Positions 1-64,000 of a stretch of 64,000 bases of DNA are shown here, one piece after another (position 1 is the stretch's first letter; every line of letters begins with the position of its first letter). The notes below the pieces were generated by a model, which saw nothing but the letters and a program-made list of their open reading frames with translations, had not been told where the DNA came from and ran no database searches. This DNA is from Marinifilum caeruleilacunae (GTDB taxonomy: Bacteria > Bacteroidota > Bacteroidia > Bacteroidales > Marinifilaceae), in contig NZ_RZNH01000001.1 of assembly GCF_013141825.1 (NCBI RefSeq), positions 124,001-188,000 on the forward strand. The letters are read 5' to 3'. The position numbers and the translations under genes were made by a program.

Positions 1-312
1 GCTCCCGAAGTTTTTCTGGAAAGACTGGATAAAAATTTTGAATTCAACATTTATGGTAGCAAGCTTTTTGGTCACAAGGGATTTTTGAGTATTTACAGTG
101 GAATGCAAGTGAAATCGGACTTTACTGCACATCATATCGCAAGCAATATCGTTTCAAAACAGGTATCTGGCGAACTTTTTCAAATCAATTTTGATATCGC
201 TCTTGAGCAACACATTGCCAACAATGTTGTGAGCAGGTCTGAATCGCTTGAAGAGTGGTTGGTGAAAAAGGAAAATGAAAAGCTAATCATCATGACATAC
301 GCTATTATTTAG
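1..312 (+). CDS. C-terminal part of an unrecognised protein (cut by window edge)
   Basis: The reading frame is open from base 1 to the stop at 310-312, giving at least 103 residues. The 5' end lies outside the window. An internal TTG at 85 could be read as a start, but the frame continues upstream without a stop, so I take it as part of a longer gene. The tail is mixed alpha/beta-like with no signal peptide or membrane segment. I do not recognise a family. It lies 19 nt upstream of the SDR gene and may be co-transcribed with it. Confidence 0.6.
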   Translation, partial: APEVFLERLDKNFEFNIYGSKLFGHKGFLSIYSGMQVKSDFTAHHIASNIVSKQVSGELFQINFDIALEQHIANNVVSRSESLEEWLVKKENEKLIIMTYAII

Positions 313-331
313 GATCAGAAGAGAAAAACAA

Positions 332-1120
332 ATGAAAACAATATTAATTACAGGCGCTACCGATGGTTTGGGAAAAGCAGTGGCTCTCGATTTGGCAAAA
401 GATGGTCATCGTTTACTATTGCATGGACGCAATCCTAAACGAGGAGAAGCACTTCTGAAGCAAATTGAAAAAGAAACCGGTAACACCAGGTTGAAATACT
501 ACAATGCCGATTTTGCCGAATTATCACAAATAAAGCAGTTGGCAAAGGAAGTATTGGAGCAAGAACAAGAGCTGGATGTTTTAATCAACAATGCTGGTTT
601 GGGCATTGAAGCATCACGCCGAAGCAGTGAAGATGGGAATGAAATGCTATGGCAGGTGAACTATTTGGGAACCTACATACTAACAAAGCTACTAAGGCCA
701 CTTTTAAAAAAATCGGCTCCTTCGCGAATTGTACAGGTGGCTTCTGCGGGACAAGCGGCTCTTAATTTTGATGATATCAACCAGGAAAAGAACTGGAGCG
801 GTTACCAGGGCTATTGCCAGTCGAAACTGGCGCAAATTATGCTGACAATCGAACTGGCTGATGAATATGCCAAAGATGGAATTAGCATGAACGCTTTGCA
901 TCCGGCCAGTTTAATGCCAACAAAGATTGTGCAGTCGCCAATCGATACCATTCCCGATGGCGTAAAATCGGTGGTAAAACTTGCCGTAAACGAAAAGCTT
1001 GCCAATGCCAGCGGCAAATACTTTTTTAAAAGAACACAGGACAAAGCAGATGCTACTGCTTACGATGAACAAGCCAGGAGGCAACTGATGGAACTTTCGT
1101 TAAAAATGACAGGGGTTTAG
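332..1120 (+). CDS. Short-chain dehydrogenase/reductase (SDR)
   Basis: A 262-residue cytoplasmic NAD(P)-dependent oxidoreductase of the SDR superfamily. The Rossmann motif TGATDGLG is at residues 7-14, NNAG near residue 86, and the catalytic pair is Tyr161-x3-Lys165 (YCQSK). The N-terminal layout, the NYLGTY stretch and the loop before the active-site Tyr resemble the retinol-dehydrogenase/WW-domain oxidoreductase-like SDRs. The substrate cannot be told from sequence. It starts 19 nt after the truncated upstream gene and is followed by a clear terminator, so it is probably the last gene of its transcript. Confidence 0.85.
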   Translation: MKTILITGATDGLGKAVALDLAKDGHRLLLHGRNPKRGEALLKQIEKETGNTRLKYYNADFAELSQIKQLAKEVLEQEQELDVLINNAGLGIEASRRSSEDGNEMLWQVNYLGTYILTKLLRPLLKKSAPSRIVQVASAGQAALNFDDINQEKNWSGYQGYCQSKLAQIMLTIELADEYAKDGISMNALHPASLMPTKIVQSPIDTIPDGVKSVVKLAVNEKLANASGKYFFKRTQDKADATAYDEQARRQLMELSLKMTGV

Positions 1121-1155
1121 AATGACTTGATTGCTGTTAAACTTTGATTTTGGGA

Positions 1156-1188
1156 TTAGCAGCAACTTTTTAGTTGTTGCTAATTTTT
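1156..1188 (+). terminator. Rho-independent terminator after SDR gene
   Basis: A 12-bp stem (11 of 12 paired) at 1156-1167 and 1172-1183 with a TTTT loop is followed by a run of five T. It lies 35 nt after the SDR stop codon. Confidence 0.85.
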
Positions 1189-1325
1189 ATTGTATCCCCA
1201 TTCCCATTCCTGCCATCTTACTGTATTGTTATTCGTGCCTTGCATGTAATCTTTTCGAACTGCTCTAATCTCTCCTTTCGGTGATTTGTATAGATGCAAA
1301 ACATCAAAATATATTACTTTTGCAT

Positions 1326-2240
1326 ATGCAACTTTTCAAAACCATAACAGAATACTGCGATGCCATAGGAATTAAAGCTCCCAGGCACCCACATTTCGAT
1401 ATTCGTCGTTTTGAAGAAAATAGTGAGCATATTCGAACCAAAATGCTAGCCTTCCGCCATGAGTTCTACTTTATTGCTGTGCGGACCTATGGCGAAGGAA
1501 AAGTTCGTTCGGGTCATCATACGAAATTCCCCGAAGGCCTTACCATTTATTTTAATACCCCTTTTCAAATTCAATCCTGGGAGATTGATCAGGATTGGTC
1601 GGGATACTATCTCATTTTTTCGCAAGATTTTCTCAGCTCTTCTCATTATTTCGATAGAATTTTAGATGACTTCCCTTTTCTGAAAATGGATCAATCTTTG
1701 CCTTTTGAAATTGAGCAGGAAAATCTGCCTGATATTTTGAATATTTACGATAAAATTAAGAAGGAATATCTTAGCGATGATGAAGACAAGTTCAATTTTA
1801 TCGAAGTACATGTATTGGACTTGTTGAATCATATCAAAAGGCTTTACCGAAAACAATCGGATGGCAAAAGCATTCAGGAACAAATTCATCGAGCTGACTT
1901 ACAATTATTAAAACGATTCGAAGAATTGGTAAAAACTTGCTTTTGCTGCGAAACAAAAGCTGAAGTGTTGGCAAATCCGCACTCTCCTTCGGATTATGCA
2001 CAGCATTTAAACGTACACCCTAACCACTTGAATGCCGTGGTAAAATCGATCACAGGCCAAACTGCACTAAGCTACATTCACAATCACATTCAGAGACTGG
2101 CAAAGGCCGAATTGGCTCAAACCAATATTAGCGCAAAAGAACTTGCATACAAGCTTCACTTTAGCTCTCCTGCCAAATTCAGTGCTTTCTTTAAAAAACA
2201 TGCAGGACTTACTCCTCTTTCCTATCGTAAAAACAGTTGA
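1326..2240 (+). CDS. AraC-family transcriptional regulator (paralogue A)
   Basis: 304 residues: an N-terminal cupin-like sensing domain (about 1-190) and a C-terminal double HTH of the AraC/XylS type (about 210-304), ending in the usual FFKKHAGLTPLSYRK pattern. An upstream in-frame ATG at 1281 exists, but I chose 1326 because the protein then aligns from its first residue with the paralogue at 6231 (24 of the first 32 residues identical, both 304 aa). A TACTTTTG -7-like box lies only 4 nt before this ATG, so the leader would be very short if that box is used. The regulator is followed directly by a direct-repeat operator and promoter for the tautomerase operon, which it probably controls (inference). 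Confidence 0.85.
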   Translation: MQLFKTITEYCDAIGIKAPRHPHFDIRRFEENSEHIRTKMLAFRHEFYFIAVRTYGEGKVRSGHHTKFPEGLTIYFNTPFQIQSWEIDQDWSGYYLIFSQDFLSSSHYFDRILDDFPFLKMDQSLPFEIEQENLPDILNIYDKIKKEYLSDDEDKFNFIEVHVLDLLNHIKRLYRKQSDGKSIQEQIHRADLQLLKRFEELVKTCFCCETKAEVLANPHSPSDYAQHLNVHPNHLNAVVKSITGQTALSYIHNHIQRLAKAELAQTNISAKELAYKLHFSSPAKFSAFFKKHAGLTPLSYRKNS

Positions 2241-2242
2241 TC

Positions 2243-2306
2243 TTTGAAATTGGCAATTCTTCGTTTGAAATGGGAAATTTCATTCGCTTTTTAGCCATTA
2301 GCTTTG
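2243..2306 (+). promoter_or_regulatory. AraC-type direct-repeat operator and -7 box (promoter 1)
   Basis: TTTGAAAT occurs at 2243-2250 and again, identical, at 2264-2271: a 21-bp period, two helical turns, as in AraC-family sites. A Bacteroidota -7 box TAGCTTTG is at 2299-2306, 56 nt from the first repeat start. There is no good -33 element at the expected spacing, which fits an activator-dependent promoter. The same arrangement recurs at 7148 and 8602. Confidence 0.65.
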
Positions 2307-2402
2307 CATTGTAAAGATCATCAAACAATTCCAAGTGTATTGTACCAGTATCAAACAAGGGGTCATAATTTGACGAGGAATTGTAATTTTTTAGTTTTTA
2401 AC

Positions 2403-2414
2403 TTGTATGTACAA
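2403..2414. promoter_or_regulatory. Palindrome TTGTATGTACAA, candidate operator
   Basis: A near-perfect 12-bp palindrome 53 nt before the tautomerase start. The perfect version, TTGTATATACAA, occurs 37 nt before the SDR at 7296, and both are preceded by AC. Position in the leader and recurrence suggest a repressor site, perhaps for one of the local MarR/GbsR/HxlR proteins (inference). Confidence 0.4.
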
Positions 2415-2467
2415 CTGATGGTTAAAACTATAATACTTCAAAAAAATTGAATTTAAAATAGGAAGAA

Positions 2468-2668
2468 ATGCCAATAATTAACTTTAAAGGTGCGCACCTA
2501 AGCACCGAGCAAAAAAAAGAATTGATCCAAAAATTTACGGAAACAACAAAGGAAGTGACTCATTCGCCCGATCCATTCATCACGGTAATTATAGAAGAAT
2601 ACAGCGATGATAATTTGGGAGTTGGAGGAAAAACTGTGAGTGAAATCAAATCAGAATTAAAAAAATAA
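2468..2668 (+). CDS. 4-oxalocrotonate tautomerase-like protein
   Basis: 66 residues, the usual size of a 4-OT subunit. Met1 is followed by Pro2, which becomes the N-terminal catalytic proline (PIINFKGA) after Met removal. The helix LSTEQKKELIQKFTE and the later strand TVIIEEY fit the beta-alpha-beta fold. Members catalyse keto-enol tautomerisation on small oxo acids as hexamers or trimers; the substrate here is unknown. It is 4 nt upstream of an SDR-like gene, forming a two-gene operon under promoter 1 and the palindrome at 2403. Confidence 0.85.
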   Translation: MPIINFKGAHLSTEQKKELIQKFTETTKEVTHSPDPFITVIIEEYSDDNLGVGGKTVSEIKSELKK

Positions 2669-2672
2669 AGAG

Positions 2673-3266
2673 ATGAAAAAGCTTGTATTAGTTGGCTCAA
2701 CAGGAGTTATTGGAAAAAAAGTAAAAGAGTTGTTTGGTACAGACTATGAGGTAATCAGCGTAAACCGAACAAGCGGAGACTATCAATTAGATATGGCAGA
2801 TGCAGAAGCCGTAGAAAGTATGTTCAAAGAAATTGGAGGTTTTGATGCACTAATTTCTACCAGTGGATATGGCAAATGGGCAAGCATTGATGAGCACAGC
2901 ATTCAGGATTTCCACGATGGTTTAAACAGCAAATTAATGGGACAAGTAAACCTGGTAATGATTGGAAGAAAATATGCCAATGCAGGTGCCAGCTTTGCAG
3001 TTTCGACTGGTATTTTGGCACAGTACCCGGTTGAAGGAGGTTTGTCCTTAGGAATGATTAATGCTGGATTAGAAGCATTTGTACGTGGTGCGGCTCTTGA
3101 AATGAAAGAGATGAATATTAATGCCGTGAGTCCTTCTTTTGCAAAAGAAACCATGGAATTAATGGGTATGGATTCAACTTCAGGAGTACCTGCAATTGAG
3201 TTTGCAAAATTATACAAGGAAGCCATTGAATCTGGGAAATCGGGTGAGGTTTATCATGTTTCGTAA
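2673..3266 (+). CDS. Short SDR-like NAD(P)-binding protein
   Basis: 197 residues with an N-terminal Rossmann glycine motif (GSTGVIGK, residues 8-15). It belongs to the small atypical SDRs of about 200 residues, in which the classical YxxxK catalytic pair is not visible; the segment GGLSLGMINAGLEAF occupies that place. Its reaction is therefore uncertain. It starts 4 nt after the tautomerase gene and surely shares its message. A hairpin about 40 nt downstream probably ends the operon. Confidence 0.8.
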   Translation: MKKLVLVGSTGVIGKKVKELFGTDYEVISVNRTSGDYQLDMADAEAVESMFKEIGGFDALISTSGYGKWASIDEHSIQDFHDGLNSKLMGQVNLVMIGRKYANAGASFAVSTGILAQYPVEGGLSLGMINAGLEAFVRGAALEMKEMNINAVSPSFAKETMELMGMDSTSGVPAIEFAKLYKEAIESGKSGEVYHVS

Positions 3267-3305
3267 GTGATATAGATCTTTAAAACAGACTGTTTGATTT
3301 TGGAA

Positions 3306-3337
3306 AGTGGGGAATTTTGACTACGCCCCACTCTCTT
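3306..3337 (+). terminator. Probable terminator after tautomerase/SDR operon
   Basis: A perfect 7-bp GC-rich stem (AGTGGGG at 3306-3312, CCCCACT at 3326-3332) with a 13-nt loop is followed by the T-rich CTCTTT. Confidence 0.6.
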
Positions 3338-3431
3338 TAATACAAAACAAAAGTTTGATTCAATTCCAAGTTAAATTATTTCACTTCCAACCTTTAAATT
3401 TTCGAATAATCATTCACAAAAGAATGTAATC

Positions 3432-4313
3432 ATGAACATCAATTTAAATGCTTACAAAGAGCAGATTGATTTACATCAAAAATTCACTCCAAATCTCAAT
3501 AATAATTCACTTGATGAATTGTTAACTACATTAATTGAAGAGCCCAGTGGGATGTCATTGTTAAGCCAACTCGATTTAATAAATGGGAATTATTCTCAAA
3601 GAGATTTGATCAGGGCATTGTTAACAGTAAGACCATCGGGAAATTTACCAGACTCCCTGGTTGGATTAGTAGATTCAATGCTTCAAGATGAATTAAAGCA
3701 CAAAAACATCACCAATCATCAGGATATTCCTCGAATTACAAGCGATAATCCTGCCAGTAAATCTATTAGTGTTTGGGATGGTGATATTTCAACATTGAAA
3801 ATAGATGCCATTGTAAATGCTGCCAATAAGCAGATGGAAGGTTGTTTTGTTCCATTTCACAACTGCATTGACAATGTAATTCATAACGCTGCCGGAGTGA
3901 TGCTGAGAGAAGATTGTGCAACAGTAATGAACTTACAGGGAGAATTGGAACAAACTGGTAAGGCCAAAATCACCAGAGGATACAATTTACCAGCCCAATA
4001 TGTTTTACATACCGTAGGTCCTATTATTCGCGGTGCTCGACCTAATCTCCTTGATGCAAAGAAATTGGCAAACTCTTATGAATCTTGCCTGAATTTGGCC
4101 AAAGAATACGGACACATTAAATCCATTGCCTTCTGCAGCATTTCCACCGGAGTTTTCGGATATCCGCTTGAAGATGCAGCAAAAATTGCACTATCAACGG
4201 TTACCGATTGGTTACAAAATAATCCTAACAGCATAGAACACATTGTATTTAACACCTTTGGACAGAGTGCAACAGATACATACATGAACTTATTAAAAGA
4301 TTGGAGGGAATAG
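3432..4313 (+). CDS. Zinc-dependent macrodomain ADP-ribosyl hydrolase
   Basis: 293 residues: a helical N-terminal extension (about 1-105) and a macrodomain (about 106-293). The ADP-ribose-binding core shows GDIS at 117-120 and NAANKQMEGC at 129-138. The motif GCFVPFHNCIDN places Cys138, His143 and Cys145, which fits the metal ligands of the zinc-dependent macrodomain class found next to class-M sirtuins. Such enzymes remove mono-ADP-ribose from proteins. The gene is separated by one nucleotide from a SirTM-type gene, so writer and eraser are probably translated together. Family assignment is strong. The target is unknown, because the usual GcvH-like and lipoate-ligase neighbours are absent here. 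Confidence 0.85.
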   Translation: MNINLNAYKEQIDLHQKFTPNLNNNSLDELLTTLIEEPSGMSLLSQLDLINGNYSQRDLIRALLTVRPSGNLPDSLVGLVDSMLQDELKHKNITNHQDIPRITSDNPASKSISVWDGDISTLKIDAIVNAANKQMEGCFVPFHNCIDNVIHNAAGVMLREDCATVMNLQGELEQTGKAKITRGYNLPAQYVLHTVGPIIRGARPNLLDAKKLANSYESCLNLAKEYGHIKSIAFCSISTGVFGYPLEDAAKIALSTVTDWLQNNPNSIEHIVFNTFGQSATDTYMNLLKDWRE

Positions 4314-4314
4314 A

Positions 4315-5142
4315 ATGAATATCGAGAAAGCAATTCAAGCCATATCTTCGGCAGATGCAATATTAATTGGGGCCGGAGCGGGCATGTCAGTTCCGGCTGG
4401 TATTGATTTAATGGATCAGGAAAGTTTTGCCAAGAACTATCCTGCTATGCTTCAATATGGATTTACTTTTGGATACCAACTTATGGGTTATCCTTATCAG
4501 GACGACAGATTGAGATGGGGTTATTTGTCGACAAGTTTGAACAACATGCTTCAACTAGGTAAGGATAAATCCTATCAAAACTTACTACAATTGGTCAAAG
4601 ACAAAGAGTATTTTGTATTAACTACAAACATTGACAGACTCTTTCATAAAAATGATTTTCCCGAAGATAAAATTTATACACCTCAAGGGGATACATTTTA
4701 CTTTCAATGCAAATTACCTTGCACAGATGAAGTATGGGATGCTCGGGAGCAAATTCAGGAAATGGCAAAAAATGTTGATCCTAAAACTCAATATTTAACA
4801 AATGAAGATTTAATTCCACGATGCCCTAACTGCGGAGGTGAAGTGTATATGAATGTTAGAAGTGGAGGTTTTTTCATTGATGATCCATATGAACAAGGTG
4901 CAAAGAATCTCAATAATTGGTTAAAAAAGAACAGTCATAAAAAACTACTTTTTCTTGAGATTGGTGTAGGTTATAATACACCAGGGGTTATTCGCTACCC
5001 TTTTGAGAACATGTACAATCAATTGCAAGATGCTGATTTTATTCGAATCAATGCTGATTATTCGGATGTTCCTGAAGGAGGTATCGGTTTAAAAATGGAT
5101 ATAGAATCAGCTTTGGATTATTTCTTAAGTAATCAGGAATAA
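4315..5142 (+). CDS. Class-M sirtuin (SirTM), protein ADP-ribosyltransferase-like
   Basis: 275 residues of the Sir2 family. NAD-binding motif GAGAGMS at 19-25, TNID at 104-107 (Asn105, Asp107), and a four-cysteine zinc ribbon at Cys132, Cys136, Cys170 and Cys173 (CPNC). Where deacetylase sirtuins carry the catalytic His, this protein reads TPQGD with Gln124. That is the SirTM signature, a class described as mono-ADP-ribosylating and not deacetylating. The start ATG overlaps the end of a GGAGGG-containing stretch that lies inside the macrodomain gene. The usual GcvH-L and LplA2 partners are missing around it. Confidence 0.85.
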   Translation: MNIEKAIQAISSADAILIGAGAGMSVPAGIDLMDQESFAKNYPAMLQYGFTFGYQLMGYPYQDDRLRWGYLSTSLNNMLQLGKDKSYQNLLQLVKDKEYFVLTTNIDRLFHKNDFPEDKIYTPQGDTFYFQCKLPCTDEVWDAREQIQEMAKNVDPKTQYLTNEDLIPRCPNCGGEVYMNVRSGGFFIDDPYEQGAKNLNNWLKKNSHKKLLFLEIGVGYNTPGVIRYPFENMYNQLQDADFIRINADYSDVPEGGIGLKMDIESALDYFLSNQE

Positions 5143-5179
5143 AATGTAGGCCCAATAGCTTCTTGTAAATTTTAATCAA

Positions 5180-5614
5180 GTGAGTAAACTATCCAAAATA
5201 TCGCGGGAATGTTGCCTGTACTTTACAGCCAATTCCTTTGTCCGAATCATAAGTGAAATGGCAGATGAAGAATTCAGATTTATTGGTTTGGCTCCCTCCT
5301 ATGCATATCTAATGTTATTGGTGGTTGATCAACCCGGATCAAGTCAAAATGAATTGAGTAAAAAAATGAATCTAAAATCTTCAACACTCACTCGATTTTT
5401 TGATAAGTTGGTGCAACGAGGCTTGGTGGAAAGGATTCAAAACGGACGTGAAATAAACATTTACGCCACCGATAAAGGGCATAAAACAAGAGTTTTAATT
5501 GACTCAGCATTAAACAACTTGCACAAAAAGTATAGCCTGGTTCTTGGTGAGAATTTTGCAACAAAGCTTACTGCAGATATCAATAAGGCTACAAATTTCA
5601 TGAATGGTGAGTAA
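5180..5614 (+). CDS. MarR-family transcriptional regulator
   Basis: 144 residues with a central winged HTH: the helix LSKKMNLKSSTLTRFFDKL is followed by the wing GLVERIQNGREINIYATDKG. It starts at GTG 5180; there is no upstream ATG in frame. The start codon lies in an imperfect CTTG...CAAG inverted repeat (about 5171-5181), which might allow autoregulation (inference). N-terminal cysteines (ECC) could make it redox-sensitive, but that is not shown by sequence alone. It follows the SirTM pair by 37 nt and precedes a second regulator. Confidence 0.8.
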   Translation: MSKLSKISRECCLYFTANSFVRIISEMADEEFRFIGLAPSYAYLMLLVVDQPGSSQNELSKKMNLKSSTLTRFFDKLVQRGLVERIQNGREINIYATDKGHKTRVLIDSALNNLHKKYSLVLGENFATKLTADINKATNFMNGE

Positions 5615-5639
5615 TACATGTCAATATTGATAGACTCTA

Positions 5640-5655
5640 TACTTTGTACCAAATA
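5640..5655. promoter_or_regulatory. Imperfect palindrome before GbsR-like gene
   Basis: TACTTTGTACCAAATA matches its own reverse complement at 12 of 16 positions and lies 22 nt before the start at 5678, where an autoregulatory site would be expected. It also resembles a -7 box with one base of odd spacing. Confidence 0.3.
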
Positions 5656-5677
5656 CTTATTTATTGAATAAAAAAGA

Positions 5678-6157
5678 ATGAATCATCAAAAAAATCTCGA
5701 AAGCAAAAAGCAATTGATTGTTGAAGAGTACGGAGCATTCCTGGAAAAACATGAAAAGCTAGCGCCTGTTGCAGCCAGAATAGTATCCTTATTGCTGATA
5801 GACAATAAAAATGCTCTAACTTTTGATGAACTGCGTCACTCCCTGCATGCGAGTAAAAGTACTGTATCAACCAATTTAAAGCACTTAGAAGATGCTGGTT
5901 TTGTGGAGTATTTCACCAAATCATGCGATCGAAAAAGGCATTTTCAATTGTCTAAAAGTGCTTGCAAAAACAGACAGGATGAGATGCTAAAATTATTTCA
6001 AGCAGAATTAAGCATCTTAAAAAAAATCATCGATTATAAATCTGAAATCAATCAGTTTTCTGATTCTTCAAAACAAAATCACCTCAAGGGCAATGAGGTT
6101 CAGTATTCAGAGTATTTGACAGATCTGATTGAGTTTTTAAGTCAGCACGAATATTAA
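5678..6157 (+). CDS. GbsR/MarR-type transcriptional regulator
   Basis: 159 residues. The N-terminus (IVEEYGAFLEKHEKLAPVAARIVSLLL) matches the opening of GbsR-type MarR proteins. An HTH follows (FDELRHSLHASKSTVSTNLKHLEDAGFVEYF), then a helical dimerisation tail. GbsR proteins are dimeric, effector-responsive repressors; the ligand cannot be predicted. It lies between another MarR gene and an AraC gene, so three regulators follow each other in 2 kb. Confidence 0.8.
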   Translation: MNHQKNLESKKQLIVEEYGAFLEKHEKLAPVAARIVSLLLIDNKNALTFDELRHSLHASKSTVSTNLKHLEDAGFVEYFTKSCDRKRHFQLSKSACKNRQDEMLKLFQAELSILKKIIDYKSEINQFSDSSKQNHLKGNEVQYSEYLTDLIEFLSQHEY

Positions 6158-6230
6158 AAAGATCTGGAATTGTTGTGGTAGCATCCATGTATATTTAGGC
6201 ATTTTGTATATTTGAGGAAAATCAAATGAT

Positions 6231-7145
6231 ATGCACCACTTCAAAACCATTAGCGAATATTGCAAGGCCATAGGAATTTCCAATCCAAAACACCCGCATT
6301 TCGATATTCGCAGTTTTGAAGAAAATATGGGAAAGGTGGTGTCGCAAATGCCTCCTTTTCGTCATGAATTCTACTCCATTGCCATAAAAGCTAATGGTGG
6401 CGGAAAAGCAATAACGGGGCATCATACCGATTTTCCTGAAGGGGTGACCATCTTTTTCAACTCTCCTTTTCAAATCCTTTCCTGGGATATTGTTCCCGAT
6501 TGGTCGGGATATTACATCATGATTTCACAGGATTTTCTGGCATCATCACATCACTTCGACAGACTTTTGGAAGATTTTCCATTCCTAAAAATTGACGAAT
6601 CCATTCCATTTGAGATCAACCAGAACGAATTGCCTGAAATTCTGCGCATTTTTAAAAGAATCCAGGAAGAATATCAAAGTGAAAATGATGATAAGTTTGC
6701 TTTTATCCATTCTTACCTGATTTTATTGCTGAACCAGGTTAAAAGATTGTTCACTAAACAAGTTGATGCAAAAACAGCCAGTGAACAATTTCGATCGGCC
6801 GATTTAAAACTTTTATCTCGTTTTCAGAAATTGGTTAAAATTAGCTTCTATCCCGATGCCAAAACCGAAACCTTTGCCAACCTGCATTCTCCTACTTATT
6901 ATGCACAAGTATTGAGTGTACATCCCAACCATTTAAATGCAGTGGTAAAGTCGATTACAGGCAAAACAGCACTAAACCACATTCATCATCATATTCTTAA
7001 ACTGGCCAAAGCCGAACTGCTTCAAACCACAGCCAGCGTTAAAGAAATTGCCTACTCTTTGCATTTCGAATCGCCTAATAACTTTAGCGCATTTTTCAAA
7101 AAAAATACGGGTGTAACCCCTCTATCCTACCGCAAAAACCAATAA
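6231..7145 (+). CDS. AraC-family transcriptional regulator (paralogue B)
   Basis: 304 residues with the same layout as the regulator at 1326: cupin-like N-terminus and C-terminal AraC double HTH ending FFKKNTGVTPLSYRK. The two proteins are clearly paralogues along the whole length. A -7-like box TATATTTG lies at 6207-6214, 16 nt before the ATG. As with paralogue A, the stop codon is followed within 3 nt by a TTTGAAAT direct repeat and promoter for the next gene, which points to a duplicated regulator-plus-target unit. Confidence 0.85.
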   Translation: MHHFKTISEYCKAIGISNPKHPHFDIRSFEENMGKVVSQMPPFRHEFYSIAIKANGGGKAITGHHTDFPEGVTIFFNSPFQILSWDIVPDWSGYYIMISQDFLASSHHFDRLLEDFPFLKIDESIPFEINQNELPEILRIFKRIQEEYQSENDDKFAFIHSYLILLLNQVKRLFTKQVDAKTASEQFRSADLKLLSRFQKLVKISFYPDAKTETFANLHSPTYYAQVLSVHPNHLNAVVKSITGKTALNHIHHHILKLAKAELLQTTASVKEIAYSLHFESPNNFSAFFKKNTGVTPLSYRKNQ

Positions 7146-7147
7146 TC

Positions 7148-7211
7148 TTTGAAATTTATACTTCTTGCTTTATAATTAAAAAGCCTCTACACTCCTAACT
7201 CCTTAGTTTTG
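7148..7211 (+). promoter_or_regulatory. AraC-type direct-repeat operator and -7 box (promoter 2)
   Basis: TTTGAAAT at 7148-7155 and TTTATAAT (6 of 8) at 7169-7176 have a 21-bp period. The -7 box TAGTTTTG at 7204-7211 starts exactly 56 nt after the first repeat start, as in promoter 1. A 22-bp stretch from 7146 is identical to 8600-8621 in promoter 3. Confidence 0.65.
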
Positions 7212-7246
7212 CTATACCAATTCGATATACAAATATTTCTTAATAC

Positions 7247-7258
7247 TTGTATATACAA
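7247..7258. promoter_or_regulatory. Perfect palindrome TTGTATATACAA, candidate operator
   Basis: A perfect 12-bp palindrome 37 nt before the SDR start. The related TTGTATGTACAA is at 2403-2414 in the leader of the other regulator-linked operon. Confidence 0.4.
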
Positions 7259-7295
7259 TTAAAGAGTCAGTATCGTATTAATTAAAGAATAAAAA

Positions 7296-8129
7296 ATGGA
7301 GAAAAAAGTTTGGTTCATCACCGGAGCATCATCTGGTTTTGGAAAAGCATTAGCAGAATATGGCATCCAACAAGGACATCAGGTAATTATTAGCGCACGC
7401 CGCATCGAAATCTTAAAAAGCATAAAAGAGCTTGCACCCAATCAGGTTGAGGCCATTCAAATGGATGTAAACCAGAAGGAACAAATCGAAAGTGCACTGA
7501 ATTTAACGATTAAAAAGTTTGGTCGAGTTGATGTTTTATTTAACAATGCAGGATATGGAATGGTAGGAGCCATTGAAGAAACATCCTTAGAAGATTTACG
7601 TGCCCAGTTTGAAACCAATTTCTTTGGTGCTGTCCAGGTAATTCAAAGCTTTCTGCCTCAATTTCGCAAACAGAAAAGTGGCACCATTGTGAACATTAGC
7701 AGTAGCGTTGGACAATTTTCTATGCCTGGTTTTGGCCCCTATTCGGCTTCTAAGTTTGCATTGGAAGGAATATCTGAAGCCCTGGCAGGAGAAATGGCAG
7801 CCTTTGGCGTGAGAGTTTTAATTGTTGAGCCAGGTGCCTTTCATACAGGTTTTGCTGGTAGTGCATTTAAACATACACCAGTAATGGAGGAATATCACGA
7901 CAGTGTAGGCGGAGTAAGAGAGTTTGTGAAAAATGCTGCTGAGCAAGGCGTAGGAAGCGATCCTAATAAATTGCCTTTTGCAATCGATCAGGCATTACAA
8001 AGTGAGAATATGCCCTTGCGCCTACAATTGGGCGAGGATGCAGTTGAAACAGTTCGCGCTCATTCCATTCAACTTTTAGAAGATATGAAAGAATGGGAAG
8101 ATGTTTCCAAAAATGTAAAATTCGATTAA
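7296..8129 (+). CDS. Short-chain dehydrogenase/reductase (SDR)
   Basis: 277 residues, a classical SDR. TGASSGFG is at residues 9-16, NNAG at 84-87, the catalytic Ser is in NISSS near 138, and the pair is Tyr149-x3-Lys153. After the core there is a C-terminal extension (VGSDPNKLPFAI...) seen in SDRs annotated as oxidoreductases of about 280 residues. The substrate is unknown. It sits behind promoter 2 and a perfect palindrome and is followed after 11 nt by a lipoprotein gene, probably on the same message. Confidence 0.87.
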   Translation: MEKKVWFITGASSGFGKALAEYGIQQGHQVIISARRIEILKSIKELAPNQVEAIQMDVNQKEQIESALNLTIKKFGRVDVLFNNAGYGMVGAIEETSLEDLRAQFETNFFGAVQVIQSFLPQFRKQKSGTIVNISSSVGQFSMPGFGPYSASKFALEGISEALAGEMAAFGVRVLIVEPGAFHTGFAGSAFKHTPVMEEYHDSVGGVREFVKNAAEQGVGSDPNKLPFAIDQALQSENMPLRLQLGEDAVETVRAHSIQLLEDMKEWEDVSKNVKFD

Positions 8130-8140
8130 AACAATCTACG

Positions 8141-8566
8141 ATGAGAACAAATTATTTATGGATACTACTGGCCATTCTTTTTATGGCCTGCAGTAGTACA
8201 GACGAGGAAATCGAAAATACCGATAATCCAAATAGCAACACAGAAGAAACAGATATTCCGGTAGCTATTCTGGCCTATCAGACCGGGGCAAACAGCGAAG
8301 ATATCGACACTTATATGGATGCTTTCGCCGATAGCATTTCCATACTGGATGTAAATCGCGAAATAAGCGGAAGAGATAATGTTAGAACATGGGCCTTGAA
8401 TGAAGTAATCCCAAACGGAGAAACATTTCAACATAGAAGAATACTGGAACAAAGTGATGGATATGCAAAAACCGAAGTAAACTGGTTAAGTTGGGTGGTT
8501 CACTACTACTATTGGTGGGATGAGAATAACAAAATTACACGAATGTCACTGCAATATGCAAACTAA
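8141..8566 (+). CDS. NTF2-fold (SnoaL-like) lipoprotein
   Basis: 141 residues. A longer frame opens at 8093 inside the SDR gene, but the ATG at 8141 gives a proper lipoprotein signal peptide (LLAILFMAC, cysteine near residue 17). An acidic linker (STDEEIENTDN) follows, then a small domain with NTF2-like character (DIDTYMDAFADSISILDV, GRDNVRTWA, and the final strand pair). NTF2-fold proteins bind or isomerise small hydrophobic molecules. The acidic tail after the cysteine may direct surface exposure in Bacteroidota. It is the first of four NTF2-like proteins in a row. Confidence 0.7.
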   Translation: MRTNYLWILLAILFMACSSTDEEIENTDNPNSNTEETDIPVAILAYQTGANSEDIDTYMDAFADSISILDVNREISGRDNVRTWALNEVIPNGETFQHRRILEQSDGYAKTEVNWLSWVVHYYYWWDENNKITRMSLQYAN

Positions 8567-8601
8567 GTAAATGCAGAAAATCAGGACCAAATTTAAAAAT
8601 C

Positions 8602-8665
8602 TTTGAAATTTATACTTCTTGATGTGAAATGATAAATCAGGTAACTTATAAAGTCAGGATCTTTG
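8602..8665 (+). promoter_or_regulatory. AraC-type direct-repeat operator and -7 box (promoter 3)
   Basis: TTTGAAAT at 8602-8609 and TGTGAAAT (7 of 8) at 8623-8630 have a 21-bp period. The -7-like box GATCTTTG at 8658-8665 again begins 56 nt after the first repeat. The palindrome TTGTA-A-TACAA at 8663-8673 overlaps the expected transcription start. The gene at 8690 would have a leader of about 20 nt. Confidence 0.6.
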
Positions 8666-8689
8666 TAATACAATCAATAACAAAAAGAT

Positions 8690-9199
8690 ATGAGAACATT
8701 AGCTATAATACTATTGAGTATGATTTCGATAACAGTAAATGCGCAAAATATGAAAGATATTAATGAAACTGTATCGCAACTGTTTGTTGCCAGCGATAAC
8801 AGGGAATGGAAAATGGTTGAGGAAATTTTTGCCGACCAGGTGGAATTGGATTACTCAAGTATGAACGGAAATCCGGCTGTTGTTTTGAGTCCTAAGCAAA
8901 TCACCGATAGCTGGAAAACCATCCTTCCGGGATTTACCAGCACACATCATCAGTTGGGAAATTTTATTAGCCATGTAAGTGCTAACACAGCAGAGGTTTT
9001 CTGTTATGGCACGGCTACGCATTATTTAGAACATCAGGCTGGTAACATATGGACTGTTGTTGGATCTTACAATCTCGAACTTCAACAAAAAGATGGAAAA
9101 TGGAGAGTTTCTAAAATGAAATTCAACTTCAAGTACCAGGATGGAAATACACAATTGCCACAGGCTGCAATGGATAAAGTAAAAGAATCAAATCAATAA
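8690..9199 (+). CDS. Secreted NTF2-fold (SnoaL-like) protein
   Basis: 169 residues. A cleavable signal peptide (residues 1-19, ending VNAQ) is followed by a SnoaL_4-type NTF2-like domain: NETVSQLFVASDNREWKMVEEIFADQVELDYSS, then TDSWKTILPGFTSTHHQLGNF and the C-terminal strands. Proteins of this family are small-molecule isomerases, cyclases or binding proteins. The paired His (THHQLGNF) lies where SnoaL-like proteins have polar pocket residues. It opens a tight operon with the genes at 9202, 9577 and 10127. Confidence 0.75.
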   Translation: MRTLAIILLSMISITVNAQNMKDINETVSQLFVASDNREWKMVEEIFADQVELDYSSMNGNPAVVLSPKQITDSWKTILPGFTSTHHQLGNFISHVSANTAEVFCYGTATHYLEHQAGNIWTVVGSYNLELQQKDGKWRVSKMKFNFKYQDGNTQLPQAAMDKVKESNQ

Positions 9200-9201
9200 A
9201 A

Positions 9202-9564
9202 ATGACAAGAAAGTATCAAAAGACAGATGCATTATCGGAAGCTTTAGACAGCAAAAATCTTGAAAAGGTATTGGAGTTTATTAGCGAAGATTGCGTCTTA
9301 ATCGCCGGAAACGGAGAAGCTGTTCGTGGCAAAGAGAATATTGGAAAAGTTTTCGAAGGATTCTTCCCTGCCGTGAAATCAACAAAGCATGATGTAACTG
9401 ATATTTTTGAATCGGGAGAATCATTGGTTCACCGCGGAATGGTTACTTATACCCGACTGGATGATTCGCAACTCACTATCCCATTTTGCGATGTTTTTAA
9501 AATGAAGGACGATTTGATACGCGAATACTACATCTATATCGATTGGTCAGAATTATTTAATTAA
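9202..9564 (+). CDS. Cytoplasmic NTF2-fold (SnoaL-like) protein
   Basis: 120 residues, no signal peptide. The pattern LSEALDSKNLEKVLEFISEDCVL, then GKENIGKVFEGFFPAV, then strands with RGMVTYTRLDDSQLTIPFCDVFKMKDDLIREYYIYIDW is a typical NTF2-like domain. It begins 2 nt after the preceding gene's stop, which makes translational coupling likely. Its cytoplasmic location separates it from its three exported NTF2-like neighbours. Function unknown. Confidence 0.75.
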   Translation: MTRKYQKTDALSEALDSKNLEKVLEFISEDCVLIAGNGEAVRGKENIGKVFEGFFPAVKSTKHDVTDIFESGESLVHRGMVTYTRLDDSQLTIPFCDVFKMKDDLIREYYIYIDWSELFN

Positions 9565-9576
9565 AAACGAAATACA

Positions 9577-10110
9577 ATGAAGCGAATATTAATGGCTCTG
9601 CTTTGTGCAGCTGTGGTTTTATCGGCCTGCAAGAATGAAAAAGTAACACAACTGGAGCAAATTACTAAAGAAATAGAAATGAAATCGGAAATCGCAGAAA
9701 GAAACAAAGCCAATACCCTTGCTTTTCTTAAAGCACTGGAAGAGATGAATACAGATGCCGTAGTAAACCTATTTGCCGAAGATGGCGTTCACATTAATCC
9801 TTACGCATCAGGTTTATTTCCGGAAGGCACCAAAGGAAAAGAAGGCGTAAGAGCTTATTGGGAACCCGTATTTCCAAATTTTGAGAAAATGGAATTTCCT
9901 GTTGAAGAGATTTATAGCATGAATGAAGCAGCCATGACCTTTGTGAAGTTTAAGGGCAAAATCAAATTAAAAAACGATGCTGGCTGGTACAAGAACGATT
10001 ACTATGCAACATTTAAATTCAACGAAGAGGGAAAAATTACTGAATATGTAGAAATCTTTAATCCAATTGTGGCAGCAAAAGGATTCGGATTACTGGATCA
10101 GATAAAATAA
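9577..10110 (+). CDS. NTF2-fold (SnoaL-like) lipoprotein
   Basis: 177 residues. A lipoprotein signal peptide ends in LSAC (cysteine at residue 18). A short helical linker comes next, then an NTF2-like domain (NTLAFLKALEEMNTDAVVNLFAEDGVHINPYASG, then GKEGVRAYWEPVFPNFEKMEF and C-terminal strands including YATFKFNEEGKITEYVEIFNP). It is 12 nt downstream of the cytoplasmic homologue. Substrate unknown. Confidence 0.75.
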   Translation: MKRILMALLCAAVVLSACKNEKVTQLEQITKEIEMKSEIAERNKANTLAFLKALEEMNTDAVVNLFAEDGVHINPYASGLFPEGTKGKEGVRAYWEPVFPNFEKMEFPVEEIYSMNEAAMTFVKFKGKIKLKNDAGWYKNDYYATFKFNEEGKITEYVEIFNPIVAAKGFGLLDQIK

Positions 10111-10126
10111 TTAAAAATCAACAAAA

Positions 10127-10432
10127 GTGAAAAGCTTTGTAGTTATTGTTGACATTATTTCAAAAAAGGACAAAGTTGACTTTGCAAAAGAAGCCTTGTT
10201 GAGCTTACTGGACGTAACTCGTGCTGAACAAGGGTGTGTAGTGTTCGATTTGCATCAGGATAAAGAAAATCCTGCCCATTTTTTCTTCTATGAAGTTTGG
10301 GAAACAAAAGAATTGTGGGAAGCCCATATGAACACAGCTTACTTTACTGCTTACAAGGAAAAAACAGCAGACGTTTTTGCTGAAATCAGCTTTAATGTAA
10401 TGACCAAAATAGACATGGAAACAAGTTGTTAG
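10127..10432 (+). CDS. Antibiotic biosynthesis monooxygenase (ABM)-type protein
   Basis: 101 residues starting at GTG 10127. It shows the ABM pattern: VVIVDIISKKDKVDFAKEALLSLL, then TRAEQGCVVFDLHQDKENPAHFFFYEVWETKELWEAHMNTAYF. Such proteins are dimeric cofactor-free or quinol monooxygenases of small aromatic substrates (YgiN/ActVA-Orf6 type). It is the last gene of the NTF2 operon (16 nt gap). A second ABM protein is encoded at 61324, also beside an SDR. Confidence 0.8.
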   Translation: MKSFVVIVDIISKKDKVDFAKEALLSLLDVTRAEQGCVVFDLHQDKENPAHFFFYEVWETKELWEAHMNTAYFTAYKEKTADVFAEISFNVMTKIDMETSC

Positions 10433-10485
10433 GATGTCAATTTATGGACAAGAAATTTCGGTTTACAGGATAAAAATCAAGCAAC

Positions 10486-11439
10486 ATGAAAAAATTATTA
10501 GTCGCATTATCACTGCTGATCAGTGTATCGGTAGTAGCACAAAAGAACATCGCAATGGAAAAAGTAAATTTTAAAAGCCAGGGAGTACAATTAACAGGTG
10601 ATATTTTTTACCCTGCAAATTACGATCAAGCCAGTCAATATCCGGCAATTATCGTTACCGGTGCATGGACAACCGTAAAGGAGCAAATGCCAATGCTTTA
10701 CGCAAAAAAACTAGCCGGGAAAGGTTTCATTACCATGGTATTCGATTTTAGAGGTTGGGGAGAATCTGAAGGAGATAATCGTTACCTGGAAGATCCTATT
10801 CGCAAGACTGAAGATATTGTTGCCGCAGCCGAATATTTAAAAAGTCGTTCGGATGTAGCAACAGATGAATTAGGTGGTTTAGGTGTTTGTGCAAGCTCGG
10901 GATATATGATTAAGGCTTATACTGAAAATGCATTTAATTCAGTTGCCATTGTAGCACCATGGTTGCACAACGAAGAAATTGCAACCCCTGTTTATGGTGG
11001 CGAAGAATCGGTAAAAAGCCTAATTGCTGCTGGCGATAAAGCACAAAAAGAATTTGAATCTACCGGTAAATTGCAAATTATTACAGCCGCAAGTACTACC
11101 GACAAGAATTCATTAATGTACCAGGCACCTTATTACACCGAAGAAGACAGAGGTTTAATACCAGAATTCGATAATAAATTTAACCTGGCTTCGTGGAGAC
11201 CCTGGTTGACTTTTGATGCCATTCAGTATGCCGATAAAATTCCGGGTAAAGTATTATTTGTTGAGTCAGAATCAATTGCCTTACCTCAGGGAAGTAAAGC
11301 CTTTAAGGCAATTGCTGGTAACAAAGTAGTATCGGTGAACTTACCGGGTGTTACTCAATTCGATTTTTACGACCAGGCAGAACCTGTAGAAAAGTCGGTA
11401 AACAGCGTAGCAGCCTTTATGAAAAAAGAGTTAAAGTAA
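10486..11439 (+). CDS. Secreted alpha/beta hydrolase-fold protein (dienelactone-hydrolase-like)
   Basis: 317 residues. Signal peptide 1-18 (VVAQ), then an alpha/beta-hydrolase core: YPAIIVTGAWTTVKEQMPMLYAKKLAGKGF, FDFRGWGESEG, and a nucleophile elbow reading LGVCASSGY. The elbow carries Cys where lipases have Ser, as in dienelactone-hydrolase relatives. At the end, where the catalytic His is normally found before a FDFYD-like stretch, the residue is Gln (GVTQFDFYDQ). The homologue at 11737 shows the same Cys and Gln. Activity is therefore uncertain. It is 53 nt after the ABM gene and may belong to the same transcript. Confidence 0.8.
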   Translation: MKKLLVALSLLISVSVVAQKNIAMEKVNFKSQGVQLTGDIFYPANYDQASQYPAIIVTGAWTTVKEQMPMLYAKKLAGKGFITMVFDFRGWGESEGDNRYLEDPIRKTEDIVAAAEYLKSRSDVATDELGGLGVCASSGYMIKAYTENAFNSVAIVAPWLHNEEIATPVYGGEESVKSLIAAGDKAQKEFESTGKLQIITAASTTDKNSLMYQAPYYTEEDRGLIPEFDNKFNLASWRPWLTFDAIQYADKIPGKVLFVESESIALPQGSKAFKAIAGNKVVSVNLPGVTQFDFYDQAEPVEKSVNSVAAFMKKELK

Positions 11440-11736
11440 ATTACTTACAAGCATAACTGATAGCTTACCAAAAGAAATATTTCCAGCGAGATTTGGGGCA
11501 TTGGAAGGTCAAGCTGCTTATGCGCAGAAAATTTTTAGAAAGAAGGGGAAGCTTCGAAGTATTGAGAAGATCACCCCGCCGCACTTAAAGTTTTCAAGTA
11601 TCAGTAGTTTGACCTTACTTGCCCTAGATTCTTTGCTTACTTTCTCATCAATGGAGAAAGTAAGAGCCTCTGTGGCTTGAGCAGTTAAAATTTGCATTTT
11701 TTATACCAATCTATTCTAAAGCAAAAACAAGCAAAC
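11440..11736. other. Non-coding gap with hairpin, possible decayed repeat
   Basis: There is no credible gene. One frame is open from about 11440 to 11680 but has no start signal and resembles no family. The stretch contains a perfect 11-bp inverted repeat at 11636-11646 and 11654-11664 (loop ATCAATG) without a T tract, so it is unlikely to be a terminator. It looks like a remnant of an intergenic repeat placed between two related hydrolase genes (inference). Confidence 0.35.
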
Positions 11737-12645
11737 GTGAAAACAGTAAATTTTAAAAGTGAAGGATTAAATGTAATCGGCAACTTATATTATCCGGCCA
11801 ATTACCAAAAAAGTGAATCCTATCCTGCCATTATTGTAGCAGGAAGCTGGACAACTGTGAAGGAACAAATGGCAGGATTGTATGCTGAACGAATTGCCAA
11901 CGAAGGCTTTATCACTCTGGCTTTCGATTTCAGAAACTTTGGCGAAAGCGAAGGAGAACCGCGTTTTTGGGAAAATCCTGCAATGAAAATTGAGGATATC
12001 AAAAGTGCGGTGAGCTACCTGCAAAGTCTGCCCGAAGTGAACAAGGAAAAAATTGGAAGCTTTGCTGTATGTGCAGGCTCCATGTACACTTTAATGGCTG
12101 CAGCCGAAGATACGCGGATTAAAGCGATTGTAACCGCTGCATCCTGGTTACAGGATAAAGAAGCAGTAAAACTATTTTATGGTGGCGAAGAAGGGGTAAG
12201 TACAAAAATCGCGGCAGCGCAAAAAGCAAAAGAATTATTTGCAAAAGAAGGCATGGTAGAGTACATCGAGACCATTTCAACTACCAATCCTGATGCGGCC
12301 ATGTATGGACCATACGATTACTATTTAAATCCTGAAAGAGGTGCTGTAAAAGAATGGAGCAATGATAAGTTTGCTGTAATGAGCTGGGAAGATTGGTTGA
12401 CATTGAACCCGATGCCTTATGCATCTAAACTGAAAGCTCCTACTTTGATGATCCACTCCGATGGATGCGTATTGCCGCAATACACCAAAAATTTCTTTTC
12501 TAAAATTGCTTCGAAGGATAAAAAATTGGATTGGTTGGAAACTGATCTTGATTCACCATTGCAGCAATTCAACTTCTACGATCAGGAAAAAGAAGTGAGT
12601 ATGACAGTTGCAAAGGCAAGTCAATGGTTTCGGGAAAAATTATAA
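11737..12645 (+). CDS. Alpha/beta hydrolase-fold protein, cytoplasmic homologue
   Basis: 302 residues from GTG 11737. A longer frame opens at ATG 11692, but the paralogue aligns from VKTVNFKSEGL and the added 15 residues look like read-through of the upstream non-coding stretch. There is no signal peptide, unlike the homologue at 10486. It shares the core YPAIIVAGSWTTVKEQM, FDFRNFGESEG, the elbow FAVCAGSMY with Cys as likely nucleophile, and Gln (QQFNFYDQ) where a catalytic His is expected. Substrate unknown. The pair gives one secreted and one cytoplasmic form of the same fold. Confidence 0.8.
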   Translation: MKTVNFKSEGLNVIGNLYYPANYQKSESYPAIIVAGSWTTVKEQMAGLYAERIANEGFITLAFDFRNFGESEGEPRFWENPAMKIEDIKSAVSYLQSLPEVNKEKIGSFAVCAGSMYTLMAAAEDTRIKAIVTAASWLQDKEAVKLFYGGEEGVSTKIAAAQKAKELFAKEGMVEYIETISTTNPDAAMYGPYDYYLNPERGAVKEWSNDKFAVMSWEDWLTLNPMPYASKLKAPTLMIHSDGCVLPQYTKNFFSKIASKDKKLDWLETDLDSPLQQFNFYDQEKEVSMTVAKASQWFREKL

Positions 12646-12668
12646 TTAGTAGTTAGGGTTAGAAAATG

Positions 12669-12709
12669 AGAGGCGGGCTTTTTAAAACAAAAGGTTCGTC
12701 TCTTTGTTT
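12669..12709 (+). terminator. Weak terminator after hydrolase gene
   Basis: GAGGCGGGC and GTTCGTCTC can form a 9-bp RNA stem that includes G-U pairs, followed by TTTG. It lies about 25 nt after the stop codon. Confidence 0.4.
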
Positions 12710-12744
12710 ACTGATCAGTAGCATAAAATCAATAACACATAAAT

Positions 12745-13440
12745 ATGATGAAAACAGCACTGGTAAGCGGATCGAACAGAGGCATTGGCTATGCATGCAT
12801 ACAAGAACTTTTACAAAAAGGATACCGGGTAATTCTTACTGCCCGTTCGGAGGAAGATGGAAAAAAAGCGGTCGAGAAACTGAAAAGTTTTGGCGAAGTC
12901 CACTTTCACCAATTGGATGTTTCCGATGAAAAGAGTGTACAGCGAATTGCTGAATATGTGGAAAACACATTTGGCCATTTAGACATACTAATCAACAATG
13001 CTGGCATTAATTACGACACCTGGCACTCGGCCTTTAATGCAGACCTGGAAGAAGTGCATCAAACCCTGGAGACCAATTTATTTGGCGCCTGGCGTTTGGC
13101 ACAAGCATTCATTCCAGGCATGAAAAAACAGAAATATGGACGCATTGTAAACGTATCTAGCGGTTTAGGCGCTTTATCAAAAATGTCGGTCGGAACACCT
13201 GGCTACAGCGTTTCGAAAGCCGCAATGAATGTACTTACCATTAAATTGGCTGGTGAATTGAAAAGAAAGAATATTCTAGTGAATTCGGTTTGTCCAGGTT
13301 GGGTTAGAACCGATATGGGCGGTGCAGGAGCGCCACGAACCCCAAAAAAAGGAGCCGAAACCATTGTATGGGCGGCCGAACTCGAAGACAAAGGTCCAAC
13401 AGGCAAATTTTTCAGAGATATGGAAGAAATTGAATGGTGA
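12745..13440 (+). CDS. Short-chain dehydrogenase/reductase (carbonyl reductase-like)
   Basis: 231 residues. The Rossmann motif SGSNRGIG (residues 8-15), NNAG near 85-88 and Tyr154-x3-Lys158 are present. The NRGIG variant, the short length and the C-terminal stretch VCPGWVRTDMGGAGAPRTPKKGAETIVWAA are typical of carbonyl-reductase-like (CBR1-like) SDRs. These reduce quinones and small carbonyl compounds with NADPH. Two ATGs are adjacent; I use the first. It lies alone between two non-coding gaps. Confidence 0.85.
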   Translation: MMKTALVSGSNRGIGYACIQELLQKGYRVILTARSEEDGKKAVEKLKSFGEVHFHQLDVSDEKSVQRIAEYVENTFGHLDILINNAGINYDTWHSAFNADLEEVHQTLETNLFGAWRLAQAFIPGMKKQKYGRIVNVSSGLGALSKMSVGTPGYSVSKAAMNVLTIKLAGELKRKNILVNSVCPGWVRTDMGGAGAPRTPKKGAETIVWAAELEDKGPTGKFFRDMEEIEW

Positions 13441-13655
13441 TAAAATCCCGACATAAGGATTCGAAGAATCAAGCATCAATATTTATCTGTGTGAATTTAC
13501 GTGAAACAACATCCATAAAACTTAACAAATCATTAACAATGGCTACACTCCGCTAAATTCAACGAAAAGAACATGCATGTAATCATATTTCAGCCCTGTG
13601 CGATATTGATTTTCCTGCACTTTCGATCTAAAATTGCACTCTATTTCAAACTTGA

Positions 13656-14243
13656 ATGATGAGAACAATTGTAATTTTATTAGTAAGCATCGGCCTTTGT
13701 TTTTCGCTCGATGCACAAACAAAAACAAAAGAGATGAAAGATCAGAAAGTATATCCAAAAAGCTTTTCCCACATTGGGATTACCGTTCCCAATTTGGATA
13801 AAGCGGTAAAATTCTACACCGAAGTAATGGGTTTTTACGTGATAATGCCTCCTACCGAGGTTTTGGAAGAGAATGAATCGGCCATTGGAAAAATGTGTAT
13901 TGATGTGTTCGGAACTGGATGGAAGAGTTTTCGCATTGCGCACCTGTCTACTGGCGATCGTATTGGTATCGAGCTATTTGAGTTTAAAGATATGGAAGTT
14001 AAAAAGCCGGAGTTCAATCCCTTTCAGCCAGGCTTGTTCCATTTCTCGGTTCAGGATCCTGATGTAGAAGCTTTGGTTCAAAAAATTGTAGCGCATGGCG
14101 GCAAACAACGCATGCCTATTCGTGAATATTATCCTGGCGATAAACCTTACCGTATGTGTTATGTAGAAGATCCATTTGGAGTGGTTTTCGAAATCTATTC
14201 CCACTCCTACGAGCTACACTATTCACCAGGAGCGTACAAGTGA
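13656..14243 (+). CDS. Exported VOC-family (glyoxalase-like) protein
   Basis: 195 residues. An N-terminal signal peptide (about 1-20, ending LDAQ) is followed by a vicinal-oxygen-chelate domain: SHIGITVPNLDKAVKFYTEVMGFYV at the start and YVEDPFGVVFEIYSHSYE at the end. The metal-site residues expected of VOC enzymes are His in SHIGI, a mid-domain His (LFHFSV) and Glu in VFEIY; all are present. Export of a VOC enzyme is uncommon. The last 25 nt overlap the convergent HxlR gene, which may regulate the cluster. Confidence 0.8.
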   Translation: MMRTIVILLVSIGLCFSLDAQTKTKEMKDQKVYPKSFSHIGITVPNLDKAVKFYTEVMGFYVIMPPTEVLEENESAIGKMCIDVFGTGWKSFRIAHLSTGDRIGIELFEFKDMEVKKPEFNPFQPGLFHFSVQDPDVEALVQKIVAHGGKQRMPIREYYPGDKPYRMCYVEDPFGVVFEIYSHSYELHYSPGAYK

Positions 14244-14593
14244 TTCTCTTTGGCAAATTTTTGTCCCCATTGGTCCAGTTCCAGGATAATGGGGATAATG
14301 CTTTTTCCCGCTTCGGTTAATCCGTAAACTACCTTTGGAGGAACTTCCGGATAAACCTCCCTGCTTACCAAACCATCGCGCTCCAAAGCCCTAATCGAGA
14401 AGGTAAACATCCTATTGGAAATGCCATGAATACTTTTTTGTAATTCGCCGGAACGCATCTCACCATCCTTCAAATGAAACAAGATTAGCGATTTGTACTT
14501 ATCGCCAATTAGCTGAAGGGTAAATGCAAGCGAACAAACAAACTCTTTGCCCTCGTAATTTATGATTTTTGAATTGCAGCAATCTTTGGTCAT
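14219..14593 (-). CDS. HxlR-family transcriptional regulator
   Basis: 124 residues from ATG 14593; an upstream ATG at 14614 would add seven. The HxlR winged HTH is clear: CSLAFTLQLIGDKYKSLILFHL, then MRSGELQKSIHGISNRMFTFSIRALERDGLVSREVYPEVPPKVVYGLTEAG. N-terminal Cys residues (DCCN and the conserved Cys before the first helix) are the kind used by HxlR/HypR-type redox and carbonyl sensors. The gene is convergent with the VOC gene and overlaps it by 25 nt. Confidence 0.85.
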   Translation of the reverse strand: MTKDCCNSKIINYEGKEFVCSLAFTLQLIGDKYKSLILFHLKDGEMRSGELQKSIHGISNRMFTFSIRALERDGLVSREVYPEVPPKVVYGLTEAGKSIIPIILELDQWGQKFAKENHLYAPGE

Positions 14594-14692
14594 AGTAGAT
14601 TTATTTTGAAACAAAGATAATGATTAAACTGAACAGTATTTCCTGGCTGCAAGAATCATTTCTATCTTACACAACAGGTAAATGCTGCCAGT

Positions 14693-14728
14693 ACAAAAAA
14701 AAATCGCTGTCCAATACAGACAGCGATT
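14693..14728 (-). terminator. Terminator of the peptidase/thioredoxin operon
   Basis: A perfect 10-bp stem (14702-14711 and 14719-14728, AATCGCTGTC/GACAGCGATT) is followed on the minus strand by nine T. It lies 8 nt after the thioredoxin-like gene stop. Confidence 0.9.
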
Positions 14729-14735
14729 CAATATT

Positions 14736-15197
14736 TTAGTGAAACTCTTTCGACAGATCATCAAAGGAAATATAACCGGAATGTCGGTAGAACTCCTTCC
14801 CTTTTTTATCGAGCAGAATTTGAGTTGGAATACTGGCAATGCCATACATTTTCATGAGCTGCTGACTCTCCTCCTTCAAAGCATTCATAAAAACCACATT
14901 CACTTTAGCAGGATAATGGTTTTTCACCTCTTCCATCACCTTTTTCATTTTTCGGCACGAAATACATCCTTCTGCTCCAAATTCCAAAAATGTAAGCTGG
15001 TAGCTCTCCCCGTTTGCAGCATAGTTGTACAGTGAATCTATCAATTCTTGCCCTGCCAGTTTGGCCTCTGCCGAAACCTGGTTTTTCAGACTAGATGAAA
15101 CAAACTGATTCATTTTATCCTTTTGGCTCACAGCAAGAACAAGCAATATCAACAAACTGGCAAATGCCATTCCGCCGAGAATATTTTTCAGTTTCAT
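14736..15197 (-). CDS. Membrane-anchored thioredoxin-like protein
   Basis: 153 residues. An N-terminal hydrophobic helix (about 8-23) probably anchors a periplasmic thioredoxin domain. The active site is Cys78-Ile-Ser-Cys81 (EGCISCRKM), with a cis-Pro segment IASIPTQILLD. The motif CISC is not the usual CGPC. Proteins of this kind reduce or exchange disulfides in the periplasm. It starts 6 nt after the M3 peptidase and shares its terminator. Confidence 0.8.
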   Translation of the reverse strand: MKLKNILGGMAFASLLILLVLAVSQKDKMNQFVSSSLKNQVSAEAKLAGQELIDSLYNYAANGESYQLTFLEFGAEGCISCRKMKKVMEEVKNHYPAKVNVVFMNALKEESQQLMKMYGIASIPTQILLDKKGKEFYRHSGYISFDDLSKEFH

Positions 15198-15203
15198 TTT
15201 CCT

Positions 15204-17234
15204 TTACTTTAAACCACTTCTTTCCAAAAGTGGATCGATAGAAGGTTCTTTGCCACGGAATTGTAGGTATAAAGTCATTGGATGATCACTACCTCCTTTT
15301 TCCAATACATTTTCTCTGAACGAATCAGCAGTTGCTTTATCGTAAATGCCATTCTCTTTAAAAGCCTCGAAAGCATCGGCATCCAAAACTTCTGCCCACT
15401 TGTATCCATAATAACCAGCAGCATAACCTCCTGCAAAAATATGCGAGAAAGAGGTACTCATACAGCTTCCATTCACTTTCGAGAAAAGTTCGGTCGATGC
15501 CATTGCCTGGTCTTCGAACTCACCTACCGGATTTGTAATTGGCTCATTTACACTATGCCAAGCCATGTCATTTAAACCAAAACTTATTTGGCGAACAAAG
15601 CCATATCCACTTAGGAAATTAGAACTGTCGATAATTTTCTGAATTAATTCTTGTGGTATTTTTTCCCCTGTTTCGTAATGGGCAGCAACTTCATCCAACC
15701 ACTCTTTTCTGTAAGCAAAGTTTTCCATAAACTGCGATGGCAACTCCACAAAGTCTCTGTATACATTTGTTCCCGATAATGCACTGTAGGTACATTTTGA
15801 GAGCATTCCGTGCAATGCATGACCAAATTCATGTAAGAATGTAGTTACTTCGTTAAAAGTAAGCAGAGACGGCTTAGTTTCTGTCGGTCGGGTAAAGTTA
15901 CACACAATCGAAATGTGTGGTCTGTAATCTTTATTGTCTTTCTGATACTGATCTACAAAAGAAGTCATCCAGGCACCACCTTGTTTTGTGCTTCTTGGGT
16001 GAAAATCAGCATAAAACAGTGATATAAAATTCTGATTGGCATCAAACACCTCGTAAACATCCACTTCATCGTGATATTTTTCGATATCCGTATTCAACTG
16101 AAACTGCAATCCATATAGCTTACCGGCCAAATCGAAAATTCCTTTCTTCACTCTTTCCAATTCGAAGTATGGGCGGGTAATTTCATCGTTAATATCAAAC
16201 TTTTCAGTCTTTAACTTCTCGGCATAGTAGGCCCAGTCCCATCTTTGCAGTTCGAAATCTGCGCCAAGCGATTTGGCATATTCCTGCAACTCTTTAAACT
16301 CTTCTTTTGCCTTAGGCATCGAAGCATCCAAAAGTTCATTTAAGAATTGAATTACCTTATCGGCCGATTTTGCCATTCTCTCTTCCAATACGTAATCCGA
16401 ATAGGTTTCGTAACCCAGCAGATTCACCTTTGCCAATCGCAGTTCCACAATGCGGTGTATGATCTTTTGATTGTCGAAATCATCATTAAAACATCGCGAA
16501 GTGTAGGCTTTAAACATTTTCTCGCGCAATTCGCGCTTTTCAGCGTATTGCATAAACGGAACATAGCTAGGAAATTGTAGGTTAAACATCCAACCTTCTT
16601 TCTCTTTTTCTCTGGCTATTGCCGATGCAGCCTCTAAAATACCATCCGGCAAGCCTGCCACATCATTTTTATCGGTAAGGTGTAGTTCGAACTTATTGGT
16701 TGCCGCTAATACATTTTCACCAAACTGAAGGGTCAATTTCGAAAGCTCTTTTGAGATTTCCCTGATTTTTGCCTTCTTCTCTTCATCCAGGTCAGCACCC
16801 GATCTTACAAAAGATTTGTATCGGTCTGTCAGCAGTTTTGTTTGCTCCACATTTAGCTTGAATTCCTCTTTCATCTCATAAACATGCTTCACTCTTTTAA
16901 AGAGTTTCTCATTCATGATGATATCATTGGAAAATTCGGTCAGCATTGGTGAAATTTCACGTGCTAAGGCCTGCATTTCATCATTTGTGTGCGCATGATT
17001 CAGGTTGAAAAATACCGATCCGATACGATCCAATTGCTGCCCGGTATATTCAAGGGCTTCAATTGTATTCTTAAAGTCAGGGTTATTGCTGGAGTTCGCA
17101 ATTTCATCGATTTCATTTCTGGCATCTTCTATACCCTGCTTAAATGCCGGCATGTAATGCTCCATTTCAATTTTATTGAAGGGAACAGATTCGTATGGTG
17201 TTGAAAATTCTTCTAGCAAAGGATTTTTACTCAT
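15204..17234 (-). CDS. M3-family metallopeptidase (oligopeptidase A/Dcp-like)
   Basis: 676 residues from ATG 17234 (MSKNPLLEEF). A longer frame to 17285 has no family support. It is a zinc oligopeptidase with HEFGH at about 468-472 and the downstream glutamate in the ELPSQFMENF stretch, plus the N-terminal helical domain typical of M3A enzymes (FNKIEMEHYMPAF...). There is no signal peptide, so it probably degrades peptides in the cytoplasm. Length is normal for the family. It is the first gene of a two-gene operon with the thioredoxin-like protein. Confidence 0.92.
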   Translation of the reverse strand: MSKNPLLEEFSTPYESVPFNKIEMEHYMPAFKQGIEDARNEIDEIANSSNNPDFKNTIEALEYTGQQLDRIGSVFFNLNHAHTNDEMQALAREISPMLTEFSNDIIMNEKLFKRVKHVYEMKEEFKLNVEQTKLLTDRYKSFVRSGADLDEEKKAKIREISKELSKLTLQFGENVLAATNKFELHLTDKNDVAGLPDGILEAASAIAREKEKEGWMFNLQFPSYVPFMQYAEKRELREKMFKAYTSRCFNDDFDNQKIIHRIVELRLAKVNLLGYETYSDYVLEERMAKSADKVIQFLNELLDASMPKAKEEFKELQEYAKSLGADFELQRWDWAYYAEKLKTEKFDINDEITRPYFELERVKKGIFDLAGKLYGLQFQLNTDIEKYHDEVDVYEVFDANQNFISLFYADFHPRSTKQGGAWMTSFVDQYQKDNKDYRPHISIVCNFTRPTETKPSLLTFNEVTTFLHEFGHALHGMLSKCTYSALSGTNVYRDFVELPSQFMENFAYRKEWLDEVAAHYETGEKIPQELIQKIIDSSNFLSGYGFVRQISFGLNDMAWHSVNEPITNPVGEFEDQAMASTELFSKVNGSCMSTSFSHIFAGGYAAGYYGYKWAEVLDADAFEAFKENGIYDKATADSFRENVLEKGGSDHPMTLYLQFRGKEPSIDPLLERSGLK

Positions 17235-17550
17235 AATATCTCTTGATTTTAATTTCACAAACAAAGATAAGAATTGAACATACAAAATCGGGCTTCTAAA
17301 AATCTTATTTGGAAATTTTCTGAATAAGTTTTTAAAAAATCAGATATCAAAATACTCATCTAACTGAAATACCGACAAATAGAGAGTAAATTTTTCCATC
17401 TCAGCTTGTGCATTCCCAATTTCCGCAAAGCTTTTCGAAATGCACGCAGCATCCAACAAACTTATTACCAAATGCTTAATCACAAAAAGATTGTTTATAT
17501 TTGACTTGGTTTAGTTAAGGGGGAAACTTAATAACCAAACGATTCATGTT
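17235..17550. other. Gap between M3 peptidase and proB leader
   Basis: No gene was recognised. It holds the promoter of the M3 gene on the minus strand and, on the plus strand, a TATATTTG -7-like box at 17496-17503. After that box a GGGGGAAAC stretch and a TTAATAACC sequence precede a small ORF. Confidence 0.4.
17496..17503 (+). promoter_or_regulatory. Bacteroidota -7 box upstream of proBA
   Basis: TATATTTG fits TAnnTTTG exactly. No convincing -33 element is seen about 20 nt upstream. If used, it gives a leader of about 330 nt before proB. Confidence 0.35.
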
Positions 17551-17652
17551 ATGAAAGACTTTAATTTACTTCACAAAACAAGCGATTTGATGGTATCAAG
17601 CTTTGATACACGCAACTCTTTCATGCTTTCCCGCAATCCCATGTGGGTATAA
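17551..17652 (+). CDS. Possible 33-residue leader ORF upstream of proBA
   Basis: An ATG at 17551 opens a 33-codon frame ending in TAA at 17650-17652, 183 nt before proB. The peptide is MKDFNLLHKTSDL... with polar and aromatic residues and ends NPMWV. It has only one proline, so a simple proline-attenuation leader is not evident. It lies about 50 nt after the -7 box. It could be a regulatory uORF or chance. Confidence 0.25.
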   Translation: MKDFNLLHKTSDLMVSSFDTRNSFMLSRNPMWV

Positions 17653-17835
17653 TACATACACATCAGTTTACTTTAAGTATTACTTTAATTTGATTTTGTC
17701 AATATTCTGATTAAAAACAATTAAAGAACCATAATTGAGCAATGATTTTGTCTCAATTTCTGAAATTATCTTTCCATTTTCAGTCTAAAACTGAAGTTTG
17801 GAAACAGTTTTTGTACCCCATAGATGTAGCAAATC

Positions 17836-18906
17836 ATGAAACGCATTTGTATCAAAATAGGATCTAATGTCCTAACAAGGAGCAATGGACAAATCAACAA
17901 AGAGAGAATTAAAAATATTGTTTTCCAGATATCGGAATTACACAAACTAGGCTACCAGTGTATGCTTGTTTCTTCGGGCGCTGTAGCCGTAGGACGAAGC
18001 AAAATTGAATTGGACAAGAAAACCGACACCATCTCTGCCAGGCAAGTGTGGTCGTCGATTGGCCAGGTTAAGCTGCTGAACATCTACTCCACATATCTGC
18101 GAAAGCATGACTTGCAATGTGCCCAGGTATTGGTGACCAAAGAAGATTTTAGAACCCGTGAACATTACTTGAACATGAAAAATTGCCTGAATTCATTGCT
18201 TTCTAACAATGTTCTGCCAATTATTAATGAAAATGATGCTGTTTCAGTTACTGCGCTCATGTTTACCGATAATGATGAGTTGTCAGGATTGATTGCATCG
18301 ATGATGGATTGCAAGGCCCTGTATTTGCTAAGCAATATCAATGGCATTTATACTGGTCATCCTGAAGATGCCAATTCCAAACTGCTGAAAACCGTTCATG
18401 GTGATATCAACCGCTTGAAACAGTATATCACAACAAAGAAATCGAATTTTGGACGAGGAGGAATGCTAACAAAATGCAGTATTGCAGGAAGAATCGCCAA
18501 ATCAGGAATTCCGGTTCACATTGCCAATGGTTTGCATGATAATGTGGTTTTGGAACTCATTCGAAATGCTGGTAATGTTGATCATACCGAATTTATTGCC
18601 AGCAAAAAAGCCTCTACCGTTAAGCAATGGTTAGCGGGTTCCGATGGCTTTGAAAAGGCTCAAATCATCATCAATCAAGGAGCCGAAGAGGCGCTAAACT
18701 CGAATAGTGCAACCAGTTTGTTGCCCATTGGTGTAATGGAGTTAAAAGGAAGCTTTGAAAAAGGTGATATTGTGAAAATTATCAATACAAAAGGTGATGT
18801 ATTGGGATTGGGCAAAACATCGTACAGCAAAGCCAAGGCGGAATTCCATATGGGAAAAACGGGTGCAAGGCCATTGGTTCATTACGACTACCTCTTTCTT
18901 TATTAA
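17836..18906 (+). CDS. proB: Glutamate 5-kinase
   Basis: 356 residues. It phosphorylates L-glutamate to gamma-glutamyl phosphate, the first step of proline synthesis. The amino-acid-kinase core shows IKIGSNVLTRSNG, VSSGAVAVGR, PIINENDAVS and FTDNDELSGLIA, followed by GRGGMLTKC. A C-terminal PUA-type domain (about 275-356, ending GKTGARPLVHYDY) is present. Length agrees with PUA-containing GK enzymes. proA follows after 94 nt, giving a proBA pair. Feedback inhibition by proline is known for the family. Confidence 0.95.
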   Translation: MKRICIKIGSNVLTRSNGQINKERIKNIVFQISELHKLGYQCMLVSSGAVAVGRSKIELDKKTDTISARQVWSSIGQVKLLNIYSTYLRKHDLQCAQVLVTKEDFRTREHYLNMKNCLNSLLSNNVLPIINENDAVSVTALMFTDNDELSGLIASMMDCKALYLLSNINGIYTGHPEDANSKLLKTVHGDINRLKQYITTKKSNFGRGGMLTKCSIAGRIAKSGIPVHIANGLHDNVVLELIRNAGNVDHTEFIASKKASTVKQWLAGSDGFEKAQIIINQGAEEALNSNSATSLLPIGVMELKGSFEKGDIVKIINTKGDVLGLGKTSYSKAKAEFHMGKTGARPLVHYDYLFLY

Positions 18907-19000
18907 GTGTTTAAAGGTGAATGAAAACGCAAAAATAAATCCATACCTCATTCATTTACTGGCAATTAACAATTTAAATAAAACTTTTACTTGATTCAAA

Positions 19001-20248
19001 ATGAACAGCATAGATCAATTGCATAAAATCAGGGAAGCATCGCGCAGAATGCCATTGCTTTCATCAGAACAAATCAATTCAGCGCTTAAGGCCTTAGCCA
19101 ATAAGATTAGAGCGGATTACAAAGAAATATTAGCGGCAAACCAAAAAGATTTGGAAAGAATGTCTACCAATGATCCCAAATATGACAGACTGTTGCTGAA
19201 CCAGGAAAGAATCGGCAATATTGCTTCAGATATTGAAAATGTTGAGCAATTACCATCCCCATTGGGAAGAATACTTGCCGAGAAAAGATTGGATAATGGC
19301 TTGCTGATCAAAAAAACGAGCGTTGCCCTGGGCACAGTTGGTGTCATTTATGAAGCCAGACCAAACGTAACGCTGGATGTTTTTGCTTTGTGCCTGAAAT
19401 CGGGAAACGCTTGTGTTTTAAAAGGAGGCAGCGATGCTATGTACTCAAATCAAGCCATTGTAAAAATCATTAAAAGCACATTGAGGGAAGAAAAAATTGA
19501 TCCAGAAATCATTCAGCTCTTGTCGCCGGAAAGAGAGTCGGCAGTGGAATTAATGAATGCTGTAGGCTTTGTGGATGTTTTGATTCCTCGAGGTTCGCAA
19601 AACTTAATTGACTCGGTTCGCGAAAATTCAAAAATACCTGTGATTGAAACCGGGGCTGGCATTGTTCATACCTATTTCGATAAAGATGGAGATCTGGAAA
19701 AAGGTAAAAACATTGTTTTTAATGCCAAAACAAGGCGTGTAAGCGTTTGTAATGCAATCGACTGTCTCATTATCCATAAAGAAAGATTAAATGACTTAAA
19801 TGAGCTGATTGACGAGCTGCAAAACAAAAATGTTGAAATTTATGCAGATCATGAGACGTACGAACGAATGCGTGATTCATATCCTGAACATTTATTGCGC
19901 CTTGCAGAGGAATCTTCATTTGGAACTGAGTTTCTAAGTCATAAAATGTCGATTAAGTGTGTAGACAATTTTGAGGAGGCACTAGAACACATACACAAGT
20001 ACAGTTCGAAGCACAGCGAGGCCATTATTAGCGAAAACATAAACACCATAAATGCCTTTTACTCAATGGTTGATGCCGCAGCTATCTATTCCAATACTTC
20101 AACTGCATTTACCGATGGTGCCCAATTCGGTTTGGGTGCAGAAATTGGGATCAGCACACAAAAACTACACGCCCGCGGCCCCATGGCACTCGAAGAATTG
20201 TGTTCCTATAAATGGATCATTAAGGGCGATGGACAAATTAGGCCGTAA
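19001..20248 (+). CDS. proA: Gamma-glutamyl phosphate reductase
   Basis: 415 residues. It reduces gamma-glutamyl phosphate to glutamate semialdehyde with NADPH. The aldehyde-dehydrogenase-like fold shows [41 protein letters not shown] and the catalytic cysteine in [10 protein letters not shown]. The end shows [20 protein letters not shown] and [16 protein letters not shown]. Normal length. It ends the proBA unit, with a strong terminator 9 nt later. Confidence 0.95.
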
Positions 20249-20256
20249 ATATTCCG

Positions 20257-20292
20257 AGCCCGGATAAGCATTGAATAATCCGGGCTTTTTTA
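20257..20292 (+). terminator. Terminator after proA
   Basis: A perfect 9-bp stem (AGCCCGGAT at 20257-20265, ATCCGGGCT at 20278-20286) is followed by TTTTT. Confidence 0.92.
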
Positions 20293-20349
20293 CCTTTTTA
20301 TTGAACATTTTATGCTTTATTTTGTAGTAAGAAAAAACACGAACAAACA

Positions 20350-21657
20350 ATGGAAGGTAAATACATTCTGATTTGGTTAAGAAGAGATCTAAGATTACAC
20401 GATAATGCCGCAATAAACCATGCACTTCAATCGGGTAATCAAGTCCTTTTCTATTTTAATTTCGATACAGAAATATTGGAACAGCTCGAAAACAAAAGCG
20501 ATGCCCGGCTCAACTTTATTCACAATGAGCTTTCTAAAATCAATCAGAAACTTGCTGATATTGGTTCCACCCTCCTGGTAAAACATGGCCCTGCTTTAGA
20601 GTGTTTATCGCAAATTATAAATGAGCACCCAATAGCGAAGGTTTATGCAAATGAAGATTACGAACCATTCGCTATTTCCAGGGATCAGAAATGTGCTGAA
20701 ATCTGCAGTTCGCAAGCTGTAGAGTTTCAACTTTTTAAAGACCAGGTGATATTCGAAAAAGAGGAAATTCTTAAAAAAGATGGAAAACCATACACGGTTT
20801 ATACACCGTACATGAAAAAGTGGCGTTCTGCTTTTCAATCAAGTGAGCACCTTCCCTATTCCTATGAACTAAATTCTTCAAATACTGCTCAAATTTCATT
20901 TAATAAAATTCCAAGTCTGAAAGATATTGGCTTTCGTGAATCTTCCATTCTTCTTCCTACGATAAATCTCTCTGAAGAGATGCTGAGCAATTACGATGCC
21001 CGAAGAAATTTCCCGGCTCAGAATGCAACTTCAAATTTGGGTGTTTACCTTCGTTTTGGTACCATCAGCATTCGAGAGGCAGTTCAAAAAGCTTTGCTTG
21101 GAGATGATCAATTCCTGAATGAACTCATTTGGAGGGAATTTTTTATGCAGATTCTGGCCAACTTCCCAAGAGTCGAAAGGGAGTGTTTTAAATCGGCTTA
21201 TAACAATATTCAATGGGTGAATAATGAAGAAGAGTTTGAGCTTTGGACCAATGGCCAAACCGGCTTTCCGATTGTGGATGCAGGCATGAGAGAATTAAAA
21301 GCCACCGGAAATATGCATAATCGGGTAAGAATGATTGTCGCCAGTTTTTTGGTAAAAGACCTCTTAATTGATTGGCGCTGGGGCGAAGCATGGTTTGCCA
21401 ATCATTTACTCGATTACGACCAGGCAGCCAATAATGGCAATTGGCAGTGGGTTGCCGGATGTGGTTGCGATGCAGCACCCTATTTCAGGGTATTTAATCC
21501 AATTGAGCAGCAGAAGAAATTCGATCCCGATTTTACCTACATCAAAAAATGGGTGCCAGAATTCGAAACTGATGCCTATCCAAAACCAATGATCGATCAC
21601 AAGTTTGCCAGAATCAGAGTTTTGGAAGTTTACAAAAAGGCTCTCGATAGATTCTAA
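20350..21657 (+). CDS. Deoxyribodipyrimidine photolyase / cryptochrome family
   Basis: 435 residues. N-terminal photolyase alpha/beta domain (LIWLRRDLRLHDN at the start), C-terminal FAD-binding helical domain with LIWREFFMQIL, TGFPIVDAGMREL, MHNRVRM, LLDYDQAANNGNWQWVAGCGCDAAPYFRVFNP. These are the hallmarks of class I CPD photolyases, which use light to split cyclobutane pyrimidine dimers. Length is slightly short of E. coli PhrB (472) but complete. It stands alone with its own leader downstream of the proA terminator. Confidence 0.92.
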   Translation: MEGKYILIWLRRDLRLHDNAAINHALQSGNQVLFYFNFDTEILEQLENKSDARLNFIHNELSKINQKLADIGSTLLVKHGPALECLSQIINEHPIAKVYANEDYEPFAISRDQKCAEICSSQAVEFQLFKDQVIFEKEEILKKDGKPYTVYTPYMKKWRSAFQSSEHLPYSYELNSSNTAQISFNKIPSLKDIGFRESSILLPTINLSEEMLSNYDARRNFPAQNATSNLGVYLRFGTISIREAVQKALLGDDQFLNELIWREFFMQILANFPRVERECFKSAYNNIQWVNNEEEFELWTNGQTGFPIVDAGMRELKATGNMHNRVRMIVASFLVKDLLIDWRWGEAWFANHLLDYDQAANNGNWQWVAGCGCDAAPYFRVFNPIEQQKKFDPDFTYIKKWVPEFETDAYPKPMIDHKFARIRVLEVYKKALDRF

Positions 21658-21837
21658 CATTTATTACCACATAATACTCATTAAGCTATCTCATAAAATA
21701 TCAGCACCTTATGAAGATTACACCACTGCGCCTCGGATTTTTTACAAGAAAATTTTAACTTGCCTTGTAACCATTCCCATATTCGCGGGTAACCAATACA
21801 GAACCAAGAACGAAACACGCTAGCAATTCCTTTTATT

Positions 21838-22380
21838 GTGAAAAGAAAAGATGACGAACAATTAATGATTTTGGTAAGATCTGGTGAATTGAATGCATTA
21901 TCACCCTTGTTCGAAAAATACCATCTCAGACTTTATAATTTCTTTCTGCGATTGACCAAAAACCAATCCATTAGTGAAGATCTTGTGCAGTCGGTATTTC
22001 GAAGAATATTAAGCTACCGAAACACTTATAACGAACAACACAAATTCCGATCGTGGATGTATCAGATTGCAAGAAATGTGCATGCCAATTATTATCGGGA
22101 CAATAAAATACTGATTTCAGACTTTAGTGAACCTGAAAAGATCGAATATGAAGCCGATTCGGCCATTGAGGAAATGGAAAAAGAATCCAGAAAGAAAATC
22201 TTGTATGAGGCTATGGACGGACTACAGACCGATCAAAAAGAGATTATTGAGCTGAGCAGATTTCAAGGGTTAAAATACCGTGAAATAGCTGAAATAACCG
22301 GCTTAAGCGAAACTGCTGTGAAAGTGAAAGCCCATAGGGCCTTAAATAAGCTTAGAGAACTTTATTTTAAACTGGCTTAA
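21838..22380 (+). CDS. ECF-type RNA polymerase sigma factor
   Basis: 180 residues from GTG 21838. Region 2 (LSPLFEKYHLRLYNFFLRLTKNQSISEDLVQSVFRRIL, then FRSWMYQIARNVHANYYR) and region 4 (LQTDQKEIIELSRFQGLKYREIAEITGLSETAVKVKAHRALNKL) are separated by an acidic linker. It is a group IV sigma factor. It is followed after 5 nt by its probable anti-sigma factor, and then by two DUF4097 proteins that are likely targets or parts of the same envelope-related unit. Confidence 0.92.
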   Translation: MKRKDDEQLMILVRSGELNALSPLFEKYHLRLYNFFLRLTKNQSISEDLVQSVFRRILSYRNTYNEQHKFRSWMYQIARNVHANYYRDNKILISDFSEPEKIEYEADSAIEEMEKESRKKILYEAMDGLQTDQKEIIELSRFQGLKYREIAEITGLSETAVKVKAHRALNKLRELYFKLA

Positions 22381-22385
22381 ACGAT

Positions 22386-23192
22386 ATGAAAATGAATTGC
22401 AAAAATATACAAGATCTACTCGTGGAATACCTGGAGAAGGATTTAAACCAGGAAGAAAGCCATGAGGTGGAAAAGCATCTAACCAATTGCGAAAGCTGTA
22501 GAAATGAATACCAGCTTGCAAAACAATTTCTACTTGCGGTAAATGATATTGAAGATGAACAGCCAAGTGCGAATTTGCGTATGAATTTCAATCAAATGTT
22601 GGAAGAGGAAAAAGAAAATCTACGCAAGGAATCGCTACCGATTACAGATACCAAGCAAAGTAATTACAGGTTCGGGGAGTTTCTTAAATATGCAGCTGCA
22701 ATTCTGATTATTTTCGGAATTGGATTTTTATTTGGTAAAAATCTATACACTCCAAATGACCGCAGCATGGAAATTGCACAATTGCAAAACGATTTGCAAA
22801 ACATGAAGCAAAATTTAACCATGGCAACTCTTAAACAGCCAACAAGTAGCCAACGCTTAAAGGCTGTTAATATTTTGGAAAACCAAGCTGGAGCCGATGA
22901 TAAAGTTCTTTCTGTATTGGTACAGACCTTGCAAAGCGACGCCAACGTAAATGTTAGAATGGCAGCAGCAAATGCACTTACCAAGTTTTCACATCATCCA
23001 TTGGTGAGAAATGCTTATCTCGAGGCCCTAAAGAATCAAAAGGAACCTTCCATTCAAATTACCCTGATTAATATTCTAATCGATATTCAGGAAAACAGGG
23101 CTAAGATACTATTGGAGGAAATTATGAAAGAAGACAACAGTCTTCCGGTCGTTAAAGAAATGGCCAAACAAGGAATAAAAGTTTTTGTTTAG
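22386..23192 (+). CDS. Transmembrane anti-sigma factor with zinc finger and HEAT repeats
   Basis: 268 residues. N-terminal putative zinc finger of the zf-HC2 anti-sigma type (Cys5, then HLTNCESC: His-x3-Cys-x2-Cys). One membrane helix at about 99-116 (AAAILIIFGIGFLFG). A periplasmic part follows, with a short coiled coil (IAQLQNDLQNMKQNLTM) and HEAT-like repeats (VLSVLVQTLQSDANVNVRMAAANALTKF... and later units). The sensor domain as HEAT repeats suggests that it is gated by protein binding (inference). It sits directly behind the sigma gene. Confidence 0.88.
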   Translation: MKMNCKNIQDLLVEYLEKDLNQEESHEVEKHLTNCESCRNEYQLAKQFLLAVNDIEDEQPSANLRMNFNQMLEEEKENLRKESLPITDTKQSNYRFGEFLKYAAAILIIFGIGFLFGKNLYTPNDRSMEIAQLQNDLQNMKQNLTMATLKQPTSSQRLKAVNILENQAGADDKVLSVLVQTLQSDANVNVRMAAANALTKFSHHPLVRNAYLEALKNQKEPSIQITLINILIDIQENRAKILLEEIMKEDNSLPVVKEMAKQGIKVFV

Positions 23193-23257
23193 AATAGATT
23201 TTGAAACACAATATGCCGGCAGCACAATTAATATCAAATTTTAAAACATCGTATAAT

Positions 23258-24049
23258 ATGAATACACTGAATAAACTCTTACTTATCTGCATCCTGATTT
23301 CAGGAGTTCTAAATTTGAAAGCTCAAAATTACGAGCTGGAAGTCAGACAAGGCGATCAAATTTGTATTGAAAATCTTCTTGGTGAGATTCAAATTGAAGA
23401 GTACAATGGTTCAAAACTGATTGTAGAAACAAATTATGAGAAAAAAGTTCCGGAAAGAGCCAAGGGTTTAAAGGCAATTTACAGTGGCGGATTAGATGAC
23501 AATACCAATATCGGCATTAACTCATCAAAAGAAGGAGCCGTTCTTACTTTAACAGGATTAGGGAAAGTGACACAGCACAAACATTACTTCTTTAAAATCC
23601 CTAAAGGGGTAAATCTTAAAATCAACTGCAAGAGTCCTTTTGCTTCTTCAAAAACCATTGAAATCAGCAATTTTAGTTCTGAAATTGAAATCAACACCTT
23701 GATGCCTAGCGTTAAGTTGAATGAGGTAACAGGACCAGTGATCCTTGACTTAATCAATGGTGATGTGGACATTAATTTTAGCAAAATTAACCAGGAAAGT
23801 CCAATCTCAATTTCGGCAATTAATGGTACGGTCGACATTAAAATGCCTTCTAATACTCCAGCAAATATTGCCTTGAGTAGCATTAATGGTGAATTCTACA
23901 CTGATTTTGACATCAAGCTTAATGAGAAAGAAAAGAAAGGCCTTTCCTATGTTGGTGGCGGAAATAATATTAAAGCGCAAATAAATGGTGGAGGCGTAAA
24001 CTTTAAGGTGAAAACCATTAATAACAACATCTACCTAAGAAAAAAATAG
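23258..24049 (+). CDS. Exported DUF4097-like adhesin-type beta protein
   Basis: 263 residues from ATG 23258; the frame continues upstream to a TTG at 23201 without a signal peptide. Signal peptide about 1-21 (VLNLKAQ). The rest is a repetitive beta structure with recurring INGDVDINFSKI / INGTVDIKM / SINGEFYTDF units, as in DUF4097 proteins, which form right-handed beta stacks. Function unknown; they are often found with ECF sigma/anti-sigma pairs, as here. No enzymatic motif. Confidence 0.75.
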   Translation: MNTLNKLLLICILISGVLNLKAQNYELEVRQGDQICIENLLGEIQIEEYNGSKLIVETNYEKKVPERAKGLKAIYSGGLDDNTNIGINSSKEGAVLTLTGLGKVTQHKHYFFKIPKGVNLKINCKSPFASSKTIEISNFSSEIEINTLMPSVKLNEVTGPVILDLINGDVDINFSKINQESPISISAINGTVDIKMPSNTPANIALSSINGEFYTDFDIKLNEKEKKGLSYVGGGNNIKAQINGGGVNFKVKTINNNIYLRKK

Positions 24050-24181
24050 AGCCAACAGGCTGCTTCGGATGCTTCTTTCATTCTGACTTTTGTAAAGTTC
24101 AGAATCATGCTTAAGAAAATAAAAATTTCCCTGGCAGCCTTTTTTGTGCCCTTTTGTTAACAGTTTAAAAGTATCTGAAAT

Positions 24182-24880
24182 ATGAAAAAATCAATTTATA
24201 TCCTGGTTTTCCTGATGATGGGAAGCATGTTTGCTCACGGACAAAAGATTGTTGAAAAATCTGTAAAAATGTCAGGAGAAAAGAAAGTTTCATTGGAATT
24301 TAAATTTGCCGATGACATCAAAATATCAACATGGGATAAAAACGAAGTGTATGTGAAAGCTTCTGTTAATATCAACAATAACGAAGACAATGATGCTTTT
24401 CGATTTCATGTCAATTCCTATTCGAAAGGCATTGAAATTGAGTCGGAGATTGAAAACATGAAAGATTTACACAAAACAACAATCATTCAAAGAGATGAGG
24501 ACAAGGATGGCAAAATGGAAACCATTACCACCAATTCCATTGATATGGATCTTTTCTTCGAAGTAAAACTTCCTCGCAATGCCCGTTTATCAATCAATAC
24601 CATTAGTGGTGATATTACCATTGTTGGCTTACAGAACGAAATGGAGATTGAAACCATTAGTGGATTTATAGACCTAAGTTTACCAACAAAGCAACAAGCA
24701 GATTTGGTTTTGAACACCATTACAGGTGAAATGTATAGTGACTTTGAATTTAATACGAAACACGAAGGAAAATTAAAGCATTACTACAATGGTAAATTCA
24801 CCACATCATTAAACGGTGGCGGTGAAGAAATTTTCCTGAAAACGATAAGTGGTGACATCTTTCTGCGAAAGAACAATTAA
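24182..24880 (+). CDS. Exported DUF4097-like protein
   Basis: 232 residues. Signal peptide 1-20 (FAHGQ), then the recurring TISGDITIVG / TISGFIDLS / TITGEMYSDF / TISGDIFLRK beta units of DUF4097. It is a homologue of the protein at 23258 (shared SGDI/INGD turns and the closing NGGGxxxxxKTI..NIYLRK pattern). It is separated from it by 132 nt that contain a small hairpin near 24081-24104. Function unknown. Confidence 0.75.
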   Translation: MKKSIYILVFLMMGSMFAHGQKIVEKSVKMSGEKKVSLEFKFADDIKISTWDKNEVYVKASVNINNNEDNDAFRFHVNSYSKGIEIESEIENMKDLHKTTIIQRDEDKDGKMETITTNSIDMDLFFEVKLPRNARLSINTISGDITIVGLQNEMEIETISGFIDLSLPTKQQADLVLNTITGEMYSDFEFNTKHEGKLKHYYNGKFTTSLNGGGEEIFLKTISGDIFLRKNN

Positions 24881-24936
24881 TCGCAATGCTTCGCACTTCG
24901 CACAGAAAGCATGTTAGTACCTTTTTTCACACAACT

Positions 24937-24972
24937 GAAACCTTTGAGACCTTTCGTCTCGAAGGTTTTCTT
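24937..24972 (+). terminator. Terminator after DUF4097 genes
   Basis: AACCTTTGAGAC pairs with GTCTCGAAGGTT (one mismatch) around CTTTC, followed by TTCTTTG, about 60 nt after the stop. Confidence 0.75.
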
Positions 24973-25083
24973 TGCTTGATATCTATTACTTTAAATTCAT
25001 AATAATCGCTCAATGTATGCGGACTTTTAGTAATTTTAGCTTTTCAAAAACAATTCACCTCAGATCGAAGTAATCGTAAACCT

Positions 25084-26883
25084 ATGGATCTTAATTTTTA
25101 TTCGCAACGCATACAAAATTTCAAAACAGAAGTTGAGCTGCTAAAAAAAGCAAATCGTAAATATTCAGCATTTAGATTATTTAGCGCCATTGGAGCTTTT
25201 GTTTTGTTTTATATCATTCTTCCCCATTCAATGCCTGCTGCAATATTGGTTGCTGCCATTTTAATTGGATCGCTAGCCTTTTTTGTACGCAAATACAGCA
25301 GGAACGAAAGAAATATCAAGAGACTTTTAAAGCTCATTGAAATCAATGAAAATGAATTGAAATGCCTGGAAACAAGGCATAGTTCTCTGTATAACAATGG
25401 CGACGAATACGAAGTGCACAATCATCCTTACAGCTCCGATTTGGATATGTTTGGTGAGCACTCCATTTACCAGCTGATTAATCGATGTGTAAGCAAAAGT
25501 GGAAACGACCGTTTGGCCTCTTATTTATCCGCTCCTGCTGATAATCCTACCATTGAAAAAAGACAAAAGGCAATTGGTGAGTTGAGAGATAAAATCGATT
25601 GGCGCCAAAATATCATACAGTATGGTTTGCAAAGAAAGCTAAAAACTGATGATCCGGATTTTGTAAGTGAATGGGGGAAAAAACCATCTCCTTTTCATGG
25701 AAATAAATTGCTATTATCCACAATTCGCATTCTAACTATTTTGGCAGTAGCTGCATCATTTTATGCAATCTTTGTTTCTTATATTCCACTTTTAGTTCTA
25801 CTGTTTATTAATATCCTAATTCAGTATTTCAATAACAAAAAGGGAGCAATGGTTTACCATAGTGCTTCCAAGCGTGCAGATATGCTTAAGATATATGCCA
25901 AAATTATTGAAGAGTTTGAATCGCAGGACTGGCAATCCGATAAGCTGAAAGAAATCAAGCAAAAACTTGCAAGTAATGATTTCAAATCTTATCAGAAAAT
26001 TAGAAAGCTATCCAAATTGATTGAACTTTTGGACCAACGTTATAATCTGGTGGTTCAATTATTTGTTAACTCTCTATTCTTTTACGAACTGCACCTGCTT
26101 TTCCGTATCGATAAATGGAAATCGAAGTATGGACAGGAAATTGAAAACTGGTTTGAAAGTATCGGGGAAATAGAAGCATTGAGCAGTTTGGCCAATCTGA
26201 GCTTTAATCATCCCGATTGGACATTCCCAACTGTTGTGGAAGAGCATTTTAAACTGGAAATAACAGAGGCTGGTCATCCGATGATAGACGAAAGCAAACG
26301 CGTTTGCAACGATTATGAAATGAGAGGTCCGGGAGTAGTTCATATTGTAACTGGATCGAATATGGCCGGAAAAAGTACTTTCCTGCGAACCATTGGCGTA
26401 AATGTGGTGCTTGCTTTAAGTGGAGCTCCGGTTTGTGCAAAGCAAATGCTGGTTTCAAATGTAGAGGTGAATACTTCCATGCGAATTAAGGATTCAATTG
26501 AGGAGAATGAATCATCATTCTATGCCGAACTGAAAAGAATTCAGCAAGTGCTGGATAAAGTTACCAAAAAGGAAAATGCACTGCTCTTACTCGATGAAAT
26601 TCTGAGGGGAACAAATTCGAAGGACAAGCACACAGGTTCTGGTGCCTTAATCAAGCAATTGGTAAAATACAATGCGGTTGGATTGGTGGCTACCCACGAT
26701 TTGGAATTATCAGTTCTCGAAGATGAATTGCCGGGACATGTTGAAAACAGGTTCTTCGATATTAAAATTGATGGTGAACAATTGTATTTCGATTACAAAG
26801 TTCAGAATGGCGTTTGCAAAACCTTTAATGCGCCAATTTTAATGAAGAAAATGGGAATTGAGATGGAACTAATTAATGGTTAA
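25084..26883 (+). CDS. Membrane-anchored MutS-like ATPase
   Basis: 599 residues. The C-terminal MutS ATPase domain has Walker A GSNMAGKSTF, the following MutS-type helix, an ENESSFYAELKRI signature and Walker B LLLLDEILRGTNSKDK. The mismatch-recognition and connector domains of MutS are absent. Four hydrophobic segments in two pairs (about 45-75 and about 212-245) predict membrane insertion. MutS proteins with membrane helices are found in Bacteroidota, but their role is not established. DNA repair should not be assumed. It is alone and ends at a bidirectional terminator. Confidence 0.85.
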   Translation: MDLNFYSQRIQNFKTEVELLKKANRKYSAFRLFSAIGAFVLFYIILPHSMPAAILVAAILIGSLAFFVRKYSRNERNIKRLLKLIEINENELKCLETRHSSLYNNGDEYEVHNHPYSSDLDMFGEHSIYQLINRCVSKSGNDRLASYLSAPADNPTIEKRQKAIGELRDKIDWRQNIIQYGLQRKLKTDDPDFVSEWGKKPSPFHGNKLLLSTIRILTILAVAASFYAIFVSYIPLLVLLFINILIQYFNNKKGAMVYHSASKRADMLKIYAKIIEEFESQDWQSDKLKEIKQKLASNDFKSYQKIRKLSKLIELLDQRYNLVVQLFVNSLFFYELHLLFRIDKWKSKYGQEIENWFESIGEIEALSSLANLSFNHPDWTFPTVVEEHFKLEITEAGHPMIDESKRVCNDYEMRGPGVVHIVTGSNMAGKSTFLRTIGVNVVLALSGAPVCAKQMLVSNVEVNTSMRIKDSIEENESSFYAELKRIQQVLDKVTKKENALLLLDEILRGTNSKDKHTGSGALIKQLVKYNAVGLVATHDLELSVLEDELPGHVENRFFDIKIDGEQLYFDYKVQNGVCKTFNAPILMKKMGIEMELING

Positions 26884-27066
26884 TTATAAATGATGAATTA
26901 TAAATATTTGGAATTTCAATTTATACATGACCATAAGCATCTCTGAAGTCCTTCATATAATATGCCGGCCATGCCATATTCCAGAAACAATATAATTGTC
27001 AGACCCAAAATCTGCGAATATCATAAATATCATATAAAATCAGTGTCTGGTATTAATTATTAACAC

Positions 27067-27103
27067 AAAAAATCCGAACCAGTCTGGCTCGGATTTTTTG
27101 TTT
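27067..27103. terminator. Bidirectional terminator between MutS-like gene and lgt
   Basis: AAAAAATCCGA at 27067-27077 pairs with TCGGATTTTTT at 27089-27099. There are T runs on either strand, fitting the convergent genes. Between it and the MutS-like stop (26884-27066) I see no gene. Confidence 0.85.
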
Positions 27104-27120
27104 TATCACGAAAGTGCGAT

Positions 27121-27921
27121 TTATGCTATTTTCTTATTCAAATTCCTAAGTACGAAATAAGACCCAATCAAAACAAATGGAATACTTAACCATTGTCCCA
27201 TGTTTAGAGCCATTCCCTCTTCGAATGCTTCCTGGTTTTCTTTAATAAATTCGATAAAGAAACGAGCGGTGAAAATCAATACCAAAAATGCTCCGAAAAT
27301 CATTCCCGAACGCTGTTTTGCATCTGTTTTCCAGTACATAAACATTAAAATGCCAAAAGAAATCAGGTAACAAATGGCTTCGTACAATTGTGCCGGGTGA
27401 CGAGGTGCATTTCGATCTTCGATTGAAGCTCTTACAAACTCAAATCCCCAGGAAACAGTTGTTTTTACTCCAATAATCTCAGAATTCATTAGGTTACCCA
27501 AACGAATGAAACATCCTGCCAAAGCAACTGGGATTACGACATAATCTAAAATCCAAAGGATAGATTTCTTGCTTACTTTTTTGGAATAGAACCATAAAGC
27601 AGCAATAATTCCAATGGCAGCACCATGCGATGCCAATCCGCCGCGCCATACTTTAAATATTTCAGCCGGATTTTGCGAATAGAATTCCCAACCATAAAAG
27701 AATACATGGCCCAAACGTGCTCCAACCACCGTGGCGATCATTGTGTACAAGAACAATTTATCAAGCCATTCAATCTTGATTCCATCCTTCTTAAACATTT
27801 TCTCAACGATATAGTAGCCTAATAAAAAGCCAAGGGCAAAAAGCAAGCCGTACCAACGCACGGAAAAGGAACCAATCGTAAAAATTTCAGGTTTTACATC
27901 CCACAGGATTGATAGTAACAT
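27121..27921 (-). CDS. lgt: Prolipoprotein diacylglyceryl transferase
   Basis: 266 residues, an inner-membrane enzyme that transfers diacylglycerol from phosphatidylglycerol to the lipobox cysteine. About seven membrane helices. Signature segments: SVRWYGLLFALGF near the start, GARLGHVFFY, GGLASHGAAIGI, RLGNLMNSEIIG and HPAQLYEA. Length fits the family. It works on the lipoproteins encoded in this window. It lies downstream of secA, separated by a palindromic element. Confidence 0.95.
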   Translation of the reverse strand: MLLSILWDVKPEIFTIGSFSVRWYGLLFALGFLLGYYIVEKMFKKDGIKIEWLDKLFLYTMIATVVGARLGHVFFYGWEFYSQNPAEIFKVWRGGLASHGAAIGIIAALWFYSKKVSKKSILWILDYVVIPVALAGCFIRLGNLMNSEIIGVKTTVSWGFEFVRASIEDRNAPRHPAQLYEAICYLISFGILMFMYWKTDAKQRSGMIFGAFLVLIFTARFFIEFIKENQEAFEEGMALNMGQWLSIPFVLIGSYFVLRNLNKKIA

Positions 27922-28076
27922 ATTTAATAATTTTAGTATCGAGATTCAAGAGAAAAAGTATCAAGAAGAATTAACTTACTTGATACTTTGTACTTTGTAC
28001 TTTATACATCACGTCAAATTTAGCAATATTTGTTAATTCTCAACTTAATTTAACGTAAATTAAAATCTTATTTTAC

Positions 28077-28184
28077 CATTGCACCCCTCTGTCCTATCGG
28101 ACATCTCCCCTAAAAGGAGAGAGCTCTATAATTAAGGTTTTTCCCTTTTAGGGAAAATGTCTACAGACAAAAGGGTGAAGTATT
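28077..28184. repeat. Large imperfect palindromic intergenic element
   Basis: The left half (CACCCCTCTGTC..., then CGGACATCTCCCCTAAAAGG) is the imperfect reverse complement of the right half (CCCTTTTAGGG, then ATGTCTACAGACAAAAGGGTG), giving arms of about 40 nt around a short AT-rich centre. It has no ORF. It resembles REP/BIME- or MITE-like intergenic repeats and could fold as RNA between secA and lgt. Confidence 0.6.
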
Positions 28185-28207
28185 TGAATTCTTGCTAACA
28201 ATGTATA

Positions 28208-31200
28208 TTAAGCAGGAACACCTTTACCGTGACATTGCTTAAATTTCTTACCGCTACCACAAGGACAAGGTTCGTTACGTCCAACTTTCTGAACGTTTCT
28301 AACCGGCTCAGCCTTTTTAGGAGCTTGTTTTCTACCATCCGAACCTAACTCTTCCTTCGACGTTTTCAGGTTGCTCATATCGCGTTTGCGCTCTTCTGCT
28401 TCGCGTACTTCTTCAGGATCCTGCAAAGGAATATGGCCTTTCATCAAGCTGGCAACCACTTTTTTATTCACTTCTTCAACCATTGCTTTAAACAGGTTGA
28501 ACGACTCGAATTTGTAAATCAAAAGTGGATCTTTTTGCTCATATGAGGCATTCTGAACCGACTGCTTCAAATCATCCATCTCGCGTAAGTGCTCTTTCCA
28601 CGACTCATCAATAGTAGCCAAAATAGATACTTTTTCGAATGATCTCATTACATCTTCAGCTTCGGTATCGTAGGCTTTCTTCAGGTGCGTAACCACGTTG
28701 AACATCTTAGAACCATCAGAGAATGGAACTACAATGTTTTCGTACATCTCGCCTTTCGATTCGTACACATTCTTGATTACAGGATATGCTTGTTTTGCAA
28801 TGGCATCTGTTTTTCGGTTGTAAGTATCCATCACAACCTCATTAATCTTCTCGGCAATTGCTTCAGGCGATTCTTTCATGAATTCTTCCTCGCTAACCGG
28901 AGATTCAATGGAGAAGGTACGAATCAAATCCATTTTGAACTCTTCGAAATCGCCACCATGATTTTCGTTGGCAATTACTTCAGATACATCGTACATCATA
29001 TTGGCAATATCAACCTGGATACGCTCTCCGAATAATGCATGACGACGACGCTTGTAAATTACCTCACGCTGAGAGTTCATTACATCATCGTACTCCAGCA
29101 AACGCTTACGAATACCAAAGTTGTTCTCTTCCACTTTCTTCTGGGCACGTTCAATCGATTTGGTAATCATGCTGTGCTGAATTACCTCTCCTTCTTCAAG
29201 ACCCATGCGGTCCATCAACTTCACAATACGATCTGAACTAAATAAACGCATCAAATCATCTTCAAGAGATACAAAGAACTGAGAAGAACCAACATCTCCC
29301 TGACGACCGGCACGACCACGTAACTGGCGGTCAACACGACGAGAATCGTGACGCTCTGTACCAATAATTGCCAAACCACCGGCAGCTTTTACTTCATCGG
29401 TTAATTTGATATCGGTACCACGACCTGCCATATTGGTAGCAATGGTAACCGTTCCTGCTTTACCTGCTTCGGCAACAATATCAGCCTCTTTTTGGTGCAA
29501 TTTCGCATTCAGCACATTGTGTTTAATGCCTCTAATTTTAAGCATTCTACCCAATAACTCAGAAATTTCAACCGAAGTTGTACCCACCAATACCGGGCGG
29601 CCAGCTTTCACCAAATCAACAATCTCTTCGATTACTGCTGCATATTTTTCACGTTTGGTTTTGTATACCAAATCATCGCGGTCATCACGTGCAATTGGAC
29701 GGTTTGTAGGAATTACAACCACCTCCAATTTATAGATATCCCATAATTCACCTGCTTCGGTTTCCGCAGTACCGGTCATACCCGAAAGCTTGTGATACAT
29801 TCTAAAATAGTTCTGAAGCGTAATGGTTGCGAAAGTTTGTGTCGCAGCCTCAATCTTCACATTTTCTTTTGCTTCAATTGCCTGGTGCAAACCATCAGAG
29901 TAACGACGGCCTTCCATAATACGACCAGTTTGCTCGTCAACAATCTTAACCTTGCCATCCATCAAAACGTACTCAACGTCTTTCTCGAATAAGGTATATG
30001 CTTTTAACAACTGGTTAACGGTATGTACACGTTCTGTTTTTACAGAGTATGACTGAATCAACTCATCTTTTTGTCTCAGCTTTTCTTCATCAGAAGCAGA
30101 TGATTTTTCAATATCGTTGATTTCAGAACCAATATCAGGCAATACGAAGAATCCCGTATCATCGGTATCAGCACTTAACAAATCAATCCCTTTATCAGTC
30201 AATTCAATAGAGTTATGCTTCTCATCAATAACAAAATACAACTCATCAGTAATGATGTGCATGTTTTTGTTATTCTCCTGCATATAGAAGTTTTCAGTCT
30301 TCAATAATGTAGCCTTGTTTCCTTGCTCACTTAAGAACTTGATTAATGGCTTCATTTTTGGTAAACCTTTAAAGGTTCTCAGCAACAACTTCGCTCCTTC
30401 TTCCTGCTCCTTTTTGTCTTCGCTGTTCAACAATTTCTTCGATTCGGTAAAGATTTTCATTACCAAGTCGTTTTGTGCCTTTACAATTTTCTGAACTTGT
30501 GGCTTTAAGGCATCAAACTGCTGATTATCACCACGTGGAATCGGACCTGAAATGATCAATGGCGTACGAGCATCATCAACCAAAACCGAGTCAACCTCGT
30601 CGACAATTGAATAGTTGTGACGACGTTGAACCAAATCCTTAGGATTGGTAGCCATATTATCACGCAAGTAATCGAAACCAAATTCGTTATTGGTACCAAA
30701 TGTAATATCCGATGCATATGCTTTTCTACGATCGTCTGAGTTTGGCGAGTGCTTATCGATACAATCAACCGATAAACCATGGAATTGGTATAAAGGTCCC
30801 ATCCATTCCGAGTCACGTTTTGCAAGGTAATCATTCACCGTTACAACGTGAACACCACGACCTGTTAATGCATTCAGGAATACAGGCAAGGTTGCTACCA
30901 ATGTTTTACCCTCACCAGTTGCCATCTCGGCAATTTTACCCTGGTGAAGCACGGTACCACCAATCAACTGCACATCGTAATGAATCATGTTCCACACAAT
31001 TTCGTTACCTCCTGCAGTCCATGAGTTGAAATACACCGCCTTGTCACCATCAATCTGAACATTGTCGAAATGTGGAGCCAAATTACGGTCAAACTCATTT
31101 GCAATTACCTCAATTTCTTCATTCTCTGTTAATCTTCGGGCAGTATCTTTAACAACAGCGAAGGCAGTAGGAAGAATTTCTTCCAAAACCTCTTCTATTT

Positions 31201-31501
31201 TCTCATCAATCTGCTCCTCGATCTTATCAATCTGATCGTAGGTTTCTTCCTTTTCGTTCACCGAAAGTCCACCATTTTCGATCTTATCTTTTAAAGCACT
31301 TACCTGGTCGGTTTCAGCCTGAACGTAATCTTTAATGCGTTGCTTTAATTTTGCCGATTCCTCACGAATACCATCGTGGCTTAGTTGTTTTACTCTATCG
31401 TATTCGGCAGTAATTTTAGCCAAATAAGGAGTCAATTCTTTCAAGTCTCTGTCCGATTTGTTTCCGAACAGTTTCCCTAATGTTTTATCTAGAAAACCCA
31501 T
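28208..31501 (-). CDS. secA: Preprotein translocase ATPase SecA
   Basis: 1,097 residues from ATG 31501 ([13 protein letters not shown]); the frame extends to 31558 without family support. It is the motor of Sec export. Nucleotide-binding motifs: [21 protein letters not shown], and the second domain [25 protein letters not shown]-terminal zinc motif [14 protein letters not shown]. It is about 200 residues longer than E. coli SecA because of insertions, which is normal for Bacteroidota. A TATATTTG -7-like box is on the minus strand at 31556-31563. Confidence 0.97.
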
Positions 31502-31635
31502 AGTTTTAATTTGATTTCTATAGCAAGTTGAATCTATACAATGATAGAATACCAACAAATATATTTGATTGATTAATTTTCAGGCACGTAGAGCGCCAAA
31601 AAATTTTTTGATATGATTTTGTAAAATCAGGAATA

Positions 31636-32022
31636 TTAACAAACAGCACCCGGTGCACGAATTGGGTTATCGCACTTTACTGTTTGATTGAAAATAGGTT
31701 CTGAATAAGGAAGAAATCCTATAAAATCCCTTGGTTCGGGTTCATTCAGAAGATTTGAGATTTGGCTTAATGCAGGGATTTTAGGCAGGTTTTTTAATAC
31801 AGATAATTCCTCTGTATTGGAAAAACATGAACCAGCCAATTGTTCCTGTTCTACATGAACCAAAATTGGCGAAGAAAATGCTTCGTCGAAATGTTGAACA
31901 TGATCGGCATACCATTCGGCAAATAATTCGTTGTCCACAGAAAAATCCTGGGCATTGGCCATAGGCACAGCTGCCGCACATCCGGTGAGCACACAAAAAA
32001 CTACTATGAGGTATCTGTTCAT
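31636..32022 (-). CDS. Small hypothetical lipoprotein
   Basis: 128 residues from ATG 32022 (alternative ATG 32028). Lipobox VLTGC near residue 15. The mature part has three more cysteines (SC, KC and a C-terminal VC), and the protein ends in GAVC, so disulfides or metal binding are possible. No family recognised. A -7-like box TACTTTTG is on the minus strand at 32035-32042, which implies a very short leader. It stands between secA and an exported NTF2-like gene. Confidence 0.55.
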   Translation of the reverse strand: MNRYLIVVFCVLTGCAAAVPMANAQDFSVDNELFAEWYADHVQHFDEAFSSPILVHVEQEQLAGSCFSNTEELSVLKNLPKIPALSQISNLLNEPEPRDFIGFLPYSEPIFNQTVKCDNPIRAPGAVC

Positions 32023-32104
32023 ATCCATCGACACCAAAAGTAGAAATTTTTATTGGTTTCGAGCCTTTTTTATGAAAATAATTTGAACGAAAGAGCTGGC
32101 ATTC

Positions 32105-32614
32105 TCAATAAAGCCTGTTTTCTCCATTTCTTTCGAACTCTTTTGAACCAATTTCTAGTCCATTTATATGAGTTGTATCCCAATCTTGGGTAATCTTCCA
32201 GTGTCCTGATATCTTTTTCAATACAATATGAAACTGTCCGTAATTCACTGAAGTTTTGCCCTCCATTTGTGTCGAAATTCTGAAATATCCCACTTCGTAT
32301 GATGTATTAGAATTGCTATGTCGGCTCTCAAACCAAAAATCAAGTTCTACTTTGGCTGATTTTCCTTTTAGCATTTGAAATCTTTCAATATTTCTGGCTT
32401 TAAAAGAGCTTTTGGTATCTATACCGGCAGGTGTTACACGCAAAACTTCATTGCCATAAGTGTGATTCAACAATTCTGCATCTAAATTTTCAAAGGCAGC
32501 CTTAAACTGTCTCCAAACTGTTCTATCAATTTCATTTTGTATTTCTTCCATATTGCTTTGCGCTGATGTTATCACTGATGAAAATAGAATCAATAAAAGG
32601 ATAATGCTTCTCAT
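32105..32614 (-). CDS. Exported NTF2-fold/DUF4440-like protein
   Basis: 169 residues. Signal peptide 1-18 (ITSAQ), then a NTF2-like domain: IDRTVWRQFKAAFENLDAELLNHTYGNEVLRVTP, FKARNIERFQML, and C-terminal strands (YGQFHIVLKKISGHWKITQDWDT). It is the fifth NTF2-fold protein in the window but far from the cluster at 8-10 kb. Function unknown. It is separated from the ferritin gene upstream by that gene's terminator. Confidence 0.7.
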   Translation of the reverse strand: MRSIILLLILFSSVITSAQSNMEEIQNEIDRTVWRQFKAAFENLDAELLNHTYGNEVLRVTPAGIDTKSSFKARNIERFQMLKGKSAKVELDFWFESRHSNSNTSYEVGYFRISTQMEGKTSVNYGQFHIVLKKISGHWKITQDWDTTHINGLEIGSKEFERNGENRLY

Positions 32615-32678
32615 ATCTATAATTTTCCTCTAAATATAGGATCTTTTAGGACAAGAATCCAATTGATAACAAAGCAAT

Positions 32679-32716
32679 AAAAAAGGATGTTAGCCCATAT
32701 CAACAAACATCCTTTG
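32679..32716 (-). terminator. Terminator of ferritin gene 1
   Basis: AAAGGATGTT (32682-32691) pairs with AACATCCTTT (32706-32715). On the minus strand it is followed by TTTTTT. Confidence 0.85.
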
Positions 32717-32739
32717 CAATCATTTCAATCATGCTCACC

Positions 32740-33237
32740 CTACTCCAAAGCTCTGGATCTCATATTATTGTCCATAATGTACATGCCTTCTCCTTTGGCA
32801 TCAAACATTTTCAATTGATCCAGAATTTCGCTTACCGAAGCTTCCTCTTCAACCTGCTCTGTTACGAACCAATTCAAAAAGATCTTTGTGGCATGATCCT
32901 TTTCAGCATTCGCGACGTTCACACATTCATTAATCAGGTCGGTTACCTTTAATTCGTGCTTGTAGGTTTCTTCGAAAACATCCAGAACTCCTTTCCAGTC
33001 ATGAGGTACCGATGGGATCTGCTCCAGCAATACTCTTCCTCCTCTTTCATTCACATAGTCAAGCATTCTCATGGCATGTCCTGCCTCTTCTTTCGACTGA
33101 ATCTGCATCCAATGTGCAAATCCAGGATAACCTAAATCTGTCAGATAGTTCGACATCGACAGGTAAAGGTAGGCAGACCAAAACTCCATATTGATTTGCT
33201 TGTTTAACACCTCTTGAACCCTCTTATTGATAATCAT
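32740..33237 (-). CDS. Ferritin (paralogue 1)
   Basis: 165 residues, non-haem ferritin of the bacterial FtnA type. It oxidises Fe(II) and stores iron as a mineral in a 24-mer. Ferroxidase-site residues are visible: Glu18, Glu51, His54, and later Glu in the NAEKDHAT region and in TEQVEEE. A second ferritin gene lies 140 nt upstream on the same strand with its own terminator, so each is separately transcribed. Next to the haem-uptake operon, it would store iron that the operon releases (inference). Confidence 0.93.
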   Translation of the reverse strand: MIINKRVQEVLNKQINMEFWSAYLYLSMSNYLTDLGYPGFAHWMQIQSKEEAGHAMRMLDYVNERGGRVLLEQIPSVPHDWKGVLDVFEETYKHELKVTDLINECVNVANAEKDHATKIFLNWFVTEQVEEEASVSEILDQLKMFDAKGEGMYIMDNNMRSRALE

Positions 33238-33324
33238 TTTGTAAAATTTTTAGTATGACTTAAAAAAACATACCTAAGAAGTTACGAAAATTATCAGCAA
33301 GAGTAGTAATAAATTTGATACATG

Positions 33325-33355
33325 AAAAAAGCCCCATGTAATCATGAGGCTTTTT
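33325..33355 (-). terminator. Terminator of ferritin gene 2
   Basis: A hairpin with GCC/GGC and CATG/CATG stem halves flanked by A and T runs (33325-33355). On the minus strand it ends in TTTTTT. Confidence 0.85.
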
Positions 33356-33376
33356 CTATATTTTTTGGTATGTTCC

Positions 33377-33886
33377 TTATTCTGCAGGAGCAACAAAAGT
33401 TCTTGTTTTGAATTCTTTATCCAACATATACAAGCCTTGTCCCTGGCAGTTGAACATCTTCAATTGATCGATAATTTCACCAACTGTAGCTTCTTCTTCT
33501 ACTTGCTCGTCAACAAACCATTTTAAGAAGTTTGCTGTTGCATGATCTTTCTCGGCCATAGCAACATTCACACATTCGTTAATTAAGCCTGTTACTTTCT
33601 CTTCGTGAGCCAATGTTTCTTCGTAAATGTTTAAAACGCCATCCCATTCTGCTGGAACTTCTGCAATTGGCTGAAGAATCACACGTCCACCTCTTTCATT
33701 TACAAAATCCATCATCTTCATTGCGTGGAAAGTTTCCTCTTCGAACTGAACTTTCATCCAGTTTGCGAAACCTGGCATTCCGTTCGCATTAAAATAGTTC
33801 GACATTGAAAGGTAGAAGTAAGCCGACCAAAATTCAGCATTAATCTGCTCGTTCAAAATCTTCTCAACATTTTTATTGATAGCCAT
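33377..33886 (-). CDS. Ferritin (paralogue 2)
   Basis: 169 residues, same family as its neighbour (shared EFWSAYxYLSMSNY, DFVNERGGRV, INECVNVAxAEKDHAT, EQVEEEA). Glu18, Glu51 and His54 of the ferroxidase site are kept. It differs by a Cys in the NCQGQG loop and a C-terminal TRTFVAPAE tail. Two tandem ferritins with separate terminators suggest different regulation, for instance iron versus oxygen. Upstream 33887-34184 holds no gene; a TATTTTTG -7-like box is at 33923-33930. Confidence 0.93.
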   Translation of the reverse strand: MAINKNVEKILNEQINAEFWSAYFYLSMSNYFNANGMPGFANWMKVQFEEETFHAMKMMDFVNERGGRVILQPIAEVPAEWDGVLNIYEETLAHEEKVTGLINECVNVAMAEKDHATANFLKWFVDEQVEEEATVGEIIDQLKMFNCQGQGLYMLDKEFKTRTFVAPAE

Positions 33887-34184
33887 AATGTATATTCTTT
33901 ATTGTGTTTTCAAAATTTATCCCAAAAATAGTAAGAATTACGTGAAACAGACTGAAAAGCTAATGTAGATTGATTCTAATTTAACTTATTCTATTTTCTA
34001 ACTTCTCTTTATTACACTTAACAATAGAAAATCCAATTTGTTTTAACATTTTGAAATTCAGGAAAAGTTTATTCAATTTTTATAGAATTTCCCTCCCATA
34101 ACTATCCATCATCAACAAATACTGATTAAGCTTGCAGGCTATAGGAATATAGTATTATTATATTATCAATAAATTAGCAGGGAA

Positions 34185-34511
34185 TTAATCTGGAATATAA
34201 ATAATTTCACCATTTTCCAGTTGGTAGGCTGTCCCTACTCTTTTCCCTTTGTTTCCAGTGCTTTTCTGGTCATCAGAAGCTTTATAGGTTTCAATTTTTT
34301 CACCTTTCTTACTGATAATTTCCATTTGTTCTGATCCAGGATTTTTAACCATGGTAAAATCCTCTTTGGAAAGCATTTCAGTCATTTTGTACCTGGCCAC
34401 TAAAGCCACCATTAGAGCAAGTGCAAATACCATTGCCACATCAAACAGATTTGAAACTGTAGCCATAGGATCAAAATCTTCCTGATCAAGAAAATTGCGC
34501 GATCTCTTCAT
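34185..34511 (-). CDS. DUF2149 membrane protein, HmuV-like partner of the proton channel
   Basis: 108 residues. A basic N-terminus (MKRSRNFLDQEDFDP) is followed by one membrane helix (about 22-43, NLFDVAMVFALALMVALVARY), then a short soluble part with KNPGSEQMEIISKKGEKIETYK and a final GTAYQLENGEIIYIP. This is the DUF2149 pattern, usually found with CobN-like proteins. The single helix plus periplasmic tail recalls ExbD/TolR. The gene overlaps the ExbB-like gene by 26 nt, so they are probably made together as a complex. It ends the operon. Confidence 0.85.
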   Translation of the reverse strand: MKRSRNFLDQEDFDPMATVSNLFDVAMVFALALMVALVARYKMTEMLSKEDFTMVKNPGSEQMEIISKKGEKIETYKASDDQKSTGNKGKRVGTAYQLENGEIIYIPD

Positions 34512-35109
34512 GTTTCTTCTTAGATAATTTTAACAATTCAACTACAAATTCCATATCACTAATATCAGATGCATACCAACGACGTTTTACCTGCATTACA
34601 ACAAAACCTACAGCTCCGGTTAATAACCCTATTACTGTAGTAGCAAAGGCTACCTGCATATTCAAGGCCATAGATTCAATATCTCCAGAGGCCAACCCTA
34701 CCAATGCAGGCCCCATTGGTATCAATGTTCCCATTAAACCTAAAATGGGTCCTAATTTTGTGAGGGTCTGACTGCTTGATAAATCTTTCTGGCAAGCCAT
34801 TTCGAAGTCGTTTAAGATTTTATCGTAATAAATATCCTTAGGCATTGAATTGATTAATTTACCAAGATATGTACTCAAGAGCAATTTGTTGTTTCCATTC
34901 AAACTTTCTAAAAGCTTGTCAACATTTTCTTCATTTAATTGATTAATGTTCTCTTTAAACGACTTGTTGAACTTTAATTTTTGAATGTACATACCGTAAA
35001 ATAATCCCACCAATAGCAAGGCTCTTAGAAAGAATATTAAAAGAAGTACAATTACCGGAATCAGCAGGCCAGTTGAAATCCAGTATAAAAGATTCGTAAT
35101 TTGATCCAT
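34486..35109 (-). CDS. MotA/TolQ/ExbB-type proton channel protein (HmuU-like)
   Basis: 207 residues. One membrane helix region near 10-40 and two more near 118-175, with the family segment TKLGPILGLMGTLIPMGPALVGLASGDIESMALNMQVAFATTVIGLLTGA. Members conduct protons and couple the proton motive force to periplasmic work together with an ExbD/TolR/MotB-like partner. Here the partner is the overlapping DUF2149 gene. There is no TonB or TolA gene beside it, so the load is probably the CobN-like protein of the same operon (inference). Confidence 0.9.
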   Translation of the reverse strand: MDQITNLLYWISTGLLIPVIVLLLIFFLRALLLVGLFYGMYIQKLKFNKSFKENINQLNEENVDKLLESLNGNNKLLLSTYLGKLINSMPKDIYYDKILNDFEMACQKDLSSSQTLTKLGPILGLMGTLIPMGPALVGLASGDIESMALNMQVAFATTVIGLLTGAVGFVVMQVKRRWYASDISDMEFVVELLKLSKKKHEEIAQFS

Positions 35110-35115
35110 TATTTG

Positions 35116-35814
35116 TTATTTAGTTATTGATTTTAGTATTTTTTTCATTTGTCGATTGTGCCAATACATCCCAATTCCTGCCATTACAAGCACCAGTAAT
35201 GCAAAAACCAAAAATGGCAGGTAGCTTAGCTCTCCCAATGAAGAATTTACAGGAAGTGCAAACAGCTTGATTGAAATTACTACACTAAGAATAAGCTGTA
35301 AAATGTGTATGATAAATTTTAACTCGAGACGCAAATCATATTCAGGAATTAAGCAGTTCATCAATTTTACTGTTCCGAGCACGAGCGAAGGCACAAGAAC
35401 AGCAATAATTATTGCTAAAATCTGAAAATCGAGTCCCGGCACATTTAAAAACACAAAACTCTGTAAGTAAAACATGGACGGCACAAGAATGATTCCCGGA
35501 AATAATTTGAAAAAACGAAATATAGTTAGTGTCCTTTCTTTGTAAAAATCCCTGATCAGGAAGATGCAAAAGAGAAGTCCGATAATGCATTCAACAATTT
35601 GAATAACCAGGAGGTTGGAAACAATTTCCTGATTCTCTGTAGCTGTTTTAAAAGTGGTGTAACTTTGCTCAATGGCGTAAGGATAGGAAAAATAAAGACC
35701 CAGGGCCAAAATTACATAAAAACCAAGCTGAATTAAGAAATTCTTAATCATACCAATTTGAAGTACGAAACTTATCATTGAGAGGACAAACAGAAGTACT
35801 ATTAATATTATCAT
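35116..35814 (-). CDS. Multi-pass membrane protein (HmuT-like position)
   Basis: 232 residues, almost entirely hydrophobic, with six to seven predicted helices and short loops. No signature motif is recognised. Its place between the PAS/DUF438 gene (9 nt) and the proton-channel gene (6 nt) matches the small membrane protein found in hmuYRSTUV-type haem loci. It may form part of the membrane assembly that holds the CobN-like protein. Function unproven. Confidence 0.7.
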   Translation of the reverse strand: MIILIVLLFVLSMISFVLQIGMIKNFLIQLGFYVILALGLYFSYPYAIEQSYTTFKTATENQEIVSNLLVIQIVECIIGLLFCIFLIRDFYKERTLTIFRFFKLFPGIILVPSMFYLQSFVFLNVPGLDFQILAIIIAVLVPSLVLGTVKLMNCLIPEYDLRLELKFIIHILQLILSVVISIKLFALPVNSSLGELSYLPFLVFALLVLVMAGIGMYWHNRQMKKILKSITK

Positions 35815-35823
35815 TTCTATAGG

Positions 35824-37584
35824 TTATTTATGATCTGCAACTTGCTTGTTTAACTTGTCAATTAAGTCATCAACACCAATTCCTGCTCTTGCTGCTACCA
35901 TATCTATGCTTGCAATGTTTTTCATGGTTTTAAACACAATTGGATTGTTTAATTTTTTAAACATAGGGTTGAAGTCAATCAGGAACTCTTTTAGATATGG
36001 ATACTTTTGTAGTAAAGTTCCAATTGTCATTTTAGCTGTTATATCGGAAGATAACTGCTCCTTAGGCATTTCATTATTCCCAATGGCATTATGTTCCCAG
36101 TTTAACAGTTTTTGAGATCCTTTTAAACTTCTGATCCGGGTAACATCCTGCATCATTTCCAAAACACCTCTAAACTTTCCTTCATCATCGCGCACTGCAT
36201 TGTAAATAATATAGATGAACTTACCACCTATCTCGAGCCAGAATTCAGCCTGATCCTGCTCCCCACTTCTAAATGCGGCTATGATTTCCTCTACTGTTTC
36301 AACACTTTCACGTGGATGGCAATTTTGCACTTCCCTGCCAATTACGCCTGCACTACGAGGAAAAACCCGGTGCTTTGTATCACTGTAAAACTTGACAATA
36401 TCGTTTTCGTCAACATATGACAAATCGACTTGAAGATGCTTAAAAATTAAATTTATCTGCTCAAGTTTTAATTTCCCCATGCTCACATCCAGCACCTCGT
36501 TCGAAGCATCTTTTGTGAGCAGTCCATGCTTATTTAAAACGGCTGATAAATCAGATATTAAATCATTATTCGACGAGAGATCTTCCGCGATTTCGTGTTT
36601 TTCTTCAGCAATTGTATACTGTGGCGGTTGCTCAATCAGGCAATAACCAATTTCGTCATCGCTCTTTCTCATGGCCACAAAATCTTCCTCAGAAATTAGC
36701 TCAAGGGATGTAGGATATAATATTTCCTTCTCTTTTAAGAGGATATCCCGAACCAGTCGAATCACATTTTCCTGGGCCTTTATAAATGCCATGTCTTTAT
36801 TTTCCTGCAATAAAGTAAATGCCGATTTAATGGCATCCCGTACATTATTATCGAAGGTCCACATCACTTTTGATGGCCTGTCGAATCCCCTTTGTTCTAA
36901 AGCAGAAAAAAGTTGATTTTGCTTTCGACTAAAATGGATATTAATCTGACTTAATTTTTCGTATAGTTCCAACCATGGGTTTTTAACAAATTTCTGTTTC
37001 AGCTGATTCTCCATTTTCTGGAGAATCTCTTCAAGTGCATCCGCTTCTTTCTGATAGGTAAGTATTGGATGACCTTCAGCTAAATTTAGATCGTTACGCA
37101 CCAAAACATCATTAAAAATCTCAATGATATCGTCCATTTTTTCGGTCATTAAATCATCATCGACACCATGGTTAAGCATGTGCTGTTCGCCATATGCAAA
37201 CTCTTCCGGGCTAATGCTTTCGAAACTATTGTTCACAATTTCCCTGGCTTGCTTAGGAGTCAATTCATTTCTAAAAACCTGGAGTTTAATCTCCATAATT
37301 TTTTGAAGTTTTTCATCATCCAAACTAAGGTGCTGCTTCATTTCAATCTCTTTCAATTCCTTAGGAAAAAACCAAACATGATATTCTTCTTCTCCAATTT
37401 TATCGATTTGCTTGTCAAACCCTTTATTTTCCATCATTTTGTAAAGAGGAAAGGGTTCAAACTCCTTGATAACACAAATTCCCTCTCCCTCCTTAATTTC
37501 ATCAAGTGCTGAAACAATGCACTCTTTAAACTCTTCAGTTTTTCCCCTGCCATCAAGAATCTTATAATTAATTTTCCTCTTCAT
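35824..37584 (-). CDS. DUF2249-DUF438-hemerythrin-like-PAS-DUF1858 sensor protein
   Basis: 586 residues, cytoplasmic. Domains in order: DUF2249 (about 1-75, LDGRG), DUF438 (about 85-155), hemerythrin-like helical bundle (about 165-310), PAS (about 380-490), DUF1858 (about 515-580, MTIGTLLQKYPYLKEFL). In relatives the hemerythrin-like part carries His/Glu iron ligands. Here several expected positions read otherwise (GHPILTY, RKQNQLFSALE, MWTFDNN), so iron binding may be lost. The PAS domain probably senses a small ligand or haem/redox state. It is an unusual insertion in a haem operon, 17 nt after the CobN-like gene. Confidence 0.8.
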   Translation of the reverse strand: MKRKINYKILDGRGKTEEFKECIVSALDEIKEGEGICVIKEFEPFPLYKMMENKGFDKQIDKIGEEEYHVWFFPKELKEIEMKQHLSLDDEKLQKIMEIKLQVFRNELTPKQAREIVNNSFESISPEEFAYGEQHMLNHGVDDDLMTEKMDDIIEIFNDVLVRNDLNLAEGHPILTYQKEADALEEILQKMENQLKQKFVKNPWLELYEKLSQINIHFSRKQNQLFSALEQRGFDRPSKVMWTFDNNVRDAIKSAFTLLQENKDMAFIKAQENVIRLVRDILLKEKEILYPTSLELISEEDFVAMRKSDDEIGYCLIEQPPQYTIAEEKHEIAEDLSSNNDLISDLSAVLNKHGLLTKDASNEVLDVSMGKLKLEQINLIFKHLQVDLSYVDENDIVKFYSDTKHRVFPRSAGVIGREVQNCHPRESVETVEEIIAAFRSGEQDQAEFWLEIGGKFIYIIYNAVRDDEGKFRGVLEMMQDVTRIRSLKGSQKLLNWEHNAIGNNEMPKEQLSSDITAKMTIGTLLQKYPYLKEFLIDFNPMFKKLNNPIVFKTMKNIASIDMVAARAGIGVDDLIDKLNKQVADHK

Positions 37585-37601
37585 AATCTACCAATGTTTA
37601 A

Positions 37602-40600
37602 TTAGTTCAATCTTCGTCTTCTTACAATAAATAAAACAATCAATGCCATAATTAAGCCAATTGCTCCAAAAATCACCCAGGTATTAAGTGTAAATGAATT
37701 CTCTTTTTCGTGTAACGGATTGATTTTCTCCTCTTTTTTCAGGACAACATTATCTTTCGACTCCGATTTAGGTGCTTCTCTAACCGTATTGATTTGTTGA
37801 TTGTATGCTTCAGACAATTCCAGACTTACCTGCTGGCTAATAAATCCTCTTAACTTTTGATTGTCGCATACAAAACCACTACAACCTGCTTCGTATTCTT
37901 TTACCAATTCGGTATGCAGCTTAGCCATAGCATCAATTTGTTCCTGGCTGGCTTTCCACATTCCTTTGCGAACTGTTTCAAGCATAATTGCAGTCATTTC
38001 TTGCAAGGCATATGGGTTTTCTCTCTTGAAGAATTCATGTACATTCAAATTTTTCTTGTCTTGCACATAGGTATCATATAACTCATCCCAAAGGCGGTTT
38101 TCTATTACTGTTGGTTTCATCACATTCCAACCAAAAGTGTTACGGAATGTTTCTGCAAATGACTCTGCCGAAGAGGCTCCTCCCTGCATATATTCCTTTA
38201 TGTACCTTGGATTTAGTAATGTTGTTCGGCTTTCTACCCAAATGGCTTCTTTTAAGCCCTGTACCCGCGGATTAGACGAGTTTCTAAAATCGTTAAAGTA
38301 TGAATCGGGATCTTTCCCTGTAACTTCTTTCACCGCGAGGTTTAAACCGCCCATAAACTCATATACATGGTCGAGACTTAAAGCTCCCCAGGTATTGCTT
38401 TGGCGAGGTTGCACAACTGCATCTGTATTCAGGAGTGCCGCTTCGAATACACCTTTACCAAAATCGCCCCAGCTTTCTTCATCGCCATAACTAGCGCCCA
38501 TATTATTGATATAGGTTTGAGCAACAACCTTTGTACTGTCCCAACGGTCGCTACTTTCAACCATTCCCATAATACCGGTTCCATAGTTGCCATTCACACC
38601 CCCAAAAATTCTTTGCTTGGAAAGTTTCCTGGCTTCTTTAGGCGAAAATCCCTTCTCTATTAATAGCTTCTCAGCTGCCAGCATTCCTTCAGCTACAAAA
38701 TTTGAATTTCTTTCCTCTTTGGCTTCTGCTACCATTGAAATGGCCTTATTGATTAAGAACAATCTGGAAGCCGCCAAGTCTCTTAACTGGCCTGAGGTTT
38801 GAACAACTGCATCAATTCTTGGGCGACCAAGTTCTTCGGCAGGTATTAATCGGATGTTTTTTACTCTCCCAAACGGATCCCAAACAGGTTCAACACCTAA
38901 CATGTATAAAATCTGAGCTATGGTCGTTCCTTCTGTTTCAATATAACTTGCCGACCATAAAGTGAAACCAATCTTTTGAGGATAGTTTCCTTCATTGTTC
39001 TTTTTGTAATTATCTATTAAGCTATTGCCAAGTTTTTTTCCTACTTCCCAGGCTTCCTTCGATGGTGTATGTTCAGCACTTACCGCATATAAATTTCTAC
39101 CTGTGGCCACAGTTGCAGGATTGGTGACCGGATCGCCTCCTGGACTAGGTGGTGTATAACCTCCATTTAGGGAATTTACGATTGCTCTTAATTCATATTC
39201 AGGACTCATTTTTAAGCTTTCGCGCTTTTCAAGAACCGATTTTATGCTGTTTTCCAACTCGGAAACAGCAGCAGCAAAATTCTTCTCCCTTTCAGTAAGA
39301 CGATCCAAGTTCTCAGAATTTGCTTTGTTAATTTCATTTAACTCTCCATTGATAAATGTGCTTAATTTAATTGCACTTTCATCTTTATTCTTTTTTAAGA
39401 GTTGAATTAGTTGTTTCGATTTCTTCTGATAGAAACTTAAAACACGTTGATTCATTTCAAGATTTTTCAAAGGCATATTGCTGATTTTCTCAGCAGTAAG
39501 GTCAGAAACCATCATCATAGGTTTCGACAAAGCTCTGGCCAACAACTGAGCATCCTGCCTCTTCTTTTCCTCTTCTACTTCCTGGAGCAAATTTTTGTCG
39601 TCAAGATATTGTAAAGCCAGTTCTCTCAACTCCTCTTTTTTCATCAAGTGAAGAACCGCTTTCATTGTAGAATCGTTAGCCATGTTCAAGGCTTTTTCCA
39701 TAGCCGGTATCATTTTGGCCATTCTCTTTATTCTGGAAGCCTTAGAAGGATCAAACATCCCCATGGTTTTTTCATACTCTTTCTCCGATTTCTGCTTGTT
39801 CAGGAATGAGGTTTTTTCCGTATCAGGCAAAATCTTTATCATCAATTTACGAACCTCTTTCTTCTCCTTTTCACTTACATCCTCACTTTCTTTCGCGTGT
39901 ACCGCATGAGGGTGTCTTCTTTTCTTCGTGTGTTTGTTTCCATCCTTATTTTTCCAGCTTGCAGCTCTATCCATGTCTGCTTTACTAATCATTCTCGATG
40001 CATAATTATCATCATTCTTTAGCTTTAGAATGGTCGACAAGTGTTTCTTTGCTGGAAGTAGATATTCTTCATTAAAAAAGGCTTTTCGATCCAATTCGGA
40101 ACGTGATATTTTCCCTTTGATGATGTCTATTTCAGCCATATTATAAGCCAATACATCCTCATACATCAAACGAATGGTTTCATCTAACTTGGCTTTAGAA
40201 TAAGGTTCATTCATGGTATATAAACCACCTGTAATTTTTTCATGTTCGATTTCTTCCAGGTAGTTGGCAATATCCATCATTTGTTCTGGCGTATAGGCAC
40301 TTGTTGATACAGAATCAAGATCCAAATCTTTGTTCAATCCTGTTTCGATTAGCAGTTTCTTAATGTTTAAAGCATATTCTGCTTTAAGTGATCCTTTCGC
40401 CTGCTCATATCTTAGCATTTTCTTGCGAATATCATCCTTTTCTTTATTTGCCTTTGCTTCGATAAATGGTGGGGTCAGATAGGTTTGCAACACACCATAA
40501 CTTCTTCTTTTAGCAATCATCCCTTCTCCCACATTGCTTATTGTATACACGTAGAAATGCGGTGCTGTTCCAATTAATGGATCGGTCCAATCATAGTCAG

Positions 40601-42287
40601 ACAAAGCAATTTGCTTTCCAGGCGTAAACTCCAAACTACCGTGAGTTCCAAAATGGAAAATTGCATCGGCTTTAAAGCCTTTTTGAATCCAAAAATAAGG
40701 TGCGATATAAGCATGAGGAGGCGCTACCTTTGCACCATGAATCAATTGAAATTCATTTTTCCCCAATCCTGGTAATGGTTGTGGAAGCAATACCACATTC
40801 CCAAATTTCACCCTTGCAACAGCAAGGTAATCCTTCTCATTTTTGTAAACCGACATGTAAGAACCTGGAGCTTTTCCATATCTTCTTTCCACCTCTTCGT
40901 ACAATTCAGCAGGCAACATTTCATGGCACCAATCTTCATATTCTTCAGCCAAAATTAACTCAGGGTCCCCATTTTTTAGATACTTATCGAATGCCCCTTC
41001 GGCATAAGGACCTAAGACAGGACCTTTTTTCATGACAACGTTCTCAAAATCATCATATTTTTCGGGTAAATTACCCAAATCATAACCCTCTTTTCTCAGA
41101 CGCAGAAGCATGTTGTGAAGCGAAGGTAAAACCTCTAAATTGGCCGCAACCAATGAGTTTTTACCCGGACCTTTGAAGTATACAATGGCCAGTTTTTTAT
41201 CCTGATTAGTTTTGTCAGCAAGGGCAATATATTTCTCTGCGATATCTCCAAATTTTTGGAGTCTACCTGGAATTTGTTTAAATAGCAAATAACCATTTTC
41301 ATCTTCGAATTGGGCAAAAACGGCATATGGTACAATTCCTCCATCGAATTCTGGCATTGTAACCGATTGACTCAAAAGGCCTCCAAACATTCCTTGTTTG
41401 TCTTTCAACCAATCATCATATCGATTGAAAACACTTACCGGGCATAGCACTGGAACATTCAGTTCTTTTAGCCAGGCCTCCATTCTTTTTGGCGAGCCTC
41501 CCATTGAAATTCTTCCATGAGGCATATAAATCACCAAGTCGGGTTTAATTTCTTGCATGTACGACAACCTGCCCCTGAATGCGGCAATTGGATATACATT
41601 TAATCCTCTCCCTTCCAACTCTTTAATCATACTGTTCATATGGTCACGATTGGTATTAAACGGACCGGGAATACTGGTAAACAAGACTACTTTTTTGGCC
41701 CCTGGCTTATGAAATCCCTTCTCCAGGCAATAGTCTTCAAATTCGCTTACTTTTTCATAGGCCACTTCTTCATCCACATGAAACAAAACATCCGAAGCAA
41801 TCTCTTGCGGTTCCTCGAATTCATCCGTCATAAATGATTTTTCATCAATCACCTTACGGATATAGTTTAACATGTTTCGATAGTTTTTACTTCCTGCATT
41901 ACTTAGATATTCACTTATATTATCAAGCTGTTCACCTTCTAAATTTGTAAGTTTCAGTCTTGGATTAGTAGATGCCTGCAAGTATATCTTTGTTCCTTCT
42001 TCTCCGGCTTTTACGATTTCTTTTTCACCTTCCTCAGACAAGCGAATACCCATACCAAACACAATTAACATGTCGTATCGCTCTAATTTATTTAATTGAT
42101 CAACAGGAATGTTATTCACAGAAACAAATCTACTTTCATTCGACTTGGCAATTTTTGTGAATAAAAACTCGGGATAATTTATTAAACCGATTTTTGTAGG
42201 TGCAAGTTTTGCCTGGTAAAAAATAAATAGCGTCACTAGTGCTATTAAACCAATCGTAATCTTAAATTTTTTAGTTATCAATCTCAT
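37602..42287 (-). CDS. hmuS: Membrane-anchored CobN-like protein, HmuS-type haem dechelatase candidate
   Basis: 1,561 residues. The CobN/magnesium-chelatase H-subunit family core is present on both sides of an insertion (GTHGSLEFTPGKQIALSDYDW, then LWSASYIETEGTTIAQILYMLGVEPVWD and NNMGASYGDEESWGDFGKGVFEAAL). An N-terminal helix (about 9-26) and a C-terminal helix followed by RRRRLN place the large domain in the periplasm by the positive-inside rule. There is no cobalamin pathway gene or AAA+ CobS/CobT partner nearby. A haem receptor, a HmuY-type lipoprotein and ExbB-like/DUF2149 genes are adjacent, so HmuS-type iron release from haem is the best reading. A charged, His-rich insert lies around 775-1000. 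Confidence 0.85.
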   Translation of the reverse strand: MRLITKKFKITIGLIALVTLFIFYQAKLAPTKIGLINYPEFLFTKIAKSNESRFVSVNNIPVDQLNKLERYDMLIVFGMGIRLSEEGEKEIVKAGEEGTKIYLQASTNPRLKLTNLEGEQLDNISEYLSNAGSKNYRNMLNYIRKVIDEKSFMTDEFEEPQEIASDVLFHVDEEVAYEKVSEFEDYCLEKGFHKPGAKKVVLFTSIPGPFNTNRDHMNSMIKELEGRGLNVYPIAAFRGRLSYMQEIKPDLVIYMPHGRISMGGSPKRMEAWLKELNVPVLCPVSVFNRYDDWLKDKQGMFGGLLSQSVTMPEFDGGIVPYAVFAQFEDENGYLLFKQIPGRLQKFGDIAEKYIALADKTNQDKKLAIVYFKGPGKNSLVAANLEVLPSLHNMLLRLRKEGYDLGNLPEKYDDFENVVMKKGPVLGPYAEGAFDKYLKNGDPELILAEEYEDWCHEMLPAELYEEVERRYGKAPGSYMSVYKNEKDYLAVARVKFGNVVLLPQPLPGLGKNEFQLIHGAKVAPPHAYIAPYFWIQKGFKADAIFHFGTHGSLEFTPGKQIALSDYDWTDPLIGTAPHFYVYTISNVGEGMIAKRRSYGVLQTYLTPPFIEAKANKEKDDIRKKMLRYEQAKGSLKAEYALNIKKLLIETGLNKDLDLDSVSTSAYTPEQMMDIANYLEEIEHEKITGGLYTMNEPYSKAKLDETIRLMYEDVLAYNMAEIDIIKGKISRSELDRKAFFNEEYLLPAKKHLSTILKLKNDDNYASRMISKADMDRAASWKNKDGNKHTKKRRHPHAVHAKESEDVSEKEKKEVRKLMIKILPDTEKTSFLNKQKSEKEYEKTMGMFDPSKASRIKRMAKMIPAMEKALNMANDSTMKAVLHLMKKEELRELALQYLDDKNLLQEVEEEKKRQDAQLLARALSKPMMMVSDLTAEKISNMPLKNLEMNQRVLSFYQKKSKQLIQLLKKNKDESAIKLSTFINGELNEINKANSENLDRLTEREKNFAAAVSELENSIKSVLEKRESLKMSPEYELRAIVNSLNGGYTPPSPGGDPVTNPATVATGRNLYAVSAEHTPSKEAWEVGKKLGNSLIDNYKKNNEGNYPQKIGFTLWSASYIETEGTTIAQILYMLGVEPVWDPFGRVKNIRLIPAEELGRPRIDAVVQTSGQLRDLAASRLFLINKAISMVAEAKEERNSNFVAEGMLAAEKLLIEKGFSPKEARKLSKQRIFGGVNGNYGTGIMGMVESSDRWDSTKVVAQTYINNMGASYGDEESWGDFGKGVFEAALLNTDAVVQPRQSNTWGALSLDHVYEFMGGLNLAVKEVTGKDPDSYFNDFRNSSNPRVQGLKEAIWVESRTTLLNPRYIKEYMQGGASSAESFAETFRNTFGWNVMKPTVIENRLWDELYDTYVQDKKNLNVHEFFKRENPYALQEMTAIMLETVRKGMWKASQEQIDAMAKLHTELVKEYEAGCSGFVCDNQKLRGFISQQVSLELSEAYNQQINTVREAPKSESKDNVVLKKEEKINPLHEKENSFTLNTWVIFGAIGLIMALIVLFIVRRRRLN

Positions 42288-42296
42288 GACATATTA

Positions 42297-43841
42297 TTAA
42301 TTTCTATTGCGTGCTTTAGGTTTAGTTAACCAATAATCGAGAACTCCTGCCATTAACATTAAAAGGCATAATAATCCTCCAAGGGGGATAATAAGCATAT
42401 AAAAGGCTCCAATACCTCCTCTAAAAATTCTTGCATTGTGCAATTCAAACATGTAATTCCACAATGGCAGTTTACTTTTCTTTATAATGTGTTTGGGCAT
42501 TGGAAGAACATCATTTAATTTTTCTCCCTTATCATTACAAATGCCTTTGTAATGTCCTAGTATATATTGTTTTCCATCAGGTAACTTTTGATAACCTGTT
42601 ACAAAGGTTGAAGCTGGCCTTCCGGAATTGTTATCTTTTTTTGTTTGTAGTATTTTTTCACTTTGATCTGCTTCCTTATCAACTCGGTGCAAACCACCAA
42701 AGGATCCCACCAACCAGGAACCGGGTTTTTCTTCCCTAAATACAGTTGTACCCATGCCAAAAATTCTTACTGGTAAACTTATTTTTTGAAACTCTTCTTC
42801 GCTACTGCATGATCCGGCCCATACACCATCCGAACAATCTAAAACCAGTTGATTTTTCTGACTATCATATAGGGCATTTCTAATTTTATGATTCCAGGGA
42901 TTTTTATCTTGAATGGCAGGATAATATTTTGAACTTATACTTCCATTAACAAGAGTCATCATAAATACGGGAGTTAAAAACATTCCTGTGAATGTGATAA
43001 TGATTAGAAGTATGGCAAAATACCAGCCCAGTTTTTTGTGATATTTAAAAAAGAAATTTCGAGCTGATTTTTCAGAATGACTAGCCCTTTTGCCTTTTTT
43101 CTTGTAACGACGCTTCCATTTTTTAGGATAATACCAAATATAAAATGCCGATATACACAGGAAGAACAAGACCAATCCTGCTAAGTCCCAAACTAAACGC
43201 CCGGGTAATCCCCAGATAGAACCATCGTGCAATTGGAAAAAAACTTGTATTAACGAAATGTTGCTTGAGTATATCTTCTTTTTTAGACTTAACTTTTCGA
43301 ATGTTAGCTTGCTCTTATTTCCTGATGTTTGATATACATCAGATTTTGATACCAATAAATAATGATCATCGGTATCTAATATTTTTAAAATGGAATGATC
43401 ACCTTCAGGCAAAGGAAGTTTATGCCATATACCTTGATTAAAATTGAATTGAAAACACCCCTGGTTAGTTGCACTTAGCAGCAATTGTTCTTTATTGGAA
43501 AAAAACAGGTGATTAGTTCTTTTGCCTAAAGCTGATGTTGGAAACTCTCCTTTCATAAAGGGGGTGCAGGTTTTCCCTTTGTCGTGAGATAAAAACACTC
43601 CTTGTCTTCCGTAAATTAACAAGGAATCACCCATGTATTCAATTCCTTTAAGGCTCGATCGGTTCCAGTTTTCAGGTTGGTATTGCTTAGGAACAAGAAA
43701 TCTGTGTACCGAGATGTTTTGGATTAAATCAGGATGATTTAAAATAACTCCTGAAAGACTCATCCATCCCATAAACAGGAGGAAGAATAAACCGAAGTAT
43801 TTGTGTATCCAGCGGCTTATTTTGTAAATTCTATTTTTCAC
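42297..43841 (-). CDS. PepSY-TM protein, putative membrane haem/iron reductase
   Basis: 514 residues from GTG 43841. An ATG at 43904 would add 21 residues, but it lies inside the stem of the hmuY terminator, so I prefer the GTG. Four membrane segments, each opened or followed by histidine: WIHKYFGLFFLLFMGWMSLSG, then VWDLAGLVLFFLCISAFYIWYYP, KYHKKLGWYFAILLI and ELHNARIF. This is the PepSY-associated TM family, which includes the ferric-siderophore reductase FoxB with two haems bound by helix histidines. It could pass electrons to the periplasm for iron release. It ends 9 nt before hmuS. Reductase role is inference. Confidence 0.75.
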   Translation of the reverse strand: MKNRIYKISRWIHKYFGLFFLLFMGWMSLSGVILNHPDLIQNISVHRFLVPKQYQPENWNRSSLKGIEYMGDSLLIYGRQGVFLSHDKGKTCTPFMKGEFPTSALGKRTNHLFFSNKEQLLLSATNQGCFQFNFNQGIWHKLPLPEGDHSILKILDTDDHYLLVSKSDVYQTSGNKSKLTFEKLSLKKKIYSSNISLIQVFFQLHDGSIWGLPGRLVWDLAGLVLFFLCISAFYIWYYPKKWKRRYKKKGKRASHSEKSARNFFFKYHKKLGWYFAILLIIITFTGMFLTPVFMMTLVNGSISSKYYPAIQDKNPWNHKIRNALYDSQKNQLVLDCSDGVWAGSCSSEEEFQKISLPVRIFGMGTTVFREEKPGSWLVGSFGGLHRVDKEADQSEKILQTKKDNNSGRPASTFVTGYQKLPDGKQYILGHYKGICNDKGEKLNDVLPMPKHIIKKSKLPLWNYMFELHNARIFRGGIGAFYMLIIPLGGLLCLLMLMAGVLDYWLTKPKARNRN

Positions 43842-43873
43842 GAGGCGGTGGTTTATAGGTGTAATGTCAAATA

Positions 43874-43907
43874 AGGAAAAATGGGATGAGCAAATTTTGC
43901 CCATCCC
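43874..43907 (-). terminator. Internal terminator/attenuator between hmuY and the PepSY gene
   Basis: On the minus strand GGGATGGGCAAA can pair with TTTGCTCATCCC (one mismatch) and is followed by ATTTTT. It lies 49 nt after the hmuY stop and 33 nt before the chosen PepSY start, within an otherwise continuous operon. Confidence 0.75.
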
Positions 43908-43955
43908 TGTGCATGTTTATTTGTCGGGAGATTCCTTTCGTTTAAAAAAGGAATT

Positions 43956-44633
43956 TTAGTTTAGTTTCTTTGAACCGTCTTCCTGATAAGCATACTTCAT
44001 GGTTATTTTACCTGTTTCATTAGCTTCATTTACATATCTTTTTAGCCAGATTTTAGCATACTTTCCATCAGCTGTTTTCACCACAAATATTTGATTTGTT
44101 GCTTCATATGATGGGCCATTTGCTCCAGGAGAATAAGACATTTTTAACCAAGATCCACCTTCCATACCTGCTTGTATGTTTACCATTCCACCTGTAATCA
44201 CATTTGTAGCACCCACTTCGGCATACTCAAAATCACCTCCAGAAATAATATTTTTGATTACACTTTGCTTTGTATCAACGGAATATCCTGTTTCTGGAGC
44301 TTCTAATATCGCATCCCAACCAGTTTTTGCAATATTGCCTTCTGATAAAAAAGCACCACCATTTCCATCTCCTGATTCACCACAATTCAAGCGCACATCA
44401 TATCTATGAAATGCAATATCCCAATCAAGGCCTGCTCTTTCTTCATCAACATTAGAAGTTCCAACCACATCACCTTTTTCAAAAGAGAAATAAACCCATT
44501 CAGTGTACGAAGAAGCATCAATAGTAACTTCTTTTTCAATTGCATTTACCGGATCATCATCATCATCGCAAGAAGAGAATCCAACCATAGTTGCAAGAGC
44601 AACAAACATCATAATTAACTTATTTTTTTTCAT
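43956..44633 (-). CDS. hmuY: HmuY-family haem-binding lipoprotein
   Basis: 225 residues. Lipobox GFSSC near residue 22, followed at once by five Asp: an acidic tail that in Bacteroidota can direct lipoproteins to the cell surface. Mature part matches the HmuY family: WVYFSFEKGDVVGTS, WDIAFHRYDVRLNCGESG, a C-terminal FVVKTADGKYAKIWLKRYVNEANETGKITMKYAYQ. HmuY proteins bind haem outside the cell and hand it to the HmuR receptor. In this operon hmuY follows hmuR by 36 nt, the reverse of the order reported for Porphyromonas. Confidence 0.88.
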   Translation of the reverse strand: MKKNKLIMMFVALATMVGFSSCDDDDDPVNAIEKEVTIDASSYTEWVYFSFEKGDVVGTSNVDEERAGLDWDIAFHRYDVRLNCGESGDGNGGAFLSEGNIAKTGWDAILEAPETGYSVDTKQSVIKNIISGGDFEYAEVGATNVITGGMVNIQAGMEGGSWLKMSYSPGANGPSYEATNQIFVVKTADGKYAKIWLKRYVNEANETGKITMKYAYQEDGSKKLN

Positions 44634-44669
44634 CCTTTTAGATATTAATTGTTAGTAATAATTTTGTTA

Positions 44670-46943
44670 TTAGAATTTATATCCGATAGCAACAAAGAAC
44701 TTGCGCCCCGGACTGATATGAGAATTAAAAGTTGCTATAGGAGCTTTGTAATCAAACAAGTTCTTTGCTCCCAACTTTAACTTTATATTTTTTCCGTAGT
44801 ATTGACTAAGTGTTAGGTTCCATACCGAATAAGTGGGATATTTTACTTTGTAGTATTCTCCATTGTATGATGATTCTTCATCGGTATCCTGCGAAATCAC
44901 ATCTTTCTTTCCGGTTACCTTTCCCGATAAATTGGCAATTAGCCTGTATTTGCCTTTTGTAATTTTATACTCCAATTGTCCGGTCAGGGCCATTGGGCTC
45001 ATCGATGAAAGATCCTGAGCATCTGTTGATTTCACACTTTTCTGATAGATATATCCAGCCTTTAACTTGAAGTTTTGATGAAATTTCCATTTCAACAATC
45101 CTTCAACTGTGAATATCTCGGCATCATCAAAGTTCACATATCTGTATTCGGTTTCATTATTGGTCCAAATACCATCAATCTTGTCGTGAACTTTATTAAA
45201 GGAAGTAATTAAGGTAGCATTCAAATTTCTCGCACCATTAATAAAATCAAGCGAAAATGCATAATAATCATTGGTTTCTGGTTTCAAATCAGTATTCCCG
45301 ATAATCTGAAACATTCCCAAATGACTCCAATTCATGTAAAGCTCCTTTAAATCTGGTGAACGGAATCCTCTTGCATAGGACAAGCGCACATTGAAGGGTC
45401 CAAGACTCTGCTTTATGGTTGCAGATGGTGAGGTATGAAAATCGAATGTAGTATGATATCCAGTTCTTAAACCCAGAACCAGGCTAGTAGCGTCATTCAA
45501 TTTAAACTGATCTTGTAGAACCAAAACACTGTTATTGGTACTTTTTGAGCTCATCACATCAGTAATAAACTTATCGGTTTCCAATGCTTGATATACATGC
45601 TCAACTTCTGCAAGCAAATTGTGTTTCCCAAGTTTGTTTGTATAGGTCAATTTACTTGTATGGTAAGCATTATCGTGAGTTTTCGTCTTGGTATCGGAAA
45701 TTTCACCGTAATCGAACCTTAAGTAGTCATCGTAATTGTGAGTAAAAGAAATAAAACTGTTATCATGAATTGTACGCTTTGCTTTTGCCTTTAAAGAATG
45801 ACTCTTGTATAATTCATGCACAGCATCATTGGTAAAATCAAATTCGTTATGTCTAAAATAGCTTCCTCCTAAATTAAAATCCCAGCGATCTAACTTATAG
45901 CCGAACTCTTGATTAATGGTAAAATCAGAATAGCCATAAATTTCTGTTCCACCACTAACTTCTTCTATTACTACCTTATCAATATCTTGGTAATATCTTT
46001 TTACACCCTCAGTATTTGTGAGCTTATAAGCATCAGAACTTTTGTAATTGAAGAAAGTATTGGAAAAGAAGTTTTCTCGCTTGTAACCTAATGATAAGTT
46101 CCCATTTAAATTTGGTTTATCGATATTCTTAAAAAAGTCCCTGGCATAATCATCATCGGCATTGTCCAGATCCCGCTGAGAATGATTTTTCTGATTTCTT
46201 TGCTGGAATCTTAGGTCCACAGCAACATTTAGTTTTTTTGAAGGTTTTTTAGTTACTACATTAATAACGCCTCCCATAGCACTGGAACCATATAATGCTG
46301 AACTGGCACCGCGAACTATTTCAATACGCTCAATATTAGCTGTATTAATACGTGTATAATCAACCGATTTGTGAAGGCCTTTTGCCATTCTGGCACCATC
46401 TATCAAAACTAAAGAATATTGCGATTCCAAGCCCATTACATTCATTACAGGAGTTCCACCATGACGTGCCATTTCCATCCCTGGCATTTCCACTTCCAAC
46501 ACATCTGTAAGCGTTTCTGTATCTACTGCCTCAATATCCTGCTCAGTAATCATCTGGGTCAATACCGGAGCATTTTTTAGTGTATGTGGTGTTCTGGTTC
46601 CTGTAATGGTAACCTGTTCTAAATTCAGAACATCTTCCTCAACAATAATTATTTTAGTATTGGCAGGAACAATGGTATCAATTACTGATTTGTATCCAAC
46701 ACAAGTGGCATTTACAATAATATTTTTATCAGGATTAACAGGTATATTAATGAAACCATTCTCGTCCGAAGCTGCATATCCTATCCATTTGGGTTGATTC
46801 ATAACTTGCCAACTAACGTTAGCATATGTGAGTGGCTTATTATTCTTTTGTAAGAATTGAATTTGAGAGTTTTGTGCTTTTATTGTAGTATGTACTCCAA
46901 GTATTGCTACAAAGAGGAAAAGCGCTTTAAGTTTGCCTTGCAT
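44670..46943 (-). CDS. hmuR: TonB-dependent haem receptor (HmuR-like)
   Basis: 757 residues. Signal peptide (about 1-23, TIKAQ), a carboxypeptidase-regulatory-like beta domain (about 25-110), a TonB plug domain (VTITGTRTPHTLKNAPVLTQMITEQDIE...) and a C-terminal beta barrel ending in Phe (FFVAIGYKF). The barrel has FRSP near residue 527 followed by GNTDLKPET, the counterpart of the FRAP/NPNL boxes of haem receptors, with a His (SHLGMF) between them. It is the first gene of the operon, 27-30 nt after the predicted transcription start. Confidence 0.9.
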   Translation of the reverse strand: MQGKLKALFLFVAILGVHTTIKAQNSQIQFLQKNNKPLTYANVSWQVMNQPKWIGYAASDENGFINIPVNPDKNIIVNATCVGYKSVIDTIVPANTKIIIVEEDVLNLEQVTITGTRTPHTLKNAPVLTQMITEQDIEAVDTETLTDVLEVEMPGMEMARHGGTPVMNVMGLESQYSLVLIDGARMAKGLHKSVDYTRINTANIERIEIVRGASSALYGSSAMGGVINVVTKKPSKKLNVAVDLRFQQRNQKNHSQRDLDNADDDYARDFFKNIDKPNLNGNLSLGYKRENFFSNTFFNYKSSDAYKLTNTEGVKRYYQDIDKVVIEEVSGGTEIYGYSDFTINQEFGYKLDRWDFNLGGSYFRHNEFDFTNDAVHELYKSHSLKAKAKRTIHDNSFISFTHNYDDYLRFDYGEISDTKTKTHDNAYHTSKLTYTNKLGKHNLLAEVEHVYQALETDKFITDVMSSKSTNNSVLVLQDQFKLNDATSLVLGLRTGYHTTFDFHTSPSATIKQSLGPFNVRLSYARGFRSPDLKELYMNWSHLGMFQIIGNTDLKPETNDYYAFSLDFINGARNLNATLITSFNKVHDKIDGIWTNNETEYRYVNFDDAEIFTVEGLLKWKFHQNFKLKAGYIYQKSVKSTDAQDLSSMSPMALTGQLEYKITKGKYRLIANLSGKVTGKKDVISQDTDEESSYNGEYYKVKYPTYSVWNLTLSQYYGKNIKLKLGAKNLFDYKAPIATFNSHISPGRKFFVAIGYKF

Positions 46944-46974
46944 AAGTGGTGTTTTTTATCCTTTATTCTGATTT

Positions 46975-47006
46975 CAAAACTAGAATAAATCCATGCTGAG
47001 GTCAAT
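46975..47006 (-). promoter_or_regulatory. Promoter of the haem operon
   Basis: On the minus strand ATTG (47006-47003), a 20-nt spacer, and TAGTTTTG (46982-46975) fit the Bacteroidota -33/-7 pattern. The flavodoxin promoter has the same -33 core and spacer. I could not identify a Fur-type box by eye. Confidence 0.55.
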
Positions 47007-47309
47007 CCTGAGAATTGGGTATATTATGGCTATGAAAAACACTTTTAATCCTTATAAATGATTAACAACAAGTAGGTAAGAGCTGCAATAAATATTACAT
47101 AAACAACAGCCATTTCAATTAACTACCCTCTCAATGCATTCATTACCAATAGTTTTATCTGGAAGTAATATTACAATAATAAATTTACTAAGAAATAAGA
47201 GCCAAGAATGTACCATAAGCCAATTGCCTGTAGTTGGTGAAGAATAATAAAATAATCATGATAAGACTAATTGTTCAATTCTTTCCATCAAAATAATTCA
47301 TTACTAAAT
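47007..47309. other. Gene-free stretch upstream of the haem operon promoter
   Basis: No ORF or RNA gene is recognised. It is AT-rich and lies between the haem operon promoter and a terminator-like hairpin on the same strand. Regulatory sites for the operon would be expected here, but none stands out. Confidence 0.3.
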
Positions 47310-47343
47310 AAAAAAATCCCCAAGGGTAACTAATCCTTGGGGA
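47310..47343 (-). terminator. Second terminator between flavodoxin and haem operons
   Basis: A perfect 9-bp stem (TCCCCAAGG at 47317-47325, CCTTGGGGA at 47335-47343). On the minus strand it is followed by a T-rich run. It lies about 270 nt beyond the first terminator, with no gene between. Confidence 0.75.
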
Positions 47344-47610
47344 ATATTTATTAAGACGTAGTGAAAACTAAGCTTATTGCGTACTACATCTAGACTACAA
47401 AACAAAATGGTGAATACTACTAAATAACACTAAAAATAATACTAATCATGGCCTGATTAAAACTTCAACATTTTGCATATTTTTGATCTTTTCTATCCAA
47501 TTATTTTATCAAACGTAATAATGATTTGCATAATTTGAACACTAACAAAGTAAACATGTTTGCAATTAACATACAATCACCATATGTTATGATTTTTCCC
47601 TTTTCTATCT

Positions 47611-47654
47611 AAAAAAACACTCACCAAAGAATGGAAAAACCATCTAAGGTGAGT
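47611..47654 (-). terminator. Terminator of the flavodoxin/DUF2023 operon
   Basis: ACTCACC (47619-47625) pairs with GGTGAGT (47648-47654), with a small inner ATGG/CCAT stem. On the minus strand seven T follow one G after the stem. It is 41 nt after the DUF2023 stop. Confidence 0.8.
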
Positions 47655-47695
47655 ATCGAATTAATAGCAAAAGAAAAATCTTTATTTATGTTCTG

Positions 47696-48082
47696 TTAGC
47701 CAACTAATTTTGCACTGATCAGTTCGGTATTGATTCCTTTTCTTTTAATGTATCGATCATACTGCTGACTTCTTGCGTAACCTAGCATGATACCCAGAAT
47801 AAAATCCTGTTCATCGGTAAAATTTGATAATGATTTGTCACCAAAAGATTTAACAATCTGAATACATTCTTCTTTTCCAAAGAAGACATTGATCTTACTC
47901 TCACTCACAGTTTGAAGAAAATAACTGATCCCCTTTCGTTGCAATAACTTTTCTGTTTTTTCCCTCTCACTGCTATTCATGGTATGCAAAACCAAGCTAC
48001 GTAAGCCTTTGTTGTATTCATAAACATGATGAATCAATATCTGCATATCGGCAGTTTTATAATCAGTGCAAGTTAGTTTCAT
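47696..48082 (-). CDS. DUF2023 family protein
   Basis: 128 residues, cytoplasmic. The start (CTDYKTADMQILIHHVYEYNKGLRSLVLHTM) and the end (FTDEQDFILGIMLGYARSQQYDRYIKRK) are the conserved parts of DUF2023. The family is nearly always found beside a flavodoxin gene in Bacteroidota, as here (6 nt). It may regulate or assist the flavodoxin; no activity is known to me. Confidence 0.85.
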   Translation of the reverse strand: MKLTCTDYKTADMQILIHHVYEYNKGLRSLVLHTMNSSEREKTEKLLQRKGISYFLQTVSESKINVFFGKEECIQIVKSFGDKSLSNFTDEQDFILGIMLGYARSQQYDRYIKRKGINTELISAKLVG

Positions 48083-48088
48083 ACGATC

Positions 48089-48595
48089 TTAGTTAAATTG
48101 TTTTTTAAGTTCTGCTACCCAGTCAGCCACACGATCTTCAGTCTGATCGTCCTGGTTTTCAATATCCAAAGCCAATCCAACCAACCGACCATCTTTTTCG
48201 GCTCTTGAAGCATCGTATTCGTAACCGTCAGTAGCAGTTTCCCCAATTACTTCACAATTTTTCTTTTCTAATAGTTCAAAAATTTCACCAATGCCATCAA
48301 CAAAGGAATCGGAATAGGAATACTGATCGCCCAAACCAAAGAGTGCAACCTTTTTACCATCCATATTTGCATTTGAAATTTCTGATAAAAAGCCTTCAAA
48401 ATCATCCTGTAAATCACCAATTCCCCATGTTGATGTACCAAAAATGATATTATTGAATTTTTCAATATCTGTTGCTTTGGCATCAGCAACATCAAAAGTG
48501 CTTGCGATATCTGCGCCAAGCTCTTCTTGTATTTGTTTAGCTACTGTTTCTGTATTTCCGGTTGATGAACCGTAAAAAATTCCGATGTTTTGCAT
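48089..48595 (-). CDS. fldA: Flavodoxin
   Basis: 168 residues from ATG 48595 (MQNIGIFYGSSTGNTETVA). The frame extends to 48655 but the added residues do not fit the family. The FMN phosphate loop GSSTGNT is at residues 9-15, the 50s loop STWGIGDLQDD and the 90s loop GLGDQYSYSDSF carry the aromatic residues that stack on FMN. Long-chain type. Flavodoxins replace ferredoxin under iron limitation. Its place next to the haem operon with a similar promoter suggests iron-dependent expression and a role as electron donor (inference). Confidence 0.92.
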   Translation of the reverse strand: MQNIGIFYGSSTGNTETVAKQIQEELGADIASTFDVADAKATDIEKFNNIIFGTSTWGIGDLQDDFEGFLSEISNANMDGKKVALFGLGDQYSYSDSFVDGIGEIFELLEKKNCEVIGETATDGYEYDASRAEKDGRLVGLALDIENQDDQTEDRVADWVAELKKQFN

Positions 48596-48624
48596 TTTGT
48601 GTTTATTTAGATTAATTACACCGA

Positions 48625-48656
48625 CAAAAGTATAAGGGAAACACATGTCAATCAAT
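48625..48656 (-). promoter_or_regulatory. Promoter of flavodoxin operon
   Basis: On the minus strand ATTG (48656-48653), 20 nt, TACTTTTG (48632-48625): the same core and spacing as the haem operon promoter. The rest of the divergent region up to 48897 holds no gene that I recognise. Confidence 0.55.
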
Positions 48657-48897
48657 CGCTATTTATTGGGATTTTAAGTTAAGCGTCTTTTGCTCAGTTT
48701 GTAAAACACTGAACATATAGGCAATACAAGGTACAGAGCACTCAAAATTTAATACAAACAAGAGTTACCTACTAGTTATTATGTGCTAAAAAATACCTAA
48801 ATATCATTAGCAAGAGCTATTGCTCATTGTTCATTATTTATCTATTTTTAAATTTCCGCAAGAGGAGCGCGGAATTGAATCTCTTAAAAACATCACT

Positions 48898-50508
48898 ATG
48901 GATCCGGTATGGTTAGCTATTGCATTTGGTTTAGGACTTCTTGTCAAATTAATTGGATTGCCTCCTTTGGTAGGTTATCTGTTGGCAGGTTTTACATTAA
49001 AATATTTTGGTGCAGAATCAGATGATTTAATTCAAAGCATCTCTGATTTGGGGATTACCCTACTCCTTTTTACCATTGGTTTAAAGTTGCGAATTAAAGA
49101 TCTCCTGCATCGGGAAATTTGGGGTGGTGCTTCCATTCACATGTTAATGGTGACCCTGCTTATGGCAGTAATTCTCTTTGGACTGAGTTATACTTCTCTA
49201 CAAATTTTCACCGATTTTACATGGCAACAAGCGCTAATCATCGGCTTTGCACTCAGTTTTTCGAGTACCATTTATGCCGTTAAAATCCTGGAAGAAAAAA
49301 GTGAATTAAAATCGGCCTATGGTGTTTTATCTATTGGTATCCTGATTATACAGGACATTTTTGCCGTATTGTATATTGTGATTGTGGCTGGGAAATTGCC
49401 AAGTTACTGGGCCATTGGCCTGCCTGTTTTATTTGTAGTAATTCGTCCGGTTTTATTACTGATATTAGACAAAATTGGCCATGGCGAAATCCTGATTTTA
49501 TATGGCTTTTTCCTGGCATTTGTGGTTGGAGCCGAATTGTTTAAATTTGTTGGCTTAAAGGCAGATTTGGGAGCCTTGGTAATTGGTGTATTAATTTCCA
49601 ATCATAAGAAAGCCAAAGAATTGGCTGACTCTTTAATGAGTTTTAAAGATATTTTCCTGATCGGATTCTTCTTGTCCATCGGATTAATTGGATTGCCAAG
49701 TGTTCAGATGCTCATTCTGGCTTTGATTCTTGCAGTGGCTGTCAATTTTAAGGTGATCTTATACTTTTGGGTTCTAACCCGATTTAAAGTTCGTGCAAGA
49801 ACTTCGGTATTTACTTCGTTGGCTTTGGCCAACTTTAGCGAGTTTGGGTTAATTGTTGCTTCCATAGCTGTAGGCAAAGGACTTATTCCATCCGATTGGT
49901 TGGTTTCCATTGCCATTGCAGTTGCCATTACCTTTATTATATCGTCGCCACTTAACTCTAAGGCGCATAAAATTTACTACCTGGCAAAAGATTACCTGCG
50001 AAAATACGAAACCAAAAAACGTTTGGTTTACGATAAGGCATTTGATATTGGCGAAGCAGAAATCCTGGTTTTTGGTATGGGAAAACTTGGTTTGGCAGTT
50101 TACGATCAGTTGAATCAAACCTATGGGCGAAAAGTGTTGGGACTCGACTATAACTACGATGTGGTGCAACGTTTGAAGAAAGAAGGCAAGAATATTCAGC
50201 AGGATGATGCTGCGGATAGTGAATTCTGGGAGAATATTTTCCAGAAATCGAACCACCATAAGGTTCGCCTTGTAATGCTTTGTATGAACGATCATAAATC
50301 AAATCTATATTCGGTTGAGCGACTTCAAAAAACAACCTATAAAGGAAGCGTAGCAGCCATTGCACGATTCGAAGATGAACGCCGACAGCTGGAAAAAATG
50401 AATGTTGATGCCGTTTACGACATCTACTCAGAGGCTGGTTACGGTTTTGCCAACCATGTATGTCACCAAATTGATATTGGTTGCGAAGTGAGAAAACCAG
50501 TATGGTAA
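48898..50508 (+). CDS. Kef/CPA2-type cation:proton antiporter with TrkA-N domain
   Basis: 536 residues from ATG 48898; the frame reaches back to 48820 but the extra residues lack a family match. About 11-12 membrane helices of the Na+/H+ exchanger type (LAIAFGLGLLVKLIGLPPLVGYLLAGF, then LIIGFALSFSSTIYAVKIL with the IQDIFAVLYIV helix) are followed by a Rossmann-like TrkA-N domain (ILVFGMGKLGLAVYDQLNQ). It resembles YbaL/KefB and probably exports K+ or Na+ for H+. It is divergent from the flavodoxin operon. Confidence 0.85.
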   Translation: MDPVWLAIAFGLGLLVKLIGLPPLVGYLLAGFTLKYFGAESDDLIQSISDLGITLLLFTIGLKLRIKDLLHREIWGGASIHMLMVTLLMAVILFGLSYTSLQIFTDFTWQQALIIGFALSFSSTIYAVKILEEKSELKSAYGVLSIGILIIQDIFAVLYIVIVAGKLPSYWAIGLPVLFVVIRPVLLLILDKIGHGEILILYGFFLAFVVGAELFKFVGLKADLGALVIGVLISNHKKAKELADSLMSFKDIFLIGFFLSIGLIGLPSVQMLILALILAVAVNFKVILYFWVLTRFKVRARTSVFTSLALANFSEFGLIVASIAVGKGLIPSDWLVSIAIAVAITFIISSPLNSKAHKIYYLAKDYLRKYETKKRLVYDKAFDIGEAEILVFGMGKLGLAVYDQLNQTYGRKVLGLDYNYDVVQRLKKEGKNIQQDDAADSEFWENIFQKSNHHKVRLVMLCMNDHKSNLYSVERLQKTTYKGSVAAIARFEDERRQLEKMNVDAVYDIYSEAGYGFANHVCHQIDIGCEVRKPVW

Positions 50509-50670
50509 AGCTTACCAAAGCTAAGAAACATCGATAATTTAGCATTCAAACGAACTCAGCTTATACATGAAACACTAATCTTTTTTTCGATAAAAATTCA
50601 TTGATTAAAATCCTACTGACATAAGGTTGTCACTACTGCCATTTAGCTTTGATGTATTGTTAATGTAAAA

Positions 50671-51138
50671 ATGGAAATTATGAAAAAAGCAACTGCACCA
50701 TCAATGACAGTAATCTCGAAAGATGTAAGAACAACTTTTAAGGATTTAATCACAAAAATTGAAAATTTCCCACAAGAAATTGTAAAAGAAGCAGTAAAAG
50801 CAGGCTTGCATCCAACTGGTCCGCAATGCTGGGTGTACACCTGGGAATCGTGTGATATGGAAGCTGAATTCAACTTGAAAATTTGTTTGCCTGTAGCCAC
50901 TTTTGGGAACTCATTTACAAGCGATAAATTTAAATTGGAACAACTCGATGAGTACAATCATGTAAAGAAAACACACCTGGGCTCCTGGGATAGTTTAATG
51001 GACTCCTACCAAATCTTAACAGATGAAATGAAAGCCGAAAATCTTACTCCCGGACAATCGTGTCGTGAATTGTATATCAATTGCGATTTTGATACTCCGG
51101 CAAATAACATTACTGAAATTCAGTTGCAAGTCAATTAA
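50671..51138 (+). CDS. GyrI-like/effector-binding domain protein
   Basis: 155 residues (an ATG at 50680 is an alternative). It carries the GyrI/AraC effector-binding fold: an N-terminal strand with SMTVISKDVRTTFKDL, HPTGPQCWVYTW in the middle, then strands with CDMEAEFNLKICLPVA and KKTHLGSWDSLMDSYQILTDEM near the end. GyrI-like proteins bind small hydrophobic molecules. It precedes the WYL regulator and ends at its own terminator. A second GyrI-like domain is encoded at 53427. Confidence 0.75.
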   Translation: MEIMKKATAPSMTVISKDVRTTFKDLITKIENFPQEIVKEAVKAGLHPTGPQCWVYTWESCDMEAEFNLKICLPVATFGNSFTSDKFKLEQLDEYNHVKKTHLGSWDSLMDSYQILTDEMKAENLTPGQSCRELYINCDFDTPANNITEIQLQVN

Positions 51139-51148
51139 AATTCATTTT

Positions 51149-51181
51149 GGAGTGTAAAAAAGATCATTTTTTTCACACTCC
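51149..51181 (+). terminator. Terminator after GyrI-like gene
   Basis: GGAGTGT(A)n pairs with (T)nCACACTCC, a long stem at 51149-51161 and 51167-51181, followed by TTCTT. Confidence 0.75.
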
Positions 51182-51220
51182 TTCTTACTTTTATAAATGT
51201 AAAACCAAGCCATACCAGTT

Positions 51221-52174
51221 TTGAACAGAATTGACAGATTACAAGCAATTTTAACACACTTGCAAAGCAAAAAGGTTGTAACAGCCCAGGAAATAGCCGA
51301 TCGTTTTAGCATCAGCTTAAGAACTGTGTATCGCGACATACGCGCTTTGGAAGAAGGTGGCATTCCTATTGGCGCTGAGGCCGGATTGGGATACTATATT
51401 GATGATAGCTATTCTCTGCCTCCTATCATGTTTACAAGCGAAGAAGCATCTGCCATTTTGATTGCCGGGAAGATCATTCCACATACTTCGGATAAAACGA
51501 TCGATCATGCGTTTCAGAATGCTTTGTACAAAATCAAATCGGTAATGAAAAGCGAGGACAAAGAGGTACTGGAGAAACTGGAAAGTTCGGTTAAAGTATT
51601 CAACGGTCCTTATGAAATTCCACAAAGAGATTCCATTTACCTTCAGGATATTCAACAAGCTTTGGTAAAATCTAAAGTGCTACAATTAGAGTATTTCGCG
51701 CATTACACTCAGGAACATTCCTTGCGCGAAGTTGAACCCATTGGCCTCCTTTTTTATGCATTAAACTGGCATTTAATAGCCTATTGTCGATTAAGAGAAG
51801 ACTATCGCGATTTTAGGCTCGATAGAATTCGAAATTTGGAAGTAAGCAACGAAACTTACAATAGAAAACTCGACAAAGCATTCGATGAATACCTGGCTCG
51901 CGAAAGGGAACAATATCAATCTTTCGAAGTTGAATTAAGAATAGAGAAAAAAATGGCCTTGTATATTCATGAGTCGAAGTATTGGTATGGATATCTTGGC
52001 GAAACGGAAGATGGTAATTTCGTAAACATGAAATTCCTAAATCCTGACCTTAATGGTTTTGCAAGATGGATTCTGTGCATGCTAGACAGTGTGGAAGTCA
52101 TCTCGCCTGTCATCTTGCGAAATCAGCTTGTAGAAATGGTTCAAAAACTGAATTCAAAATACCTGGATAAATAA
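51221..52174 (+). CDS. WYL-domain transcriptional regulator (YafY-type)
   Basis: 317 residues from TTG 51221, which gives the conserved opening MNRIDRLQAIL. HTH_11 domain (QEIADRFSISLRTVYRDIRALEEGG), then a WYL domain (about 140-215, with EPIGLLFYALNWHLIAYCRLR) and a WCX-type tail. WYL proteins bind nucleic acid or nucleotide ligands and often control DNA-damage or phage-defence genes. It ends 9 nt before the DNA-alkylation-repair gene, so the pair is an operon. Confidence 0.87.
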   Translation: MNRIDRLQAILTHLQSKKVVTAQEIADRFSISLRTVYRDIRALEEGGIPIGAEAGLGYYIDDSYSLPPIMFTSEEASAILIAGKIIPHTSDKTIDHAFQNALYKIKSVMKSEDKEVLEKLESSVKVFNGPYEIPQRDSIYLQDIQQALVKSKVLQLEYFAHYTQEHSLREVEPIGLLFYALNWHLIAYCRLREDYRDFRLDRIRNLEVSNETYNRKLDKAFDEYLAREREQYQSFEVELRIEKKMALYIHESKYWYGYLGETEDGNFVNMKFLNPDLNGFARWILCMLDSVEVISPVILRNQLVEMVQKLNSKYLDK

Positions 52175-52183
52175 ATCAAAGAA

Positions 52184-53290
52184 ATGTCGACCCTATTTAA
52201 AGATTTATATAATAAAGAGTTTTTCGCTTTACTATGCAAAGCCCTGGACGAAACAGTTCCACATTTTAAGGCTGCAGATTTTATGGATGAGATCTATGAT
52301 GCAGATTGGAGTTCACGTGAACTCAAACAAAGAATGCGACACATAAGCATCTGCCTAAAAAATCACTTATCGAATGATTTTAAGGAGAGTACGATACAAT
52401 TACTATCGCTGATTTCCTACTGTCAAAAAAATGGAATTACCGATAAAGCTTTGGAATTCATGTTTATTCCGGATTTTATAGAACAATACGGACTGGAAGA
52501 GTATGAAAGTTCGATACATGCTATCGAACAAGTTACACAATTTACCAGCTGTGAATTTGCTGTTCGCCCCTTTATCATCAAATACGAGAAGCAGATGATG
52601 AATCAAATGCTAAAATGGGCAGATCATCCACAGCATGATGTGAGACGCCTTGCATCAGAAGGTTGTCGCCCTCGTCTTCCATGGGCAATGGCACTTCCTT
52701 CACTTAAGAAGAATCCTGCATCAATTTTTCCAATATTGGAAAAGTTAAAATCAGATTCATCGGAATATGTAAGACGAAGTGTTGCCAACAATTTAAACGA
52801 TATCTCGAAAGACAATCCTGATATGGTGATTCGAACAGCTACGAATTGGCAAGGCGTTTCGAAGGACATTGACTGGGTGATTAAACACGCATGCCGAAGC
52901 TTGCTTAAGCAGGGAAACATTGAGGTAATGCAGCTGTTTGGTTTTGGAGCCATTGATCAAATTGGAATTGCAAATTTTCTAATTAAAACCAGGAAAGTTA
53001 AAATCGGTGACCATCTGGATTTTACTTTTACTCTCCATAATAGATCCGATAAAAACGAAAAAATTCGTTTGGAATATGGGATCTACTATCAAAAAATGAA
53101 CGGAACACTATCGAAAAAAGTTTTTAAGATCAGTGAGAGGATATATGAGCAAAAGTCGGAAACAGAAATCAATCGAAAACACTCTTTCAGGCTAATCACA
53201 ACAAGAAAATATTATCAAGGACTTCACAAATTGTCTTTGATTATTAATGGAATAGAATTGGATGTAGAAGAGTTTGAATTAACAAAATAA
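52184..53290 (+). CDS. DNA alkylation repair protein (AlkC/AlkD-like HEAT family)
   Basis: 368 residues, helical HEAT-like repeats typical of AlkC/AlkD-type glycosylases. A central segment reads WADHPQHDVRRLASEGCRPRLPWAMALP and LKSDSSEYVRRSVANNLNDISKDNPDMV, and then an extra C-terminal beta-rich part (about 270-368, DFTFTLHNRSDKNEKIRLEYGIYYQ) that resembles the Ig-like domain of AlkC proteins. These enzymes excise alkylated bases without base flipping. It is coupled with the upstream WYL regulator. Confidence 0.85.
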   Translation: MSTLFKDLYNKEFFALLCKALDETVPHFKAADFMDEIYDADWSSRELKQRMRHISICLKNHLSNDFKESTIQLLSLISYCQKNGITDKALEFMFIPDFIEQYGLEEYESSIHAIEQVTQFTSCEFAVRPFIIKYEKQMMNQMLKWADHPQHDVRRLASEGCRPRLPWAMALPSLKKNPASIFPILEKLKSDSSEYVRRSVANNLNDISKDNPDMVIRTATNWQGVSKDIDWVIKHACRSLLKQGNIEVMQLFGFGAIDQIGIANFLIKTRKVKIGDHLDFTFTLHNRSDKNEKIRLEYGIYYQKMNGTLSKKVFKISERIYEQKSETEINRKHSFRLITTRKYYQGLHKLSLIINGIELDVEEFELTK

Positions 53291-53426
53291 TAGAAAAAGA
53301 TGCGCTTGTTTTCACTTGAAGAAAGCTGCATTTATTCTTACCTTTAAGTTCAACTTTTAGATTTCTTTTATTCCCATAGAAATCACTTCTTTATAAAAAT
53401 TATTGAAACCCTTAATAACTACACTT

Positions 53427-54350
53427 ATGCCTAAAACACATGTTGAAAAATCGATAACAATCGCCGCTGGCGTTGATAAAGTAAAAAGTGTTATCACAGA
53501 TTTTAATCAATGGAAACCATGGTCGCCCTGGTTTATTCTTGAACCTGAAGCCAAAGAATCTGTTTCTGATGATGGAAAAAGCCACGAGTGGGACGGAAAA
53601 AGAATTGGATCGGGAATTATTAGTATCGAAAACGAGCAGGAAGGATTGATTCAGTACGATTTAAAGTTCCTGAAACCATGGAAATCGGAAGCCAAGACTG
53701 ATTTTATTGTAGAAAAAATTGACGACAACAGCACAAAACTAACCTGGACTATGGATGGTTCTCTCCCATTTTTCATGTTTTGGATGAAAACAATGATGGA
53801 ACGCCTGATCGGTATGGATTATGATCGCGGCTTGCTGATGTTGAAAGATTACATCGAAAAAGGGCATGTTGAAGCCAAGCTTGAATTCCTTGGTGAATCA
53901 CAATTTGAGGGTTGCAATTTTGTTGGTGTCAAAAGCGAATGCACCATCGATAATATTGGCGAGGTAATGGAAGCTGATTTTAAGAAAATATCGGATTTTG
54001 CCAAAGCCAATGAAAACATCGTTACCTGCGATTGGTTTTCTGTTTATCACAAGTTCGATTTTAACAAGAATAAAATTGTATACACTTCGGGTGTAGGCAT
54101 CAAAGAGGATCCTACGAATATACCTGCAGGAATGTTTAAAGGCAATCTTCCTGCCACCAAAGTACATACGGTTCGCCATACTGGACCATATCAACTATCG
54201 GGTAATGCCTGGAGCGCGATTATGGCCATGGAAAGAGCAAAAGAATTCAAGAAAAACAAGAAATTTCCACCTATGGAGTTCTACCGTAACAGTCCGATGG
54301 AAACAGAGCCAAAAGATTTAATTTCTGATATCTGCATGGCGATAAAATAG
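53427..54350 (+). CDS. SRPBCC (polyketide-cyclase-like) and GyrI-like fusion protein
   Basis: 307 residues from ATG 53427; a TTG 24 nt upstream is less likely. N-terminal SRPBCC/Polyketide_cyc2 domain (about 1-145, VEKSITIAAGVDKVKSVITDFNQWKPWSPW...), C-terminal GyrI-like effector-binding domain (about 150-307). Both bind small hydrophobic ligands in a pocket. Such fusions are known in Bacteroidota, but a physiological ligand is not. It ends at a strong bidirectional terminator. Confidence 0.85.
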   Translation: MPKTHVEKSITIAAGVDKVKSVITDFNQWKPWSPWFILEPEAKESVSDDGKSHEWDGKRIGSGIISIENEQEGLIQYDLKFLKPWKSEAKTDFIVEKIDDNSTKLTWTMDGSLPFFMFWMKTMMERLIGMDYDRGLLMLKDYIEKGHVEAKLEFLGESQFEGCNFVGVKSECTIDNIGEVMEADFKKISDFAKANENIVTCDWFSVYHKFDFNKNKIVYTSGVGIKEDPTNIPAGMFKGNLPATKVHTVRHTGPYQLSGNAWSAIMAMERAKEFKKNKKFPPMEFYRNSPMETEPKDLISDICMAIK

Positions 54351-54364
54351 AATACTAAATCCAT

Positions 54365-54401
54365 AAAAAAAGAGGCACAATAATTTGTGCCTCTTTTTTT
54401 G
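54365..54401. terminator. Bidirectional terminator
   Basis: A perfect 10-bp stem (AGAGGCACAA at 54371-54380, TTGTGCCTCT at 54385-54394) with A and T runs on either side, between convergent genes. Confidence 0.93.
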
Positions 54402-54458
54402 TTTAATTGCTAATAAATGATCAAGAATTATCAAGCCATTACTACTTTTTGGATATAA

Positions 54459-55955
54459 TTACAGCCAAAAGCCTGCGATTAAAAACAATACCACCGATAT
54501 GCCACCAAAGAGTAAACCATATGGCATTTGAGTTCGCACATGATCCATCACATCGCATCCCGTGGTTGCGCACGACAAAACAGTTGTATCAGAAATTGGA
54601 GACAAGTGATCACCAAAAATACATCCTCCAAACACGCATGCCGATAGCAATGGAATGCTAATTTCCAATTGCAAACCCATGGGTATGGCCAGTGGCATAA
54701 TTACTGCCATTGCTCCCATAGAAGTTCCGGTAGCAAATGAAATAATACAACTGATGATAAACACAATTGCCGGAAGCAATTCAGGAATTAAAACATGCTC
54801 TAGCTTACTAATTAAAAAAGCACCAGCCTCGAGTTGATTCACAACATCACCCATCGAGAATGCAAACATTAATATGGCAGCTACCGATACCATTTCTCCA
54901 CAACCGGCAAAAATCAATTTTATCATCTGGCGGACTTTAAAAATTTTCTGCAGTTTGTACATGATCATTGCCAGGAAAGTGGACAATATAACGCCCCAAA
55001 GAATCGATTTCATTCCATCTCCTTTAATAATTCCTCCTTCACCTCCGGTGATGTACAAGGCCAATATAATGATTACAATCATGGCAATAAGCGGAGCAAA
55101 AACATTTAACCAGGAGCTGTGATTTTCAAGTTCTGGATTCTGACTTTGACTTTCTTCCTTGCCATTAGCATGCCTTGGATCATCCAGTTGGTTTTTGGTA
55201 CTGGCGCGAATTTCAGCCTTCTTCATTAAACCAAAATCTTTATTGGTATAGGCAAAAAACAAAGCCCCCAATGCTGCCAGTATTGCATAAAAATTATAAG
55301 CAATAGACTTTACCAACACCTCGGTACCATTAGAAATTCCCTGGGCTTCTATGAGTCCAAGCATGTAGGCTCCCCATCCGCTCAAGGGAATTAATACACA
55401 CACTGGTGTTGAAGTAGAATGCACAATGTAAGCCAGTTTTTCATGCGATACCTTCATGGCGTCGCTCAATGGTCGCGCAATTGTTCCAGTAATTAAATTC
55501 GATAAAGTGCCAGAAGTAAATACCACCACACCAATCATCCATGTAAACACATTGGCTCCTCTTTTCGATTTTATCAGCGAACGCTTCTGAATTAATGATT
55601 CAACAAAACCGTTGATCCCTCCCGATTTCTGAATCAAGTGAATTAAACCACCCAGTAGCAGCACCAGCAAAATTACAATGGTATTATCGTTGTCTTCAAA
55701 AACCTTAATAAAAGACATAAAGGCCTGATCGGATCCCACAATTACATTGTAATCAGAGAGGATAAAATATCCCACAAAACAACCTGTAAACAAGGCAATA
55801 AAAACATTCTTAAAAGCCAATGCCAAAACAATTGCCAAAATAGGTGGAATAATGGGTTGGATTCCTACAAGCAATTCTGATATCGCTTCACGAAAAATAA
55901 ATATGATAACAAGTGAAATTAAGGCTATGATATATTGTTTATACTTCACAATCAT
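54459..55955 (-). CDS. NhaC-family Na+/H+ antiporter
   Basis: 498 residues with about 11 membrane helices. Family signatures: SGTLSNLITGTIARPLSDAMK, LIPLSGWGAYM, FATGTSMGAMAVIMPLA and HLSPISDTTVLSCATTGCD. It exchanges Na+ for H+ or carries an organic acid; the NhaC family includes transporters other than simple Na+/H+ antiporters. As last gene after an amino-acylase and a PLP enzyme, a substrate-transport role is possible (inference). Confidence 0.88.
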   Translation of the reverse strand: MIVKYKQYIIALISLVIIFIFREAISELLVGIQPIIPPILAIVLALAFKNVFIALFTGCFVGYFILSDYNVIVGSDQAFMSFIKVFEDNDNTIVILLVLLLGGLIHLIQKSGGINGFVESLIQKRSLIKSKRGANVFTWMIGVVVFTSGTLSNLITGTIARPLSDAMKVSHEKLAYIVHSTSTPVCVLIPLSGWGAYMLGLIEAQGISNGTEVLVKSIAYNFYAILAALGALFFAYTNKDFGLMKKAEIRASTKNQLDDPRHANGKEESQSQNPELENHSSWLNVFAPLIAMIVIIILALYITGGEGGIIKGDGMKSILWGVILSTFLAMIMYKLQKIFKVRQMIKLIFAGCGEMVSVAAILMFAFSMGDVVNQLEAGAFLISKLEHVLIPELLPAIVFIISCIISFATGTSMGAMAVIMPLAIPMGLQLEISIPLLSACVFGGCIFGDHLSPISDTTVLSCATTGCDVMDHVRTQMPYGLLFGGISVVLFLIAGFWL

Positions 55956-55968
55956 AAATGATAAGGAT

Positions 55969-57327
55969 TTAATGAATTCTTAGTGATTTGCCCAGTTTGG
56001 CGTTTACGATCTTATTATCGGTAGTAGCAATTTGTCCATTTACAATCACATGTTTAATGCCCTTAGGTTCATCTGTAGGTTCGATAAAGCTTGCTGTATC
56101 ATGAATATCTTCCAAACCAAACAAAACAAGGTCGGCATCTTTTCCAATGGCCAGATTTCCCTTATCAATTCCTAAGCGTTCTGCGGGCATTTGAGTCATT
56201 TTTCGAATGACTTCGTATACCGACATGCTTTTACGTTGGTTCACCAATAAATTTAAAGCTCTTGGAAATGTTCCTGATACTCTTGGGTGACCTTGCATGT
56301 TATTCAATACGCCATCACTTGCAATCATAACATTTGGATGTAATAAAGCCTGGTCAACTTCCTGACTCTTCATTACATGTGCGGTAGTTAATACATCGGG
56401 ATGTTTCTGCCTCAAATGTTCGAATAATTCAGGAGTACAACGTTGATTTTTGTATTCGCCCTCCAATACTTCAATGGCATCATAACCTGTGTTGTATCGC
56501 TCTAGAAATCCATCATCATAGGTTGTTCGGCCAATGGCTACACAAAATGCATAATACGGATAGCAATCGCAGGCAATATCTACTCCCTGGGCTTTATATT
56601 GATCTACTGCAGAGAGAAAATCGTCCATCTGTCCAAAAGCCGCCATGCTACCAATGTGCGATACCTGCATTTTACTTTTTCCATCTAAACCGAAGGAAAT
56701 AAACTCATCAAGAGCGTCAATCACCCCTTCGGCATCGTCGCGGATATGGGCCGATATCACACGATTGTGCTTCTTCGCCATTTCGGCAACAGCAAAATAT
56801 TCATTGGTATCGGCGCCAGGCACATAACGCAACCCAAAGGAAACGCCAGCAAGTCCTTTCGACATCCATTCATCTGCGATTTTAGCCATTTCAGCTACCT
56901 GTTCCTTGCTAGCCAAAGCATATTTGTCGGTATGCTGAATGGCCAACCGCAATGAATTATGAGGAAGTAGCATTCCCAAATTAATCGGAATTAAATCCTG
57001 ATCTACTTTATCTAAATATCCTACTGGGTTTTCTGCTCCAAACCCACAGTTTCCCGCTATTGCCGTGGTAACTCCCATTTTAAGCATGCTTTCGAAAGTA
57101 CCTACTTCAAACTCCCCGGTTTTTTCATCGATATTGGCTTCATGCATATGAATATCAATAAAGCCTGGCGCTATAATTAATCCACTGGCATCAATGGTAA
57201 TTTCGGCTTGTAATTCCTGATCGGATATTGCTGAAATTTTACCATCCTCTATCAGCAAATTCAATTTTGAGTCTATTTTATTGGCTGGATCGATTAGTCG
57301 TCCCTTATTAATTGCAATTCGAATCAT
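55969..57327 (-). CDS. Amidohydrolase, N-acyl-D-amino-acid deacylase-like
   Basis: 452 residues, cytoplasmic TIM-barrel amidohydrolase. Metal-site and family segments: PGFIDIHMHE near residue 57, AGNCGFG, HIRDDAEGVIDALDEFI, VSHIGSM, DCYPY and IASDGV. D-aminoacylases cleave N-acyl-D-amino acids (or D-glutamate and D-aspartate forms). It lies 15 nt after the PLP-enzyme gene and 13 nt before the NhaC gene, so the three form one operon. Confidence 0.85.
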   Translation of the reverse strand: MIRIAINKGRLIDPANKIDSKLNLLIEDGKISAISDQELQAEITIDASGLIIAPGFIDIHMHEANIDEKTGEFEVGTFESMLKMGVTTAIAGNCGFGAENPVGYLDKVDQDLIPINLGMLLPHNSLRLAIQHTDKYALASKEQVAEMAKIADEWMSKGLAGVSFGLRYVPGADTNEYFAVAEMAKKHNRVISAHIRDDAEGVIDALDEFISFGLDGKSKMQVSHIGSMAAFGQMDDFLSAVDQYKAQGVDIACDCYPYYAFCVAIGRTTYDDGFLERYNTGYDAIEVLEGEYKNQRCTPELFEHLRQKHPDVLTTAHVMKSQEVDQALLHPNVMIASDGVLNNMQGHPRVSGTFPRALNLLVNQRKSMSVYEVIRKMTQMPAERLGIDKGNLAIGKDADLVLFGLEDIHDTASFIEPTDEPKGIKHVIVNGQIATTDNKIVNAKLGKSLRIH

Positions 57328-57342
57328 ATCAATAGGTTGAAA

Positions 57343-58461
57343 TTAGATGATCTCTTTTAAGTTGTCCAAAAGAAGATCGATTTGTTCGTTGCTGTGTGTT
57401 GAGAACATTACGGTTCGCAAAACCCCTTCGGGACCTGCTCCAATATATTTGGTGTACTGTATGTAAATATTTCTCTTCAGCACTTCGGCATGAATGGCTT
57501 GCATCTGTTCTGCATTTCCAATTTTGAATGAAGTAACAGGAAAATCATTGTTTTCTACTTCAATACCCAATTGGCGCAAACCATTTTTCAAACGCATTGC
57601 ATTGGCCCTGATCGTATCGCGCCATTCCGGATGATCGCTAACCAATTGAAGTCCTTTTAAAGCAGCACCCGCCGCTGCACTTACTGGTGATGTTGCACCA
57701 TCAACAATGTGTCCATGTTTTACATGGTAGATAAACTCTTCCGATCCTGGCACAAAACCACCATAAGCACCGAATGCCTTCGATAAGGTTGCACCCATAT
57801 ACAATCGCTCCGATTTAAGCTTGTGATAATCGTAAGTTCCTCGTCCATGCTCCCCAATAATTCCAACTGGATGTGCATCATCAAGCCAGATAATGCCGTC
57901 ATATTTTTCGGCAATCTTCAGGTATTCTGGAATGGGTGCCATCCATGCCCAAACCGGAAACATTCCATCACTAACAATTAAGGGTCTCTCATTTCCCTTT
58001 AAATGAGTTTTGATTTGGTTTTCCAAATCTTCAGCATCTCTTGATTTAAATCGATAAATAGGCAGACCCGTGGTAAGCGCAGCTTCTTCGTTGCAATAAT
58101 GCACTACCTCGTCCATAAAAATCACATCAAATTTCTTCATCGCTTTCAAAGCCTGAATCCCAGCCATATTGCTCAAGTAACCTGATGGCAGATAAACTGC
58201 ATCTTCAGTGTCGAAATACTCAGCAATTTTCTGATCCAGCTCCAATAACAAATCGGTAGTACCAATTCCAGCTCTGGAAGTAGCTGCCGTAACTCCATAT
58301 TTTTGCAAAGCATCTATCGAAGCCTGAATAATTTCAGGGTGATTTTGCAACTGAAAATAACCTACACCAGCAAAGTATAGCATATCCTTATTGTGGATTC
58401 TCGTTGAAGAACCTGTTGGTCCATCGAGTATATATTTGAACGGAGAGTTCTTTGTGTTCAT
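57343..58461 (-). CDS. Alpha-oxoamine synthase-family PLP enzyme
   Basis: 372 residues of the fold-type I class that holds 2-amino-3-ketobutyrate CoA ligase and 8-amino-7-oxononanoate synthase. WLDDAHPVG at 193-201 holds the Asp that contacts PLP; the Schiff-base lysine is Lys228 in TLSKAFGAYGG. It is shorter than those enzymes (about 390-400). It may condense an amino acid with an acyl-CoA, or act as an aminotransferase-like lyase. The first gene of a three-gene operon with a D-aminoacylase-like hydrolase and NhaC. There is no biotin gene nearby. Confidence 0.82.
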   Translation of the reverse strand: MNTKNSPFKYILDGPTGSSTRIHNKDMLYFAGVGYFQLQNHPEIIQASIDALQKYGVTAATSRAGIGTTDLLLELDQKIAEYFDTEDAVYLPSGYLSNMAGIQALKAMKKFDVIFMDEVVHYCNEEAALTTGLPIYRFKSRDAEDLENQIKTHLKGNERPLIVSDGMFPVWAWMAPIPEYLKIAEKYDGIIWLDDAHPVGIIGEHGRGTYDYHKLKSERLYMGATLSKAFGAYGGFVPGSEEFIYHVKHGHIVDGATSPVSAAAGAALKGLQLVSDHPEWRDTIRANAMRLKNGLRQLGIEVENNDFPVTSFKIGNAEQMQAIHAEVLKRNIYIQYTKYIGAGPEGVLRTVMFSTHSNEQIDLLLDNLKEII

Positions 58462-58731
58462 CTGTTTTAATATTTGTAAATAAAATTGCTTGGTAAATAT
58501 AAAAACTTAATTGGTAATACATGTTACCTAAATCGGATAAATTGCTTAAAAAACGCATTTGGCAAGTACTATTCTAAGTCAAAATCAAACAGGCTTATCG
58601 TCATTTTTATCACAAACACAGTTCATTATATTTACAAGCCACACTTTGTTTGTTTTCAATAAACACTTAACTTTAAAAGACATTCTTACAATTTTACAGT
58701 TCAACACCAAATAAAAAGAGAAATATACTCT

Positions 58732-59322
58732 ATGAAAATTTTGATACTATTTGCTCATCCGGCCTTTCAGAAATCTACAGTAAATAAGGCCTTAACAGAT
58801 GGGATTAATTTGATTGAAAACGTCACATTTCATGATTTGTATGAAGAGTATCCAGACATGGATATCGACATTGATCGAGAACAGGAATTACTAACAAAAC
58901 ATGATTGCATTGTATTTATGCACCCAATGTACTGGTACAGTACACCGGCCATTTTTAAGGAATGGCAGGATTTGGTATTGGAACATGGATGGGCCTATGG
59001 CAGCACTGGAAATGCTTTGCTTGGAAAATTATTCTTCCTTGCTGTTACTACTGGTGCACCCAAAGAAGTCTTCCAAAAAGGCGAAATACAAAACTATACT
59101 GTACGAGAACTCCTGGCCCCTTTAACCCAAACGGGAACCTTTTGCAAAATGAATGTTATTCCACCATTTGTTACGCATGGCGGACTTATTTTGGAAGGAG
59201 AAAGACTACTGCAATACAAAGCCGAATACCACAAGTTGTTAACGCATATTGCACAAGACAAACTGGATCCTGAAAAGGTAAAAGAATATGAATATTTGAA
59301 CCATTATATTAAGGAGGTATAG
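58732..59322 (+). CDS. KefG/KefF-like NAD(P)H oxidoreductase
   Basis: 196 residues, flavodoxin-like fold of the quinone oxidoreductase group. ILILFAHPAFQKSTVNKAL at the start, HPMYWYSTPAIFKEWQDLVLEHGWAYG in the middle and VTTGAPKEVF near the FMN site fit KefF/KefG. These ancillary flavoproteins activate the partner Kef channel. It ends 2 nt before the KefC-like gene, so the two are translationally coupled. The region 58462-58731 upstream holds only divergent promoters. Confidence 0.88.
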   Translation: MKILILFAHPAFQKSTVNKALTDGINLIENVTFHDLYEEYPDMDIDIDREQELLTKHDCIVFMHPMYWYSTPAIFKEWQDLVLEHGWAYGSTGNALLGKLFFLAVTTGAPKEVFQKGEIQNYTVRELLAPLTQTGTFCKMNVIPPFVTHGGLILEGERLLQYKAEYHKLLTHIAQDKLDPEKVKEYEYLNHYIKEV

Positions 59323-59324
59323 TT

Positions 59325-61241
59325 ATGCATGAAGGTGGATTTTTTTATCAGGCTTTTGTATACATGAGTGCAGCGGTTGTTTCTGTACCATTGGCTAAAA
59401 AACTTGGACTTGGCTCTGTACTTGGATACCTTATTGCAGGGATCGTAATTGGTCCTTACGTTATAGGATTAATTGGAGAAGAAGGTCAGGATGTAATGCA
59501 TTTTGCCGAATTTGGTGTGGTAATGATGCTCTTCCTGGTTGGTCTTGAATTACAACCATCCTTGCTTTGGAAACTGCGTGCACCCATTTTAGGATTGGGA
59601 GGTATGCAGGTAACAATTACCGCAGGTATAATTATGGCTATTGCACTTTTAGCAACGCCTTTAGCATGGCAAACGGCTCTTGCCATTGGATTAACCCTGG
59701 CACTCTCGTCAACTGCCATCGTTTTGCAAACCCTTAACGAAAAAGGACAAATGAAATCAGAAGGAGGCCAGAATGCCTTCTCTGTCTTGCTTTTCCAAGA
59801 CATTGCGGTGATTCCAATTCTAGCGATTTTCCCCTTGCTTGCCATCACAGATGGTGCTGCATCAGGGCATCACGATCATGCATTGTGGATCGATCATTTT
59901 CCCATAGCCATAAAAACAGCCATTGTATTAGGCGTAGTTGCAGCCATTATATTTTGTGGTAAATATTTAATTGGTCCGGCCTTTCGTCTCATTGCACAAA
60001 CCAGGTTGCGAGAATTGTTTACTGCCGCGGCTTTGCTTCTTATTATTGGCATTGCATTATTAATGACCCAGGTAGGATTAAGTCCTGCCCTTGGAACTTT
60101 TCTTGCCGGTGTAGTTTTGGCTCAAAGTGAATACCGTCACGAATTGGAAACCGATATCGAACCCTTTAAAGGCTTATTGCTTGGTTTGTTCTTCATTGCC
60201 GTTGGTGCTTCTATCGATTTTAGTTTGATTGCTGCAAATCCCGGATTAATTGCCTTATTGGTAGCAGGTTTAATACTTATAAAATTTGTTGTATTGGCCA
60301 TTGTAGGTCGTGTTTTTGGTATGGGTATGGATAGCAACTTTCTCTTTACTTTTAGCCTGGCTCAAGGTGGCGAATTTGCCTTTGTACTGTTCTCTTTTGC
60401 ATTGCAAAACGGCGTGATAACGGCTGATGTAGCCAATCCACTCATAGCAGCAGTGGCCATTTCTATGGCATTAACTCCGCTTTTAATGATCATTAATGAA
60501 AAACTAATTCAACCGCGTTTTGGTACCAAAGAAAAAGATTCTCGTAAGCAAGATGATATTGACGAACAACAACCGTTGATAATAGCTGGTTTTGGTAGGT
60601 TTGGAAGTACCATTGGTCGATTTATGCAGGCCAATAATGTGCAGGCAACCTATTTGGATATCGATCCAAACAATGTAGACTTGCTACGTAAAATGGGCCT
60701 AAAGGTATTTTATGGCGATGCCTCGCGTCACGATTTGCTCGAAGCTGCCGGTGCGCACGAAGCTCAATTGTTAATTGTTGCGGTGGATGATTCGGAGAAA
60801 TGCCATGAAATTGTAGAAACAGCAAAAAAACACTTTCCAAACCTACCAGTCTTAACCCGAACCATTGGATGGAACGACTCTTACGAGATGATGGAAATGG
60901 GTGTTGAAGGATTTTACCGGGAATATCTTGATAGTGCATTGCGCATGGGTGCCGATGCTTTGGGTAAAATGGGTTTCAGGAGTTACCAGGTACAACGATC
61001 ATTAAAGTTGTTCCGTCGTCGTGATGAACAAATGGTTCGGGAACTGGCCGAACTTCGCCATGAACAAAGTGCCTTAATTCGTGGTTCGAAACAGCGCATT
61101 CAAGACATGGAACGATTGATGCAGGATGATTTGAACCGGATGGTAAAAGACAAAGACATGGGCTGGGATGCCACATCGATAAAGGCCGATTTTGGAACAT
61201 TACTAAAACCGATTATTGACAAGGAACACCGGGAAGAATAA
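59325..61241 (+). CDS. KefB/KefC-like K+:H+ antiporter
   Basis: 638 residues. About 12-13 membrane helices of the CPA2 family (GLGSVLGYLIAGIVIGPYVIG, GVVMMLFLVGLELQPS, LALSSTAIVLQTLNEKGQ, LLFQDIAVIPILAI), then a TrkA-N/RCK domain (IAGFGRFGSTIGRFMQ, GDASRHDLLEAAGA) and a charged C-terminal helix. In E. coli this class is gated by glutathione adducts. Its coupling to KefG is seen here. Length fits KefB/KefC (about 600-620) with a longer tail. Confidence 0.9.
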   Translation: MHEGGFFYQAFVYMSAAVVSVPLAKKLGLGSVLGYLIAGIVIGPYVIGLIGEEGQDVMHFAEFGVVMMLFLVGLELQPSLLWKLRAPILGLGGMQVTITAGIIMAIALLATPLAWQTALAIGLTLALSSTAIVLQTLNEKGQMKSEGGQNAFSVLLFQDIAVIPILAIFPLLAITDGAASGHHDHALWIDHFPIAIKTAIVLGVVAAIIFCGKYLIGPAFRLIAQTRLRELFTAAALLLIIGIALLMTQVGLSPALGTFLAGVVLAQSEYRHELETDIEPFKGLLLGLFFIAVGASIDFSLIAANPGLIALLVAGLILIKFVVLAIVGRVFGMGMDSNFLFTFSLAQGGEFAFVLFSFALQNGVITADVANPLIAAVAISMALTPLLMIINEKLIQPRFGTKEKDSRKQDDIDEQQPLIIAGFGRFGSTIGRFMQANNVQATYLDIDPNNVDLLRKMGLKVFYGDASRHDLLEAAGAHEAQLLIVAVDDSEKCHEIVETAKKHFPNLPVLTRTIGWNDSYEMMEMGVEGFYREYLDSALRMGADALGKMGFRSYQVQRSLKLFRRRDEQMVRELAELRHEQSALIRGSKQRIQDMERLMQDDLNRMVKDKDMGWDATSIKADFGTLLKPIIDKEHREE

Positions 61242-61253
61242 ATCATTAAAAAT

Positions 61254-61295
61254 AAAGGCTGTTCAACTGCAATAAAGCAAGTTTGACAGCCTTTT
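61254..61295 (+). terminator. Terminator after kef operon
   Basis: AAGGCTGT pairs with ACAGCCTT and an inner CAACT/AGTTTG part; TTTT follows. 13 nt after the stop. Confidence 0.8.
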
Positions 61296-61323
61296 CAATT
61301 CCATTTTTGTGATCATTTTACAA

Positions 61324-61635
61324 CTAATGACAACCTACTTCATCTTGCGATCTGTTGTACCTTGAAATTTGCATTTTACCTACCAATAAGGGTGAAAGCG
61401 CTGCTGCAGCCTCTTTTAAGTGGATTGTTTTCCAATGTTCAGCCTCAGATTCCTCACTATTCCAATGCTCAATTGTTGCAAAAACACCTGGTCTGTCCTC
61501 AGCTTCAAAAAACTGGTAATAAATACAACCGTCTTCTTGCCTTGTTTTTGCTCTTAATTGATCTAATATCTCCTGAACTTCGCCTATTTTATCCTTAAGG
61601 CATCGCATCTCTCCGACGATAAAAACTTCCTTCAT
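61324..61635 (-). CDS. Antibiotic biosynthesis monooxygenase (ABM)-type protein
   Basis: 103 residues. IVGEMRCLKDKIGEVQEILDQLRAKTRQEDGCIYYQFFEAEDRPGVFATIEHWNSEESEAEHWKTIHLKEAAAAL is a typical YgiN-like ABM sequence. Members are quinol monooxygenases or small-aromatic oxidases without cofactor. It lies 19 nt downstream of an SDR gene on the minus strand, a pairing also seen with other SDR/ABM genes in the window. Regulated probably with the SDR. Confidence 0.82.
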   Translation of the reverse strand: MKEVFIVGEMRCLKDKIGEVQEILDQLRAKTRQEDGCIYYQFFEAEDRPGVFATIEHWNSEESEAEHWKTIHLKEAAAALSPLLVGKMQISRYNRSQDEVGCH

Positions 61636-61654
61636 AATTTCTTTTTAACAGATT

Positions 61655-62470
61655 CTATTTTTCTGATGTTACAATTAGTTCCCACAAGTTTGCCTGGTAT
61701 TCCTTCACAAAATCTGCAAAGTTTTCAGGACATACATTTCTAAATTTGTGCGATTCCTTTGGAATGATATCCACCATGGCATCTGCCATTATTTGCGGAT
61801 CGAACTGGAAATTTGGGTCAGCAAACATTGCTTGCATATCACGAAGTGGTTTTTCTGGTGTAAAATTCTTTTCGGTTTCAAACCATTGATCAACAGTTTC
61901 AAACATTCGATCGTTAAAACCAGTATTAAATGGTCCCGGATTAATTGTTGCCACCTGAACACCTAGAGGTTCAAGTTCTTGTTGCATTTGCTGAAATATG
62001 GCCTCTATGGCATGTTTCGATGCCGTATAAGGTGCCAAAAAAGGATAGGTTTGTAACCCTGCAGTTGAAGACGTAACCATTATTTTCCCATGGCCACGCT
62101 TTACAAACAAGGCCGCAAACTTCTGAGCAAGTTCAAGTGTTCTAAACACATTTATTTCAAAGACCTTTCGAAATCGTTCAACTGGTATTTCTGCAGCCGG
62201 ACCCGTTTCTCCTGTAGCTGCGTTTAAAATCAGAATATCTGTTTGTTCTCCGTACTTACGAATCACGGTTTCGTGGTCAGCCTTGTTGGTATATTCCAAC
62301 TTTTCTATGATCAAATCAAGACCTTTCTCACTGGCCTCATGCTTTAATAATGTTACTTGTGGCCAATCGTGAACAGTAGCAATTACCTTATGACCATTTT
62401 TGGCAAGTCCAAGGGCTGTTAATTTACCAATACCCGAACCTGCTCCTGTAATTAAAATCACTTTACTCAT
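61655..62470 (-). CDS. Short-chain dehydrogenase/reductase (SDR)
   Basis: 271 residues. TGAGSGIG at residues 8-15, and Tyr148-x3-Lys152. Where classical SDRs have NNAG, this one has LNAATG at about 82-87, a conservative variant. The C-terminus resembles SDRs annotated as short-chain oxidoreductases of unknown substrate. It begins 223 nt after the AraC regulator at 62694, which probably controls it, and heads a two-gene operon with the ABM protein. Confidence 0.83.
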   Translation of the reverse strand: MSKVILITGAGSGIGKLTALGLAKNGHKVIATVHDWPQVTLLKHEASEKGLDLIIEKLEYTNKADHETVIRKYGEQTDILILNAATGETGPAAEIPVERFRKVFEINVFRTLELAQKFAALFVKRGHGKIMVTSSTAGLQTYPFLAPYTASKHAIEAIFQQMQQELEPLGVQVATINPGPFNTGFNDRMFETVDQWFETEKNFTPEKPLRDMQAMFADPNFQFDPQIMADAMVDIIPKESHKFRNVCPENFADFVKEYQANLWELIVTSEK

Positions 62471-62639
62471 AACATGTTAATTTTAAATTTGTATTCTAGA
62501 TTAGTATCCAATAAGGAATTATTAATTAACTTTCATTTTTTTGGACATAAGGATTCCAATATGTCAATGATTGATCGACAATCCTGTTAGGCAATGCAAA
62601 GCTTAATTTCTTATAGGATTCAGAGGTTTATTCTAAAAA

Positions 62640-62663
62640 TGAATTTCAATCTTGAATTTCACT
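62640..62663 (-). promoter_or_regulatory. Direct repeat upstream of SDR/ABM operon
   Basis: TGAATTTCA at 62640-62648 and 62653-62661 is repeated with a 13-bp period; on the minus strand it reads TGAAATTCA. An AAGCTTTG box on the minus strand (62604-62597) is a -7 candidate. It may be the site of the AraC protein encoded at 62694. The GAAAT core recalls the repeats at 2243. Confidence 0.35.
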
Positions 62664-62693
62664 TTGGTGCGATAGTTTCATTTCTGATAAATA

Positions 62694-63554
62694 TTAGAGT
62701 TTTTCCCGATATTGCGAAGGAGTACAACCTACATGTTTTCTGAATAATCTGGTAAAATAAGTTGGGTAATCAAAACCAAGAGCATGAGCCACCTCTGAAA
62801 TGGATTTATCCATATTTTTCAATTGATTTTTCGCTTCGGATATGATTTTTTCGTGTATCAGTTCAAGAGCGGTTTTCCCGGTATTGTACTTTATCAGATC
62901 ACTAAAATAATTGGATGACAAATGTAGGTTATCTGCAAAATAATTTACCGAAGGCAGCTGTTTCGGATGTTCTAAATAATAGTTGTTCAGTTCCTTTTTA
63001 AACGCTACCACAATCTTATTATACAAAGGTTCACGTGTTTTAAATTGTCGTTCGTAACACTTTTGTACGTAGGTTAAAAACAGATTGCAGTATGCCATTA
63101 ACAAATCCATCGAATAATCATCCTTCTGATATTCATTGTATACTTGTTCAAATAAAGTTTCAATGCGCAATTGCTCATTCTCTGTTAAGAACAGAGCTTC
63201 CCTTATTTCATAATTAAAGAAGCTGAATCCAATCTGATTTTCTTGCAACAACAAAGGTGAAATCAAGATATGATATCCACTCCAAGGCGAATCAACATTC
63301 CAATGAAAAGCCTGGTTTGCCTGAATAAGATACATGAATCCTGATTTGGTATCGAACTCTGTATTTCCAAACCAATGCAAATCGGTCACGTTTCGCTTGA
63401 AAGCCATCAGGTAAAAATCAGATGTAATTTCGGGAGAAGAAAGGCGCAGATTTTTATGATCTTCGTACCTCACCACATCAATTAAATCTTTTTTGGGTGT
63501 TCCCAAATTGCAATATTGGTTGTAATCTTTAATTGTATCGAAATGTCTGCTCAT
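62694..63554 (-). CDS. AraC-family transcriptional regulator
   Basis: 286 residues. N-terminal cupin-like domain and a C-terminal AraC double HTH (NYFADNLHLSSNYFSDLIKYNTGKTALELIHEKIISEAKNQLKNMDKSISEVAHALGFDYPTYFTRLFRKHVGCTPSQYREKL). It is not a close relative of the two paralogues at 1326 and 6231. It lies between two SDR genes on the same strand and is the natural candidate regulator of the SDR/ABM operon. Confidence 0.87.
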   Translation of the reverse strand: MSRHFDTIKDYNQYCNLGTPKKDLIDVVRYEDHKNLRLSSPEITSDFYLMAFKRNVTDLHWFGNTEFDTKSGFMYLIQANQAFHWNVDSPWSGYHILISPLLLQENQIGFSFFNYEIREALFLTENEQLRIETLFEQVYNEYQKDDYSMDLLMAYCNLFLTYVQKCYERQFKTREPLYNKIVVAFKKELNNYYLEHPKQLPSVNYFADNLHLSSNYFSDLIKYNTGKTALELIHEKIISEAKNQLKNMDKSISEVAHALGFDYPTYFTRLFRKHVGCTPSQYREKL

Positions 63555-63589
63555 ATTTTAAAGCTAAGGAAAAACTAAATACAAGAACG

Positions 63590-63616
63590 AACCCGGCAGC
63601 CAAAATTACCGGGTTT
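63590..63616. terminator. Weak terminator after the partial SDR gene
   Basis: A perfect 7-bp stem AACCCGG/CCGGGTT at 63590-63596 and 63609-63615, without a good T tract. Confidence 0.4.
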
Positions 63617-63628
63617 GATGTTATTTTT

Positions 63629-64000
63629 CTAAAACTCTTGAATAGTTGGTCGAATCACAATTTCATTCACATCCACATCGGCTGGTTGCTCAACTGCATA
63701 GGCAATAGCACGTGCGATAGAATCGGCAGAAATTTCCATTTGTTCGTACAGGTTGTTTACGGCAGCGGAACTTTCTTTGTGCGATGTTCCATGTTTTAAT
63801 TCCGATTCAATGGCACCAGGTTCGATGGTCGTTGTCCTGATGTGAGCTCCAGCTTCGTGTCTTAAGCCTTCTGAAATGGCGCGAACAGCAAACTTTGTTC
63901 CACTATAAACAGTACCTCCAGGACTAAATACTTTTACGCCAGCTACCGATGAGATATTGATAAAATGACCACTTTCCTGTTGTTGGAACAGAGGTAAAGC
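63629..64000 (-). CDS. SDR family protein, C-terminal part (cut by window edge)
   Basis: The minus-strand frame is open from 64000 to the stop at 63631-63629, giving 123 residues of C-terminus. NISSVAGVKVFSPGGTVYSGTKFAVRAISEGLRHEAG contains the catalytic Ser and YxxxK (YSGTK). The rest (TTTIEPGAIESEL...) is the usual SDR C-terminal part. The N-terminus with the cofactor motif lies beyond the window. It precedes the AraC gene, 74 nt away. Confidence 0.85.
   Translation of the reverse strand, partial: ALPLFQQQESGHFINISSVAGVKVFSPGGTVYSGTKFAVRAISEGLRHEAGAHIRTTTIEPGAIESELKHGTSHKESSAAVNNLYEQMEISADSIARAIAYAVEQPADVDVNEIVIRPTIQEF

Follow-up and report, generated by a model that had tools for sequence, protein, structure and literature searches.

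Three promoters in a 64,000-nucleotide stretch of the Marinifilum caeruleilacunae genome (contig NZ_RZNH01000001.1, positions 124,001 to 188,000; hereafter the window, whose numbering is used throughout) share a repeat pattern that is real and far beyond chance. The repeated boxes are probably (we would put it at about 80%) the operators of two paralogous AraC-family activators, AraC1 and AraC2, which would act in class II fashion on separate sets of target genes (Table 1).

Table 1. Features of the three-promoter region, in window coordinates.
Feature	Position	Strand	Evidence
AraC1, AraC-family regulator, 304 aa, HTH2 helix SPAKF	1326..2240	+	Pfam HTH_18, E 4.7e-18
Predicted operator 1, type A: CTTTGAAAT TGGCAATTC TTC GTTTGAAAT GGGAAATT	2242..2279	+	37.2 bits, held-out model
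Promoter 1, -7-like box TAGCTTTG	2299..2306	+	register 56 from first TTTGAAAT
Putative target operon 1: tautomerase (2468-2668), SDR-like (2673-3266)	2468..3266	+	Pfam Tautomerase 4e-12, adh_short_C2 3.1e-10
AraC2, AraC-family regulator, 304 aa, HTH2 helix SPNNF	6231..7145	+	Pfam HTH_18, 9.8e-20
Predicted operator 2, type B: CTTTGAAAT TTATACTTC TTG CTTTATAAT TAAAAAGC	7147..7184	+	38.4 bits, held-out model
Promoter 2, -7-like box TAGTTTTG	7204..7211	+	register of the site series
Putative target operon 2: SDR (7296-8129), lipoprotein-like protein (8141-8566)	7296..8566	+	SDR, Pfam adh_short 1.4e-51
Predicted operator 3, type B: CTTTGAAAT TTATACTTC TTG ATGTGAAAT GATAAATC	8601..8638	+	41.3 bits, held-out model
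Promoter 3, -7-like box GATCTTTG	8658..8665	+	register of the site series
Putative target operon 3: SnoaL_4, SnoaL_2, SnoaL lipoprotein-like, ABM, alpha/beta hydrolase	8690..11439	+	Pfam

The tandem repeat and its register to the -7 box

The original prediction described 8-bp boxes at 2243/2264, 7148/7169 and 8602/8623, the second copies of which indeed match TTTGAAAT at 8, 6 and 7 of 8 positions, with a -7-like box 56 nt after each first box and no -33 element. All three -7-like boxes are in place, GATCTTTG fitting five of the six consensus positions, and TTTG occurs at -33-like spacing in just 2 of 35 sites of the comparative series described below. Two of the promoters do lie directly 3' of paralogous araC genes, operators 1 and 2 each beginning 2 nt past the stop codon; operator 3 has no adjoining araC gene. 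An identical stretch had been noted between promoters 2 and 3, and it exists, but at 24 bp (7144-7167 and 8598-8621) rather than the 22 bp initially given; a search with 23 bp of it returned two matches without mismatches, and none in 100 shuffles.

The full repeat is longer than first described, being a 38-bp tandem of half-sites of about 17 bp set 21 bp apart. Each half-site consists of a common A box, CTTTGAAAT, followed by a variable B box, and the second half-site is followed by 19 bp without conservation and then, mostly, by [TG]AnnTTTG. The claim that the pattern exceeds chance holds for this longer motif and not for the 8-bp repeat alone, which at up to three mismatches has 14 matches in the window against 9.2 expected, a number reached by 8 of 100 shuffles. 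We consequently discarded the plain 8-bp search as evidence, being near chance in the window. A weight matrix derived from 17 sites of other genomes, which were chosen by eye and include the close relative Marinifilum breve but not the window, finds exactly these three sites in the window (37-41 bits; Table 1), and across 1 Mb of simulated DNA, both strands included, it scores no higher than 13.3 bits. With at most three mismatches, the longer motif is found at six places in the organism's own genome (5.27 Mb), the three window sites with none and the other three with three each; a reversed-pattern control gave two matches.

Scanning all loci in the set with the matrix yielded 49 sites, of which 42, including the window's three, were kept after removal of one phase-shifted duplicate, one chance match, four near-identical sister-genome sites and the site L151 3912. 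A -7 TTTG is present at register 56 in 35 of them and at register 57 in 4; it is absent from the remaining 3 (L153 4111, L141 6989 and L154 5591) and also from L151 3912, left out before the count. Because the -7 box lies outside the matrix, its position is an independent result. As judged from sequence, these sites have the hallmarks of class II operators, namely a direct repeat of about 21 bp with A and B boxes and a proximal half-site at a fixed place by the core promoter (39 of 42 sites). Mean pairwise identity among the 35 sites at register 56 is 0.76 and 0.66 for the half-sites, 0.31 for the spacer and 0.75 for the -7 box, the selection of sites with TTTG and the retrieval of half-sites by the matrix inflating all these values except that of the spacer. 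The first position of the -7 box is G in 12 of the 35. Where a SnoaL gene follows the site, a simple ORF caller often puts the start codon 23-40 nt past the start of the -7 box, as a promoter would have; in the window, the -7 boxes are 169 nt upstream of the tautomerase start codon, 92 nt upstream of the SDR start codon and, at promoter 3, 32 nt upstream of the start codon.

Comparison across genomes brings out the motif, its spacing and the place that it usually has at the stop codon of araC, as well as the two operator types and how these go with helix 6 and with target class, as dealt with below. A protein search with AraC2 gave 17 loci with relatives in named genomes, the closest being M. 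breve (91%). At E 1e-60, matches to AraC2 occur in four genomes in each of two samples, of 393 (order) and 395 (phylum) genomes, own genome included and with at most five candidates scored per genome, so that AraC2-type genes look rare and patchy. Among 35 rows of related regulators, some of them duplicates, a site lies at most 170 bp from the stop codon in 26 but not in the other 9; 23 of these 26 sites are at -3 to +8 nt from it, and most relatives have their site in the same place as operator 2. Counting non-redundant regulators, 7 of 30 lack a site in the 170-bp range. The test proposed with the original prediction was thus survived in its sequence half, the conservation of the repeat and of its exact spacing at related loci. 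M. breve (L055) and G801 each have three paralogues with different operators.

Two regulators, two operator types and their targets

Both AraC1 and AraC2 carry a C-terminal double HTH domain (HTH_18 / HTH_AraC) above the curated Pfam cut-off, and Pfam detects no N-terminal domain in either. The two proteins are 63% identical; AraC1 has relatives at 71-79% identity in four other genomes and at 62% in G015. Two MarR genes are located between araC1 and araC2. A structure model of AraC2 (mean pLDDT 87.3) matches RhaR/AraC-type regulatory domains, with TM scores to the target of 0.60-0.70, and a MarA-type DNA-binding domain, so that AraC2 is predicted, by its fold, to have an AraC-type N-terminal ligand/dimerisation domain. 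In whole-protein fold ranking, ToxT, Rns and CsvR come first, at TM scores of only about 0.3. The recognition helices in the model are residues 232-243 and 282-293, as mapped by correspondence with MarA.

The original prediction placed the three promoters in a single regulon, a view that the B boxes do not bear out. Both half-sites of promoter 1 (GGCAATTC/GGGAAATT) carry GG in their B box, unlike promoters 2 and 3, which have TATACTTC in the first half-site. Type A sites have the B box GGnAAT and tautomerase/SDR operons downstream; type B sites have TATACTTC and SnoaL/SDR/hydrolase operons downstream, and the B boxes of their two half-sites are unlike each other. Homologues of operon 1 sit downstream of type A sites in other genomes and those of operon 3 downstream of type B sites. 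According to script-assigned labels, six of seven type A sites precede a tautomerase and/or partner SDR gene and none a SnoaL gene, the seventh (L055 1164) preceding a different SDR. No type B site precedes a tautomerase operon, and 26 of 28 precede a homologue of the SnoaL, lipoprotein or SDR genes in operons 2 and 3; the other two (L052 9549 and L055 7314) precede other genes. These counts omit the phase-shifted duplicate, include the window and the near-identical sister sites, and leave 11 of 47 rows with neither label. The second protein of operon 2 has no Pfam match, its lipoprotein assignment coming from inspection of its N-terminus by eye.

The operator types also follow the regulators. 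A type A pattern search in 20 genomes gave matches in four, all of which have a regulator with AK or VK at the variable positions of the second recognition helix: four of the five genomes with such a regulator have a match, as do none of the 15 without, and since these four supplied the sites for the pattern, they match by construction and the absences carry the information. The fifth genome, G015, has an AK regulator and no type A match within three mismatches. The type B pattern, taken from known sites, was found in 15 of the 20 genomes; it misses G809, where the site deviates by more mismatches, and four genomes whose only regulators found were of the H type.

Helix 3 is identical in AraC1 and AraC2 (HPNHLNAVVKSITG), just as the A box is common to both operator types; the B box and the second recognition helix both differ, the helix at residues 283-284 (NN in AraC2, AK in AraC1). 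In all 23 non-redundant pairs, regulators with N or S at residue 284 have A at base 12 of their site and those with K or H have G there, considering the first half-site only and after dropping five of the 35 regulator rows as duplicate or partial. This residue 284/base 12 code is suggestive, not proven, because the 23/23 agreement goes back to just two changes in the tree; an independent-pairs test gives p 0.5 and cannot reach significance. L063, with its H residue, would be expected to have a G in the second half-site and lacks it.

Proposed mechanism and alternatives

Promoters of Bacteroidota have the -33/-7 form, and class II denotes activators bound next to the core promoter. In XylS, helix 3 reads the A box and helix 6 the B box, and at its promoter, Pm, the repeat has a period of 21 and occupies the class II place. 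By analogy with XylS, two monomers would bind in tandem to the 21-bp direct repeat, with the A box read by helix 3 of either paralogue and the B box by helix 6 through residues 283-284. The proximal half-site ends 19 bp before a TAnnTTTG-like -7 box, and because no -33 element accompanies the latter, RNA polymerase probably requires the activator. We infer binding and activation, as well as this assignment of helices to boxes, from such comparisons: AraC1 most likely drives the tautomerase/SDR operon, AraC2 most likely drives the SDR/lipoprotein and SnoaL/ABM/hydrolase operons, and the trigger would be a small-molecule signal. As a guess, the targets (tautomerase, SDR, SnoaL/NTF2-like, ABM and alpha/beta hydrolase proteins) take part in the handling of small organic molecules.

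Two paralogue-specific regulons probably fit these data better than one. Both paralogues might bind all three operators through a dominant A box, the B-box differences being drift, and the A box common to all operators, the identical helix 3 and the fact that araC1 and araC2 are neighbour genes would agree with it; however, we consider this unlikely and rejected it because the operator types split by target class, and other genomes again pair each B-box type with its kind of regulator. It is far less probable that a repressor, or some other regulator, uses the boxes and that their place beside araC is a coincidence. Their place near -33 could also serve to block polymerase, and the MarR genes provide candidate regulators, but from genome to genome the sites usually adjoin the araC stop codon, AraC/XylS operators have been published as 21-bp direct repeats, and TTTG is scarce at -33-like spacing. 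We give almost no credence to a functionless similarity left by a shared origin of the araC 3' end or by recent duplication. The 24-bp identity and the position of two sites beside paralogous genes might be so explained, yet sites precede SnoaL homologues on contigs without related araC genes (L144 on G807:C111 and L149 on G808:C101), and the spacers have diverged whereas the half-sites and their spacing have not.

Operators of two AraC-family activators, our preferred reading, would represent another case of a published form of AraC repeat, as 21-bp repeats have been reported in Bacteroides (PMC3878776, PMC3870299). The XylS/Pm operator of the Pseudomonas TOL plasmid is described as a pair of 15-bp direct repeats, which are recognised by helices 3 and 6 and which each have an A box on the 5' side and a B box on the 3' side (PMC5481539). 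The present sites resemble it in their tandem direct repeats with A and B boxes in each, and by analogy their arrangement would be that of class II AraC/XylS activation, with tandem monomers by a promoter without an upstream element. They differ in box sequence (TGCA/GGTA in Pm) and in the promoter, Pm having -10/-35 elements and sigma 32/38 and the window a Bacteroidota -7 box. For AraC-type hybrid two-component regulators of Bacteroides thetaiotaomicron, PMC3878776 reports predicted direct repeats at an average distance of 21 bp and motif similarity that generally tracks regulator similarity; those regulators are, in contrast, membrane sensor-kinase fusions for polysaccharide loci, and section 8 and the passages concerned mention no fixed distance to a -7 box. 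Predicted 21-bp direct repeats are likewise described, in PMC3870299, for Bacteroides RhaR, an AraC-family member that differs in controlling rhamnose genes and whose motifs are described as unique to each group. Published predictions thus already include 21-bp AraC repeats in Bacteroides; a limited open-access literature search found no report of a fixed register between AraC sites and the -7 box across AraC types, of a paralogue-specific B box or of this gene set.

A common layout beside other AraC genes

AraC genes of about 30% identity in the same genome have adjoining repeats of quite different sequence and the same layout, one of which recurs in two genomes of the same genus (L017, L023, L024). 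In three genomes, the surroundings of HTH_18 genes (541 kb in total) gave 15 matches at a period of 21 combined with an offset of 55-59, and 17 other periods at that offset gave 0-2 each (mean 0.65). Control DNA (295 kb) had no period-21 match at offset 55-59, and 0-2 for the other periods; the AraC gene at 62.7 kb of the window falls both in the AraC set (L016) and in the window-rest control. The fractions of period-21 matches found at 55-59 were 6/9 in the own genome (G000), in which the layout was first noticed, and 7/9 and 2/3 in the replicate genomes G807 and G016. On its own, G016 has no excess, with three period-21 matches in total versus three and four for periods 15 and 16. In G000 the grid covered 34 of the 36 HTH_18 neighbourhoods, all but those of the two focal genes; in G016 it covered 20 of 36, and in G807 40 regions with at least 43 of the 105 domains.

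We lean slightly towards a general rule, whereby Bacteroidota AraC activators use one geometry, a 21-bp tandem half-site starting 55-59 nt before TAnnTTTG without a -33 element, with this ruler serving to read operators and paired helix-6 and operator sequences forming a specificity code. AraC-type domains are numerous in Bacteroidota, as the HTH_18 counts in the three genomes indicate (36, 36 and 105), and to our knowledge few operators of these regulators are known. If the rule is true, the fixed operator-to-promoter ruler would enable operator discovery by sequence search, and the DNA next to the gene of an uncharacterised AraC regulator would directly show that regulator's operator. Same-genome sets of paralogues with different operators offer ready pairs for tests of DNA recognition.

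Further repeats with the same layout

Upstream of another araC gene, we found a separate 21-bp repeat, TCAGTAATTCGTATAC, also present in two genomes of the same genus, with the -7 box in about the same register as at the window sites; autoregulation of this gene is possible. Repeats of the same layout starting with GACCTTTTT or a similar sequence occur near AraC-type genes in three genomes, and they perhaps represent a second widespread class of putative operators.

Coordinates of repeats and neighbouring genes
Feature	Location	Strand	Position
TCAGTAATTCGTATAC repeat	L017 3199	+	upstream of araC
TCAGTAATTCGTATAC repeat	L023 2589	-	upstream of araC
TCAGTAATTCGTATAC repeat	L024 1294	+	upstream of araC
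GACCTTTTT-type repeats	L196 2693, L264 2806, L213 4483, L238 3616		
Macro-domain protein, then directly 275-aa protein	window 3432-5142		between the AraC1 and AraC2 units
Tandem pair of distinct MarR-family regulators	window 5180-6157		directly upstream of AraC2
AraC-family gene	window 62703-63548	-	

Neighbouring genes

The macro domain was identified using Pfam (E 2.9e-35). The following 275-aa protein had no Pfam match and looks sirtuin-like by eye. Further AraC-family genes are densely clustered, comprising the minus-strand gene near the window end and those at 192-205 kb of the same contig, past the window, with matches to HTH_18 (a Pfam domain of AraC-type regulators) at 186.7, 192.8, 196.1, 200.0, 202.0 and 205.0 kb.

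A fused counterpart of operon 3 genes

At locus L070, a gene at 11041-12954 that stands after a related operator codes for a single 637-aa protein with SnoaL_4, SnoaL_2 and alpha/beta hydrolase domains; in the window's operon 3, each of these domains has a gene of its own. This fusion suggests that the three proteins have a joint function.
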